A stretch of DNA of 62,113 nucleotides from Thiotrichaceae bacterium (lineage in GTDB: Bacteria > Pseudomonadota > Gammaproteobacteria > Thiotrichales > Thiotrichaceae). This document shows, piece after piece, positions 1 through 62,113 of the stretch. Both the position numbers and the translations under genes were made by a program. Every line of letters starts with the position of its first letter. Position 1 is the stretch's first letter. The DNA is taken from positions 1 to 62,113 of the forward strand of contig JALSJU010000063.1 in assembly GCA_026989145.1 (NCBI GenBank). Direction: 5' to 3'. The notes under the pieces were generated by a model, which saw only the letters and a list, made by a program, of their open reading frames with translations, was not told where the DNA came from and searched no databases.

Positions 1-1
1 T

Positions 2-1114
2 GATTTTGTAGATTTCCTCGATGGGCAAACTATTAATACCCAGATCGATGAGGTGACGGGGTTGAGTTCAACGGTTGTGACAGACCCTGCAGCTCGTGGA
101 GCGGGTTCAAAAGATCTTAACCCAATGATTCGTTTGTTGGATGATAAAGGTGAAGTACTGTTCTTTGATAACACTGAAATTCCTGTTCAATATCCTTTAG
201 CTGGTGGAGCTGTTGTTGGCTTAACTGCGGGCTCAAAAGTTGCGGTAGGTGATGTTTTGGCTCGCTTAGCGCAGGAGTCATCTAAGACGCGTGATATTAC
301 CGGTGGTTTGCCACGCGTAGCTGATATGTTTGAAGCGCGTAAGCCAAAGCAGCCAGCAATCTTGGCTGAAATCTCAGGTACCTTCTCTTGGGGTAGGGAA
401 ACAAAAGGTAAAAAGCGAATTGTAATAACGCCAGAAAAAGGTGATCACTACGAAGTGCTAATACCTAAGTGGCGTAACCTTGATGTTTTTGAAGGTGAGA
501 AAGTAGAAAAAGGTGAGATGATCGCTGATGGTGAGCCAAGTTCACATGATATTTTGAGATTATTAGGCCCGGTTGTGTTAGCTGAGCACTTGGTAAAAGA
601 AGTGCAGGAGGTCTATCGTTTACAAGGTGTAGGAATCAATGATAAGCATATTGAAATTATCACCCGTCAAATGATGCGAAAAGTAGTTATTCTGACTTCG
701 GGTGATAGTCGCATGCTGAAGGGGGAGCAACTTGATCATTGGGCGGTTGAAGAGGAGAATGAGAAGTTAATTGCACAGGGGAAATTACCTGCTACTTATG
801 ATCGAATCTTGCTAGGTATAACCAAGGCCTCGCTTGTTACCGATTCGTTTATTTCTGCTGCATCATTCCAAGAGACAACGCGTGTCTTGACAGAAGCTTC
901 GGTTCGTGGAGCACGAGATGACTTACTCGGGCTTAAAGAAAATGTAATCGTTGGTCGCTTGATTCCAGCGGGAACGGGTTTTAAGCATCATTTAGAGCGT
1001 CGTCGTAAACAGCAAGAAATGCAAGATCAGCTTGATGCGTTAGCTGCAGAGTCTGAAAAAATGAAAGCCGAAGCAGAACAAGCAAAAGAGCCAGAAGTAC
1101 CTGCTGGCGAATAG
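2..1114 (+). CDS. rpoC: DNA-directed RNA polymerase subunit beta', C-terminal part (5' truncated by window)
   Basis: Frame is open from base 2 ([23 protein letters not shown]...). It contains [31 protein letters not shown] and [16 protein letters not shown], typical of RpoC. Confidence 0.98.
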
Positions 1115-1183
1115 GAAGGTCTTAGTGAGTGTTTAAGGCAACATTCTTTTTTAAAGAAAATTTGCTTTAAAGTAAAGTACTGT

Positions 1184-1212
1184 TTGACATGATAGCGTTG
1201 CGGTAATAGAAT
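1184..1212 (+). promoter_or_regulatory. Sigma70-type promoter for the str operon
   Basis: TTGACA (1184-1189), 17-nt spacer, TAGAAT (1207-1212), followed by a GC-rich discriminator tccgcgcc; upstream of rpsL. Confidence 0.75.
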
Positions 1213-1306
1213 TCCGCGCCTTTATCACGGTGACAGTTGTTAATTGTGCCAAGACTTTTTGATTGAAAGGTCTTGGATCGAAAATACGAGTTGGAGAACA
1301 TTTTTA

Positions 1307-1681
1307 ATGTCTACTATTAATCAGTTGGTGCGTAAGCCGCGAAAGCGTAAAGCAGAAAAAAGTAATGTACCTGCTTTGGAAGCGTGTCCGCAAAGACGTG
1401 GTGTATGTACGCGCGTATATACAACGACACCAAAAAAGCCGAACTCAGCAATGCGTAAAGTTGCTCGTGTTCGATTAACGAATGGTTTTGAAGTCAGTAG
1501 TTATATTGGTGGTGAAGGTCATAATCTACAGGAGCACTCCGTAGTATTGATTCGTGGTGGTCGTGTGAAAGATTTGCCGGGTGTACGTTATCATGTAGTT
1601 CGTGGTTCGTTAGATACGCAAGGTGTGCAAGAGCGTCGTCAGGGTCGTTCAAAGTATGGTGCTAAGCGTCCTAAGTCTTAA
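1307..1681 (+). CDS. rpsL: 30S ribosomal protein S12
   Basis: [13 protein letters not shown]...[23 protein letters not shown]; the ATG at 1307 is preferred over the ORF-track start at 1244. Confidence 0.98.
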
Positions 1682-1733
1682 CTTAAGTCGTAGATGTATT
1701 GTTGAATAATAGTAAACAAAATTAAGAGAGTAG

Positions 1734-2207
<474 letters not shown>

Positions 2208-2241
2208 TTTGAGCATAGGAAGTTAGAAATAAGGAAATATT

Positions 2242-4344
2242 GTGGCTCGTATAACTCCACTTGATCGGTATCGCAATGTCGGAATAATGGCGCATATCGA
2301 TGCAGGCAAGACGACCACCACAGAACGTGTTTTGTTCTATACAGGTGTTTCTCACAAGATAGGTGAGGTACATGATGGTGCTGCAACCATGGACTGGATG
2401 GAGCAGGAGCAGGAACGCGGAATTACTATAACCTCGGCAGCAACTACCTGTTTCTGGGAGGGTATGAGTAAACAATTTGATCAACATCGAGTTAATATTA
2501 TCGATACACCGGGTCATGTAGACTTCACCATAGAAGTGGAGCGTTCGCTGAGAGTTTTAGATGGTGCTGTGGCAGTTTTCTGTGCGGTTGGTGGTGTTGA
2601 GCCGCAATCTGAAACAGTTTGGCGGCAAGCTAATAAATATCAAGTTCCGCGTATTGCATTTGTTAATAAGATGGATCGTATTGGTGCTGACTTTTTACGA
2701 GTTCTAGATCAAATGCGAGAACGATTAGGTGCAAACCCTGTGCCTTTACAAATCGCTATTGGCGCAGAAGATGAGTTTAAAGGTGTCGTTGACCTGATAC
2801 AGATGAAGGCAATTGACTGGAGCGATGAGGATAAGGGTGTTTCTTATACTTTGACGGATATTCCAGTTGAATTGCAATTCGAGGCAGAACGGTGGCGTGA
2901 GGTAATGGTTGAAGCTGCTGCAGAGGCTAATGAGGTTTTAATGAATGCGTACTTAGAAGAGGGTGATCTTAGTGCTGAGCAAATTCATCAAGGTCTTCGT
3001 ATTCGTACCCTGGCAGGAGAGATAATTCCAGCGTTGTGTGGTTCAGCCTTTAAGAATAAAGGTGTACAGGCGATGCTGGATGCTATTGTCTCCTATTTGC
3101 CTTCGCCATTAGATGTGCCGGCAGTAACCGGTAGTTTAAATGAAGGTTCTGATGCAGGTAAAGAGATTGAGAGAAAAGCATCAGATGATGAGCCTTTTTC
3201 TTCGCTTGCTTTCAAGATTGCAACGGATCCTTATGTGGGTACGTTGACTTTTTTTAGGGTCTATTCTGGAGTTTTGAGAGCCGGTGAGATGGTTTTAAAT
3301 CCATTAAAAGGCAAGCGTGAAAGAGTGGGGCGCATTTTGCAAATGCATTCTAACTCGCGAGAAGAAGTAAAAGAGGTTCGGGCAGGTGATATCGCTGCGG
3401 CAGTTGGTTTGAAAGATGTTACAACGGGTGATACCTTGTGTGATAAGTCTAATCCAATTATTTTGGAGCGAATGGAATTTCCAGAGCCTGTAATTTCGGT
3501 TGCGGTTGAGCCAAAAACCACAGCTGATCAAGATAAAATGTCATTAGCATTAAGTAAGCTGGCGCAAGAAGATCCGACCTTTAAAGTGCGTACGGATGAG
3601 GATACAGGACAAACGATAATTTCTGGGATGGGTGAGTTGCATCTGGATATTATAATTGATCGGATGAAGCGTGAATTTGATGTTGAGGCTAATGTTGGTA
3701 ATCCACAGGTTTCATATCGAGAATGTATCCGAAAAGCGGTTGAGGCTGAGGGAAAATTTATTCGTGAAACTGTCGGTAAGAGTCATTATGGTCATGTGAA
3801 AATTAAGCTTGAGCCTATATCAGAAGGCTCGGGCTATGAATTTGAAAATGCGCTAATGGATGGTGTATTGCTAAAGGAATATATTCCAGCAGTTGATAGT
3901 GGTATGGAAGAGCAGTTAAGTAACGGTGTCATTGCTGGATGTCCTTTGGTTGATGTAAAAGTTACTTTGGTTGATGGTTCGTATCATGATGTTGATTCGA
4001 GTGAAATGTCATTTAAAGTAGCGGGTTCGTTAGCGATTAGAAATGCGGTACTTGGGGCAGATCCAACTATTTTGGAGCCTGTTATGCAGGTGGAGGTGGT
4101 TGTTCCTGAAGATAATATGGGTGATGTCATGGGTGATTTAACGCGTCGTCGTGGTGTTGTTCAAGGTATGGATGAGGCTCCTTCGGGTAAAATTATCCGT
4201 GCTGAAGTTCCGTTGTCTGAAATGTTTGGATATTCAACAGCCTTGAGGTCAGCCACTCAAGGTAGAGCAAGTTATTCGATGGAGTTTTTAAAATATGCGG
4301 AAGTGCCAAAATTGGTAGCTGATGCGATGGTTAATTTTAGTTAG
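2242..4344 (+). CDS. fusA: Elongation factor G
   Basis: GTG start; [35 protein letters not shown]; 700 aa; str-operon position. Confidence 0.98.
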
Positions 4345-4372
4345 TGCTTAATTGGTAAGCTAAGTGTAATAA

Positions 4373-4389
4373 TGCCAAAATATTTGGCA
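4373..4389. repeat. Short inverted repeat immediately upstream of tuf
   Basis: TGCCAAA-ATA-TTTGGCA, perfect 7-bp arms. Confidence 0.5.
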
Positions 4390-4406
4390 GTTAAGAGGTG
4401 ATAGTC

Positions 4407-5591
4407 ATGTCCAAGGAAAAGTTTGAGCGTAATAAGCCCCACGTCAACGTGGGTACAATTGGTCATGTAGATCATGGGAAAACAACCTTAACTGCCGCGC
4501 TTACGAAAGTAATGGCGGAAAAAATGGGTGGTGAAGTTAAGGCCTTTGATGAAATTGATAATGCGCCAGAGGAAAAGGCACGTGGTATCACAATCTCTAC
4601 GTCTCACGTGGAGTATGAGTCAGATACACGCCACTACGCTCATGTAGATTGCCCGGGTCACGCTGATTACGTAAAGAATATGATTACAGGTGCTGCGCAG
4701 ATGGATGGTGCTATTCTTGTTGTTTCTGCAGCAGATGGTCCGATGCCTCAAACACGTGAGCATATCCTGCTCTCGCGTCAGGTTGGTGTTCCATATATCG
4801 TGGTTTTCATGAATAAAGCCGATATGGTTGATGATGAAGAGTTACTTGAACTTGTAGAAATGGAAGTGCGTGAGCTATTGGATATGTACGAGTTCCCAGG
4901 TGATGATACACCTATTATTACAGGTTCTGCTCTTAAGGCGCTTGAAGGTGATGAGAAGTATGTGGAAAAAATTGTTGAGCTAGTAAGTGCGCTTGATACA
5001 TATATTCCTGAGCCAGAGCGTGCAGTAGATGGTGATTATTTAATGCCTGTTGAGGATGTGTTTTCGATTTCAGGACGCGGGACAGTTGTAACTGGTCGTA
5101 TTGAGCGTGGTATCGTACACGTAGGTGATGATATTGAGATCGTAGGGATCAAGGATACGCAAACATCTACTTGTACGGGTGTTGAAATGTTCCGTAAATT
5201 GCTTGATGAAGGTCAAGCGGGTGATAATGTTGGTGTTCTGCTTCGTGGTACAAAACGTGAAGATGTTGAGCGTGGCCAGGTTCTTTGTAAGCCGGGATCG
5301 ATTACTCCGCATACAAAATTTGAAGCAGAAGTATATGTATTGTCAAAAGATGAGGGTGGTCGTCACACACCATTTTTCGATGGGTATCGTCCGCAGTTCT
5401 ATTTTAGAACAACTGATATTACGGGAGCCTGTGATTTGCCTGAAGGAACAGAAATGGTAATGCCAGGTGATAATGTAAAAATCGTGGTAACACTGATTAA
5501 TCCGATAGCAATGGATGATGGTTTGCGTTTTGCGATCCGTGAAGGTGGTCGTACGGTTGGTGCAGGTGTTGTTGCTAAGATTGTTGAGTGA
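4407..5591 (+). CDS. tuf: Elongation factor Tu
   Basis: [36 protein letters not shown] at 4407. Confidence 0.98.
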
Positions 5592-5643
5592 AATAACTTG
5601 TGCTTATGGATGCAATAAAATTTAATTTAAGTGAGTAAATAAT

Positions 5644-5955
5644 ATGTCAGGTCAAAAAATTCGGATTCGTTTAAAATCATTCGATCATAAATTAATCGAT
5701 CGTTCTGCTAGCGAAATCGTAGAAACGGCAAAAAGGACTGGTGCAAGAGTAAAAGGTCCTATCCCGCTGCCTACGCGTAAGGAGCGATTTACTATTTTGG
5801 TGTCTCCGCATGTAAATAAGGATGCTAGAGATCAATATGAAATTCGTACTCATAAGCGTTTAATGGATATCGTGGAACCTACTGATAGAACGGTAGATGC
5901 GCTAATGAAGCTAGATCTTGCAACCGGTGTTGATGTGCAAATTAAGCTTACTTAA
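5644..5955 (+). CDS. rpsJ: 30S ribosomal protein S10
   Basis: [28 protein letters not shown]. Confidence 0.98.
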
Positions 5956-6048
5956 AGGTTGGTGGTAAGTTAAAAACAGATCGATTTACTATGTGTCTAT
6001 GTTGTTTTTTTATTCTTAATAATTAATGAATAAAAGATGAATATAAAG

Positions 6049-6077
6049 TTCCATAAGGTAAAAATATCTGGCATAAT
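6049..6077 (+). promoter_or_regulatory. Candidate promoter in the rpsJ-rplC gap
   Basis: Extended -10 TGGCATAAT (6069-6077) with weak -35 TTCCAT (6049-6054), followed by gcgcgccttt as at the rpsL promoter. Confidence 0.45.
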
Positions 6078-6218
6078 GCGCGCCTTTCTTTGGATTGCTA
6101 ATCACTTTATGGGTGTTAAGCCTTGTATTGAAAGTAAAAAAGAAATGAATGTAAATTATTAAAGGCTTGTGTAGTTTTTTATCGCGAGTATGAATTTAAA
6201 GATTAATGAGGTGGCCAT

Positions 6219-6851
6219 ATGGCAATCAGTCTGCTGGGTTCTAAAGTTGGAATGACCCGCATATATAATGAGGAAGGTAGTGCTATGCCTGTAACGGTGT
6301 TGCAGATGTTACCAAATCGTATTTCTCAGCTTAAGACGGTTGAGTCAGATGGTTATTCGGCTATTCAATTAACTGTGGGTGTAAAGAAATCATCCAAGGT
6401 TAATAAGCCAAGTTCTGGTCATTATGCGAAAGCTTCAGTTGAAGCAGGCGTATTTACCAAAGAATCAAGAGTTAATTCAACTGATGAGTACAAGTTGGGT
6501 GCTGATATTACCTTGGATATCTTTGAAGAAGGTCAAAAGGTTGATGTTACTGGTACAACTATAGGAAAGGGTTTTGCTGGAGTGTTAAAGCGCTATAACT
6601 TTGCGGGTAAAGATGCGACGCATGGTAACTCCATTAACCATAGAACGCCTGGTTCTATAGGTCAAAACCAAACCCCTGGTCGTGTATTTAAGGGGAAGAA
6701 AATGTCCGGTCACATGGGTGCTGTAAAGCAGACAACGCAAAGTTTAACAGTTGTGCGAGTTGATCTTGATAAGAACTTACTGTTAGTCAAGGGCGCTGTG
6801 CCTGGTGCTCGTGGTGGAAATGTTCTTGTGAAGTCGGCAGTTAAAGGTTAG
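6219..6851 (+). CDS. rplC: 50S ribosomal protein L3
   Basis: [20 protein letters not shown]...[23 protein letters not shown]. Confidence 0.98.
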
Positions 6852-6856
6852 ATGCA

Positions 6857-7459
6857 ATGAAATTAAATAATATTGATGGTAAAGCAATTGCTCTTGATGA
6901 CGCTGTGTTTGCTAAAGATTACAATGAAACGCTAGTTCATCAGGCTGTTGTCGCTTATATGGCTGCAGGTCGAGCAGGAACAAAAGCGCAGAAGACGCGA
7001 TCGGATGTAAGTGGTGGTGGTGCTAAGCCTTGGAATCAAAAAGGCACGGGTCGCGCACGAGCAGGTACAAGTCGTGGGCCACTTTGGCGGAAAGGTGGTG
7101 TGACGTTTGCTGCTAGGCCACGTGATTATTCTCAAAAGCTAAATAAGAAAATGTATCGTGCTGCAATGTGCTCAATATTTTCCGAATTGGCAAGATCTGA
7201 ATCTTTGATTATCGTTGATGGTTTTGATGTTAAAGATTCAAAGACTAAATCAATGGTTGCTCAGTTAGAGAAGTATGATACAAAGAGTGCATTGTTGGTC
7301 GGTGAAGAGTCGGATAAGAATGTTTCTCTGTCAATTCGAAATATTCCGAATTGTGATGTTTCGACAATATCAGGTTTGAATCCGGTAAACTTAGTTGCAC
7401 ATGATAAGGTGGTTGTTACTGAGTCTGCAATTGTGAAAATTCAGGAGTGGTTATCATGA
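6857..7459 (+). CDS. rplD: 50S ribosomal protein L4
   Basis: Syntenic; [27 protein letters not shown] motif. Confidence 0.98.
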
Positions 7460-7764
7460 GTGTGCTTAATAGCAATGAAGAACGCTTGTATCATGTTGTT
7501 TACGGCCCGCATGTTACTGAAAAAGCAGTTTCTGCTTCTGAGTCAAATATACACGTGTTTAAAGTGTCGGTTAGTGCAACTAAACGAGAGATAAAATCAG
7601 CAGTTCAGGTTCTATTTGAAGTTGAAGTGGATGATGTGAGAACTGTTAATGTTAAAGGTAAGGCTAAGGCGTTCGGTAAGCGTCAAGGCAAGCGTAAGAA
7701 TTGGAAGAAGGCTTATGTTAGGTTGGCCGAAGGTTCGTCATTAGATCTAGGTGCGGAGGCATAA
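7456..7764 (+). CDS. rplW: 50S ribosomal protein L23
   Basis: GPHVTEKAV...[20 protein letters not shown] at 7456 overlaps the rplD stop. Confidence 0.97.
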
Positions 7765-7766
7765 GT

Positions 7767-8597
7767 ATGGCTACAGTAAAAATGAAACCAACTTCACCTG
7801 GGCGTCGTCATCAGGTTAGAGTTGTAAATAGTGATTTGCACAAAGGTAAGCCGCATAAGGCTTTGTTAGAAAAGAAGAGTAAGTCAGGTGGGCGTAATAA
7901 TAATGGTCGCATTACAACCCGTCATATTGGTGGTGGCCATAAGCAACATTATCGTTTGGTTGACTTTAAACGGAATGATAAAGATGGAATTGCTGCGGTT
8001 GTTGAGACAATTGAGTATGATCCTAATCGAACCGCTAATATTGCATTGTTAAGGTTTTCAGATGGTGAGCGTCGCTATATTATCGCGCCAAAAGGATTAC
8101 GCGCTGATGATAAGGTTGTGTCAGGTTCTGAAGCTTCTATAGCGGCAGGTAATTGTATGGAATTGCGTAGTATGCCGGTTGGTACAGTGGTTCATTGTGT
8201 TGAAATGAAGCCTGGTAAAGGTGCGCAAATCGCGCGTAGTGCGGGAACCTCTGCTCAGCTTATTGCTCGCGAGGGTCGATACTCAACTTTACGTTTGCGA
8301 TCAGGTGAAATGAGAAAAGTGCCTTCAAGTTGTCGTGCGACAGTTGGTGAGGTCAGTAACTCTGAGCATGCCTTAATTAAACTCGGTAAAGCTGGAGCTA
8401 GTCGTCATCGTGGAATTCGTCCAACTGTTCGTGGTGTAGTTATGAATCCTGTAGATCATCCGCATGGTGGCGGTGAGGGTAAAACATCAGGTGGTCGTCA
8501 CCCAGTTTCACCTTGGGGTACACCAACAAAAGGTTATAAAACACGTAAAAATAAACGTACTGATCACTTGATTGTACGTCGTAGAGATAAGAGGTAG
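7767..8597 (+). CDS. rplB: 50S ribosomal protein L2
   Basis: [11 protein letters not shown]...[21 protein letters not shown]. Confidence 0.98.
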
Positions 8598-8602
8598 TCG
8601 CG

Positions 8603-8869
8603 GTGCCACGTTCATTAAAAAAAGGTCCATTTATAGATCATCATTTGATGGCTAAAGTATTAAAGGCAGTTGATGCTAATGATCGTAAGCCAATAAAAAC
8701 ATGGTCGCGTAGATCAATGGTCATTCCAGAGATGGTTGGTTTAACAATTGCAATTCACAATGGTCGTCAGCATGTTCCTATTTTAATTAATGAGCATATG
8801 GTAGGTCATAAGTTAGGTGAGTTTTCTCCAACACGTATGTATCGTGGTCATACTGCAGATAAGAGTTAG
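8603..8869 (+). CDS. rpsS: 30S ribosomal protein S19
   Basis: [19 protein letters not shown]. Confidence 0.98.
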
Positions 8870-8878
8870 GATAATATA

Positions 8879-9217
8879 ATGGAAGTAAATGCTAAATTAA
8901 AATTTGCTCGTATATCTCCGCAAAAGGCACGTCTTGTAGCTGATCAGGTGCGTGGTATGCCGGTAGATAAGGCTTTAGATATTTTGGCTTTTAGTCAAAA
9001 AAAATCGGCTGCAATAATTAAAAAGATTTTAGATTCTGCTATTGCAAACGCAGAGCATAATGAAGGTGCTGATATCGATGAGCTATCTGTAACTCGCGTT
9101 ATGGTAGATCAAGCTCCAACAATGAAACGTTTGCGTGCACGTGCAAAAGGTAGAGCAAATCGTATACTTAAACGGACGAGTCACATTACTCTTACCGTTG
9201 GCGATGGTGAGGTTTAA
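8879..9217 (+). CDS. rplV: 50S ribosomal protein L22
   Basis: [20 protein letters not shown]...[18 protein letters not shown]. Confidence 0.98.
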
Positions 9218-9219
9218 AT

Positions 9220-9909
9220 ATGGGTCAGAAAATACATCCAATTGGTTTTCGTCTAGGAATTGCCTCAGATTGGCGTTCAAAATGGTATGCGGAAGGCAAA
9301 GAATACGCTGAGTTCTTACATAAGGATATTGCAGTCAGAGAGTTTATCGAGAAGAAGCTTAAAAGCGCATCGGTGAGCCGAATACAAATTGAGCGCCCCG
9401 CTAAGTCTGCATTTGTAACAATACACACTGCACGCCCCGGTGTTGTGATTGGTAAAAAAGGCGAAGATATAGAAAAGCTACGTACAGAAACAGCTAGTAT
9501 GATGGGTCTGCATCCAAATAATGTTAAGGTTAATATTGAAGAGATTCGCAAGCCTGAATTAGATGCAAAATTAGTTGCGGAAGGTATTGCAAGTCAGCTA
9601 GAAAGACGTATTATGTTCCGCCGAGCTATGAAGCGAGCAGTAGGTAATGCGATGCGACTTGGAGCTCTAGGAATTAAAATTAGTTGTGGCGGTCGATTAA
9701 ATGGCGCTGAGATTGCTCGTACAGAATGGTATCGTGAAGGCAGAGTTCCTTTGCAGACCTTGCGTGCAGATATTGATTATTCTACAGCTAAAGCTCATAC
9801 CACATATGGTGTTATAGGTATTAAAGTGTGGATTTATAAAGGTGATGTTTTTGACCTAGAGCAAAAGAGAAACCAATCAGCTGGACGTGACAGCAAGAAG
9901 AAGAGATAG
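9220..9909 (+). CDS. rpsC: 30S ribosomal protein S3
   Basis: [14 protein letters not shown]...KH-domain [16 protein letters not shown]. Confidence 0.98.
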
Positions 9910-9918
9910 AGGTCTGAA

Positions 9919-10332
9919 ATGTTACAGCCCAAAAGAACAAAATTCCGTAAGCAGTTCAAAGGAAGAAATCGTGGACTCGCTGTTACTGGAAGTAAGGTAA
10001 GCTTTGGTGAGTATGGTTTGAAAGCTGTTGGTCGTGGTCGTTTGACCGCGCGACAAATTGAAGCTGCTCGTCGTGCAATGACACGTCATATAAAGCGTGG
10101 TGGAAAAATTTGGATTCGAGTATTTCCAGATAAACCTATTACAAGTAAGCCATTGGAAGTAAGAATGGGTAAAGGTAAGGGTAATGTAGAATACTGGGTT
10201 TGCTTAATTCAACCTGGACGTGTGTTATATGAAATGGAAGGTGTTGATGAAACGATTGCAAGAGAAGCATTCGCATTAGCAGCTGCAAAATTACCTATTA
10301 AGACAGTATTTGTCACAAGGACGGTGATGTGA
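9919..10332 (+). CDS. rplP: 50S ribosomal protein L16
   Basis: [19 protein letters not shown]... Confidence 0.98.
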
Positions 10333-10538
10333 TGAAAGCAAGTGAACTACGTAATAAGAGTGAAGCTGAGTTATCAACGGAACTTTTGGAAAGTTTAAAA
10401 GAACAATTTGTATTCCGGATGCAGCGTTCTACTGGGCAGTTAAGTCGTCCTTCTGAAATGAAGAAGGTACGTTTAAAAATTGCACGGATTAAAACAATCA
10501 TGAACGAAATGAAGTCTACCGCTTCAGCTAACAGCTAG
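10332..10538 (+). CDS. rpmC: 50S ribosomal protein L29
   Basis: [34 protein letters not shown] at 10332 overlaps the rplP stop. Confidence 0.96.
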   Translation: MKASELRNKSEAELSTELLESLKEQFVFRMQRSTGQLSRPSEMKKVRLKIARIKTIMNEMKSTASANS

Positions 10539-10547
10539 GTAAATACA

Positions 10548-10814
10548 ATGACAGAAAGTACAGCAAAAGTTGAACGCAGTATTACTGGAGAAGTTATCAG
10601 TAATAACATGGATAAGACCATTGTGGTAAAGGGTGAGCGTAAAGTTAAACACCCTCTTTATGGTAAATTTATCCGTCGTTCAACTAAGTATCATGCGCAT
10701 GATGCTAATAATGAATGCAATATTGGTGACGTGGTTATTATAAAAGAATGTCGGCCAATGTCTAAAACAAAGACATGGACTTTAATTAAAGTTGTAGATA
10801 AAAAAGCGTCATAA
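10548..10814 (+). CDS. rpsQ: 30S ribosomal protein S17
   Basis: [29 protein letters not shown]. Confidence 0.97.
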
Positions 10815-10874
10815 GAGATTTGTTAAATTTACTTAAATTCTCAAAAGACCCGAACATAGAATTGGAATAAGAAC

Positions 10875-11243
10875 ATGATTCAGATGCAAACACAGCTTAA
10901 TATCGCTGATAATAGTGGTGCTCGTAGAGTGCAATGTATTAAAGTGCTCGGTGGCTCACACCGTCGCTATGCGGGTATTGGTGATATCATTAAAGTGAGT
11001 ATTAAAGAAGCGATACCACGCGGTAAAGTCAAAAAAGGCGACGTGTATACTGCTGTAGTTGTTAGAACTGCTAAAGGTGTTCGTCGTAAAGATGGATCTG
11101 CAGTACGTTTTGATGGTAATGCAGCTGTGTTGCTTAATTCTAAACTCGAGCCAATTGGTACACGTATTTTTGGCCCTGTTACTCGTGAGCTTCGTGATAA
11201 AAACTTTATGAAGATCATCTCACTAGCACCTGAAGTACTATAG
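10875..11243 (+). CDS. rplN: 50S ribosomal protein L14
   Basis: [33 protein letters not shown]. Confidence 0.98.
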
Positions 11244-11252
11244 GTAGAAATC

Positions 11253-11567
11253 ATGAATAAAATTGTAAAGAATGATCAAGTAGTTGTTATTACTGGTAAA
11301 GATAAAGGCCGTCGCGGAAATGTTACTGAAATGTTGCGCAATGGCAAAATATTGATACAAGGTATTAATTTAGCTAAAAAGCATCAAAAAGGAAATCCTA
11401 ATGCAGGTATTGCAGGTGGAATTATAGAAAAAGAAATGCCTATCGATATTTCTAATGTGATGTTAGTTAACCCAGCTACCGATAAAGGTGATCGTGTTGG
11501 AATTAAGGTGCTTGAAGATGGTAAAAAAGTACGCTTTTTTAAGTCAAATGGTGAAGCTGTAAGTTGA
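11253..11567 (+). CDS. rplX: 50S ribosomal protein L24
   Basis: [23 protein letters not shown]. Confidence 0.97.
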
Positions 11568-11610
11568 TCTGTTTATTCAGTATTAACACACGCGTTTAAA
11601 AGGTAGACCA

Positions 11611-12153
11611 ATGTCAAGATTAGAAACATTTTATAAAGAAACAGTAGTTAAAGAACTAACTGAAAAGTTCTCTTATAAGAATGCTATGGAAGTTCCAAAA
11701 ATCACTATGATTAGCCTTAATATGGGTTTAGGTGATGCAGTTGGTGATAAAAAAGTCGTTGAGCATGCAGTATCTGATATGACAAAAATCGCTGGACAAA
11801 AACCCGTAGTTACATTATCGCGAAAGTCTATAGCGGGCTTTAAGATTCGTGATAACTGGCCAATTGGTTGTAAAGTAAATTTACGTCGTGCTCAGATGTA
11901 TGAGTTTTTAGATCGACTCATTAATATCTCTATTCCTCGTGTGCGTGACTTTCGTGGTATGAATCCTCGTTCATTCGATGGTAATGGTAATTACAGTATG
12001 GGTTTTAATGAGCAAATCATTTTCCCGGAAATTGATTACGATAAAATAGATAAATTACGAGGTTTAGATATCGCTATCACGACCTCAGCAAAGAATGATG
12101 AAGAAGCAAAAGCGTTGTTAGAAGCTTTTAATTTCCCTTTCAAAAAACAGTAA
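11611..12153 (+). CDS. rplE: 50S ribosomal protein L5
   Basis: [22 protein letters not shown]...[17 protein letters not shown]. Confidence 0.98.
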
Positions 12154-12169
12154 ATTAGGTGTTTATATA

Positions 12170-12475
12170 ATGGCTAAGAAATCAATGATTGCTCGTGAGG
12201 CAAAGCGTGCAAAATTAGCAGCTAAATATGCTCCGAGAAGAGCTGAGTTGAAGGAGATTATCCGTTCTCCTAATAGTAGTTTTGAGCAAGTTATGGCTGC
12301 TACTGATTCTTTACAAAAATTACCTCGCGATAGTTCACTAGTACGTAAGCGTAGTCGTTGTGCAATTACAGGAAGACCACACGGAGTGTATAAAAAGTTT
12401 GGTCTTTGTAGGAATAAAATTAGAGAGTCCGCAATGGAAGGTGATCTTCCTGGTTTGACTAAGGCAAGTTGGTAA
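12170..12475 (+). CDS. rpsN: 30S ribosomal protein S14
   Basis: [20 protein letters not shown]...[24 protein letters not shown]. Confidence 0.98.
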
Positions 12476-12487
12476 GGATAACAAAAT

Positions 12488-12883
12488 ATGAGTATGAGTG
12501 ACCCTATAGCGGACATGTTAACCCGTATACGTAATGGCCAGCGAGCTAGTAAATCGGATGTTTCATTTTCTGCCTCTAAAAAGAAAACAGCTATTTTAAA
12601 TGTTCTACAATCTGAAGGCTATGTTTCTGGATTTAATACAGATACTGATACAGTAAAACCTGTTACTACAGTTACATTAAAGTACTATCAAGGAAAGCCT
12701 GTAATAAGCACTTTGAAACGCATTAGTCGTCCAGGTTTAAGAGTTTTTAAAGGAAAAGGCGATCTGCCAAGTGTTATGTCAGGTTTAGGTATTGCAATTG
12801 TTTCTACTTCGAAAGGAGTAATGAGCGATAATACCGCACGTGCAGAAGGTCATGGTGGTGAAGTTGTCTGTATCGTTGAGTAA
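12488..12883 (+). CDS. rpsH: 30S ribosomal protein S8
   Basis: [16 protein letters not shown]...[16 protein letters not shown]. Confidence 0.98.
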
Positions 12884-12901
12884 TTATTAGGTAGTATTGA
12901 T

Positions 12902-13438
12902 ATGTCTAGAATAGCAAAAATGCCCATTGAGTTACCTTCCGGTGTGGAAGCAAAAATTAATGGCCAAAATTTAAATATCAAAGGCAGTAAAGGTGCTTTT
13001 GATTATGTGATAAATGACCTTGTTGAGGTTTCTCAAAACGATAATTCACTTATTATTATGCCTAAAAAAGAATCTGTTAAAGGTGCTTGGGCAATGGCTG
13101 GAACAATGCGTGCTATTACAAATAATATGGTTATTGGTGTTAGTGAAGGTTTTGAAAAAAAACTTGAGCTTGTAGGGGTTGGTTACCGTGCTCAGGCACA
13201 AGGACAGAAATTAAACCTTACTTTAGGTTTTTCTCATCCTGTTGTTCATGATATCCCACGAGGCGTTACTTGTGAGACTCCAAGCCAAACAGAAATCATA
13301 TTGAAAGGTATTGATAAGCAAGTTATCGGGCAAACAGCCGCTGAAATTCGCGCTTATAGACCACCTGAACCTTACAAAGGTAAAGGAATAAAGTACGCTG
13401 ATGAACATATTGTTCGTAAAGAAGCTAAGAAAACCTAA
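12902..13438 (+). CDS. rplF: 50S ribosomal protein L6
   Basis: [28 protein letters not shown]...[16 protein letters not shown]. Confidence 0.98.
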
Positions 13439-13458
13439 GTATTAGAAGGACTTTGGAA

Positions 13459-13812
13459 ATGAGTAAAAGAACTGCCAGAATTCGTCGAGGTAAACGTTCA
13501 CGAATGAAGATGAAAGAGTTAGGTGTGGATAGACTGTCTGTTTATAAAAGTTCACGACATATCTATGCACAGATAATCTCAGGTCAAGATAATACCGTTA
13601 TTGCTGCGGCTTCAACCTTAGAAAAGTCACAGCGAGATTCGCTTGATTACACCGGTAACTCAAGCGCTGCTAGTGCAATTGGGAAGCTTGTTGCCGAGAG
13701 AGCAAAGGAAAAAGGAATTGAGTCTGTTGCGTTTGATCGTTCAGGTTTTAAGTATCATGGTCGTGTTAAAGCGTTAGCAGAAGCTGCTCGTGATGCCGGT
13801 CTACAGTTTTAA
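13459..13812 (+). CDS. rplR: 50S ribosomal protein L18
   Basis: [16 protein letters not shown]...[26 protein letters not shown]. Confidence 0.97.
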
Positions 13813-13828
13813 AGGTTAATAGATAATT

Positions 13829-14338
13829 ATGGCTAGAGCAGATAATACAGAACAAGCAAATGATGGCTTGCAAGAAAAATTAGTACACGTTAACCGTGTT
13901 GCTAAGGTTGTTAAGGGTGGTCGTGTTTTTGGCTTTACAGCACTTGCGGTTGTTGGTGATGGTAATGGTAAGATCGGGTTCGGATACGGTAAAGCGAAAG
14001 AAGTACCTGTGGCAATACAAAAAGCCATGGAGAAAGCACGCAAGAATATCGTTAACGTAGCTTTAGTTGATGATACTTTGCAATATGAAATTAATGCTCG
14101 CCATGGAGCTGCTCATGTATTTATGAAGCCTGCTTCAGATGGTACAGGTATTATCGCAGGTGGTGCTATGCGTGCTGTATTTGAAGTTGTAGGTGTTAAA
14201 AACGTATTGGCAAAATGTGTTGGATCTCGTAACCCTATTAACGTTGTGCGTGCTACCATAAAAGGTTTAGCTGAAATGAACTCTCCTGAGCTTATCGCAG
14301 CAAAACGCGGTAAAACAGTTGAAGAAATAAGAGGTTAA
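13829..14338 (+). CDS. rpsE: 30S ribosomal protein S5
   Basis: [45 protein letters not shown]. Confidence 0.98.
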
Positions 14339-14340
14339 AC

Positions 14341-14526
14341 ATGGCTAATAAACAAGTAAAGTTAACTATTGTTCGTAGTTTGAACGGTCGTTTGAAAGCT
14401 CATAAGTCGTGTGCTCGTGGATTAGGTCTTCGTAAAATGCACAACCCAGTGGTTGTTGATGATACGCCTGAAAACCGTGGAATGATTAATAAAATTGCGT
14501 ATATGCTACGTATAGAAGAAGTATAA
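14341..14526 (+). CDS. rpmD: 50S ribosomal protein L30
   Basis: [28 protein letters not shown]. Confidence 0.96.
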
Positions 14527-14530
14527 TACT

Positions 14531-14971
14531 ATGACTATGGAACTAAATACATTAAAGCCTGTAACCGGTAGCCGTCAAACTCGGAAAAGAGTTGGACGAG
14601 GCATTGGTTCGGGCTGGGGTAAAACCTGTACACGTGGGCATAAAGGTCAAAAATCACGTTCAGGTGGCTTTAATAAAGTCGGTTTTGAAGGTGGTCAAAT
14701 GCCTTTACAAAGACGCTTACCTAAGGTTGGATTCAGCTCACGTGTTGGTAGAGTTAGCGCAGAGCTTCGTTTACATGAACTTGCTAAAGTTGATGCTAAG
14801 ATTATCGATGTCGATGCACTTAAAGCGGCTAACTTAATTACTAAGAATATTGAAAATGTAAAAGTAATGCTTTCAGGTAGTATTGATAAAGCGGTTACTT
14901 TAAAAGGTATCAAAGTCAGCAAGGGTGCTAAACTAGCGATTGAAGCAGCTGGCGGAAAGATCGAAGAATAA
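14531..14971 (+). CDS. rplO: 50S ribosomal protein L15
   Basis: [28 protein letters not shown]. Confidence 0.97.
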
Positions 14972-14984
14972 TAAGGGGTTAATC

Positions 14985-16334
14985 GTGGCATCAAAAAACG
15001 CTACAAACATGCTTTCGGGTATGGGTAACATTGCTGAAATTAAACAAAGGCTTGCCTTTGTTTTTTTCGCTTTGATTATATATCGAGTTGGTACATTTAT
15101 ACCTATACCAGGTGTGAATCCTGCAGCGTTGCAACAGTTTTTTGACCAAACAACAGGAACAATATTGGGCGTTTTCAATATGTTCTCTGGTGGTGCTTTG
15201 CAGCGTTTAAGTATCTTTGCATTAGGTATTATGCCTTATATTTCTGCTTCTATTATTGTTCAACTGATGACTCATGTAATACCTACATTACAGCAATTAA
15301 AGAAAGAAGGGGAATCAGGCAAGCGAAAAATTACCCAGTACACTCGCTATGGTACAGTCGGCTTAGCTTTGTTTCAAAGTGTTGGTATTGCTTTGGCTTT
15401 AGGTGGTCAAGATATGGGAGGCGGACAAACCATTGCTCTATATCCTGGTACAGGCTTTGTTATCACCACTGTCGTATCATTAGTTACGGGTACTTTATTT
15501 TTAATGTGGTTAGGTGAACAAATTACAGAGCGTGGAATAGGGAATGGTATTTCTTTGATTATTTTTGCAGGTATCGTTGCTGGTTTACCTTCGGCAATTG
15601 GTGGGACGCTAGAATTAGCTCGAAACGGTGAGTTATCTGGTGCGTTCGTCATTATTTTGCTCGCTCTGGCAATTCTTGTAACTGCATTCATCGTATTTGT
15701 TGAGCGTGGTCAACGACGCATTACAGTTAATTATGCTAATAGACAGCAGGGACGCAAAATGGCAATGGGACAATCTAGTCATCTCCCTCTTAAATTGAAT
15801 ATGGCTGGTGTTATACCTCCTATTTTTGCTTCCAGTATTATTCTGTTTCCATCAAGTCTTGGGCGTTGGTTATCTGATGCTCAAGGTTTTGAATGGTTGA
15901 AAGATTTTGTTGCTATGTTGCAACCCGGACAACCAATGTATGTACTTTTTTATGCTTTAGCTATAATATTCTTTACTTTCTTTTATACAGCATTAGTGTT
16001 CAATTCAAGAGAGACTGCAGATAACTTAAAAAAAGCAGGAGCTTTTATTCCGGGTATTCGTCCCGGCAAGGAAACTGCGAAATATATTGATGGTGTAATG
16101 ACTCGATTGACAGCCGTTGGAGCAATTTATATAACATTAGTTTGTTTGTTGCCTGAGTTCTTAATACTAGGGTGGAATGTACCTTTTTACTTTGGTGGTA
16201 CATCCTTGTTAATTATTGTTGTGGTAGTTATGGATTTTATTGCCCAGGTACAATCACACATGATGTCACACCAGTATGAGGGTTTGATGAAAAAAGCAAA
16301 CTTCAAAGCTGGTGGAAAAAAGCCGAAGAAATAG
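14985..16334 (+). CDS. secY: Protein translocase subunit SecY
   Basis: Multi-pass protein; [28 protein letters not shown] at 14985 is a better start than 14940. Confidence 0.97.
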
Positions 16335-16374
16335 TAATTATATTTTCAGCTGTAACTATATAGAGGTTTAACTC

Positions 16375-16488
16375 ATGAAAGTTCGTGCTTCCGTTAAAAA
16401 GATGTGTCGTAATTGTCGCGTAATAAAACGTAAAGGTGTTGTGCGTGTGATTTGTACTGATCCACGTCATAAGCAGCGTCAAGGTTAA
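16375..16488 (+). CDS. rpmJ: 50S ribosomal protein L36 (37 aa, below the ORF-track length cutoff)
   Basis: Read directly: [37 protein letters not shown], with C-x2-C...C-x4-H; between secY and rpsM. Confidence 0.96.
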
Positions 16489-16575
16489 GGTTTATTTAAT
16501 GATATTTTTTTTATTGATTAACACTGCGTATTCGGGTATTGTTGCCCGCTTTTCCAAGCAGTCTGGAGAGTTTTA

Positions 16576-16932
16576 ATGGCTCGTATTGCAGGTATAAATG
16601 TCCCTGATCATAAACATGCTGTTATAGCATTAACCGCAGTTTATGGAATTGGTAGAACACGTTCGGCAAGTATATGTGAAGCAGCTAATGTTGCACCTGA
16701 TGCTAAGATAAGCTCTTTGTCTGAATCAGAACTTGAGAGTATTCGTAGCGAAGTAGGAAAGTTTATAGTAGAAGGCGATCTCCGTCGTGAAGTCTCTATG
16801 AATATAAAAAGCCTTATGGATCTTGGTTGCTATAGGGGTATTAGACACCGTCGTGGATTGCCGCTTAGGGGTCAAAGAACTAAAACAAATGCACGCACTC
16901 GAAAAGGTCCGCGCAAACCAATACGTCGTTAG
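16576..16932 (+). CDS. rpsM: 30S ribosomal protein S13
   Basis: [30 protein letters not shown]. Confidence 0.98.
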
Positions 16933-16997
16933 TAGTATTTTACGATTAATAACGTTACGTTAATAATCATAAGTTAATTTAAAAGTGGGTAATTAAG

Positions 16998-17384
16998 ATG
17001 GCTGTAGCCTCTAAATCACGTAAAAAAGTTAAAAAGTCGGTAAGTGATGGTATTGCACATATTCATGCATCCTTCAATAATACGATTATCACCATCACTG
17101 ATCGTCAAGGTAATGCACTCTCATGGGCTACTGCTGGTGGCTCAGGTTTTCGTGGCTCGCGAAAAAGTACACCCTTTGCAGCACAGGTCGCTGCTGAAAA
17201 AGCAGGTGAAGCCGCAAAACAATTTGGTTTAAAGAATCTTGACGTACACGTAAAAGGACCAGGTCCCGGGCGTGAGTCCGCTGTTCGTGCGTTAAACAAT
17301 ATCGGATACAGAATTACAAACATTATTGATGTTACGCCAATCCCTCACAATGGTTGTCGCCCCCCAAAGAAACGTCGAGTGTAG
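16998..17384 (+). CDS. rpsK: 30S ribosomal protein S11
   Basis: [46 protein letters not shown]. Confidence 0.98.
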
Positions 17385-17397
17385 TCGGAGAAATATT

Positions 17398-18018
17398 ATG
17401 GCTAGATATATTGGTGCAAAGTGTAAGTTAATGCGTCGTGAAGGTACTGATTTGTACCTGAAAGGTCGTGGTCGCTCACTTGAAAATAAATGTAACTTAG
17501 AAAAGATTCCTGGTGTACATGGGGAGCGTCGAACACGCCTTTCTGATTATGGCATTCAACTCCGTGAAAAACAAAAGGTACGCCGTATTTATGGTGTTCT
17601 TGAGAAACAGTTTAGAAATTATTTTAAGGAAGCTGTTCGCCTAAAAGGCTCGACAGGTGAAAACCTGTTACAGCTTCTGGAATGTCGTTTAGATAATGTT
17701 GTTTATCGTATGGGTTATGGCTCAACACGTGCAGAATGTCGTCAGCTAGTGAGTCATAAGGCTATCTTGGTTAATGGTGCAATTGTTAATATAGCTTCTT
17801 ATCAAGTGAAAGCTGGTGATGTAATATCTGTACGCGAGAAAGCGAAGAAACAAACTAGAATTGAAGACTCACTATCTGTTGCTGATCAAGTTGGTTTTCC
17901 TGAATGGGTAGAAGTAGATTTGAAAAAGTTTGAAGGAACGTTCAAATCAGTCCCAGAGCGTGATGACTTACCTTCTGAGATTAATGAGTCTCTGATTGTT
18001 GAATTGTACTCAAAGTAA
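17398..18018 (+). CDS. rpsD: 30S ribosomal protein S4
   Basis: [30 protein letters not shown] at 17398. Confidence 0.98.
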
Positions 18019-18092
18019 ATATAACTGATGCTTGATTAAGATTATTTATATTGTCTTTATCTGCGTTCAAAGAAATACTGAGGTTTTAAACT

Positions 18093-19091
18093 GTGTCTAA
18101 ATCAACTGATTTACTCAAACCCCGCAATATTCAGGTCAAGGACTTGGGTAACTATACATCTAAAATTGTGTTAGAGCCCCTCGAACGAGGCTTTGGTCAT
18201 ACTTTGGGTAATGCGCTACGTAGAATTTTACTTTCATCAATTCCTGGTTGTGCTGTTACAGAAGTACAAATAACAGGTGTTGAACATGAATATACGGCTA
18301 TTGATGGTGTGCAGGAAGATGTTGTTAATATTTTACTGAACTTAAAGAAACTGGCTTTTCGTTTAAATACGAAAGAAGAAGTAACCTTAGAAGTTCGTAA
18401 AAAAGGTCCTTGTCTTGTAACTGCGGCTGATATTCAACTTGACCATGATGTTGAAGTTGTTGATCCTGATGCTGTTATAGCTACACTTACGACTGATGTT
18501 GAGTTTGAAATGTCAATGAAGGTAGAAAAAAGTCGTGGTTATCAACCAGCTTCTGTTCGTCGTGGCCCTGATTCACCTGAGCTTCCCTTAGGTACACTAT
18601 TATTAGATGCATCTTTCAGTCCAATTGTTCGTATTTCCTACGAAGTTGATAATGCCCGTGTTGAGAATCGTACTGACCTTGATAAATTAATTATTGAATT
18701 GCAATCTGATGGCTCTATTGATCCTGAAGAGACAATTAGTGATGCTGCTACAATATTACATGAACAACTTGCTGTATTCTTTGATCTAACAATTATAGAG
18801 CCAGAGCTTATAGTCGAACCTGAGCCTGAAATAGATCCCGTATTATTACGTCCTGTTGATGATCTAGAACTTACTGTACGTTCTGCTAACTGTCTTAAAG
18901 CCGAGCAGGTATATTATATTGGTGATCTTGTCCAAAAAACTGAAGTTGAGTTATTAAAAACACCCAATCTAGGTAAAAAATCATTGACAGAAATTAAAGA
19001 TATTTTAGCATCACATGGCTTAACACTTGGAGCACGATTAGAAAATTGGCCCCCTGCCAGCTCAGAGTCAAATGAAGTAAGAGTGGGTTAA
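18093..19091 (+). CDS. rpoA: DNA-directed RNA polymerase subunit alpha
   Basis: [53 protein letters not shown]. Confidence 0.98.
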
Positions 19092-19144
19092 CTTCTCTGT
19101 AGTCAGTCTCAGAACACTTGTAACTATTTAAAAGGTTTTAGAAA

Positions 19145-19522
19145 ATGCGTCATCGTAAAATAGGTCGTCAACTTAGTCGTAACAGTAGTCATCGTAAAGC
19201 CACATTACAGAGCCTCTCTGTGGCTCTTATAAAATATGGAGTAATTAAAACGACTGTTGCTAAAGCTAAAGAACTGCGTCGTGTAGCTGAGCCATTAATT
19301 ACTCGTTCAAAAAATGATTCTGTTCATAACCGTAGAACAGCTTTCTCTCGTTTACGTGATAAGGAAGTTGTTGGAATTTTGTTTAATGACCTTGGACCAC
19401 GTTACAAAGAGCGCCCTGGCGGTTATACTCGTATAATAAAGTGTGGTTACAGAGCTGGTGATAATGCTCCTATGGCGCTTATTGAATTAGTTGACAGGCC
19501 TGAAATTAATACCACCTCATAA
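19145..19522 (+). CDS. rplQ: 50S ribosomal protein L17
   Basis: [24 protein letters not shown]. Confidence 0.97.
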
Positions 19523-19533
19523 AATAATTGATG

Positions 19534-19557
19534 ACCGAGCCTTAGCTCGGTTTTTTT
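19534..19557 (+). terminator. Rho-independent terminator after rplQ
   Basis: ACCGAGC-CTTA-GCTCGGT followed by a T-tract. Confidence 0.9.
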
Positions 19558-19712
19558 ATTGCTGTATTTCTATATATCTAATGAATATCAAGTTTTGTTT
19601 CTACATTTTTAATATGGGTTGTGTGATCTATTTGGATGTTTAAAAAGGCTAATATTTAGTGATGAAGTGAAAAAAGCTATAACTCGTTACCGACTGTTAT
19701 AGGCTCAATGCT

Positions 19713-19970
19713 TTATAACGGGTATATTCTTTCGCCTTTTGTTTTAATAAGTTTGATAGTTTCTGTATTACTATCATCATTAAATATTTTAAATTTCATT
19801 CCGCACCACGACTCTAGTTCTAGGCAAAATGATCTTATTTGCTGTGTTCCTAAATCAAAATATAAATATACAAACTCACTGTTTGAATCAGAAAGTAAGT
19901 AGCAAACCCCTACATTATTTAATAAGCAGACTCTTCGAACAGTCTCTAGGTATGGTGTGGTATTTGCCAT
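19713..19970 (-). CDS. Hypothetical protein (85 aa)
   Basis: MANTTPYLETVRRVCLLNNVGVCYLLSDSNSEFVYLYFDLG...; plausible composition; no family recognised; preferred over the overlapping + ORF at 19708. Confidence 0.45.
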   Translation of the reverse strand: MANTTPYLETVRRVCLLNNVGVCYLLSDSNSEFVYLYFDLGTQQIRSFCLELESWCGMKFKIFNDDSNTETIKLIKTKGERIYPL

Positions 19971-20059
19971 GATTGATTATACTCTGTTTGATAGAAGTCA
20001 TTTGACAGGTTTTAGATTACCTATAAACTGTTTACATTGTAACTTTAAAATATTAACTT

Positions 20060-20440
20060 ATGAATGATCAAATCAACACGGTTGTCACTGCAGATGAGGC
20101 AAAAAAGAGCGCTAAAACATTTCATTATGGAAACATAATTTCTGTTGTTATACCTTTCCCCTTTTTTATTTTTTGGTTTGGTGCTTCTATGTTTGTATAT
20201 GCTATGTATCGCCATCATCCTAATAACCGTGTAGGTTTTCATACTCAAAAAGCGGCTTATTATTATTATGCACTAGCGGGTATATTAGTGCCGGTTTTAA
20301 CTTTCGCCTCTGGTGATTTTTTTACGCAGTATTGGTGGTTACTGTGGGGGTTCTGTATACTCGCTTTACTTCCAATATCTGTTTATTCGATTATTAAAAT
20401 CAATGCAGAAGACTGGCGTGATGTAAATATAAAGGACTGA
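20060..20440 (+). CDS. Hypothetical small membrane protein (126 aa)
   Basis: Several hydrophobic segments; stop overlaps the bioB start region (ATGATG). Confidence 0.65.
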
Positions 20441-20442
20441 TG

Positions 20443-21423
20443 ATGAGTGATCTTAGAACTAACTGGACATTAAATGAAATTGAAGTATTATTCGAACTTC
20501 CTTTTAACGACTTGTTATTTAAGTCTCACTCTATTCATCGTAGCAATTTTCAGCCGAATCAAGTTCAAGTTAGCACTTTACTAAGTATCAAAACAGGTGC
20601 CTGTCCCGAGGATTGTTCTTATTGCTCTCAAAGTGCACGCAATGATACTGGGCTTGAAAGAGAAAGGTTACTCCCGTTAGATGAAGTTATTAGCGCTGCA
20701 ACCGAAGCTAAGAATAACGGCGCAACTCGTTTTTGTATGGGTGCTGCTTGGCGAAATCCCACCGAGAAAAGTCTTAATCATGTCATTGATATGATCGAAG
20801 CGGTCAAAGCTTTGGATATGGAAACGTGTGTAACACTTGGTATGCTTGAAAAGAATCAAGCTTTGCGTTTGAAAGACTGTGGACTTGATTATTATAACCA
20901 TAACTTAGACACATCCCCTGAGTTTTACGGTACAGTAATATCTACTCGCACTTATCAAGATAGATTAGATACACTTGAACATGTTAGAGATGCTGGGATT
21001 AATGTTTGTTCGGGTGGAATTCTTGGTATGGGGGAGACTCGCAGAGATCGTGCACGATTATTACAAGAGCTAGCTAATTTACCTGAACATCCACAATCTG
21101 TTCCCATAAACGACTTGGTTCAAATCCAAGGTACGCCTTTAGATGGAATAGACAAGTTAGACTCTTTCGAATTTATCCGTACTATTGCTGTAGCACGTAT
21201 ATTGATGCCGAAGTCTTACGTGAGGCTCTCAGCAGGGCGAACAGAAATGAATGATGAAACACAGGCACTTTGTTTTTTTGCTGGTGCTAATTCAATGTTT
21301 TATGGTGACCGTCTACTTACCACGGACAACCCTGATGAAAACCATGATCAACAACTATTTAAGCGTTTAGGTATACAAAGTGAAAAGAGGGAAGTCTCTG
21401 CACCTACAAGTTTAAGTGCGTAA
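20443..21423 (+). CDS. bioB: Biotin synthase
   Basis: Radical-SAM motif [58 protein letters not shown]. Confidence 0.97.
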
Positions 21424-21465
21424 TGTAGTATTTACTTCCTTCCCCCCCCCCGTATGTGAATTTCC

Positions 21466-21745
21466 TAAGTCTCTAGGGCAGTTTATCCTAGGCGTATTTT
21501 GAAATGAATGCTTATTGCCCTCATGAAAAATACAACAACGGAGATGTTGCCCTAGCAGGCTGTTGATTTTCTCTTTAATGGTGTAAAAAAGTACTCATAA
21601 CTGCTCATAAAGTACTCAAAATGACATATTTAACCCCTAAATACTGCAGTTTTAGGGTAAATCCCCCTTGATTTGACTTACTCTGAGAGAAGATCAACAG
21701 CCTGCTAGAACCTTACCCCTCTTATTAGCTGACACGGCTTAGCCA
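21466..21745. repeat. Dispersed intergenic repeat, copy A, interrupted by a 149-bp element
   Basis: taagtctctagggcagt...gatgttgccctag [149 bp] aaccttacccctcttattagctgacacggcttagcca matches the reverse complement of 60651-60791. Confidence 0.75.
21556..21704. mobile_element. MITE-like non-autonomous element (149 bp)
   Basis: Terminal inverted repeats CAGGCTGTTGATTTTCTCTT / CAGGCTGTTGATCTTCTCTC (18/20), flanked by CTAG at 21552-21555 and 21705-21708; the empty site (single CTAG) is seen in the 60.7-kb copy. Confidence 0.75.
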
Positions 21746-21941
21746 AATTACCAGCCTCTGTGTTATGTTCACTTTAAAGGCTCGTTGCACCATGCCACAG
21801 CTGTTCATTAAAAGCTCACATGCCTTGATGCTGGAAATTTGACGTTGCCAGAACTCAGCTAGGTTGTTCAAGATTCCTTAAGCTTCTATAAAGGCTACTC
21901 ATATTATAATAACTGCTTAGCCATATTAAAAATAACAATAC

Positions 21942-24005
21942 ATGCGACAACTGTTTTTCAGAAGATTATCGTGTAATAACAATAAAAGTTTAAGATTTCT
22001 ATTTTTTCTCTCTCTTTGTTTTTTGAGTTATAGTTCTGCAGACAGTGCTTATTGTCCAGCTGTACCTTCCTATGAGCAAGCTTCGTTAACAAACTTTATA
22101 GTCGCTTCTAGTCATTCTGACTTTAATGAAAATACTTTAATTTTCCAATCACAGTATGATAGTTCTAATTGGCAAGGTGACTTGGTCGTTTATTCCTTGG
22201 AAATTATAGGTGACTCAAAAGCTTCTAAATCACAACTTTGGAGAGCTTCAGAAGTTGATCAGCCTGAACGAAAACTTTTTTCTATTAACCCTGAAATTAA
22301 TCAAACATCTCAAGGTATTAAATTGTCATGGGCTAATTTGAATAAACAACAAAAAAGGGTCTTAAAAGATAGTGATACAGACTTTTTGGCAAAGAAACGT
22401 TTATTATGGTTATTAGGTCGTACCGGTGATAGTGGGCAACAACTTAGAAAACGAAATCATTTCCTTGGTGATATTATTGGTTCAAACATCAGTGTTCTGA
22501 ATCAGCCGAAAAACTATGGTTATTCTGTTTTAGACGGTAACCAAGGTAAAAAGTATGAAAATTTTTTGAAGCAACAACGCCAGCAGCAAGCGGTTTTTGT
22601 AGGGGCTAATGACGGTGCGTTACACGCTTTTGATACTTTCTCAGGCGAAGAGCTATTTGCGTATGTGCCGAATGCAATCTTGTCTAAAATTGTTACGATT
22701 AGTAAGCCTAATTATGGGTGTCATAGTATGGGCTGTTTATCACATGAATTTCTTGTCGATGGTCAAACCAATGTTGCAGATGCCTATTATGATGATAGCT
22801 GGCATTCACTTTTAATCGGTTCTTTAGGCTTAGGTGGTAAAGGCCTATATGCCTTAGAAGTCAGCAATGTTAATAACTTCAATGAAAAAAATATTTTATG
22901 GGAAGTCTCCACTTTAAGTTCTCACATAAATAGTGACACGTACAAGCAACATTTAGGTTTTATTAACCAAGAAGCGAGTATTGTGCGTTTAAAAAGTGGC
23001 CGCTGGGTAGTCATTGTAGGTAATGGACCTGATAGTAATAACCATCAAGCTGTATTATTTATTATCGATTTAGAAACAGGGCATTTGATTAAATCACTCA
23101 ATACAAATACCGGTTCTGAGCTGCAATCTAACGGTCTATCAACACCAGTTAGTATTGATACCAACGATGATAATGGTGTAGATAGGGTGTATGCGGGTGA
23201 TTTATTAGGCAATGTTTGGCGTTTTGATCTGAGCGATTCAGACCCTAACAAATGGTCAGTTGCTTTTACAGGAAAACCTTTGTTTCGTGCTTGTGATGAT
23301 GCGCTCTGTAAGAAACCGCAAGCTATTACTGCAAAGTTACAAGTGGGCAGTCATCCCGAGGGTGGCGTGATGCTGTATTTCGGAACCAATCAAACTATTT
23401 TAAAACCAACTTCTATGGTAAATAGTTTATATGCGATTCATGATAAAAATCGTCGTGTACTATCAAAGAAGAACCTTGTGGAGCAAGTCATATTACAAGA
23501 GAATAGCGTCGGCTCTTCATTAGAAATGCGCGTCACTTCAAACTTAGCGGTTGATTATAAAATTAAGCAGGGATGGATGCTTAAGCTGGGGAAGGAATTC
23601 TCACAAGCTACAGGAGAGAGAATAAGTACTCAAGTATTACTCCGTGAAGGTGAGCTTCTGGTAAGTACAGAAATCCCTTTTGTAGAATCCTGTTCAGCTT
23701 ATAGTAGCCGTTGGATAATGAAGCTGGATGCATTGCAAGGAAAACGACTCAATAGCGTCACTTTTGATACTAACCATGATAATAAATTAACAGTTGATGA
23801 TAATATAGATTACCAACGGAAAGCTACAATAGTTTCCGGCATAAATTTAGAAGGATCAGGTTCAAAGGGGCTGGCAGCTATTATTTTACCTTTGGATAAG
23901 CAAAGCGAAGCAATTATAAGCATTGCGTCTGACGGTACGTTTTCGTCATTAAAAGCTTCCGAAACACATTCAACGGGCAGGGTTTCTTGGCGGCAGTTAC
24001 GCTAA
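21942..24005 (+). CDS. pilY1: PilY1/PilC-type type IV pilus tip-associated protein (short form, beta-propeller region)
   Basis: FVGANDGALHAFDTFSGEELFAYVPNAIL; DGQTNVADAYYDDSWHSLLIGSLGLGGKGLYALEV; DTNDDNGVDRVYAGDLLGNVWRFDL; followed by minor pseudopilins. Confidence 0.88.
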   Translation: MRQLFFRRLSCNNNKSLRFLFFLSLCFLSYSSADSAYCPAVPSYEQASLTNFIVASSHSDFNENTLIFQSQYDSSNWQGDLVVYSLEIIGDSKASKSQLWRASEVDQPERKLFSINPEINQTSQGIKLSWANLNKQQKRVLKDSDTDFLAKKRLLWLLGRTGDSGQQLRKRNHFLGDIIGSNISVLNQPKNYGYSVLDGNQGKKYENFLKQQRQQQAVFVGANDGALHAFDTFSGEELFAYVPNAILSKIVTISKPNYGCHSMGCLSHEFLVDGQTNVADAYYDDSWHSLLIGSLGLGGKGLYALEVSNVNNFNEKNILWEVSTLSSHINSDTYKQHLGFINQEASIVRLKSGRWVVIVGNGPDSNNHQAVLFIIDLETGHLIKSLNTNTGSELQSNGLSTPVSIDTNDDNGVDRVYAGDLLGNVWRFDLSDSDPNKWSVAFTGKPLFRACDDALCKKPQAITAKLQVGSHPEGGVMLYFGTNQTILKPTSMVNSLYAIHDKNRRVLSKKNLVEQVILQENSVGSSLEMRVTSNLAVDYKIKQGWMLKLGKEFSQATGERISTQVLLREGELLVSTEIPFVESCSAYSSRWIMKLDALQGKRLNSVTFDTNHDNKLTVDDNIDYQRKATIVSGINLEGSGSKGLAAIILPLDKQSEAIISIASDGTFSSLKASETHSTGRVSWRQLR

Positions 24006-24012
24006 AGATCGC

Positions 24013-24555
24013 ATGAATAATAAAAAGTATAAAAACACAGGCTTCACTCTCATCGATCAAATGATTGTTGTGTCGATTGTGATGATTGTAATTGGGCAGG
24101 CGCTGCCAAGTATTAGTTTCGTGCTTAAAAAAAATCAAGTAGCAAATGTGTATAACGAGGCTCTAGCCGCGCTTAACTATACTCGAAGTATCGCGGTGAC
24201 GAGTGGTGCATGGGCAACTTTCTGCAAAAGTAATTTAACTGGCAGCGCTTGTGCAACATCACAAAGTACAGCATGGACAAGTGGTTGGATTGTATTTGAA
24301 GATGCTAATAACAATGGAGTAATAAATGCTGGAGAGAAAATTCATCTGGTAAATAATACCTTACCTTCACAACTCTTGATTAATTACTCTCGTAACATGC
24401 AACGAATTAGTTACTCCTCAGAAGGCTATGCCGTTGGGTATAATGGGAAAATTAGCTTTTGTGATTCTCAACAAACCATCAATAAAACGATGGTACTGTC
24501 AAATTCCGGCAGAATACGCTTGGCACAGAATCATGAAGTAGGGCGATGTCGATGA
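24013..24555 (+). CDS. FimT/GspH-family type IV pseudopilin
   Basis: Class III-like signal TGFTLIDQMIVVSIVMIVIGQALPS; GspH-like C-terminal pattern (AWTSGWIVFEDANNNGVINAGEKI). Confidence 0.85.
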   Translation: MNNKKYKNTGFTLIDQMIVVSIVMIVIGQALPSISFVLKKNQVANVYNEALAALNYTRSIAVTSGAWATFCKSNLTGSACATSQSTAWTSGWIVFEDANNNGVINAGEKIHLVNNTLPSQLLINYSRNMQRISYSSEGYAVGYNGKISFCDSQQTINKTMVLSNSGRIRLAQNHEVGRCR

Positions 24556-25049
24556 GTTCTCGAGGTAGCTTACAGCAAGGTTTCTCATTGATAGAAATTC
24601 TCGTTGCGTTAACGATAGTTTCCGTGGGTTTACTAGGGCTTGTGGGTTTTCAAATTCACACTCAAAAAATTAGCAGTAATGCTTATTACCATACACAAGC
24701 CGTTATTATCACTCATGATATGGCAGAAAGAATACGTGCTAACCCTATTGCTAATCATCAACAACAGTATCATTTAAAACAAGCAGTGCAAAATACTAAC
24801 TGTCATAAGCAGGTCGGTTGCACCCCGCAGAATATGGCAAAAAATGATCTTTTCGAATGGTATGAAACGATTAAACAAGGTTTGCCAAAAGGGTCGGGGG
24901 TCGTCTGCATTGACTCAACCCCCGTTGATGGAACGCCTAATGCATCTGCTTGTGATAACCAAGGCACGCAATACGCCGTTAAACTCTGGTGGCATGATAG
25001 TTCTATCGATAAAATACAGCGTAGCGTAATGATGGTTGGGGCTGAATAA
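24552..25049 (+). CDS. pilV: Type IV pilus modification protein PilV
   Basis: QQGFSLIEILVALTIVSVGLLGLVGFQ; ITHDMAERIRANP. ATG at 24546 also possible. Confidence 0.88.
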   Translation: MSSRGSLQQGFSLIEILVALTIVSVGLLGLVGFQIHTQKISSNAYYHTQAVIITHDMAERIRANPIANHQQQYHLKQAVQNTNCHKQVGCTPQNMAKNDLFEWYETIKQGLPKGSGVVCIDSTPVDGTPNASACDNQGTQYAVKLWWHDSSIDKIQRSVMMVGAE

Positions 25050-26155
25050 TGCACAGAAACAAAGGCTTACATACATCATTTTGCAAGCAACATGGTTTAA
25101 GCTTAATTGAGTTGATGATTGCTTCTTCGTTAGGTTTGTTCTTGATTGGCGGTGTTTATCAAACGTTTCAAATCACGCGGCAGTCGACAAGGCTTTTACA
25201 AGCGGAAGCAGAAATACAAGAAAATGCACGATTTTCTTTTAGTATTCTAAGCAGTGTAATACAAACTGCTGGATATTTTGGGTGTAAATCGACTCAAAAC
25301 CAAAGAATTCATTCATTATTAAAGGTTTCTACTGAGCAGCTCAATCCCGCACTGAGTGTACAAGGCTGGGAAGCAAAAAATACGCATTACGGCGATACCT
25401 ATCAAACGCAAGCAAATAGCGGTATAAGCAGTACCACAATCAAGCATTGGATTGACTCAACAGGTCTACATAAAGATAAAGGTATAAAATCTAAAAAATA
25501 CTCTGATGTGCTAAAGATCTGGTACACCAAGCCTTACCATGCAAATCTTACCTCAGTGAATATTGCTGGTTTAAGCTTCTCCCCAATTGATTTAGAAGAG
25601 GGGAATCTTATTGCAATTAATGATTGTCAAAATATTCAATTAGCACAAGTATGCGCCTGTGAAGATTCAGCTTGTGAGGGAGTTGACTCACAAGCGAAGC
25701 TTCAATCGTGTAATAACATAAGCGACTTGAAAGCTATCAAAATATCCACAGCTAAAGTGGCGATATTAGAGCAGGCAATTTTCTTTGTTAGTAAACGCGG
25801 AAGTAATAAAAAAGGTTATAAGAAAAACATGCCTGCGCTTTATGTGAGGTATTTAGGTAAGGGCGCAAAGCCCACGCCTAAACAAGAGATTCTTGAAGGT
25901 GTAGAGAGTTTACAAGTTGAATATGGAGAAGATATTGATTTTAATGGTTCTGCCAATGCCTATGTGAGTGCTGATTTAGTCAGTGACTGGAAGAAAATTG
26001 TCAGCCTCAGAATTAGTTTATTACTAAGATCAAGTAGTAATAATGTTGTTAAAGCACCCCAGAACCTTATGTTTAACGGCGCGAAGCTTAAGCTTAGTGA
26101 TGCTGATCGTTATTTAAGGCGAGTTGTGAGTACGACTATCGCACTCAGAAACTAA
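25049..26155 (+). CDS. pilW: PilW-family type IV pilus assembly protein
   Basis: QHGLSLIELMIASSLGLFLIGGVYQTF; operon context. Confidence 0.86.
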   Translation: MHRNKGLHTSFCKQHGLSLIELMIASSLGLFLIGGVYQTFQITRQSTRLLQAEAEIQENARFSFSILSSVIQTAGYFGCKSTQNQRIHSLLKVSTEQLNPALSVQGWEAKNTHYGDTYQTQANSGISSTTIKHWIDSTGLHKDKGIKSKKYSDVLKIWYTKPYHANLTSVNIAGLSFSPIDLEEGNLIAINDCQNIQLAQVCACEDSACEGVDSQAKLQSCNNISDLKAIKISTAKVAILEQAIFFVSKRGSNKKGYKKNMPALYVRYLGKGAKPTPKQEILEGVESLQVEYGEDIDFNGSANAYVSADLVSDWKKIVSLRISLLLRSSSNNVVKAPQNLMFNGAKLKLSDADRYLRRVVSTTIALRN

Positions 26156-26159
26156 CGTT

Positions 26160-26660
26160 ATGAAGATAATAAAGAAACAAAATGGTGCGGTTCTAATAAT
26201 TGCGATGTTAATGCTTACCGTTCTTTCCATTATTGTGATAAGTGCAAGCAGTACGACAGTGATTCAACAGAAAATGACTACCAATTTATACGTCAAAGAG
26301 CTTGCCCGCCAAAGTGCAGAGTTGACCTTGCAACAGGCTGAAATAGCGCTATTGAGTATTAGTACAAGCGCATTAAATCAGAGGTTTGAGAACACTTCAG
26401 GCTACTACTTTTATGATAAAAACAGGCAATTGAGTAAACCAAATAATTGGAACAACTTACAAGCCCTCACATCAAACGTATCATTGAAAGGCATAAAACC
26501 ACCGGTTTATATTATTGAGCGTATGCCAGCTATAAAAACGATAGGAAATAGTTTGGCATTTAATCAGCCATTGAGTAGCACTTATTATCGGATTACGGTG
26601 ATGGCGCAAGGTAGCACAAAATCAGCTATTAATATTTTGCAGAGTATTGTGAAAAAATGA
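26160..26660 (+). CDS. pilX: PilX-family type IV pilus assembly protein
   Basis: KKQNGAVLIIAMLMLTVLSIIVISASSTTVIQQKM; position after pilW. Confidence 0.8.
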   Translation: MKIIKKQNGAVLIIAMLMLTVLSIIVISASSTTVIQQKMTTNLYVKELARQSAELTLQQAEIALLSISTSALNQRFENTSGYYFYDKNRQLSKPNNWNNLQALTSNVSLKGIKPPVYIIERMPAIKTIGNSLAFNQPLSSTYYRITVMAQGSTKSAINILQSIVKK

Positions 26661-26746
26661 TTTAGCCCGTAATGATGCTCAATTAGTTGTGTATTTATTT
26701 AAACGCTTTACAATTAGTGATGATGATAACTGATAAAGCTGTAGAT

Positions 26747-27538
26747 ATGATATCAAACCAAGAATTACTCAATTATTTACCTCAAGAACAATTATTAAAA
26801 GATCGTGTGATCTTAGTCACAGGCGCAGGCTCAGGTGTTGGGCGAGCGATATCACTAGCCTACGCACGTTTTGGTGCTACGGTTGTGTTACTGGGTAAAA
26901 CACTAAAAGAGCTAGAATATGTTTACGATGAAATTGAAGCAGCTGGTTACCCAGAGCCCGCCATTTACCCCTTAAATATGGAAGGTGCAACGGCTAAAGA
27001 TTACTACGACATGGCGGCTACCTTTGCTGATAAATTGGGCGGCTTAGATGGTCTTGTACTGAATGCAGGTTGGTTGCCCGCGTTTATGCCGTTTAAAGAA
27101 TATGATATGGAAACGTGGTCCAAAACTTTGAGTGTAAATTTGCACGCTAATTTCTTAATCACCCAAAGCTGTTTACCATTACTTGAAGCCGCTAAAGATC
27201 CTGCTATTATTTTCTCTGCACATGACTCTTTAAAAGCGTATAACGGTGCTTTCGGTATCGCGAAAGCAGGTACTCAAGCGATGCTAGATATTCTAAGTGA
27301 TGAGTATGATCTGGACGAAAACTTCATTCGCATTAATAGCATCGATACAGGCCCATTACGCACTCAAATGCGTAAATCAAATTACCCCGGTGAGGATATG
27401 TCGACGTTAGCACTGCCAGAAAGTGTGGTAGGCCCTTATTTGTATCTTATGGGGCCAGATGCGGGTAAAGCGACAGCGAATAAAGTTAAGCTTGAAAAGC
27501 GGCCAGCAGATGCTAAATGGGTGGGGCAAGAGGCTTAA
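26747..27538 (+). CDS. SDR-family oxidoreductase, YciK-like
   Basis: Rossmann motif VTGAGSGVGRAIS; LVLNAGWLPAFMPFKEYDMETW; start set at ATG 26747. Confidence 0.85.
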   Translation: MISNQELLNYLPQEQLLKDRVILVTGAGSGVGRAISLAYARFGATVVLLGKTLKELEYVYDEIEAAGYPEPAIYPLNMEGATAKDYYDMAATFADKLGGLDGLVLNAGWLPAFMPFKEYDMETWSKTLSVNLHANFLITQSCLPLLEAAKDPAIIFSAHDSLKAYNGAFGIAKAGTQAMLDILSDEYDLDENFIRINSIDTGPLRTQMRKSNYPGEDMSTLALPESVVGPYLYLMGPDAGKATANKVKLEKRPADAKWVGQEA

Positions 27539-27559
27539 ACCTCCCTAGAGTCAGTCCTT

Positions 27560-28327
27560 ATGAAGCAAGATACTCTATTCGCTAACCCTCAGCCTTTGGT
27601 GGATTTCACTTTTGATGATGCGGTTGCGGATGTCTTTCCTGACATGATTCGTCGCTCAGTCCCAGGTTATGAAACCATCATTGCATTACTTGGTGGCTTG
27701 GCAAAACACTATGCGCAGGAAGGTTCTACTATTTATGACTTAGGTTGCTCATTAGGTGCAGCGACCTTGTCTATGTATTCTCAAACTCGAGCTACCTCAC
27801 ATTTAAAGTATATTTGTATTGACAACTCAGAGGCGATGGTAAAACGCTGTCAATCACGTTTAATGCGGCATATGCCAGAAACCGACCTTCATGTGATATG
27901 TGAAAGTATCGAAGATTCCGCGATAGAAAATGCTTCTATTGTTGTCATCAACTTCACCTTACAGTTTCTGTCAACCGAATCACGGTTGGCATTATTAGAA
28001 AAGGTTTATCAGGGTTTGCGTCCCAACGGTATTTTGATTTTATCTGAAAAATTAGTATTTTCAGATGATCAACAAAATCAACAGCAAATTGATTGGCATC
28101 ATACCTTCAAGCGCGCTAATGGTTACAGTGATATGGAGGTGAGCCAGAAGCGTAAGGCACTAGAAAATGTGTTGATTCCAGATACCTATGAAGTGCATAT
28201 AACCCGTTTACAGCAAGCAGGTTTTGAGAATGCTTATCAGTGGTTTCAGGCATTTAACTTTACCTCCATTATTGCTATAAAAAGCCCACTAATATCACCG
28301 CCCCCCAAAATCAGCTCTAACAAATGA
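27560..28327 (+). CDS. cmoA: Carboxy-S-adenosyl-L-methionine synthase
   Basis: FTFDDAVADVFPDMIRRSVPGYETII; adjacent to cmoB. Confidence 0.95.
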   Translation: MKQDTLFANPQPLVDFTFDDAVADVFPDMIRRSVPGYETIIALLGGLAKHYAQEGSTIYDLGCSLGAATLSMYSQTRATSHLKYICIDNSEAMVKRCQSRLMRHMPETDLHVICESIEDSAIENASIVVINFTLQFLSTESRLALLEKVYQGLRPNGILILSEKLVFSDDQQNQQQIDWHHTFKRANGYSDMEVSQKRKALENVLIPDTYEVHITRLQQAGFENAYQWFQAFNFTSIIAIKSPLISPPPKISSNK

Positions 28328-29328
28328 TTGTTGATTTTGAAGGCTTGTATAATGACCTAATTGCCAATGATTTTGAGCAATGGCAAACAACCTTGCCTCT
28401 ACAACTTGAGTCTATTTTTAAGCAACGTGAGCATGGTAAACAGGCAGAGTGGCAAACGATTCTTGCTCAACTACCCACACTACAACCCAGCGAGCTTAAT
28501 TTAAACGCAGATAAAATCAAAGTAGGCGCTGCTGAAGACTGTACGGCAGAGCAACAAGCCAAACTAGCAACAACCCTAAAACAACTCCATCCGTGGCGCA
28601 AAGGGCCGTACCAACTATTAGGAGTAGATATTGATACGGAATGGCATTCAGACTGGAAGTGGCGACGCATACAAAACCATATTGCCCCCTTAAAAAACCG
28701 TTCGGTGCTAGATGTGGGTTGCGGTAATGGTTATCATATGTGGCGTATGCTAGGTGAAGGCGCAAGGCTGGTCATTGGTGCAGATCCGAGCCAATTTTTT
28801 CTCGTTCAATTTCACACAATTAAGCACTTTGCCACTTTGAACAACAGCCAGCTACCTATACATTTGCTGCCTTTTAAAGGGGAAGAACTTCCACGTTTTA
28901 CCCAAGTCTACAAGGGTTTAGGGTTTGATAGCGTATTTTCAATGGGGGTGTTGTATCATCGTTTATCACCGCTAGATCACTTAAAAGAACTTAAATCCTT
29001 TATCCGCTCAGGCGGCGAACTGATACTGGAAACTTTAATTATTGAAGGTGATGATTCCAATGTGCTTATTCCAGAAGATCGTTATGCGAAAATGCGCAAT
29101 GTTTGGTTTATTCCAAGCACTAACTTGTTGATACGGATGTTACAGCGGGTTGGCTTTATCAATGTCCGAGTGGTTGATATTAATCAGACCTGTATTGAAG
29201 AACAACGTAGCACCGATTGGATGACTTTTGAATCACTGCCTGATTTTCTTGATCCGAATGACTCAAATAGAACCATTGAAGGTTATCCCGCACCGAAGCG
29301 TGCGGTGATTCTTGCGAATACGCCATAA
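28324..29328 (+). CDS. cmoB: tRNA U34 carboxymethyltransferase
   Basis: LHPWRKGPYQLLGVDIDTEWHSDWKWRRIQNHI...DVGCGNGYHMWRMLGEGA; ATGA overlap with cmoA. Confidence 0.96.
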   Translation: MIVDFEGLYNDLIANDFEQWQTTLPLQLESIFKQREHGKQAEWQTILAQLPTLQPSELNLNADKIKVGAAEDCTAEQQAKLATTLKQLHPWRKGPYQLLGVDIDTEWHSDWKWRRIQNHIAPLKNRSVLDVGCGNGYHMWRMLGEGARLVIGADPSQFFLVQFHTIKHFATLNNSQLPIHLLPFKGEELPRFTQVYKGLGFDSVFSMGVLYHRLSPLDHLKELKSFIRSGGELILETLIIEGDDSNVLIPEDRYAKMRNVWFIPSTNLLIRMLQRVGFINVRVVDINQTCIEEQRSTDWMTFESLPDFLDPNDSNRTIEGYPAPKRAVILANTP

Positions 29329-29417
29329 TAAATCGTGTTGCTTTTTTAAGCGCTAGTTTTAAGCGCAAGATTTTGTTAATCTGTCACGCTCGCAAACCTA
29401 AAAAAGACATACCTAGT

Positions 29418-30197
29418 ATGAGCAAAATTATCGCAGTAGCGAATCAAAAAGGAGGCGTGGGTAAAACCACCACTAGCGTTAACCTGGCGGCATCCTTAGT
29501 CGTAATGCGTCGCAGTGTGCTCATTATAGATATGGATCCACAAGGTAATGCCACAACCGGTGTAGGGCTTGATAAAGAAGAACAGCCAGTGACCTTAACA
29601 GAAGTGTTATTAGGTGATGTGGATGTGGGAGAGGCGATTCAAAAAGTACCCAGCGCAAACTTTGATGCTTTGGCAGGTGGGCCAAACTTGAGTATTGCAG
29701 AATTTAAAATGATGGTGATGGAAGAGCGCGAATACCGTCTTCATTATGTATTGGCGGATATTAAAGATAACTATGATTACATCATTATTGACTGCCCGCC
29801 ATCGTTAAACATGTTGACGGTTAACGCGCTGGTGGCAGCAAATGGTGTATTGATTCCTATGCAGTGTGAGTACTATGCCTTGGAAGGATTATCGGCTTTA
29901 GTCGGCTCTATCGAAACCATCCGGCAAAACTCCAATCCTGCGTTAGAAATTACCGGATTACTTCGTACCATGTATGACCCGCGTAACAACTTATCGCGTG
30001 ATGTGTCGAATCAACTCGCTGAATATTTTGGTGAAAAACTATATAATACTTCAATCCCCAGAAATATTCGCTTGGCAGAAGCCCCAAGCCATGGTTTACC
30101 CGCATTATTGTATGATAAGCGCTCACGCGGGGCACTGGCATATTTAGCACTCGCCGCTGAAATGATTCGCAAAGAAGCTTCCTTGCAAGCAGCATAA
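29418..30197 (+). CDS. parA: Chromosome partitioning ATPase ParA/Soj
   Basis: MSKIIAVANQKGGVGKTTTSVNLAASL deviant Walker A; ATG at 29418. Confidence 0.96.
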   Translation: MSKIIAVANQKGGVGKTTTSVNLAASLVVMRRSVLIIDMDPQGNATTGVGLDKEEQPVTLTEVLLGDVDVGEAIQKVPSANFDALAGGPNLSIAEFKMMVMEEREYRLHYVLADIKDNYDYIIIDCPPSLNMLTVNALVAANGVLIPMQCEYYALEGLSALVGSIETIRQNSNPALEITGLLRTMYDPRNNLSRDVSNQLAEYFGEKLYNTSIPRNIRLAEAPSHGLPALLYDKRSRGALAYLALAAEMIRKEASLQAA

Positions 30198-30214
30198 TAA
30201 ATTAAAGGGAAATC

Positions 30215-31069
30215 ATGAAAAAAAAACCAGGTTTAGGGCGTGGACTAGATATGTTGCTAAGTTCCGCGGTAAAGGATAGCAGTAAAGACACCGAATTAAA
30301 AAATCTACCCGTTGAGAAAATCAGCAAAGGCGAATATCAGCCACGCCTTAGTATCGACCCAGATGCCTTGCAAGACTTAGCTGAATCAATTAAAGCACAA
30401 GGTGTGGTTCAACCGGTTGTGGTTCGCCGTATAGAAGGCGGACTGTTTGAACTAATCGCAGGAGAACGTCGCTGGCGTGCCTCACAAATTGCTGGCTTAG
30501 ATACGATTCCGGCAATCGTTAGAGAAATTCCCGATCAAGCTGCAGCAGCAATGTCGTTGATTGAGAACATTCAGCGCGAAGACTTAAACCCTTTAGAAGA
30601 AGCCATCGCTATGAGTCGCTTAATTGCAGACTTTGGCTTAACTCATCAACAAACAGCTGAATCAGTTGGTCGCTCTCGCACAGCCGTAACTAACTTATTG
30701 CGCTTAATTGAGTTAGAAGATAAAACAAAAGAGCTGCTTGATACCCGTAAACTAGACATGGGACACGCACGCGCACTGTTAGCCTTAAGCGGTCAAAAAC
30801 AAGTCGAAACAGCACTAAAAGTTGCTAAAAGTGAGTTATCGGTGCGAGAGACAGAGCGTTTAGTCAAAAAACTCAGTGCTGGTGATGCTGCGAAAGCAGA
30901 AAAGCCACCCGCAAAAAAAGCAGTAGAAGTTAAAAATCTCGAAGAATCCTTATCCGAAAAGCTAGGCGCAAAAGTGAATATTCAATACAACACTAAAGGA
31001 AAGGGAAAATTAGTGATTGAATATAATAACTTGGATGAACTAGATGGGGTTTTGGCGCATATTAAATAA
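30215..31069 (+). CDS. parB: ParB/RepB/Spo0J partition protein
   Basis: KKPGLGRGLDMLLS...GERRWRASQIAGL; ENIQREDLNPLEEA. Confidence 0.96.
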   Translation: MKKKPGLGRGLDMLLSSAVKDSSKDTELKNLPVEKISKGEYQPRLSIDPDALQDLAESIKAQGVVQPVVVRRIEGGLFELIAGERRWRASQIAGLDTIPAIVREIPDQAAAAMSLIENIQREDLNPLEEAIAMSRLIADFGLTHQQTAESVGRSRTAVTNLLRLIELEDKTKELLDTRKLDMGHARALLALSGQKQVETALKVAKSELSVRETERLVKKLSAGDAAKAEKPPAKKAVEVKNLEESLSEKLGAKVNIQYNTKGKGKLVIEYNNLDELDGVLAHIK

Positions 31070-31211
31070 CTTTCATGCGAGGTTTGGTTTTCTTTAGGGG
31101 AGCCTGATTAAGTCGATTAGAATTTAGCAAGCTAAAAATAATTGGACTTGATCAGGTTTTCTTTAGGATATTTATACTTTTTACGTTAACCAAGAAAAAA
31201 GACTTTTTCGT

Positions 31212-31290
31212 GTAGGTTGGGCTGATGTAGGAAGTCCAACAAATCCCAAACAGTATCAACACCGTTGGGCTTTGTACTTCAGCACAATCT
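31212..31290. repeat. Degenerate GTAGGTTGGGCTGA-type intergenic inverted repeat
   Basis: gtaggttgggctgatgtaggaagtccaacaaatccc...ccgttgggctttgtacttcagcacaa; arms are imperfect reverse complements. Confidence 0.45.
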
Positions 31291-31614
31291 CCCTGATTAA
31301 GCCTCCAATCTCCTTTAAAAAATTAACTTAATCACGAAGGCATGAAGGATTACGAAGAGGTGGCTTTTAGCTTTTTCTTCGAGAGCTTCGTGTTCTTCGC
31401 GGTAAGTTTTTATCTTTTAATAAAGACCATCTCTTTATAAAATGTGCCATTTACTTTTAGATTTCTTAATTATTTCCCCTTACTTTCTTCAGGTGCTTCA
31501 TGTGCCCTTCATGGTAAATCTCTTACTCCCTTAAAATTCAAACGAGAAATATCAATGACGACTTATTAGAAAATACGCATACTGTATTTTTCTCACTGCT
31601 TATCAAATAAACCC

Positions 31615-31983
31615 ATGAAAAAATTCACATTACCAGCCACCTTATTCCTACTCGGTATATTACTTAGCGTTTTTTGGTTTAATTATAAAAACCCGATGCA
31701 GCCTATGTATGTAGAGGTAATTAATGATACCGATACCCTGTTGCCTTCGGTGATTATTGAGCATGGCGGAAATGGGCTTCAAGAAAAAATAACACTGGTG
31801 CAATTCAAACCTAAAGAAGTGCGAACCGTTGTACTTAACCACAAACCGGGTATGGGTTTTAACATTGCAGTCAACTACCCAGATCGTGAGAAAACTGAGA
31901 TTTGTGGGGGGAAGAGCAAAGATCATTGGTATATTCGTGAAACAATAACCAAGTTTGGTATTTATGATACACCGATTCGTTGA
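31615..31983 (+). CDS. Hypothetical membrane-anchored/exported protein (122 aa)
   Basis: N-terminal hydrophobic segment MKKFTLPATLFLLGILLSVFWFNY. Confidence 0.6.
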   Translation: MKKFTLPATLFLLGILLSVFWFNYKNPMQPMYVEVINDTDTLLPSVIIEHGGNGLQEKITLVQFKPKEVRTVVLNHKPGMGFNIAVNYPDREKTEICGGKSKDHWYIRETITKFGIYDTPIR

Positions 31984-32021
31984 TATGCTACGGTACGATT
32001 AATTATTAGTGGTACGTTAAG

Positions 32022-32474
32022 ATGGATGCAGAGATACGTTTTTTCATGACCGATGACGATGAGCAAGAGTTTTTGGCGGTAGTGAATAACAACGTAGATC
32101 AAGTAATCAACACTGATAACGACAAGCAACACTTTTTGATAGGTGATTGTAAGCTACTTTACACGGCAACTTTATCAGAAGGAAATACACTTTATAGCGG
32201 TGTTCTTGAAATTAGAACCACAAACATTAATATTGAGACTGCCTGTAAAGACCAAATGCGGGCAGCTAAAGTTTATAAAAAGCTACGCAATTGGATCAAA
32301 AAAAATTATTGGAGCAGGTTGGCGTATATTAATAAAACTAAAAAAGACCAGTTGATGCCAACGCGTATCCACTGGTTAGCACCACAGGCTAAAAAATGGA
32401 AAGAAGCCGATCCAGAGAATCATTTACTTAAATTATCAAAGACCAGTTGGATGGTGTTTGATATCGGTTTTTGA
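32022..32474 (+). CDS. Hypothetical protein (150 aa)
   Basis: Open frame with plausible composition; no family recognised. Confidence 0.55.
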   Translation: MDAEIRFFMTDDDEQEFLAVVNNNVDQVINTDNDKQHFLIGDCKLLYTATLSEGNTLYSGVLEIRTTNINIETACKDQMRAAKVYKKLRNWIKKNYWSRLAYINKTKKDQLMPTRIHWLAPQAKKWKEADPENHLLKLSKTSWMVFDIGF

Positions 32475-32614
32475 GAATATTGTTTTCTAATAGAGTCCTT
32501 TGTATGACACTGCTGAGCATCAAAGTGGCACACATTATTAGTTCAGAGGTTCCTTAAAACATACAAAATTCCATGAGATTACCGTTAAGCCTGTAATTGA
32601 ACTATATTTCACTC

Positions 32615-34057
32615 ATGCCAATTAGTGTCTTCGATCTTTTTAAAGTAGGTATTGGCCCATCCAGTTCACACACGGTTGGGCCAATGGTTGCCGCACGTAC
32701 TTTCGTTTTATCACTTTTAGATGATGAGCTACTCAAGACAGTAGCGCGGGTTGAAGTAGCGCTTTATGGCTCACTTGGAGCAACCGGAAAAGGCCATGGT
32801 AGTGATAAAGCAGTGCTATTGGGCTTAATGGGCGAGACCCCTGAAACTGTTGATGTTGCAGCCATTGCTGATGTAATGCAAGAGATTGAAGAGCAGCAAA
32901 TAATTAAACTCAATGGTCAGTTTAGTATTTCATTTAAGCAGCAGTCAGACTTAATTTTCCATCGTAAAAAAAGCTTACCGCTGCATGCCAATGGTTTGCA
33001 GTTTATCGCATTGAATAAAGCGGGGGAGACTCTTAAAAAGAAAGTCTATTACTCTGTGGGTGGTGGTTTCGTGGTGGATGAGAACTGTGAAAGCTGGAAT
33101 AAAGACTTTATCCGAGAAGATAAACACGCCTTGCCTTATCCGTTTAATACGGCAGAAGAGTTATTGGCATTGTGTAAATCAGAAAACCTATCGATTAGTC
33201 AGTTGATGATGAAAAATGAAATCACTTGGCAATCACAAAGTAAGGTTGAGGCTGGGCTATTGACACTCTGGCAAGCGATGCAAGACTGTGTTGAGCAGGG
33301 TTGTAAAAATAGCGGTATTTTGCCTGGTGGTTTAAAAGTAAAACGACGTGCTGCAGAAATGTGTGCATCTCTCAGTAACGAAGATACTCAAACCTTGTTT
33401 AACCAAGGCAGTATGGATTGGGTCAACCTGTACGCACTGGCTGTAAATGAAGAGAATGCAGCGGGTGGTCGAGTTGTTACAGCGCCAACCAACGGTGCGG
33501 CAGGTATTATCCCCGCCGTGATGCTGTATTATAAAAACTTTTGCAGTGCATATGGTTTACCCGATGATTTAACAGGGGAAGCTGCGGGTCAGGGTGAGGC
33601 AGGGGTTGTTCGATTCATGCTAGCCGCAGGAGCAATTGGCATGTTAATTAAACAAAATGCTTCAATTTCAGGTGCCGAAGTGGGTTGCCAAGGTGAGGTT
33701 GGTTCAGCTAGTGCGATGGCAGCAGCAGGTTTGACCGAAGTTTTAGGCGGTACGCCTGAACAAGTTGAAAATGCCGCTGAAATTGGTATAGAGCATAACT
33801 TAGGATTAACGTGTGACCCTATTGGCGGCTTAGTCCAAATCCCATGTATTGAACGCAACGCAATGGGTGCAGTAAAAGCAATTAATGCTTCACGAATGGC
33901 GTTACGTGGCGATGGTACGCACTATGTGTCGTTAGATAAGGTCATTCATACAATGCGTGAAACCGGTAAAGATATGCGCTCAAAATACAAAGAAACATCA
34001 CGCGGTGGCTTGGCTCTGCATGTGATTGATGTACCTGTTAGCGTGGTAGAATGTTAG
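32615..34057 (+). CDS. sdaA: L-serine ammonia-lyase (L-serine dehydratase)
   Basis: [57 protein letters not shown]. Confidence 0.95.
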
Positions 34058-34213
34058 CATGGTAGGGTAGAGACCGTTGCGTGACGAGTATATAGGAATG
34101 GCTTAATCAGTAAAATATCATCCGATGCATCTTGCACCTCCAACAATGAGCAGTCTCTAATTTTACCCAAATTCACACTTAGAAATACGAATTTAACACA
34201 AGTCTTTGATTCT

Positions 34214-34277
34214 ACGGTATATTCAAAAAATGCCCGCTTAACCTACGGGTGAAGCTAAGATTTTTTGAATATACCGT
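34214..34277. repeat. Long inverted repeat/hairpin
   Basis: ACGGTATATTCAAAAAAT (34214-34231) and ATTTTTTGAATATACCGT (34260-34277), perfect 18-bp arms. Confidence 0.85.
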
Positions 34278-34450
34278 GAAACCAAATACTTGCATTCTAT
34301 TTCGCTTTTCTAAGTGTGGATTTGGGTTTAAATGGAGAATTTTTAAAATACAGTTCGTCAGTTAAAATATAGGTATGTGGCAAAGTATGAGATAATTAGC
34401 AAAATAATAAAAATAAAATGACGGGTAGTTAAACGTCAAAAGGGGATTTT

Positions 34451-35938
34451 TTGCGTCAAAATAATTCATCACACGTTGAAAAACAAGAACACTCATTACC
34501 TGAGAAATTTTCTGTGGTATTCGCTGTTGCTGCAACTTCATTAATTTTATTTTTCCCAGTGCCTTCAATCGCAGCAGAAAATGACAGTGATAATGACGGT
34601 TTAACAGATACTTATGAGTTAAAAATTGGTACAGAACCATTTTTATCTGATACTGATGGTGATGGTATTAACGATAAAATTGAAGTCGGTAATAAGCTGG
34701 AAAAGCCATTGGATAGTGATGGTGATAACGTTATTAATGCTTTGGACTTTGATGATGATAATGATGGTTTACCCACGATACTAGAGAGCGCCATCGACAC
34801 CGATAAAGACGGGCTAGCGAATAATATTGATAAAGACTCTGATAACGATGGTATCAGTGATGGTATCGAAGCAGGCATGTTGGGGAAAGATGAAAACTTC
34901 GATATGATTGATGATGCTTTTGATACCCAGCAAGCGGGCGCAAAAGATGAAAACGGTGATGGTATTAATGATTTACTAAAATTGCCAGATTCAAATGGAA
35001 ATGGTGTTCCTGATTATTTAGATGCAACATCACAAAAAACGGCACAGTCTAAACCGAAACAGACGGTTGAGCAGAAAATTGTTACTGAAATTATTAATAA
35101 AGAGATTGAGTCGGTAAAAGATCAAACCCCTAAAGACTTGAAAAAAGTTGTTGAAGTTAAGCAAACGGTTATTGCCGAAAAGAAGCCGCTTGAAAAGCAA
35201 AAAGTTAAAACAGTCACCGTAAAGATCCCTAAAAATAGAGTTGTACTAAACCGACATACTGATACGGATAACGATGGACTGTTGGATTCTCAAGAGATTT
35301 TATTAGGAACAGATCCCAAAAAACGTGATACCGACGGTGACCAAGTATCGGATGCTATTGAGATTGGACTTGATATCAATAACCCACAAGACACCGATGA
35401 GGACGGTATAATTGATGCATTGGATAACGATGATGATAATGATGGTGTCTTAACAAAAAATGAAGATGTAAATAATGATAGTAGTCCAATTAATGATGAT
35501 ACCGATGATGATGGAATCCCTAATTTTTTAGATAATGATGATGATGGCGATAAACGATTAACCCTCGTTGAAGGCAGTAAATTGGATAGTGATAACGACG
35601 GGATTTTGGATTATTTAGACAAGCATGATGGCGTTAAAGACAAAGCTGTTGTAGTCACTAAAAAAGAAGTGATTCCTGAATCACCAGAAGTTGTAGAAAT
35701 TGATGAAGAAAAACCAGTGCAAACAGAGGACCCCGCTTTATCAAAAGCTAGTGGAGACAATCAAGAAGAAAATTTGGCAAAACAGGTGTTAGATAGTGTG
35801 ATTGAGAATCAAGCTGAAGCCATTAAACCGTTAGAGATTAATAATGTTGTAGTAATTAGCAATAAATCGAAACAGCCAAAGCTTGAGAGAAAGGAAGCAG
35901 GTATACTGAGTTGGTTCAAGTCTTTTTTGCCTGACTAA
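34451..35938 (+). CDS. Exported or membrane-anchored protein with thrombospondin type 3-like Asp-rich calcium-binding repeats (495 aa)
   Basis: Hydrophobic segment FSVVFAVAATSLILFFPVPSIAA; many DSDNDGLTD / DTDGDGIND / DNDGIPNFLDNDDD motifs in two blocks. TTG start uncertain. Confidence 0.75.
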   Translation: MRQNNSSHVEKQEHSLPEKFSVVFAVAATSLILFFPVPSIAAENDSDNDGLTDTYELKIGTEPFLSDTDGDGINDKIEVGNKLEKPLDSDGDNVINALDFDDDNDGLPTILESAIDTDKDGLANNIDKDSDNDGISDGIEAGMLGKDENFDMIDDAFDTQQAGAKDENGDGINDLLKLPDSNGNGVPDYLDATSQKTAQSKPKQTVEQKIVTEIINKEIESVKDQTPKDLKKVVEVKQTVIAEKKPLEKQKVKTVTVKIPKNRVVLNRHTDTDNDGLLDSQEILLGTDPKKRDTDGDQVSDAIEIGLDINNPQDTDEDGIIDALDNDDDNDGVLTKNEDVNNDSSPINDDTDDDGIPNFLDNDDDGDKRLTLVEGSKLDSDNDGILDYLDKHDGVKDKAVVVTKKEVIPESPEVVEIDEEKPVQTEDPALSKASGDNQEENLAKQVLDSVIENQAEAIKPLEINNVVVISNKSKQPKLERKEAGILSWFKSFLPD

Positions 35939-36068
35939 TCGAAAAGACTTGGACTCAAAATAACATGAGGTAAAGTTTTTCGTTTTATCTTCATGAGTTT
36001 TATAGCAAGCATTTCAAATGCTTCAAGTTAACAATGTTTTTATGCTAAGCTTACGTATTGGAATATCC

Positions 36069-37256
36069 ATGACTTTCAAAAAATCCCCCGAATTTCTTTT
36101 GTTGCTGATCGCGGTGGGTTCTTCAATGGGTTTTGCTATTTGGTTGAATCTATTAAATAACTTTGCGATTGATCAAGCTGGTTTTACGGGTAAGGAAATT
36201 GGGATTTTGCAAAGCTTGCGCGAAGTACCGGGTTTTTTGGCGTTTAGTATCATCTACGTTTTATTGTTTATACGTGAACAGCGAATGGCGTATGTGTCGT
36301 TATTTATATTGGGCTTAGGCACGTTGTTAACAGGGTTCTTCCCCAGTGCGGTGGGTTTTTATATCACTACCGTTATTATGTCGATTGGCTTTCACTATTT
36401 AGAAACTATTCAAAACTCGCTGTCTTTGCAATGGCTTGATAAAAAAGACGCACCCGCCTTTTTAGGAAAAATGATTGCCGCTAAGTCGGCTGCTGCGATA
36501 TTTGCGTTTAGTTTGGTGTGGATTTTATTTGAGTATTTTAAATTAGATTATCTTTGGTTATACGCTTTAGGTGGGTCAATTTCAATCGTGATTGCGTTGT
36601 TTAGCTGCTTGAGTTTTGAAGACTTTCCAGAAAAGGTGTATCAGCATAAAAAACTGATTTTACGCAAACGTTACTGGCTTTATTATGCCTTGCAGTTTAT
36701 GGGAGGCGCGCGCCGTCAAATTTTTGTGGTGTTTGCTGGCTTTTTAATGGTTGAGAAATTTGGTTTTAGTGTGGGTGAAATTTCTTTATTATTTCTAATC
36801 AATGCCACCTTTAATATTTTTCTTGCGCCTCGTATTGGAAAGTTGATTGGTAAAATCGGTGAGCGTAAGGCCTTAGTCTTTGAATATATCGGTTTGATTG
36901 CTGTGTTCGTGGGTTATGCTTTGGTTGAAAGCCCAATGATTGCGATGGTACTTTATGTGCTAGATCATTTGTTTTTCGCCATGGCAATTGCACAAAAAAC
37001 CTATTTTCAAAAAATTGCTAACCCAGCTGATATTGCTTCTACTGCCGGTGTGTCGTTTACGATTAATCATATTGCGGCGGTGGTGATTCCCGTTTTATTT
37101 GGTAGTTTGTGGTTGATCTCACCTGCGTGGGTATTTTATGCCGGTGCGGTTATGGCGGTGATGTCATTAGTATTAGCGTTTAATATCCCAAGAAACCCTG
37201 AAGAAGGTAATGAAGTGGTTGTTGGTCGGGTAATGACGAAGCTTGTGCAGGTTTAA
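36069..37256 (+). CDS. MFS transporter
   Basis: About 12 hydrophobic segments; start set at MTFKKSPEFLLLL. Confidence 0.8.
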   Translation: MTFKKSPEFLLLLIAVGSSMGFAIWLNLLNNFAIDQAGFTGKEIGILQSLREVPGFLAFSIIYVLLFIREQRMAYVSLFILGLGTLLTGFFPSAVGFYITTVIMSIGFHYLETIQNSLSLQWLDKKDAPAFLGKMIAAKSAAAIFAFSLVWILFEYFKLDYLWLYALGGSISIVIALFSCLSFEDFPEKVYQHKKLILRKRYWLYYALQFMGGARRQIFVVFAGFLMVEKFGFSVGEISLLFLINATFNIFLAPRIGKLIGKIGERKALVFEYIGLIAVFVGYALVESPMIAMVLYVLDHLFFAMAIAQKTYFQKIANPADIASTAGVSFTINHIAAVVIPVLFGSLWLISPAWVFYAGAVMAVMSLVLAFNIPRNPEEGNEVVVGRVMTKLVQV

Positions 37257-37289
37257 AATGTCCACGAAAGACACGAAATACAAAAGCTA

Positions 37290-37889
37290 TTGCTGGTTTT
37301 TACTTTATTTATGTTTTGTACAATAAGCCTGGCTAAAGAGCTTGATGGTAAAGGTTTAGCAAAAACATACTGTGCAGGTTGCCACGGCGAAACAGGCAAT
37401 AGTGAACAAGATAAACAAGGTGTTGTGCCTAAAATAGCGGGTTTCTCGGCTATTTTGTTATTTGATAGTTTGGATCAATTTAAACATAAAGATCGCCAGT
37501 CATTGCCTTATAGGTTGAAAGATAAACCTGAAACAACGATGAATAAAGTCGCAGAAAAAATAACAGAAGGCGAGTCTGAAGCTATCGCTCAATACTTTTC
37601 AAAACAAACCTTTGCGGTAAAAAAGTTAGAAAAACTTTCACAAAAAGAAAGCCAAGGAAAGCAACTTCATATTGATCTGTGTGATGATTGTCATGGCAAA
37701 CTAGGTTCAAGCTCAGAAGATGACGCGCCGTTATTACTGGGGCAAAAAAAGAAATATCTGCAACGCCAGTTTGATGCGTTATCTGAATATAAGCGTTATA
37801 TGCCAAGGCGGATGAAGCGTAAATTTAGAAAACTAAGCACAGAGGATAAACAAGCTTTGATTGAATTTTATACGATAAAAACTGACTAA
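37290..37889 (+). CDS. Diheme c-type cytochrome
   Basis: Two CxxCH motifs (CAGCH, CDDCH) with an N-terminal signal-like segment; TTG start. Confidence 0.85.
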   Translation: MLVFTLFMFCTISLAKELDGKGLAKTYCAGCHGETGNSEQDKQGVVPKIAGFSAILLFDSLDQFKHKDRQSLPYRLKDKPETTMNKVAEKITEGESEAIAQYFSKQTFAVKKLEKLSQKESQGKQLHIDLCDDCHGKLGSSSEDDAPLLLGQKKKYLQRQFDALSEYKRYMPRRMKRKFRKLSTEDKQALIEFYTIKTD

Positions 37890-37895
37890 GTTTGT

Positions 37896-38975
37896 ATGCA
37901 AAAAATTGTTCCTGTAACCGTTTTGTTAAGTTTGTTTTTATTGTTTGCGCCGTATTCTGTGCAAGCCAAAAGCAACGAAAATGAAGTTATATTTCTTCGT
38001 ATAAATAACCCTACTCAACAATTCTCCTATGCCGGCAAGCTTCATTGGAATAAGCAAAAAAACCACTGGGATCGAGCTATTGTTATCTACAATAATGCGC
38101 CGCAACCGAATAAAACACATGCCGTGTGGCGTTATGTCAATCAGTTAGCTTTACCTAATAAAAATGCAAAGCATCAATACAACTTGTACTACAAAGCATT
38201 TCATCAAGCAGGAAATTGTGGAACAGACACTCCTCTTACAAAAGGCCAGACATGGCGGATAAACTTTGATAAAGATGCTAATGGCTCTTATTCAAAAGCG
38301 GCATTACGATCAGATTGGAATTGCCCAAAATGGAGCATGGGAAGCAACTTGTTACAAATTGTTAGTGGCCGAGAAGCCTTTCATGGCAAAGCATTAAAGT
38401 TACGTTATCCTGCAGGGATCTTTAGTTGCAAAAACCCTAAAACCTGCGCTAATTGGAAGCCCAAGATAGGCGGTGAATTTCGTCAAATTACCTATAGTTA
38501 TAAACTAAAGTTAGCTAAAAACTTTGACTTTGTATTGGGCGGAAAACTACCCGGAGTAGGGGGTGGAATTGCCAACACTGGCGGGCATAAACCCAATGGT
38601 AAAGATAGTTGGAGTGTGCGCGTTATGTGGAATCGCGAGGGTAAACTGGTGCAATACGTCTATCACCCCGATCAGCCACGCAAATACGGTGAAGCCTTTG
38701 CATGGACGATGTCAAAACCGTTGCAACGTGGTGTCTGGCATACTTTAAAATCAACGATTAGGCTTAATTCACCAGGTCAGAAAAATGGGCGGATACAGTC
38801 ATGGCTGGATGGTCGTTTGGTGCTTAATAAAAATAATCTTCGTTTTAGGAACACTAATAAGCTGTTGATTGACCAGTTCTTATTTGCTTCCTTTTATGGT
38901 GGGAGTAATGCAAAGTGGGCGCCACGCCAAAATCAAGTGGCTTATTTTGATGAATTTGTGATTAATGCTAATTGA
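37896..38975 (+). CDS. Secreted polysaccharide lyase family 14-like (alginate lyase-like) protein
   Basis: Signal peptide; KLPGVGGGIANTGGHKPNGKDSWSVRVMWNREGKLVQYVYHPDQ and C-terminal FYGGSNAKWAPRQNQVAYFDEF resemble PL14 (from memory). Confidence 0.65.
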   Translation: MQKIVPVTVLLSLFLLFAPYSVQAKSNENEVIFLRINNPTQQFSYAGKLHWNKQKNHWDRAIVIYNNAPQPNKTHAVWRYVNQLALPNKNAKHQYNLYYKAFHQAGNCGTDTPLTKGQTWRINFDKDANGSYSKAALRSDWNCPKWSMGSNLLQIVSGREAFHGKALKLRYPAGIFSCKNPKTCANWKPKIGGEFRQITYSYKLKLAKNFDFVLGGKLPGVGGGIANTGGHKPNGKDSWSVRVMWNREGKLVQYVYHPDQPRKYGEAFAWTMSKPLQRGVWHTLKSTIRLNSPGQKNGRIQSWLDGRLVLNKNNLRFRNTNKLLIDQFLFASFYGGSNAKWAPRQNQVAYFDEFVINAN

Positions 38976-43348
<4,373 letters not shown>

Positions 43349-43442
43349 GCATTTTCCTTGTGATTTATGAAAGTATAAGAATATGGGTAAAAAATAATCA
43401 ATTCATATGACCGATTCTACACTAATTCAGTTCAACTTTTCT

Positions 43443-43468
43443 CTTGAAAAGTTCATTTGAGACCATAC
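43443..43468 (+). promoter_or_regulatory. Candidate sigma32 heat-shock promoter for htpG
   Basis: CTTGAAA (43443-43449), 13 nt, CCATAC (43463-43468); resembles CTTGAAA-N-CCCCATnT. Confidence 0.55.
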
Positions 43469-43528
43469 TTTTTGTCTCACTGATAAGAAACATTATTGAC
43501 TGTAAATAAATTTTAGAAGGAAACTGTG

Positions 43529-45415
43529 ATGTCTAGTAAAAATAAACAAAATATGGAATTTCAAACCGAGGTTAATCAGCTATTACAATTGATGATCCAT
43601 TCGTTGTATTCGAATAAAGAAATCTTCATGCGTGAGTTAATTTCAAATGCATCTGATGCCTGTGATAAGTTGCGTTTTGAAGCAATCTCAAATGATGCCT
43701 TGTATGAAGGGGATTCTGACTTACGTATCGAGGTTGATTTTGATAGCGAAGCGAACACAGTTACATTACGTGATAACGGTATCGGGATGAGCCGTGATGA
43801 AGTGGTTGATAATATCGGTACGATTGCAAAATCGGGTACTAAAGAATTTTTGTCAAAAATGACCGGTGATGCCGCTAAAGATTCAAATTTGATTGGTCAA
43901 TTTGGTGTGGGTTTTTACTCGTCCTTTATTGTAGCCGACAAGGTTACCTTAACCACTCGTAGAGCAGGGGAGAAGCCCGATCAAGCAGTTATTTGGGAGT
44001 CAAACGGTGAAAATGGTTTTACCTTAGAAGAAACTAAAAAAGAATCACACGGAACCGAAATTGTACTGCACTTAAAAGATGAGGAAAAAGAGTTCGCTGA
44101 CAGTTATCGCTTACGTAATATTATTTCAACGTACTCAGATCATATCCCGTTACCGGTAAAAATGCGTAAAGCGGATGAAGAAGGAAAGTTAACTGAAGAA
44201 TGGGAAGTGGTTAATAAGGCGAATGCCTTGTGGACGGAATCGAAAAGTAGTCTAAAAGATGAAGACTATCAAGAGTTTTACAAGCATATTTCACATGATT
44301 GGGAGAATCCTTTAGCTTGGAGTCACAATCATGTTGAAGGTAGCTTAGAGTATAAATCGCTACTTTATGTGCCTTCAAAAGCACCGTTCGATCTTTGGGA
44401 GCCTGAGCAAAAGAACGGTATCAAGCTTTATGTGCAACGTGTGTTCATTATGGATGATACTGATCATCTGATGCCTAAATATTTGCGCTTTGTGCGCGGT
44501 GTGATTGATTCTAATGATTTGCCTTTGAATGTGTCGCGTGAGATTTTACAAAGTAACCGTGCGGTTGATTCAATGCGCAAAGCATCTGTTAAAAAGATTT
44601 TGGGTCTGTTAGACAAGATGGCGAAGAATAAAAAAGACGATTACCAAAAGTTCTGGGATGAATTTGGTCAAGTCATGAAAGAAGGCCCAGGCGAAGATAT
44701 GGCGAATAAAGAACAAATTGCCAAGTTATTACGCTTCTCATCGACAGAGACCGATAGGATAGAACAAACCGTTACACTAGAAGATTATGTTTCACGGATG
44801 AAGGATGAGCAGGACGAAATCTTTTATATCACGGCAGAAACTTTCGCCGCGGCTAAAAACAGCCCACACTTGGAAATTTTCCGTGAAAAAGGCATTGAAG
44901 TTCTCTTGTTAACAGACCGCGTTGATGAGTGGCTGGTCAATGGTTTACAAGAGTTTGATGGAAAGAAACTTAAGTCAGTTGCCAAGGGTGATCTTGATCT
45001 TAGTAAGTTTGATAGCGACGAGGATAAGAAAGAACAGGAAAAAGTTGAAGAGAAAGCAGGTAGCCTCATAAAGCAACTTAAAGAAGTGTTAGGTGATAAA
45101 GTTGATGATGTGCGAGTATCTCACCGTTTAACGTCATCACCTTCATGTATTGTATTAAGTGAGCAAGATATGGCACTGTATATGCAAAATTTAATGAAGC
45201 AGGCAGGGCATGATATGCCGAGCAATAAGCCAATTCTTGAAGTTAATCCAACGCATCCATTAATTGAACGCATGGAAGCTGAAACGGATGATGAACAGTT
45301 TGCAGACTGGGCTGACATAGTATTTGATCAAGCATTACTAGCCGAGGGTGGTCAGCTTGAAGATCCTGCAGGCTTTGTTAATAAGCTTAATAAACTCATG
45401 CTTAAAATGTCATAA
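43529..45415 (+). CDS. htpG: Chaperone protein HtpG (Hsp90)
   Basis: FQTEVNQLLQLMIHSLYSNKEIFMRELISNASDACDKLRFE. Confidence 0.97.
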   Translation: MSSKNKQNMEFQTEVNQLLQLMIHSLYSNKEIFMRELISNASDACDKLRFEAISNDALYEGDSDLRIEVDFDSEANTVTLRDNGIGMSRDEVVDNIGTIAKSGTKEFLSKMTGDAAKDSNLIGQFGVGFYSSFIVADKVTLTTRRAGEKPDQAVIWESNGENGFTLEETKKESHGTEIVLHLKDEEKEFADSYRLRNIISTYSDHIPLPVKMRKADEEGKLTEEWEVVNKANALWTESKSSLKDEDYQEFYKHISHDWENPLAWSHNHVEGSLEYKSLLYVPSKAPFDLWEPEQKNGIKLYVQRVFIMDDTDHLMPKYLRFVRGVIDSNDLPLNVSREILQSNRAVDSMRKASVKKILGLLDKMAKNKKDDYQKFWDEFGQVMKEGPGEDMANKEQIAKLLRFSSTETDRIEQTVTLEDYVSRMKDEQDEIFYITAETFAAAKNSPHLEIFREKGIEVLLLTDRVDEWLVNGLQEFDGKKLKSVAKGDLDLSKFDSDEDKKEQEKVEEKAGSLIKQLKEVLGDKVDDVRVSHRLTSSPSCIVLSEQDMALYMQNLMKQAGHDMPSNKPILEVNPTHPLIERMEAETDDEQFADWADIVFDQALLAEGGQLEDPAGFVNKLNKLMLKMS

Positions 45416-45596
45416 CTACCAGCTTGCAATTGAAATCTGCTATTTCAGAGTTAAAAAATGATCTTTTACACATGTAGACTCATATTTTTCGCATTGAATT
45501 AACGAACTTCAGACACAATCTGAGTAGTTACTATTCACTTTTATTACTCGCTGAGTAGTGATAAAATGTCTTAGAACTACTTGATTATATGATCAA

Positions 45597-45640
45597 TAAT
45601 AAGCCCTTGGTTTTGCAATAAAATCAGGGGCTTATTTTTG
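45597..45640 (+). terminator. Terminator-like hairpin after htpG
   Basis: AATAAGCCCttgg...atcaggGGCTTATT followed by tttgtttt. Confidence 0.65.
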
Positions 45641-45703
45641 TTTTAGTATTACCTGAATCAGTGACGTCACTACGGCACAGAACGCAAGCTATTTGTCCAT
45701 CAT

Positions 45704-45795
45704 GGGTTTAAAAAATACCCGCTTGCGCTAAAGCATAATTGAGTGCTGTAGCGCTCACTAAACTGAAGGGTGAAGCTGAGTTTTTTTAAATACCG
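45704..45795. repeat. Intergenic repeat related to the 34.2-kb hairpin
   Basis: TAAAAAATACCCGCTT...GGGTGAAGCTGAGTTTTTTTAAATACCG vs CAAAAAATGCCCGCTT...GGGTGAAGCTAAGATTTTTTGAATATACCG at 34.2 kb. Confidence 0.6.
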
Positions 45796-45861
45796 CTTTA
45801 CTCACCTTTTTTAAAGCCATAAAATGCGCCCACTAATAACCCCTTAGGTGGTGCTTTAATT

Positions 45862-46542
45862 ATGGTTGCTACAAACTACTTATCTGGCCTTTTTGGTCAC
45901 TCTCCTATCGCACCTCTACAAGAGCATATGTACCGTGTTTATACCGGAATCAAGCACTTGGTGCCTTTAATCGAAGGAATGATAGAAGGTGATAGGGAAA
46001 AAGTGTTGGCTGCGCAACAAGAAATTATTAAAGGTGAACACGATGCCGATGAAATGAAAAGAGAGTTGCGTAATAATCTGCCAAAAGGCCTATTTATGCC
46101 AGTTGATAGGCGTGATGTGCTTGATGTGTTGCTACGTCAAGATCTCATTGCCAATCAAGCAAAAGATGTTGCATCTATTATCGTGGGTCGTAACATGCAG
46201 CTCCCTAGCGAAATGAATACGCCTTTCTTAGTATATACACAGCGCTGTGTTGATACGGTGAGAAAGGCACTGGATACGATAAATGAGCTCGATGAGCTTG
46301 TTGAGACGGGTTTTCGTGGGTTAGAAGTTGACTTAGTTGAAAAAATGATCGTTGAATTGGGCGATATTGAAAGTGAAACAGATGCCATGCAGGTTGAGTT
46401 ACGTCAAACCTTGTTTGATCTAGAAGATAATCTCGGCCCAGTTGATGTTATTTTTATTTGCCGCTTAATTGATTGGGTGGGAAATGTGGCCGACAATGCG
46501 GAGCGCGTTGGTAGTCGTCTTTCTTTGATGCTTGCTCGATAA
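45862..46542 (+). CDS. DUF47-family (PhoU-like) phosphate transport regulator
   Basis: TIGR00153-like: FGHSPIAPLQEHMYRVYTGIKHLVPL; adjacent to a PiT transporter. Confidence 0.88.
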   Translation: MVATNYLSGLFGHSPIAPLQEHMYRVYTGIKHLVPLIEGMIEGDREKVLAAQQEIIKGEHDADEMKRELRNNLPKGLFMPVDRRDVLDVLLRQDLIANQAKDVASIIVGRNMQLPSEMNTPFLVYTQRCVDTVRKALDTINELDELVETGFRGLEVDLVEKMIVELGDIESETDAMQVELRQTLFDLEDNLGPVDVIFICRLIDWVGNVADNAERVGSRLSLMLAR

Positions 46543-46558
46543 TTTAGAGGTTACACCG

Positions 46559-47827
46559 ATGGAGTTTTTCTCAGATACAACCACAATTTACATAACCTTA
46601 GCAGCTGTTTTCGGTATTTTTATGGCATGGGGTATTGGTGCTAATGATGTTGCAAATGCGATGGCAACATCGGTAGGCTCAAAAGCAATTACGATTAAAC
46701 AGGCGATTATCTTAGCGGCTATTTTTGAGTTTGCAGGGGCATACCTTGCGGGAGGCTCAGTAACTAAAACAATTCGTAAAGGGATTATTGATTTAAATGC
46801 GTTTGAGGGTAACCCTGATTTACTCATATGGGGAATGTTGGCCGCACTTTTAGCAGCAGGAACATGGTTATTAGTCGCATCTTATAAAGGTTGGCCAGTT
46901 TCTACGACCCATAGTATTGTAGGCGCTGTTGTTGGCTTTGCAGCTGTTGGGGTGAGTGTTGATGCCGTAAGCTGGGGCAAAGTAGGGACTATTGTTTTAA
47001 GTTGGATTGTGACCCCGATGCTTGCAGGTGTAATTGCGTATGCGGTTTTCACAAGTATTCAAAAATTGATTATGAATACACAAACACCTCTAGAAAATGC
47101 AAAAAAATATGGTCCTTTGTATCTCTTTCTAGTCGGTTTTGTTATTGCTCTGGTTACAATTAAGAAGGGTTTGAAGCATGTTGGTATCCATGTTGATGGT
47201 GGAATGGAATTTGTCTATGCAGGATTAACAGGTGTTGTTATTGCCTTAATTGGTGCGTATCTAATTCGTCGAATAAACTTTACAGAAGATCATAGCGGTA
47301 AGACAAAATCACAGTTTGCAAATGTCGAAAAAATATTTGGGGTGCTAATGATTTTTACTGCATCTGCAATGGCTTTTGCACATGGCTCAAATGATGTGGC
47401 AAATGCGGTTGGTCCTATGGCAGCAGTTATCGGCATCGCTCAAGATGGTGTGCTAGCATCAAAGTCAGAACTTCCATCATGGGTATTGCTAGTGGGAGGT
47501 ATCGGGATTGTTACGGGGTTGGCAACTCTGGGTTATAAAGTGATGGCGACAGTGGGTAAAAATATAACTGAGCTTACGCCAACCCGTGGTTTTTCTGCTG
47601 AGATTGCGGCCGCTTCAACAGTAGTTTTAGCAACCTATACCGGTTTGCCAATTTCAACCACGCAAACCTTGGTTGGCGCGATTTTAGGTGTTGGCTTGGC
47701 AAGAGGTATCGCTGCGATTGATTTACGAGTCGTTCGAAATATCTTTATGTCATGGGTTATAACTCTGCCGGCAGGTGCATTTCTTTCTATTATCTTCTTT
47801 TATATTTTGAAGGCTATTTTTAGTTAA
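46559..47827 (+). CDS. PiT-family inorganic phosphate transporter
   Basis: GANDVANAMATSVGSKAITIKQA and GSNDVANAVGPMAAV duplicated signature. Confidence 0.93.
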   Translation: MEFFSDTTTIYITLAAVFGIFMAWGIGANDVANAMATSVGSKAITIKQAIILAAIFEFAGAYLAGGSVTKTIRKGIIDLNAFEGNPDLLIWGMLAALLAAGTWLLVASYKGWPVSTTHSIVGAVVGFAAVGVSVDAVSWGKVGTIVLSWIVTPMLAGVIAYAVFTSIQKLIMNTQTPLENAKKYGPLYLFLVGFVIALVTIKKGLKHVGIHVDGGMEFVYAGLTGVVIALIGAYLIRRINFTEDHSGKTKSQFANVEKIFGVLMIFTASAMAFAHGSNDVANAVGPMAAVIGIAQDGVLASKSELPSWVLLVGGIGIVTGLATLGYKVMATVGKNITELTPTRGFSAEIAAASTVVLATYTGLPISTTQTLVGAILGVGLARGIAAIDLRVVRNIFMSWVITLPAGAFLSIIFFYILKAIFS

Positions 47828-47921
47828 TTTTTAAGATGACTCACGCAAGCTACGAGAGAACACAAAAAGTTTTGGTAATTACTCTGCGAGTAGTTACAAG
47901 TTTTGTAAGTTTAGGGAGCAA

Positions 47922-48893
47922 CTACTTTCTAAGCCTTTTGTAAATTAGCACTACGAGTTCTTTATTTTCGGCCTCTTTAAAGACCTCTGGTGCAGCAATA
48001 CTTTCAATAAATTGATAGTCAGGTGCATATTTCTTCATAGTTTCATGGAGAAAATCCGCACCAAGTTCTGGCGCATTTAAGCATAATAGCAGGGTGGCTG
48101 CAGGTGCCATAAACTCATCAAGCCGTCTTAGTATTTTGGGGTAATCTTTGGCAATATCCACGCTACCTTTTTGAAACGTAGGTGGATCACAAATTAACAA
48201 GTCAAATGGCCCACGTTTTTTTAAACGCCCAAACGACTTGAAGATATTTAATTTTTCGAACTTAACCTGCTTGAGTAATTGTTTATTGAGGCGGTGATTC
48301 TCCCTACCAACAGAAAGTGCTGGGCTACTCATATCAATATTGACAACGGATGAAGCTCCCCCATCAAGTGCTACGACCGAGAAACCGCATGTGTAAGAGA
48401 ATAAATTAAGTACACTCTTATCTTGCGTGTTGTGTCTTACCCAGTCACGGCCATTTTTCATATCTAAAAACAACCCTGTGTTACGGGATTTTCCAAGTTG
48501 AATTTGGTAGTTCAACCCTTCTTCATTAATTGTTAATTGATGAATTTTCTTGCCGTTTATAATGTCAATTGGCCCAAGTTTCTTATAGCGATGTTGTAAT
48601 TGGATGCTTTGGCACTCAGGTATTAACTGTTGGAGTCTATTTGCAAGATCTTTTATATCTGTTATGTTCTCAACAGCATAGAGTGTAATAAGTATAACGG
48701 GGGGTAGCCAATCAATTGTGAGATGGTGTAAGTCGGGGTAGGCATGCCCACGCCCATGAAACAAACGTTGTGCTTGTAAAAATTGCTGGCTATTTGGAGG
48801 GGTGATATATTTTAGGGCGTTAGATAGGGGCACAGGTTTAATTTGAGACCTTTGCACGAGTCGGATGACGAGTAAAAATGGCTGAAATTCCAC
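47922..48893 (-). CDS. Class I SAM-dependent methyltransferase (RlmI/RlmK-like)
   Basis: TGLFLDMKNGRDWV...VLNLFSYTCGFSVVALDGGA...LLICDPPTFQKGS. The first 16 codons lie inside a MITE-like element; GTG at 48833 (MPLSNALKYITPP) is an alternative start. Confidence 0.85.
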   Translation of the reverse strand: MEFQPFLLVIRLVQRSQIKPVPLSNALKYITPPNSQQFLQAQRLFHGRGHAYPDLHHLTIDWLPPVILITLYAVENITDIKDLANRLQQLIPECQSIQLQHRYKKLGPIDIINGKKIHQLTINEEGLNYQIQLGKSRNTGLFLDMKNGRDWVRHNTQDKSVLNLFSYTCGFSVVALDGGASSVVNIDMSSPALSVGRENHRLNKQLLKQVKFEKLNIFKSFGRLKKRGPFDLLICDPPTFQKGSVDIAKDYPKILRRLDEFMAPAATLLLCLNAPELGADFLHETMKKYAPDYQFIESIAAPEVFKEAENKELVVLIYKRLRK

Positions 48894-49004
48894 TGATTTT
48901 CATTGGAAAATTTGCTAATAACCCGCTATTAGCTGCATTTCTCGCCTCAAGCAGTTGGATTTCGGCCGATTTTTCTTTCGCCACCGACTCGGTGCAAAGG
49001 TCTT
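48845..49004. mobile_element. MITE-like element (160 bp)
   Basis: Imperfect TIRs: GAGACCTTTGCAC-GAGTCGGATGACGAGTAAAAATGGCTGAAAT vs reverse complement AAGACCTTTGCACCGAGTCGGTGGCGAAAGAAAAATCGGCCGAAAT; flanks aattt/aatct. Confidence 0.65.
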
Positions 49005-49076
49005 AATCTGAAAAGAAAAATTGATTATCTAATGATATGCTTTTAGCTTCAATAAAAACGTTGAGGCTAAGTACAA

Positions 49077-49289
49077 ATGATTACAGATTCGATATTAACT
49101 TGTCCAGAGTGTGGAGCCTCGCAACAAGAACAGATGCCAGAAAATACTTGCCAATTTAGCTATCGTTGTAATGCGTGTAAAGCCTTAGTTAAAACAAAGC
49201 AAGGAGAATGCTGTATTTATTGTTGCTACGGTGATTACCCTTGTCCGCAAACTCAAATTATTGGCTCATCTTGCTGTAGTCCAGATTAG
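49077..49289 (+). CDS. Small Cys-rich protein (GDCC-type, putative metal-binding)
   Basis: CPECG...CNACK...GECCIYCCYGDYPCPQ, 11 Cys in 70 aa. Confidence 0.75.
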   Translation: MITDSILTCPECGASQQEQMPENTCQFSYRCNACKALVKTKQGECCIYCCYGDYPCPQTQIIGSSCCSPD

Positions 49290-49430
49290 AGGTAATATAG
49301 AGCGGATGGATGGTATGTATAAAAAATAAGCTAATCTTACAATAAAAATTGTGATTGATTAAAATATCACCTATATTCCAGATACCCTCAAGAAAAATCA
49401 CGTAATTACATATACATAAAGGAGTACCCT

Positions 49431-51536
49431 ATGTCTTTTTTTCTCTGCAAACTTTGGCCTTACTTGGCCGGAGGCTTAATTGGTTGGTTATTAGCCGGTT
49501 GGCTAGCACGTCGTTTTAAACATGCAGAACCTCCAGTAGAGCGTATTGTAGAGAAAGTTGTTGAGGTGGATAACCCTCAGCATCTTTCTTTGATTAGAAA
49601 ACTGGAAGGTGAAAATAGTCAAATTGCTGGATTAATGAGTAAGGTGTCACAGTTTGAATCTAGAAAGCCCGAAGTTGTTGAGAAAAGGGTGGAAGTTGAT
49701 AATCCAAAGCATTTAGCATTAATCAGTAAGTTAGAAAAAGAAAATGCTGAAATATCTGTTTTAAGATCAAAACTATCAGGTTTTGAATCTCAAGAAGTAG
49801 TGCTTAGAAAACTAAAAGAAGAAAACTCTCAGATCTCGGCTCTTAAATACAATATCAAAAACTTTGAAAGCAAAGCCGCAAAAGAAGGTGATGAGCTTGC
49901 GGATCTTCATTCAAAAGCAACGCGTTATCGTGCTCAAATAGAAAAGCTAGAAAGTGAAAATAAACACCTTCATGGTTTGCAAGAAAAACTAAATGACTTA
50001 GAAAATGATGAGCCAAAACAGCTCGCATTAATTAGTCGCCTAGAAAAAGAAAATAAAGAACTTGCTGACTTGAAAGCTCAGCAAGCTAAGTTTGAGGCTC
50101 AGGAAGAAAAAATATTAAGCTTAGAATCTGATAGCGCAAAACTTAAGAGTCTACAAGATGATATAGCTCGTTATAAAAATGATAATACACAGCAATTATC
50201 ATTGATTAGTAAGCTGGAGAATGAAAATAAAGAATTGGATGCATTGAAGGAGCAGTTGTCAGAATTAGATGCGCAAAAAAATAAATTGGCTCAATTAGAA
50301 GTTGAAAATAAGAAAATTGCCAATTTAGAAAGTAGCTTAAACCGTTTTGAAAATGACAATACGCAGCATCTATCGTTAATTGGAAAGCTTGAGCAGGAAA
50401 AAAAGCATATTGGTAATAAAGTTACTGATTTAGAAGGCGAGCTTTTATTATTAAAACGCGGTCAGAAGCTTGATATAGCTTCTGCTAAAGCCGCTGGAAT
50501 TATTGTTAAGGATGAAAACGATTTAACGGTTATCGAAGGTATCGGCCCTAAAATTGCCGAATTATTAAAAGCTAATGGAGTTAATAACTTAAAAGAATTA
50601 TCTGAGGTGGATACAGGAAAAATTCAAGGAATATTAAACAAAGGAGGATCTCAATTTCAAATGGCTAATCCTGGTACTTGGCCTGACCAAGCTACGTTGG
50701 CCTGTAATAATCGTTGGCCTGCATTAAAGTCATTGCAAAATGTACTTGATGGCGGTGTTTACCCGGACAGTTCGGCGAAATCGAACGCAAGTAAAGGTTC
50801 TGGATTAGCGCCCAAATTAGATTTAGCTAGTGCTAAAGCTGCAGGAATTGCAGTAACAAAAGAAGGAGATTTCACCGCTATTGAAGGGATTGGGCCTAAA
50901 ATTAGTGAGCTCATATATGCGGATGGCATTAAAACATTTAAAGAGCTTTCGGAGGTTTCACCTTCTCGTTTACAAACAATTCTTGATAATGCGGGGCCGC
51001 AGTACAAAATGGCAAACCCAGGAACATGGCCAGATCAAGCACATTTGGCGAGCCATAATCGTTGGCCTGCATTAAAAGCGCTACAAGATATACTTGATGG
51101 TGGCGTTTATCCTGATGATACTAAAGCTAAGATGAGCAGCACAAATGATTCTGCTAAGGTGCAAAAACTAGAATCAGAGTTAAAAAAGTATCGCGATAAC
51201 GAAAAAGCGGCTGTAACTGCAGGCTCTATTGTTGATGTTGATAAAGCAAAAGCGGCAGGCTTTACGATGCGACGTAAAGGGGATCAAGACGACTTCACGG
51301 TGATCGAGGGAATTGGGCCTAAAATTAATGAGTTAATTCATGCAGAAGGTATCCATACGTATAGTGAGTTAGCTGCTACTAAAGTAAATTCTATTCAGGC
51401 TATTCTTGATAAAGCAGGGCCTAGCTTTACTTTAGCGGATCCTGAAACATGGTCTGCCCAATCGGATTTAGCGGCAAAGAATGAGTGGGAGAAACTAATG
51501 AAATGGCAGGACGAACTTGATGGAGGTAAGTCATAA
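49431..51536 (+). CDS. Membrane-anchored coiled-coil protein with three C-terminal H3TH/helix-hairpin-helix domains (701 aa)
   Basis: TM LWPYLAGGLIGWLLAGWLARRFKH; repeated HLSLIxKLExEN coiled coil; three DxTxIEGIGPKIxELIxAxGI...NPGTWPDQAxLAxxNRWPALKxLQDxLDGG modules. Confidence 0.85.
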   Translation: MSFFLCKLWPYLAGGLIGWLLAGWLARRFKHAEPPVERIVEKVVEVDNPQHLSLIRKLEGENSQIAGLMSKVSQFESRKPEVVEKRVEVDNPKHLALISKLEKENAEISVLRSKLSGFESQEVVLRKLKEENSQISALKYNIKNFESKAAKEGDELADLHSKATRYRAQIEKLESENKHLHGLQEKLNDLENDEPKQLALISRLEKENKELADLKAQQAKFEAQEEKILSLESDSAKLKSLQDDIARYKNDNTQQLSLISKLENENKELDALKEQLSELDAQKNKLAQLEVENKKIANLESSLNRFENDNTQHLSLIGKLEQEKKHIGNKVTDLEGELLLLKRGQKLDIASAKAAGIIVKDENDLTVIEGIGPKIAELLKANGVNNLKELSEVDTGKIQGILNKGGSQFQMANPGTWPDQATLACNNRWPALKSLQNVLDGGVYPDSSAKSNASKGSGLAPKLDLASAKAAGIAVTKEGDFTAIEGIGPKISELIYADGIKTFKELSEVSPSRLQTILDNAGPQYKMANPGTWPDQAHLASHNRWPALKALQDILDGGVYPDDTKAKMSSTNDSAKVQKLESELKKYRDNEKAAVTAGSIVDVDKAKAAGFTMRRKGDQDDFTVIEGIGPKINELIHAEGIHTYSELAATKVNSIQAILDKAGPSFTLADPETWSAQSDLAAKNEWEKLMKWQDELDGGKS

Positions 51537-53278
51537 TGAGTGGCAATAATGAACAAACTATATCGCGTCATTGGTCAGGCTTTCGCTGGATTTGGTGGTT
51601 AATTACTATCATTTTAGCACTCGTATTGTTGGTAATGTGGGCGTTGGGCTATGGCCCTAATGGTAAGTCTTGCCAAATACCCGAAAAAGTCAGAACGGTT
51701 GAAAAACTAATAACAGCACCTGATACAGCAGCGCCATTAATAACATTGAAAGATAACTCTGTTGTGAAAGTATTAGTAGGTGAAACTTATCAAGAAGCAG
51801 GTGCTACAGCAGTAGATGGTGTTGATGGGGCTTTGACTGTAACGACTACGGGTTCTGTTGATGTGAATACTCCAGGCGAATATGAAATAACCTACTCGGT
51901 AACAGATGCTGCAGGTAATTCTACAACTGAAGTTCGTAAGGTCATTGTTGAAGCTAAAGATACCGAAGTGCCAGAAATTACCTTGGTGAATGAAGATGTG
52001 GTTTATGTTAAGACTGGTGATCTTTATGTTGATGAAGGTGCTGTTGCTACTGATATACCCGATGGTGAGCTGAGAGTTGTTACTGAAGGAATGGTTGATA
52101 CTAGTAAAGCAGGAGAATATGTCGTTACTTATTCGGCAACTGATAAGGCAGGGAATAAGTCGTCAAAATCTCGAAAAGTGATCGTTACTGATCCTGATTC
52201 TGCAGCTCCAGTGCTTAGCCTTAATGGTGAGTCTGTTGTTAACTTGCCTGTAGGTGGTGCATATGAAGAAGAGGGCGCCAAAGCGGTCGATCAAGTTGAC
52301 GGAGAACTTAAAGTAACGGATGTAACAGGTAGTGTCGATTCTGATAAGCCTGGTGAATATTATATCACTTATCGTGTTGCTGACAGCGTAGGTAATAAAG
52401 CTGAAATAACGCGTAAAGTCATAGTTACTGCACCAGATAAAGTTGCGCCTAAGATTAGCTTAAAAGGGGATATTCTCGTATCTTTGAAAACTGGCGAAAG
52501 TTATACCGAGCTAGGAGCAACGGCAGTTGATAAAGAAGATGGGGAGGTAAGTGTTACAGCAACCGGTAGTGTTGATATTAACTCTGCAGGCGAATATATC
52601 ATTACTTATACGGCTACGGACAAAGCGGGAAATACGGCAACTGAAACACGTAAAGTTATAGTTGCTACAACTGATAAAGAAGCGCCGCAGATCTCATTAA
52701 AAGGAGATAACTCTATGTCTTTGAGAGCAGGCGAAAGTTATACCGAGCTAGGAGCAACGGCAGTTGATAAAGAAGATGGGGAGGTAAGTGTTACAGCAAC
52801 CGGTAGTGTTGATGTTAACTCTGCAGGTGAGTATGTCATTACTTATACGGCCACAGATAAAGCGGGAAATACGGCAACTGAAACTCGCAAAGTAATAGTT
52901 TCTAAAGCTGAAGTAGTAGAGTCGGAGGTAAACCCGGAGCCTGCTAATGCTGTAACTACGCCTATTCCAAAAGCAAAAGTATACTTTGCTTATGATAAAG
53001 CGAATAACCCGAGAGACAATGATGGTTCTTTTGCTGAGGTCTTGTCATATATGAAGGCGAATAGTAGTGCTACTGCTACAATTTATGGTTTTCACGACCC
53101 CAGCGGTGACCGAAACTACAATCGTGGTCTTGCTAACCGCCGTGCTGAGACTGTTTCATTGGTTATGATGGCCGCAGGTATTCAGAGCACACGACTCAAA
53201 ATAAAGAAACCTGTAGAAACCACGGGAACGGGTGAGCCTAGTGAAGCACGCCGAGTAGAGATAGATGTTAAAAACTAG
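51536..53278 (+). CDS. Membrane-anchored protein with five Ig-like (DUF5011-type) repeats and a C-terminal OmpA-like domain (580 aa)
   Basis: TM WIWWLITIILALVLLVMWALGYG; five APxISLKGDxxVxLxxGExYxExGATAVDxxDGEVxVTxTGSVDxxxxGEYxITYxATDxAGNxxTxTRKVIV; GFHDPSGDRNYNRGLANRRAETVSLVM...RRVEIDV. Confidence 0.88.
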   Translation: MSGNNEQTISRHWSGFRWIWWLITIILALVLLVMWALGYGPNGKSCQIPEKVRTVEKLITAPDTAAPLITLKDNSVVKVLVGETYQEAGATAVDGVDGALTVTTTGSVDVNTPGEYEITYSVTDAAGNSTTEVRKVIVEAKDTEVPEITLVNEDVVYVKTGDLYVDEGAVATDIPDGELRVVTEGMVDTSKAGEYVVTYSATDKAGNKSSKSRKVIVTDPDSAAPVLSLNGESVVNLPVGGAYEEEGAKAVDQVDGELKVTDVTGSVDSDKPGEYYITYRVADSVGNKAEITRKVIVTAPDKVAPKISLKGDILVSLKTGESYTELGATAVDKEDGEVSVTATGSVDINSAGEYIITYTATDKAGNTATETRKVIVATTDKEAPQISLKGDNSMSLRAGESYTELGATAVDKEDGEVSVTATGSVDVNSAGEYVITYTATDKAGNTATETRKVIVSKAEVVESEVNPEPANAVTTPIPKAKVYFAYDKANNPRDNDGSFAEVLSYMKANSSATATIYGFHDPSGDRNYNRGLANRRAETVSLVMMAAGIQSTRLKIKKPVETTGTGEPSEARRVEIDVKN

Positions 53279-53333
53279 CTTAAGGATCTCTGAATAACCT
53301 GCTGGGTTCTGGCAAGATTCATAATTAAGTTTG

Positions 53334-53362
53334 AAAATGGCAACTCTCGAGTTGCCATTTTT
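53334..53362 (+). terminator. Terminator-like palindrome
   Basis: AAAATGGCAACTCTCGAGTTGCCATTTTT following the OmpA-like gene. Confidence 0.75.
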
Positions 53363-53553
53363 ATGTTTTTTGAAATCATACCCGTGGTGGAGGATAAGTT
53401 GCTGACTCGTGCTATAAGCCTCTCATTTATTATATTGGTTGGTAAGGTGCCTTTGAATAATCGAGCTGGATTCTGTCAACGCCTGCTAGGGTTTAATGCC
53501 TTGTAAGCTCGCAGAATCTAACTAGGTTATTCAGAGTCTCCTGAGTCACGTCG

Positions 53554-53925
53554 CTATGAGATAAAAAATCCAGCTACAACATTACGCCCTTCTGCCATAA
53601 TAATATTAAAGGTGCGGCAAGCTGCTTGTGTATCCATGATTTCAAAGCCGATTTTCTCTTGTGTTAAGCGTCTTAATATTTCTGCTGGCGGGAAAATTTG
53701 TTTAGCACCTGTCCCTAGAATGATGACTTCGGGCTTTAAGGTATAAAAAGAATCAAGATGCTCTGCTTCTAACTCGGCTAATATCTCAGGTTGCCAATCA
53801 TCAATAATGTGCATTGGTGAGAGTAAAACAGAGCGCTCAAAGAGTCTCCCATTAATATAAATACCCTGCGCATCATAGCCAGTTATTTTAAATTGAGCAT
53901 CATTGTGATCTTCAGCAAACTTCAT
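53554..53925 (-). CDS. Mth938-like domain (DUF498) protein
   Basis: KITGYDAQGIYINGRLFERSVLLSP...VIILGTGAKQIFPPAEI...ACRTFNIIMAEGRNVVAGFFI. Confidence 0.8.
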   Translation of the reverse strand: MKFAEDHNDAQFKITGYDAQGIYINGRLFERSVLLSPMHIIDDWQPEILAELEAEHLDSFYTLKPEVIILGTGAKQIFPPAEILRRLTQEKIGFEIMDTQAACRTFNIIMAEGRNVVAGFFIS

Positions 53926-54042
53926 GTTTTTTAGCTTATCAAGATTTCAATGCTTCATCATAGTGAATCACGATTGACAGTCAAGGTGTGTGTGTTAATG
54001 TTCGGCGTCTTATCATTAATTCGTATTTAGGCGTATATAAAA

Positions 54043-55353
54043 ATGAAACCTGTTAAAGTTGGCTTATTAGGCTTGGGCACTGTGGGCGGTGGTACGGCTA
54101 CAGTATTAAAAAGAAATGCAGAAGAAATAGCACGACGTGCAGGGCGTGGAATAGAGATTGATTTCATTGCAACCTTGGAGCCAGAGCGTGCGGTTGAACT
54201 GGGTGTTAAAGATATACGCCTGACGCAAGATGCCAATGAAGTGGTTAATGACCCTAATATTGATATTATTGTTGAACTAATTGGTGGCTATTCACCGGCT
54301 AAAGAATTGGTGCTACAAGCGATTGAAAACGGTAAGCACGTTGTTACTGCAAATAAAGCACTAATTGCTATTCATGGTGATGAAATTTTTGCAAAAGCAC
54401 AAGAAAAGGGTGTGGTGGTTGCTTTTGAAGCGGCTGTAGCGGGTGGAATTCCTATTATCAAAGCATTACGCGAAGGGCTTGCTGCAAACAGTGTGGAGTG
54501 GTTGGCAGGAATAATTAACGGTACGGGTAATTTCATCCTTAGTGAAATGCGCGAAAAAGGCAGAGACTTTGATGATGTACTTGCTGAGGCGCAAGCATTA
54601 GGTTATGCCGAAGCAGACCCAACTTTTGATGTGGAAGGAATAGATGCAGCACATAAACTAAGCATTCTGTCTTCAATTGCTTTTGGTGTTCCGTTACAGT
54701 TTGACAAAACCTATACTGAAGGTATTTCAAAAATCACGCAAGAAGATGTTGCTTATGCAGAAGAGCTGGGCTATAGGATCAAGCACCTGGGTGTTGCAAG
54801 AAGAACCGCTACGGGTATAGAGCAACGTGTACATCCTACATTGATTCCAAAAGGGCGTCTAATTGCCAACGTCAACGGTGTAATGAATGCAGTGCTGGTG
54901 AAAGGTGATGCGGTTGGTGCTACTCTGTATTATGGAGCAGGTGCGGGTGATGAAGCAACCGCATCGGCTGTGATTGCAGATATTATTGATGTGACGCGTA
55001 CGTTAACGACTGATCCTGAAAATCGTGTGCCACACCTTGCATTTCAACCGAGCGAACTTGCAGATACACCTATTGTGGGGATGGACTCTGTCGAAACGGC
55101 TTTCTACTTACGACTTTCGGCGAAGAATGAGGCAGGGGTACTTGCTGAAGTGACGCGTATTTTGGGTGATGAAAACATTAGTATTGAAGCATTCATCCAA
55201 AAAGAGTCAAAGCAAGCTGGGGAAAATGTCACTATTATATTGCTTACACACCGCGTTAACGAAGGTGATATGAATAAAGCACTCGCTCAAATTGAAGCTC
55301 TCTCTGTAATTCAAGGAGATGTGATGCGGATTAGAGTAGAAGAACTTAGCTAG
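54043..55353 (+). CDS. hom: Homoserine dehydrogenase (with C-terminal ACT domain)
   Basis: VGLLGLGTVGGGTATVL...AGIINGTGNFILSEM; 436 aa; next to thrC. Confidence 0.95.
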   Translation: MKPVKVGLLGLGTVGGGTATVLKRNAEEIARRAGRGIEIDFIATLEPERAVELGVKDIRLTQDANEVVNDPNIDIIVELIGGYSPAKELVLQAIENGKHVVTANKALIAIHGDEIFAKAQEKGVVVAFEAAVAGGIPIIKALREGLAANSVEWLAGIINGTGNFILSEMREKGRDFDDVLAEAQALGYAEADPTFDVEGIDAAHKLSILSSIAFGVPLQFDKTYTEGISKITQEDVAYAEELGYRIKHLGVARRTATGIEQRVHPTLIPKGRLIANVNGVMNAVLVKGDAVGATLYYGAGAGDEATASAVIADIIDVTRTLTTDPENRVPHLAFQPSELADTPIVGMDSVETAFYLRLSAKNEAGVLAEVTRILGDENISIEAFIQKESKQAGENVTIILLTHRVNEGDMNKALAQIEALSVIQGDVMRIRVEELS

Positions 55354-55465
55354 AATAGGCTCTTAAGATAATTAAAAGACGTCTACGAAAAACACGAAAG
55401 TACACGAAAAAATATAAAGAACTTTTCATCTTTTTTGTGGACAAAAAAATTTTTAAGGTTTTAAA

Positions 55466-56947
55466 ATGAAATTTATTGAAACACGTGGTAACGATGGTGT
55501 AAGTCCAAAGTCAGTGAGCTTTTCAGAAGCGATTCTCGGCCCGATGTCATCGTTTGGGGGGATTTACTCACCTGAATCCTTGCCGAAACTAGGGCATGAT
55601 TTTTTAGCAGAACATCTTGATAAGGACTACCAAACCTTAGCACGGAGTATTTTAACGGCTTTTGAAATTGATATTAAAGATACGGTGATTGATGATGCTT
55701 TGGCATTGTATGAACAGTTTGATGATGCGACAAACCCTGCGCCTTTAGTAAAAGTTAAAGATGATCTATACGTCAGTGAGTTATGGCATGGTCCGACGCG
55801 TGCCTTTAAAGATATGGCGCTACAGCCCTTTGGTAAAGTGCTTTCATCCTTAGCTCAAGATAGAAATGAAGAATATTTGATCATGGCCGCAACCAGTGGT
55901 GATACCGGGCCAGCAGCTTTAGATACCTTTAAAAATCGTGAAAATGTACGTGTGGTATGCTTGTATCCAGATGGTGGTACATCTGATGTACAGCGTTTGC
56001 AAATGGTTACAGAGAGCGCAGCTAACTTAAAAGTAATCGGCATTCATGGTGACTTTGATGATGCGCAAAGCGCACTTAAAAACTTATTGGGGTCGGATAC
56101 CTTTAATGCCAAATTAAAAGAAAAAAACATTTCTTTGTCTGCTGCAAATTCAGTTAATTTCGGGCGTATTATTTTCCAGCTGATGTATCACATACACAGC
56201 TATCTTGAGCTGGTTAGGCAGGATGCAATTAGCTTGGGCGATAAGATTTATTTGGATGTTCCAAGCGGTAACTTTGGTAATGCCTTGGGGGGGTATTACG
56301 CAATGAAAATGGGTTTGCCGGTTGAAAAAATTCTCATTGCATCTAATCGTAACAATGTGTTAACAGATTTTATCAACAAGGGCGTTTACGATATTAGCAA
56401 CGCTTCGGTAATAGCGACAACATCACCTGCGATGGATATTTTAAAATCATCTAATGTGGAGCGAATTTTATTTGATTTATTTGGCACTGAACGGACCAAA
56501 GAATTGATGCAAGCATTGGATAATGAAAAGAAATACACTTTAACTCAGAGCGAGCTAGAACAAATTCAACAGGTTTTTATGGCTGATTACTGTACCGATG
56601 ACGAAGGTAAAGAATACATCCAAAGTGCTTTTAATCAAGGTTACTTGATGGATCCGCATACCGCTACCTGCTTTAAAGCTTATGATAGCTGTCGTGATAA
56701 ACCCTTAAAAACGATAGTTTACTCTACTGCCGAATGGACAAAGTTTTCCCCCACTATTGCGAATGCTTTAACAGGTGAAACAGATAGTAGCGATATTGAT
56801 GCATTGCAAAAAATTGCAGAAAAAGCAAATATCGAAATTCCTGATTCAATCAGTGACCTGTTTCGTAAGGAAATTACTCAGAATTCGGTGATTGATAAGG
56901 CTAATATCGAAACAGAAATTCTTGCTTTTTTAGAGGCTAAATCTTAA
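55466..56947 (+). CDS. thrC: Threonine synthase
   Basis: LWHGPTRAFKDMALQPFGKVL...MAATSGDTGPAAL...VPSGNFGNALGGYYAMKMG. Confidence 0.95.
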   Translation: MKFIETRGNDGVSPKSVSFSEAILGPMSSFGGIYSPESLPKLGHDFLAEHLDKDYQTLARSILTAFEIDIKDTVIDDALALYEQFDDATNPAPLVKVKDDLYVSELWHGPTRAFKDMALQPFGKVLSSLAQDRNEEYLIMAATSGDTGPAALDTFKNRENVRVVCLYPDGGTSDVQRLQMVTESAANLKVIGIHGDFDDAQSALKNLLGSDTFNAKLKEKNISLSAANSVNFGRIIFQLMYHIHSYLELVRQDAISLGDKIYLDVPSGNFGNALGGYYAMKMGLPVEKILIASNRNNVLTDFINKGVYDISNASVIATTSPAMDILKSSNVERILFDLFGTERTKELMQALDNEKKYTLTQSELEQIQQVFMADYCTDDEGKEYIQSAFNQGYLMDPHTATCFKAYDSCRDKPLKTIVYSTAEWTKFSPTIANALTGETDSSDIDALQKIAEKANIEIPDSISDLFRKEITQNSVIDKANIETEILAFLEAKS

Positions 56948-56950
56948 AAC

Positions 56951-57793
56951 GTGAGCAAAATAGCCGCCATACAAATGGCATCGGGCCCACAGATAAAAGC
57001 TAACTTAATGGAAGCAGTGCGGTTAATTCGTGAGGCAGCAAAAAAGGGCGCTCAACTAGTGGTGCTTCCTGAAAGCTTTGCATTGATGGCAATGCAAGAA
57101 TCAGAAAATATTGAATTGGCTGAAGTACAAGGGCAAGGCACCATCCAAGATGTGATCAAGCAGTGCGCAATTGATAATAATATGTGGATTGTGGCAGGCT
57201 CAATCCCGCTTAAAGCAGAAACTGTCGGTGATGCACGGCGTGCGAGTGCTGCGTCTTTAATGTTTAATAATCAGGGTGAAATCGTTGCACGCTATAATAA
57301 AATCCACCTGTTTGATGTAGAGCTAGACGGCGATAGCTCCGCAGATAAACAAAGCAAAAAAGAAATCTATAAAGAAAGTGATACCTTTAAGGCGGGGGAT
57401 AAGGTTGTGGTGGTCGATACGCCCTTTGGTAAGATAGGTATGTCTATTTGTTATGACTTGCGCTTTCCTTCGTTGTATCGTGAAATGGTCAAGCAAGGCG
57501 CTGAGATTTTTTTAATTCCTTCAGCCTTTACTAAAACCACCGGTAAAATTCATTGGGAGCCTTTAATTAAAGCGCGCGCGATTGAAAACCAATGTTATGT
57601 AATCGCGCCCGCACAGGGCGGTTACCATGTAAATGGTCGGCATACCTATGGGCATAGCATGATGGTTGATTATTTAGGCCAAGTACATGGTATGCGCTTA
57701 AAAGGCTCGGGTATTATCACTATGAATATTGATCTTAAAGCACAGCAAAAAGTCCGCAAAAGTTTCCCTGTACTACAGCATACTAAATTATAA
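56951..57793 (+). CDS. Carbon-nitrogen (nitrilase-family, Nit-like) hydrolase
   Basis: Glu (LPESFAL), Lys (NKIHLFDV) and Cys (MSICYDLRFPSLYR) catalytic triad motifs; GTG start. Confidence 0.92.
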   Translation: MSKIAAIQMASGPQIKANLMEAVRLIREAAKKGAQLVVLPESFALMAMQESENIELAEVQGQGTIQDVIKQCAIDNNMWIVAGSIPLKAETVGDARRASAASLMFNNQGEIVARYNKIHLFDVELDGDSSADKQSKKEIYKESDTFKAGDKVVVVDTPFGKIGMSICYDLRFPSLYREMVKQGAEIFLIPSAFTKTTGKIHWEPLIKARAIENQCYVIAPAQGGYHVNGRHTYGHSMMVDYLGQVHGMRLKGSGIITMNIDLKAQQKVRKSFPVLQHTKL

Positions 57794-57833
57794 ATAACGA
57801 CTTTCTTTGTCGTCAACTGAGCAACATTACACA

Positions 57834-59288
57834 ATGAATCCATCTCACTTTCAACAAGTAGAACAACAGTTACTTGAACCTGCTGGCCTTAATATTTCAG
57901 ACCTTGAAAAGATATTTGCGCATTTAAAAGGGGCTGATTTAGCTGATTTATATTTTCAATCAAATCGTTTTGAATCGTGGGGCTTAGAAGATGGCATTAT
58001 CAAAAATGGCACTTATAGCATAGAGCAGGGTGTTGGTGTGCGCATGGTCATCGGTGAGCAAACAGGTTTTTCTTACTCAGATGAAATCTCTTTCGATGCG
58101 CTGACTGCCTCTGCAAAAGCAGCTGCAGGGATTGGTAAAGCAGGCCAAACCGGTCGGATTCAGGCATGGCAAGCGAAAGATGCACAAAAAATGAAAGCGT
58201 TGTATCAGATGGATAATCCATTAGCAGCGATGTCGGAAGATGAAAAAATTGCTTTATTAAACCTCGCTGATAAAGAGGCAAGGTCGGCAAGCCCTCATGT
58301 GCAACAAGTGATTGCTAATATTGCTGGTGTGTATGAGCATATTTTAATTGCTGATAATGAAGGAAATTTAAACGCAGATATTCGCCCCTTAGTGCGTATG
58401 AATATTACCGTAGTTGTGGAAAAAGACGGGAAACGTGAATCAGCAGGAACTGGAGGCGGTGGACGTTTTGGGTTTGATTATTTTACCCAAGCCGATCGAG
58501 TCAGGGAGTATGCGCAAGAAGCGGTACGCTTGGCATTGGTAAACTTAGATGCAGTTGCTGCCCCTGCAGGAAGTCAAACGGTTGTATTAGGGTCGGGCTG
58601 GCCTGGTGTTTTGTTACATGAAGCCATCGGGCATGGTTTAGAAGGTGACTTTAACCGTAAAGGCACATCAGCTTTTAGTGGGCGTGTGGGTGAGAAGGTA
58701 GCTTCTAACGGCGTAACGGTGGTTGATGATGGAACCCTTGAAAACCGTCGAGGTTCTTTAAATATTGATGATGAAGGAACACCAACCAACTGCACCACAT
58801 TGATCGAAGATGGTGTTTTAAAAGGCTATATGCAGGATAAGCTCAATGCGAGGTTAATGGGTGAGCAATCTACTGGTAACGGCCGTCGTGAATCGTATGC
58901 GCATTTACCGATGCCTCGCATGACGAATACTTACATGTTGGCAGGTAAAGAAGATCCGCAAGAAATTATTGCTTCGGTAAAGAATGGCTTATATGCGGTT
59001 AATTTTGGTGGTGGGCAAGTTGATATTACTTCAGGAAAATTTGTGTTTTCTGCATCAGAGGCTTATTTAATAGAAAACGGTAAAGTCACCCGACCTGTTA
59101 AAGGTGCAACTCTAATTGGTAACGGTCCGGACGTGTTAACTAAAGTTAGTATGATTGGCAATGATTTGGCACTAGATAAAGGTGTTGGTGTGTGTGGTAA
59201 GGCGGGTCAAAGTGTGCCTGTGGGAGTTGGTCAGCCCACTTTGAAAATTGATGGTCTTACCGTAGGTGGAACGGAGGCACAATCATGA
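57834..59288 (+). CDS. tldD: Metalloprotease TldD
   Basis: [31 protein letters not shown] HExxxH motif; paired with pmbA. Confidence 0.95.
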
Positions 59289-60631
59289 ATCTAAATGAAT
59301 TGAAAAAAACGGATGCAGAGCTCCGCGCACTATCGGAGACGGTTCTTAAGCTCTCTAAAAAGTACGGCGCATCAGATGCTGAATTAAGTTTAAACCGAGG
59401 TTCTGGTTTATCAGTTGAAATTCATCAAGAGAATATTGATAAGCTTGAGTATCATCGTGATCAAGGCCTCAGCCTTACCGTTTATATGGGGCAACAACAA
59501 GGCTCTGCAACGACAGGTGATTTGTCTACTCAAGCGATTGAAGATACCGTTAAGGCTGCTTGTAATATTGCAAAGTTCACTGGTGAGGATAAGTACACGG
59601 GGTTAGCTGATGCGCAGCTTATGGCGGGAGATATGGGTGATTTAGATCTTTATCACCCCTGGGATCTGAATGCTGAAAGTGCTATTCAAATAGCTACGGC
59701 TTGTGAGAAAGCGGCGATGAGTTATGATGATCGTATCATCAATTCTGATGGCGCGAGTATCAGTAGTTACAGTGGCTTATCCGTGATTGCAAACACGCAT
59801 GGGTTTATAGGTGTGACGCCTTCAAGTCGCCATAATCTAAGTTGCTCGGTTATTGCACAAGCGCCTAATACAACGGCGATGCAACGTGATTATTGGTATA
59901 CAACTAGTCGTCAGCATGAAGCACTGGATTCCCCTGAGCATGTTGGGGAAAAATCTGCTGAGTTAACCTTAAGTCGTTTAAATGGCCGACAAATAAACAC
60001 GCAGCAAGCAACGGTTCTTTATTCTCCTGAAATGGCGCGTAGTATTATTAGTCATTTTACCAGTTCAATTTCAGGTGGTTCACAATACCGTAAAACAACC
60101 TTTTTACTGGGGGCGAAAGGCGAAAAAGTTTTTCCTGATTTTATTCGTTTACATGAACAGCCTCACTTGATTTCAGGGTTTGGGAGCTGTTATTTTGATC
60201 GGGACGGCGTTGCTACAGTGGATAGAGATATTGTAGTAGATGGTGTGGTGCAAGATTATATTATGGGAAGTTATTCAGCGCGCCAGCTGGGCTTGAAAAC
60301 AACAGCAAATTCAGGTGGTACTCATAACTTGACCTTAGACTCAACCGGTCAGACTTTTGATGAGCTTTTAAAACTAATGGGTACGGGCTTGTTAGTGACT
60401 GAGTTAATCGGTAGCGGTATTAATGGAGTGACGGGCGACTATTCAAGAGGTGCGGCAGGTTTTTGGGTAGAAAATGGGAAGATCCAATTTCCTGTCGAAG
60501 AGATTACCATTGCTGGAAACTTAAAAGATATGTTTCAAAACATCATTGCGGTAGGAAATGATGTTGATCCTCGATCAGCGACACAAACAGGTTCTATTTT
60601 GATAGAGGGGATGATGGTAGCGGGTGAGTAG
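59285..60631 (+). CDS. pmbA: Metalloprotease PmbA (TldE)
   Basis: TldD/PmbA fold; ATGA overlap with tldD; C-terminal [12 protein letters not shown]. Confidence 0.93.
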
Positions 60632-60650
60632 ATCGTATTTGTTGAAAGCT

Positions 60651-60791
60651 CGCCCCTCTTATTAGCTGGCTAACCGCGTCAGCTAATAAGAGGGGTAAGG
60701 CTCTAGGGCGGCATCTCCGTTGTGTATTACTCATGAAGGCAATAAGCATTCATTTCAAAATACGACTAGGATATACTGCCCTAGAGACTTA
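60651..60791. repeat. Dispersed intergenic repeat, copy B (uninterrupted), including a perfect 16-bp hairpin
   Basis: CCCCTCTTATTAGCTG (60653-60668) and CAGCTAATAAGAGGGG (60680-60695), plus CTCTAGGGCgG...aGCCCTAGAG arms; homologous in inverted orientation to 21466-21745. Confidence 0.75.
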
Positions 60792-60872
60792 CAGAATCTT
60801 ATGGGGCTTAATCAGGGTTACCTTAACTAGACTTTTATAAGCCTGAGCTTGTTGAATAGACTCTAATAATCC

Positions 60873-61775
60873 TTAAGAAAAAGAAGTCTTTGTCGCAAGA
60901 CCATCTTTAATATCAATTACTTTATCTTCAGCATGGTTACTTGAAGTAGATTGAGGGATTAGCAAAGATGCATCACTATAATATTCATTAGCAAAAGACG
61001 TGAATTGGAAATCACTCATCAGTTTGTGTAATTTTTTCTCAACAGTAGGTCTACCAATAAACTGAGACGCTCTCCACTTAAGTGGAATATGGTCATGTGC
61101 ACGTTGTACCGCTGCAAGCTCTTCAAGATCAATCTCATAGGGGTGCATATAAAAAACAGCACGTTTAGAATCAAGCTTTTGGCTTAAATGTTTTGTTATT
61201 GCATAGGGGGTAATGCGGAACCAACCGCCACCAAAGAATGGTAGCTTGTATCCAAAGAAATTCATGTAACTTAAATAATGCTCATTTAAATGGTATTTGT
61301 TAAATATCTTTAATGAATATTCTTTTTCAATTCCATATTTCACGACTTTCATAGGAAAAAGAGAAGAGTCATATTTTACGCCGTTTTCTGCAAGTGCTTC
61401 ACAGTACCACTCGAATAAGTATTCTCTAATCGAAAAATCTGGCGCTCTAAATCCAATGACTTTTTGACCCGAAGTATCTTCGAGTAGTTTAATAGAACTA
61501 GAAACATCTTCACGAACTTGGTTGGGTGTGAGGTTAAATATAGATTGATGATTAAATCCGTGTGATGCAACTTCGTGTCCGGTATCAGCAATTTTACGAA
61601 TCAATTCAGGGTGCTTTTGTGCGACATTGCCTAATGTAAAGAACGTTGCCTTGTGGTCATGTTCATCAAGAATATCTAGCAATCGTAAGGTGTTATCAAG
61701 CACGCGATTAGTGACAGGATTATTTGGGTTTAAAACAGACTGCGCCCAATCTTCAACATCTATAGAAAAAATCAT
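60873..61775 (-). CDS. Polysaccharide deacetylase, XrtA/PEP-CTERM-associated type (DUF3473-like)
   Basis: FSIDVEDWAQS...KATFFTLGNVAQKHPELIRKIADTGHEVASHGFNHQ...FRAPDFSI...FYMHPYEID. Confidence 0.88.
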   Translation of the reverse strand: MIFSIDVEDWAQSVLNPNNPVTNRVLDNTLRLLDILDEHDHKATFFTLGNVAQKHPELIRKIADTGHEVASHGFNHQSIFNLTPNQVREDVSSSIKLLEDTSGQKVIGFRAPDFSIREYLFEWYCEALAENGVKYDSSLFPMKVVKYGIEKEYSLKIFNKYHLNEHYLSYMNFFGYKLPFFGGGWFRITPYAITKHLSQKLDSKRAVFYMHPYEIDLEELAAVQRAHDHIPLKWRASQFIGRPTVEKKLHKLMSDFQFTSFANEYYSDASLLIPQSTSSNHAEDKVIDIKDGLATKTSFS

Positions 61776-61989
61776 TGTTTTCTCACTTAATTTTTATAAT
61801 TAAATCTACTTTACCAATCAGCGTACATATTAACTATCTAGTTCAGAATGAAGGTGCTAAAAAGTAGATGAGGTGTAGCTATTATATCATTATAGACCTA
61901 TATTTTATCTATAACTGTGATTTAATTCTGAAAGTTCATTGTATAATAGTTTATTACTGTACCAATATACCAGAGTTATTAATATAAAT

Positions 61990-62005
61990 GAGACCTTTGC
62001 ATGAG
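61990..62005. repeat. Possible transposable-element end (TIR-like)
   Basis: GAGACCTTTGCATGAG matches 15/16 of the 48845 element end GAGACCTTTGCACGAG. Confidence 0.4.
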
Positions 62006-62113
62006 ATCTCATTTTCCAATTTATTCTGATAATTGAGTTGGATGTTAAAAAAACATCAAATCAATCGCTAGTTCTTCTCTATTTTTACCTTAATACTTAC
62101 ATTTTTAAGCCTA

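Follow-up and report, generated by a model that had tools for sequence, protein, structure and literature searches.

Few protein bridges are known that run from the peptidoglycan via the inner membrane into the cytosol. MotA/MotB and ZorA/ZorB each consist of two membrane proteins, one of which combines a TM anchor with a peptidoglycan-binding OmpA domain; ZorA has a long cytosolic coil, and MotB and ZorB have a TM helix with an acidic residue that binds ions. Conserved Asp and Arg positions of OmpA-like domains, such as that of Pal, bind diaminopimelate. A single-protein arrangement is found in the bitopic shape protein RodZ, whose HTH domain has MreB rather than DNA as its ligand (PMC6946637).

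A pair of adjacent genes, P1 and P2, in the 2.63 Mb draft genome of a Thiotrichaceae bacterium resembles each of these systems in part. The window, i.e. the whole stretch of DNA that was analysed, comprises 62,113 nucleotides. Similar to the Mot and Zorya systems, P1 and P2 form a pair of membrane proteins with OmpA domain and TM anchor in one protein and a predicted cytosolic coil in its partner; however, P1 has only one TM segment and no channel, and residues 11-39 of P2, which include its TM helix (51590..51658), contain no D or E. A PADLOC search revealed no match to Zorya/Zor profiles, and a reading of the pair as a defence system was therefore dropped. Pal shares with P2 the OmpA domain with the peptidoglycan-binding Asp and Arg, but P2 is predicted to be TM-anchored in the inner membrane and is no lipoprotein; its TM is of the uncleaved type, no lipobox was seen and it scored 38.4 bits against a Pal cut-off of 125.35 bits. 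In common with RodZ, the pair combines a single TM, a predicted cytosolic helical domain of a DNA-binding class that need not bind DNA, and a periplasmic part, and would likewise link the cytosol to the wall machinery (PMC6946637). RodZ, in contrast, is a single protein whose XRE-type HTH is N-terminal, whereas here a C-terminal H3TH domain is combined with a separate OmpA protein; Pfam detected no RodZ architecture (XRE-type HTH, TM, periplasmic beta domain), and the order is reversed in P1. The initial annotation knew of no described system with this pairing; likewise, we found no account of such an OmpA + H3TH combination in the open-licence literature, and neither there nor in PADLOC did we detect a characterised match.

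Architecture of the P1/P2 locus

All features of the locus lie on the + strand. P1 (49431..51536; 701 aa) encodes a TM segment, a coiled coil and three H3TH domains, and P2 (51536..53278; 580 aa) a TM segment, five Ig units and an OmpA domain. Both reading frames and the proposed one-base overlap were confirmed in the sequence: in TAATG (51534..51538), the stop codon TAA of P1 (51534-51536) and the start codon ATG of P2 (51536-51538) have base 51536 in common. Ribosome-binding-like motifs were found for P1 (AGGAG, 49420..49424) and, within the end of P1, for P2 (GGAGG, 51522..51526). The palindromic terminator predicted 3' of P2 is also present as a terminator-like hairpin of 14 pairs with a T-rich tail (53332..53363); it is the longest among four hairpins detected in a scan in which hairpins of this class were no commoner than in shuffled sequences (4 observed, 3.8 expected). 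Comparison with the closest relative (G004) revealed purifying selection on both genes (dN/dS 0.10 and 0.12). The closest named record, the Thiotrichaceae MAG L066, has a P1 that is 84% identical, and a scan of the genome collection with P1 detected only this L066 locus and an unrelated archaeal HhH protein. Directly upstream of P1 lies a small ORF of 70 aa (49077-49289, +), cysteine-rich and zinc-ribbon-like, with weak Pfam matches only.

A single hydrophobic segment lies close to the start of P1, and most positive charge of the protein is located C-terminal to it. This TM segment (49437..49508) shows an invariant LCxLWP, conserved G and W residues and then ARRFKH, which is predicted to face the cytosol; the invariant Cys6 (49446..49448) is predicted to lie on the periplasmic face. 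The coiled coil (49569..50450) spans about 300 residues, consists of DNPxHLxLIxKLExEN-type repeats and gave an SMC-like coil match over residues 60-339. We set aside the SMC-, Rad50- and JetC-like matches as generic coiled-coil similarity, and matches to ribosomal L21 and PhaH reflect the shared H3TH domain only. Pfam identified three HHH_5 stretches (PF14520, COG3743-like; 5.8e-15) and the GxG hairpin is invariant; the H3TH domains lie at 50517..50756, 50868..51104 and 51288..51527. The third copy is retained in all orthologues and was modelled confidently by AF2 (pLDDT 88.8, pTM 0.81). A Foldseek search of the PDB with this model revealed no match at E<=0.001; weak similarity was strongest to the HhH regions of Pol theta, NusA and Y-family polymerases. 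A sequence search of the PDB with H3TH gave no credible match.

For P2, the proposed layout of a positively charged N-terminus, TM, five Ig-like modules and an OmpA domain with D/R residues is supported by the sequence itself, by Pfam and by an alignment with Pal. The positive N-terminus precedes the TM helix, and the invariant Cys46 (51671..51673) follows just past it, on the predicted periplasmic face. Five Ig-like units of ~79 residues each (PF16403, 1.1e-94) occupy residues 66-456 (51731..52903). The OmpA-like domain (PF00691; 7.6e-9, 36.2 bits against a cut-off of 27.2) covers residues 477-580 (52964..53275) and is predicted to bind peptidoglycan; in an alignment with Pal (4g4v) and others, GFHDPSG and LANRRAETV supply the Asp and the Arg, respectively, at the peptidoglycan-binding positions. 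An AF2 model placed the TM helix at residues 11-39, the Ig units up to residue 456 and the OmpA domain at 477-580; its pTM was low (0.29), in line with the flexibility expected of an Ig ladder.

Conservation of the pair and the wider association

Intact orthologous loci were read in ten genomes, eight of the same family (G000, G004, G002, G003, G006, G007, G011 and G013) and one each of families f67 (G260) and f131 (G305); the loci of G008 and G746 are interrupted by contig ends and stand outside this set. P1 precedes P2 in all ten, across three gammaproteobacterial families, and the two genes are spaced by -4 to +11 bp. The initial annotation had staked its proposal on conservation of the two genes as neighbours, which thus holds in every intact locus. 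Several relatives also have the DUF498-hom-thrC block beside the pair. An HMM of the P1 N-terminus matched only 4 of 369 sampled Gammaproteobacteria genomes, source genome included, which indicates that the P1/P2 form is narrow.

P1 varies among orthologues from 271 to 900 residues and from one to three H3TH domains; invariant are the LCxLWP start followed by conserved G/W, a single Cys at position 5 or 6, and the last H3TH domain. Invariant in P2 are the TM end, one Cys shortly past the TM, and the Asp and Arg of the OmpA domain. Its spacer consists of Ig units in three genomes (G000, G004, G260; degenerate in G013), of a coiled coil in six (G002, G003, G006, G007, G008, G011) and of a BON-like region in G305. 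The P2 coil of relatives resembles the P1 coil, with P1 matches inside the P2 frames of G006 and G003, and repeat modules of a similar kind are therefore predicted in both periplasm and cytosol. Support in trees of the short conserved parts was too weak to count spacer swaps. The Ig ladder, which had been regarded as a component of the system, is thus present with five units in this P2 but is not essential, and judged from these sequences it is incidental to the pair. Such variation in spacer type would fit a ruler better than a binding surface.

A second, different arrangement in the opposite order, an OmpA gene followed by a membrane H3TH gene (OmpA-first pair), occurs in the source genome (C9, L077:2549-5389, +) and across Thiotrichaceae, other Gammaproteobacteria and some Alphaproteobacteria. 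Similar pairs were found in G129 and G185, more weakly in G078, and in 5 of 12 examined genomes of f204, an alphaproteobacteria-like family whose class name we infer. Their OmpA protein has two cysteines past the TM and often a TSP3-type repeat spacer; the H3TH partner starts with a conserved N-terminus of its own, with no Cys ahead of the TM. They were rejected as P1/P2 orthologues, given the restriction of the P1 N-terminus to the four genomes mentioned above. The pair of the source genome has TSP3 repeats and is preceded by a PqiA-like gene; the conserved Arg region is missing from its OmpA domain (GINLVMSL). An open frame of ~501 aa at 34577-35674 of the window matches the TSP3-repeat spacer of the OmpA protein of OmpA-first pairs. 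Genus g2 has a second, longer membrane-H3TH gene in tandem after the OmpA-first pair (L154:6257-8039, +; similar in L023, L028 and L031).

A same-strand OmpA neighbour was found for 38 of 77 membrane-type H3TH genes versus 0 of 15 soluble H3TH fusions, a count with one row per gene, related genomes mixed and no formal test, in which the membrane type was set by a simple hydropathy cut-off that let in a few soluble proteins. Since genomes contain only 4-13 OmpA genes, we estimate chance adjacency at about 1 in 100 per gene or less. By these comparisons, the P1/P2 pair is one form of a wider association of OmpA and membrane-H3TH proteins. No OmpA neighbour was seen for 7 of the 12 examined membrane-H3TH genes of f204 and for several gammaproteobacterial ones including L214 and L215, which suggests that H3TH membrane proteins can also act without such a neighbour. 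The latter two encode small proteins of the source genome (L214:5367-6047, -, C44; L215:4306-5145, +, C90), and the L214 protein has a lysine-rich, histone-H1-like (HC2) linker.

A predicted envelope bridge and its cytosolic ligand

The positive charges after the TM of P1, and the occurrence of the same H3TH domain on the cytosolic ribosomal proteins L21, S2 and L19 and on NuoE-like proteins, point to a cytosolic location of the P1 H3TH domains, consistent with the topology originally proposed for the coil and H3TH region. Both invariant cysteines, P1 Cys6 and P2 Cys46, are predicted on the periplasmic face by the positive-inside rule. Of the refuting outcomes named in the initial annotation, none was seen in these sequence comparisons, and its trans-envelope proposal is upheld to that extent.

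We lean towards the interpretation that P1 and P2 together form a two-protein bridge from peptidoglycan via the inner membrane to cytosolic docking domains. P2, with its N-terminus inside and one TM anchor, would hold peptidoglycan with the OmpA domain at the end of its periplasmic spacer. P1 would have its N-terminus outside and span the membrane once, with coiled coil and C-terminal H3TH domains in the cytosol. The two proteins may contact each other at the periplasmic membrane face through packing of their TM helices, where P1 has conserved glycines, and a disulfide probably connects the single invariant juxtamembrane cysteines. A partner in the cytosol would dock on the H3TH domains and thereby be held in a set position with respect to the wall; a protein or a complex of proteins is a likelier candidate than naked DNA. 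Several observations favour the bridge: the invariant parts are those that it needs (the TM ends, a Cys in each protein, the final H3TH domain, and Asp and Arg in the OmpA domain), order and coupling are kept in ten genomes of three families, and pairs of this kind are also found with different TM and spacer types (38/77 versus 0/15). With both cysteines predicted periplasmic, the P1-P2 disulfide is a specific prediction, namely of a heterodimer to whose joint each protein contributes one Cys; the missing Cys before the TM in OmpA-first H3TH proteins would limit it to the P1/P2 sub-family. The cysteines could instead form homodimer bonds.

DNA had been suggested as a ligand of the H3TH domains, and their charge speaks against it. 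In nine of the ten orthologues they are acidic, with a net charge of -1 to -9 and a pI of 4.2-5.8, whereas HhH domains encoded in the same genome have net charges of +4 (RuvA) and +2 (UvrC), and the acidic repeat of NusA, which we take to be a protein-binding HhH, has -11. On this analysis, with the HTH of RodZ as precedent, we favour a protein ligand, and a DNA tether is the less likely option. If the domains of the same bridge did bind chromosomal DNA, the nucleoid would be fixed to the peptidoglycan. The near-invariant GIGPK hairpin keeps nucleic-acid binding possible, and the weak fold similarity to the HhH regions of DNA polymerases and of Pol theta, the basic G305 orthologue (protein pI 9.7, one H3TH of +3, lysine-rich linker) and the histone-H1-like linker of the orphan membrane-H3TH protein in the source genome agree with such a tether; given the acidic domains of the other orthologues and the missing Foldseek match at E 0.001, we regard it as unlikely but deserving of some weight.

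A protein ligand might also be a cytoskeletal or wall-synthesis protein, in which case the pair would position wall growth or division. The RodZ HTH, which binds MreB and itself rather than DNA (PMC6946637), the acidic H3TH domains and a partner with a predicted peptidoglycan-binding domain would suit this idea. It is nevertheless decidedly improbable, with no RodZ domains in Pfam searches and no shape or division gene recognised nearby in the loci read, and is a narrower version of the bridge rather than a full alternative. There is a slim chance that P1 and P2 are co-expressed envelope proteins that form no complex; membrane-H3TH genes do exist away from OmpA genes, but the two genes are closely spaced in every intact locus (-4 to +11 bp) and the opposite gene order recurs in other lineages. 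An inverted P1 with periplasmic coil and H3TH domains, acting beside P2 as a receptor for incoming DNA in the manner of ComEA, an HhH protein that binds DNA in the periplasm (PMC3879209, PMC2601033), is very hard to reconcile with the positive charges after the TM and the cytosolic prediction they give, the cytosolic proteins that otherwise carry H3TH, its acidity and the lack of a ComEA-type HhH family among 14 Pfam matches.

The bridge that we prefer would offer a candidate function for the H3TH proteins with membrane anchor that are common in Pseudomonadota. With the nucleoid or H3TH-tagged ribosomes as ligand, it would connect the wall physically and directly to the organisation of the cytoplasm. 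A bolder and rather improbable extension is that such pairs are widespread, undescribed two-protein envelope linkers, LINC-like in function and joined by a disulfide in the present case, by which the nucleoid, or ribosomes and enzymes tagged with H3TH, are attached to the wall.

H3TH domains on soluble proteins

COG3743-like H3TH domains also occur as C-terminal fusions on the phasin PhaH and on PHA synthase, and a COG3743 domain has been recorded on a PHA synthase (PMC8686332). The fusions on L21, S2, L19, PhaH, PHA synthase and NuoE-like proteins share the H3TH domain with P1 but, unlike P1, are soluble and were never found beside OmpA genes in the 15 cases counted. L21 and S2 of the source genome carry their C-terminal H3TH on lysine-rich linkers (L078:4863-5675, -, C90; L079:6497-7687, -, C123), and in other families the domain was found on L19, PHA synthase and a nitrate reductase beta-like protein (L092, L094, L103, L095).
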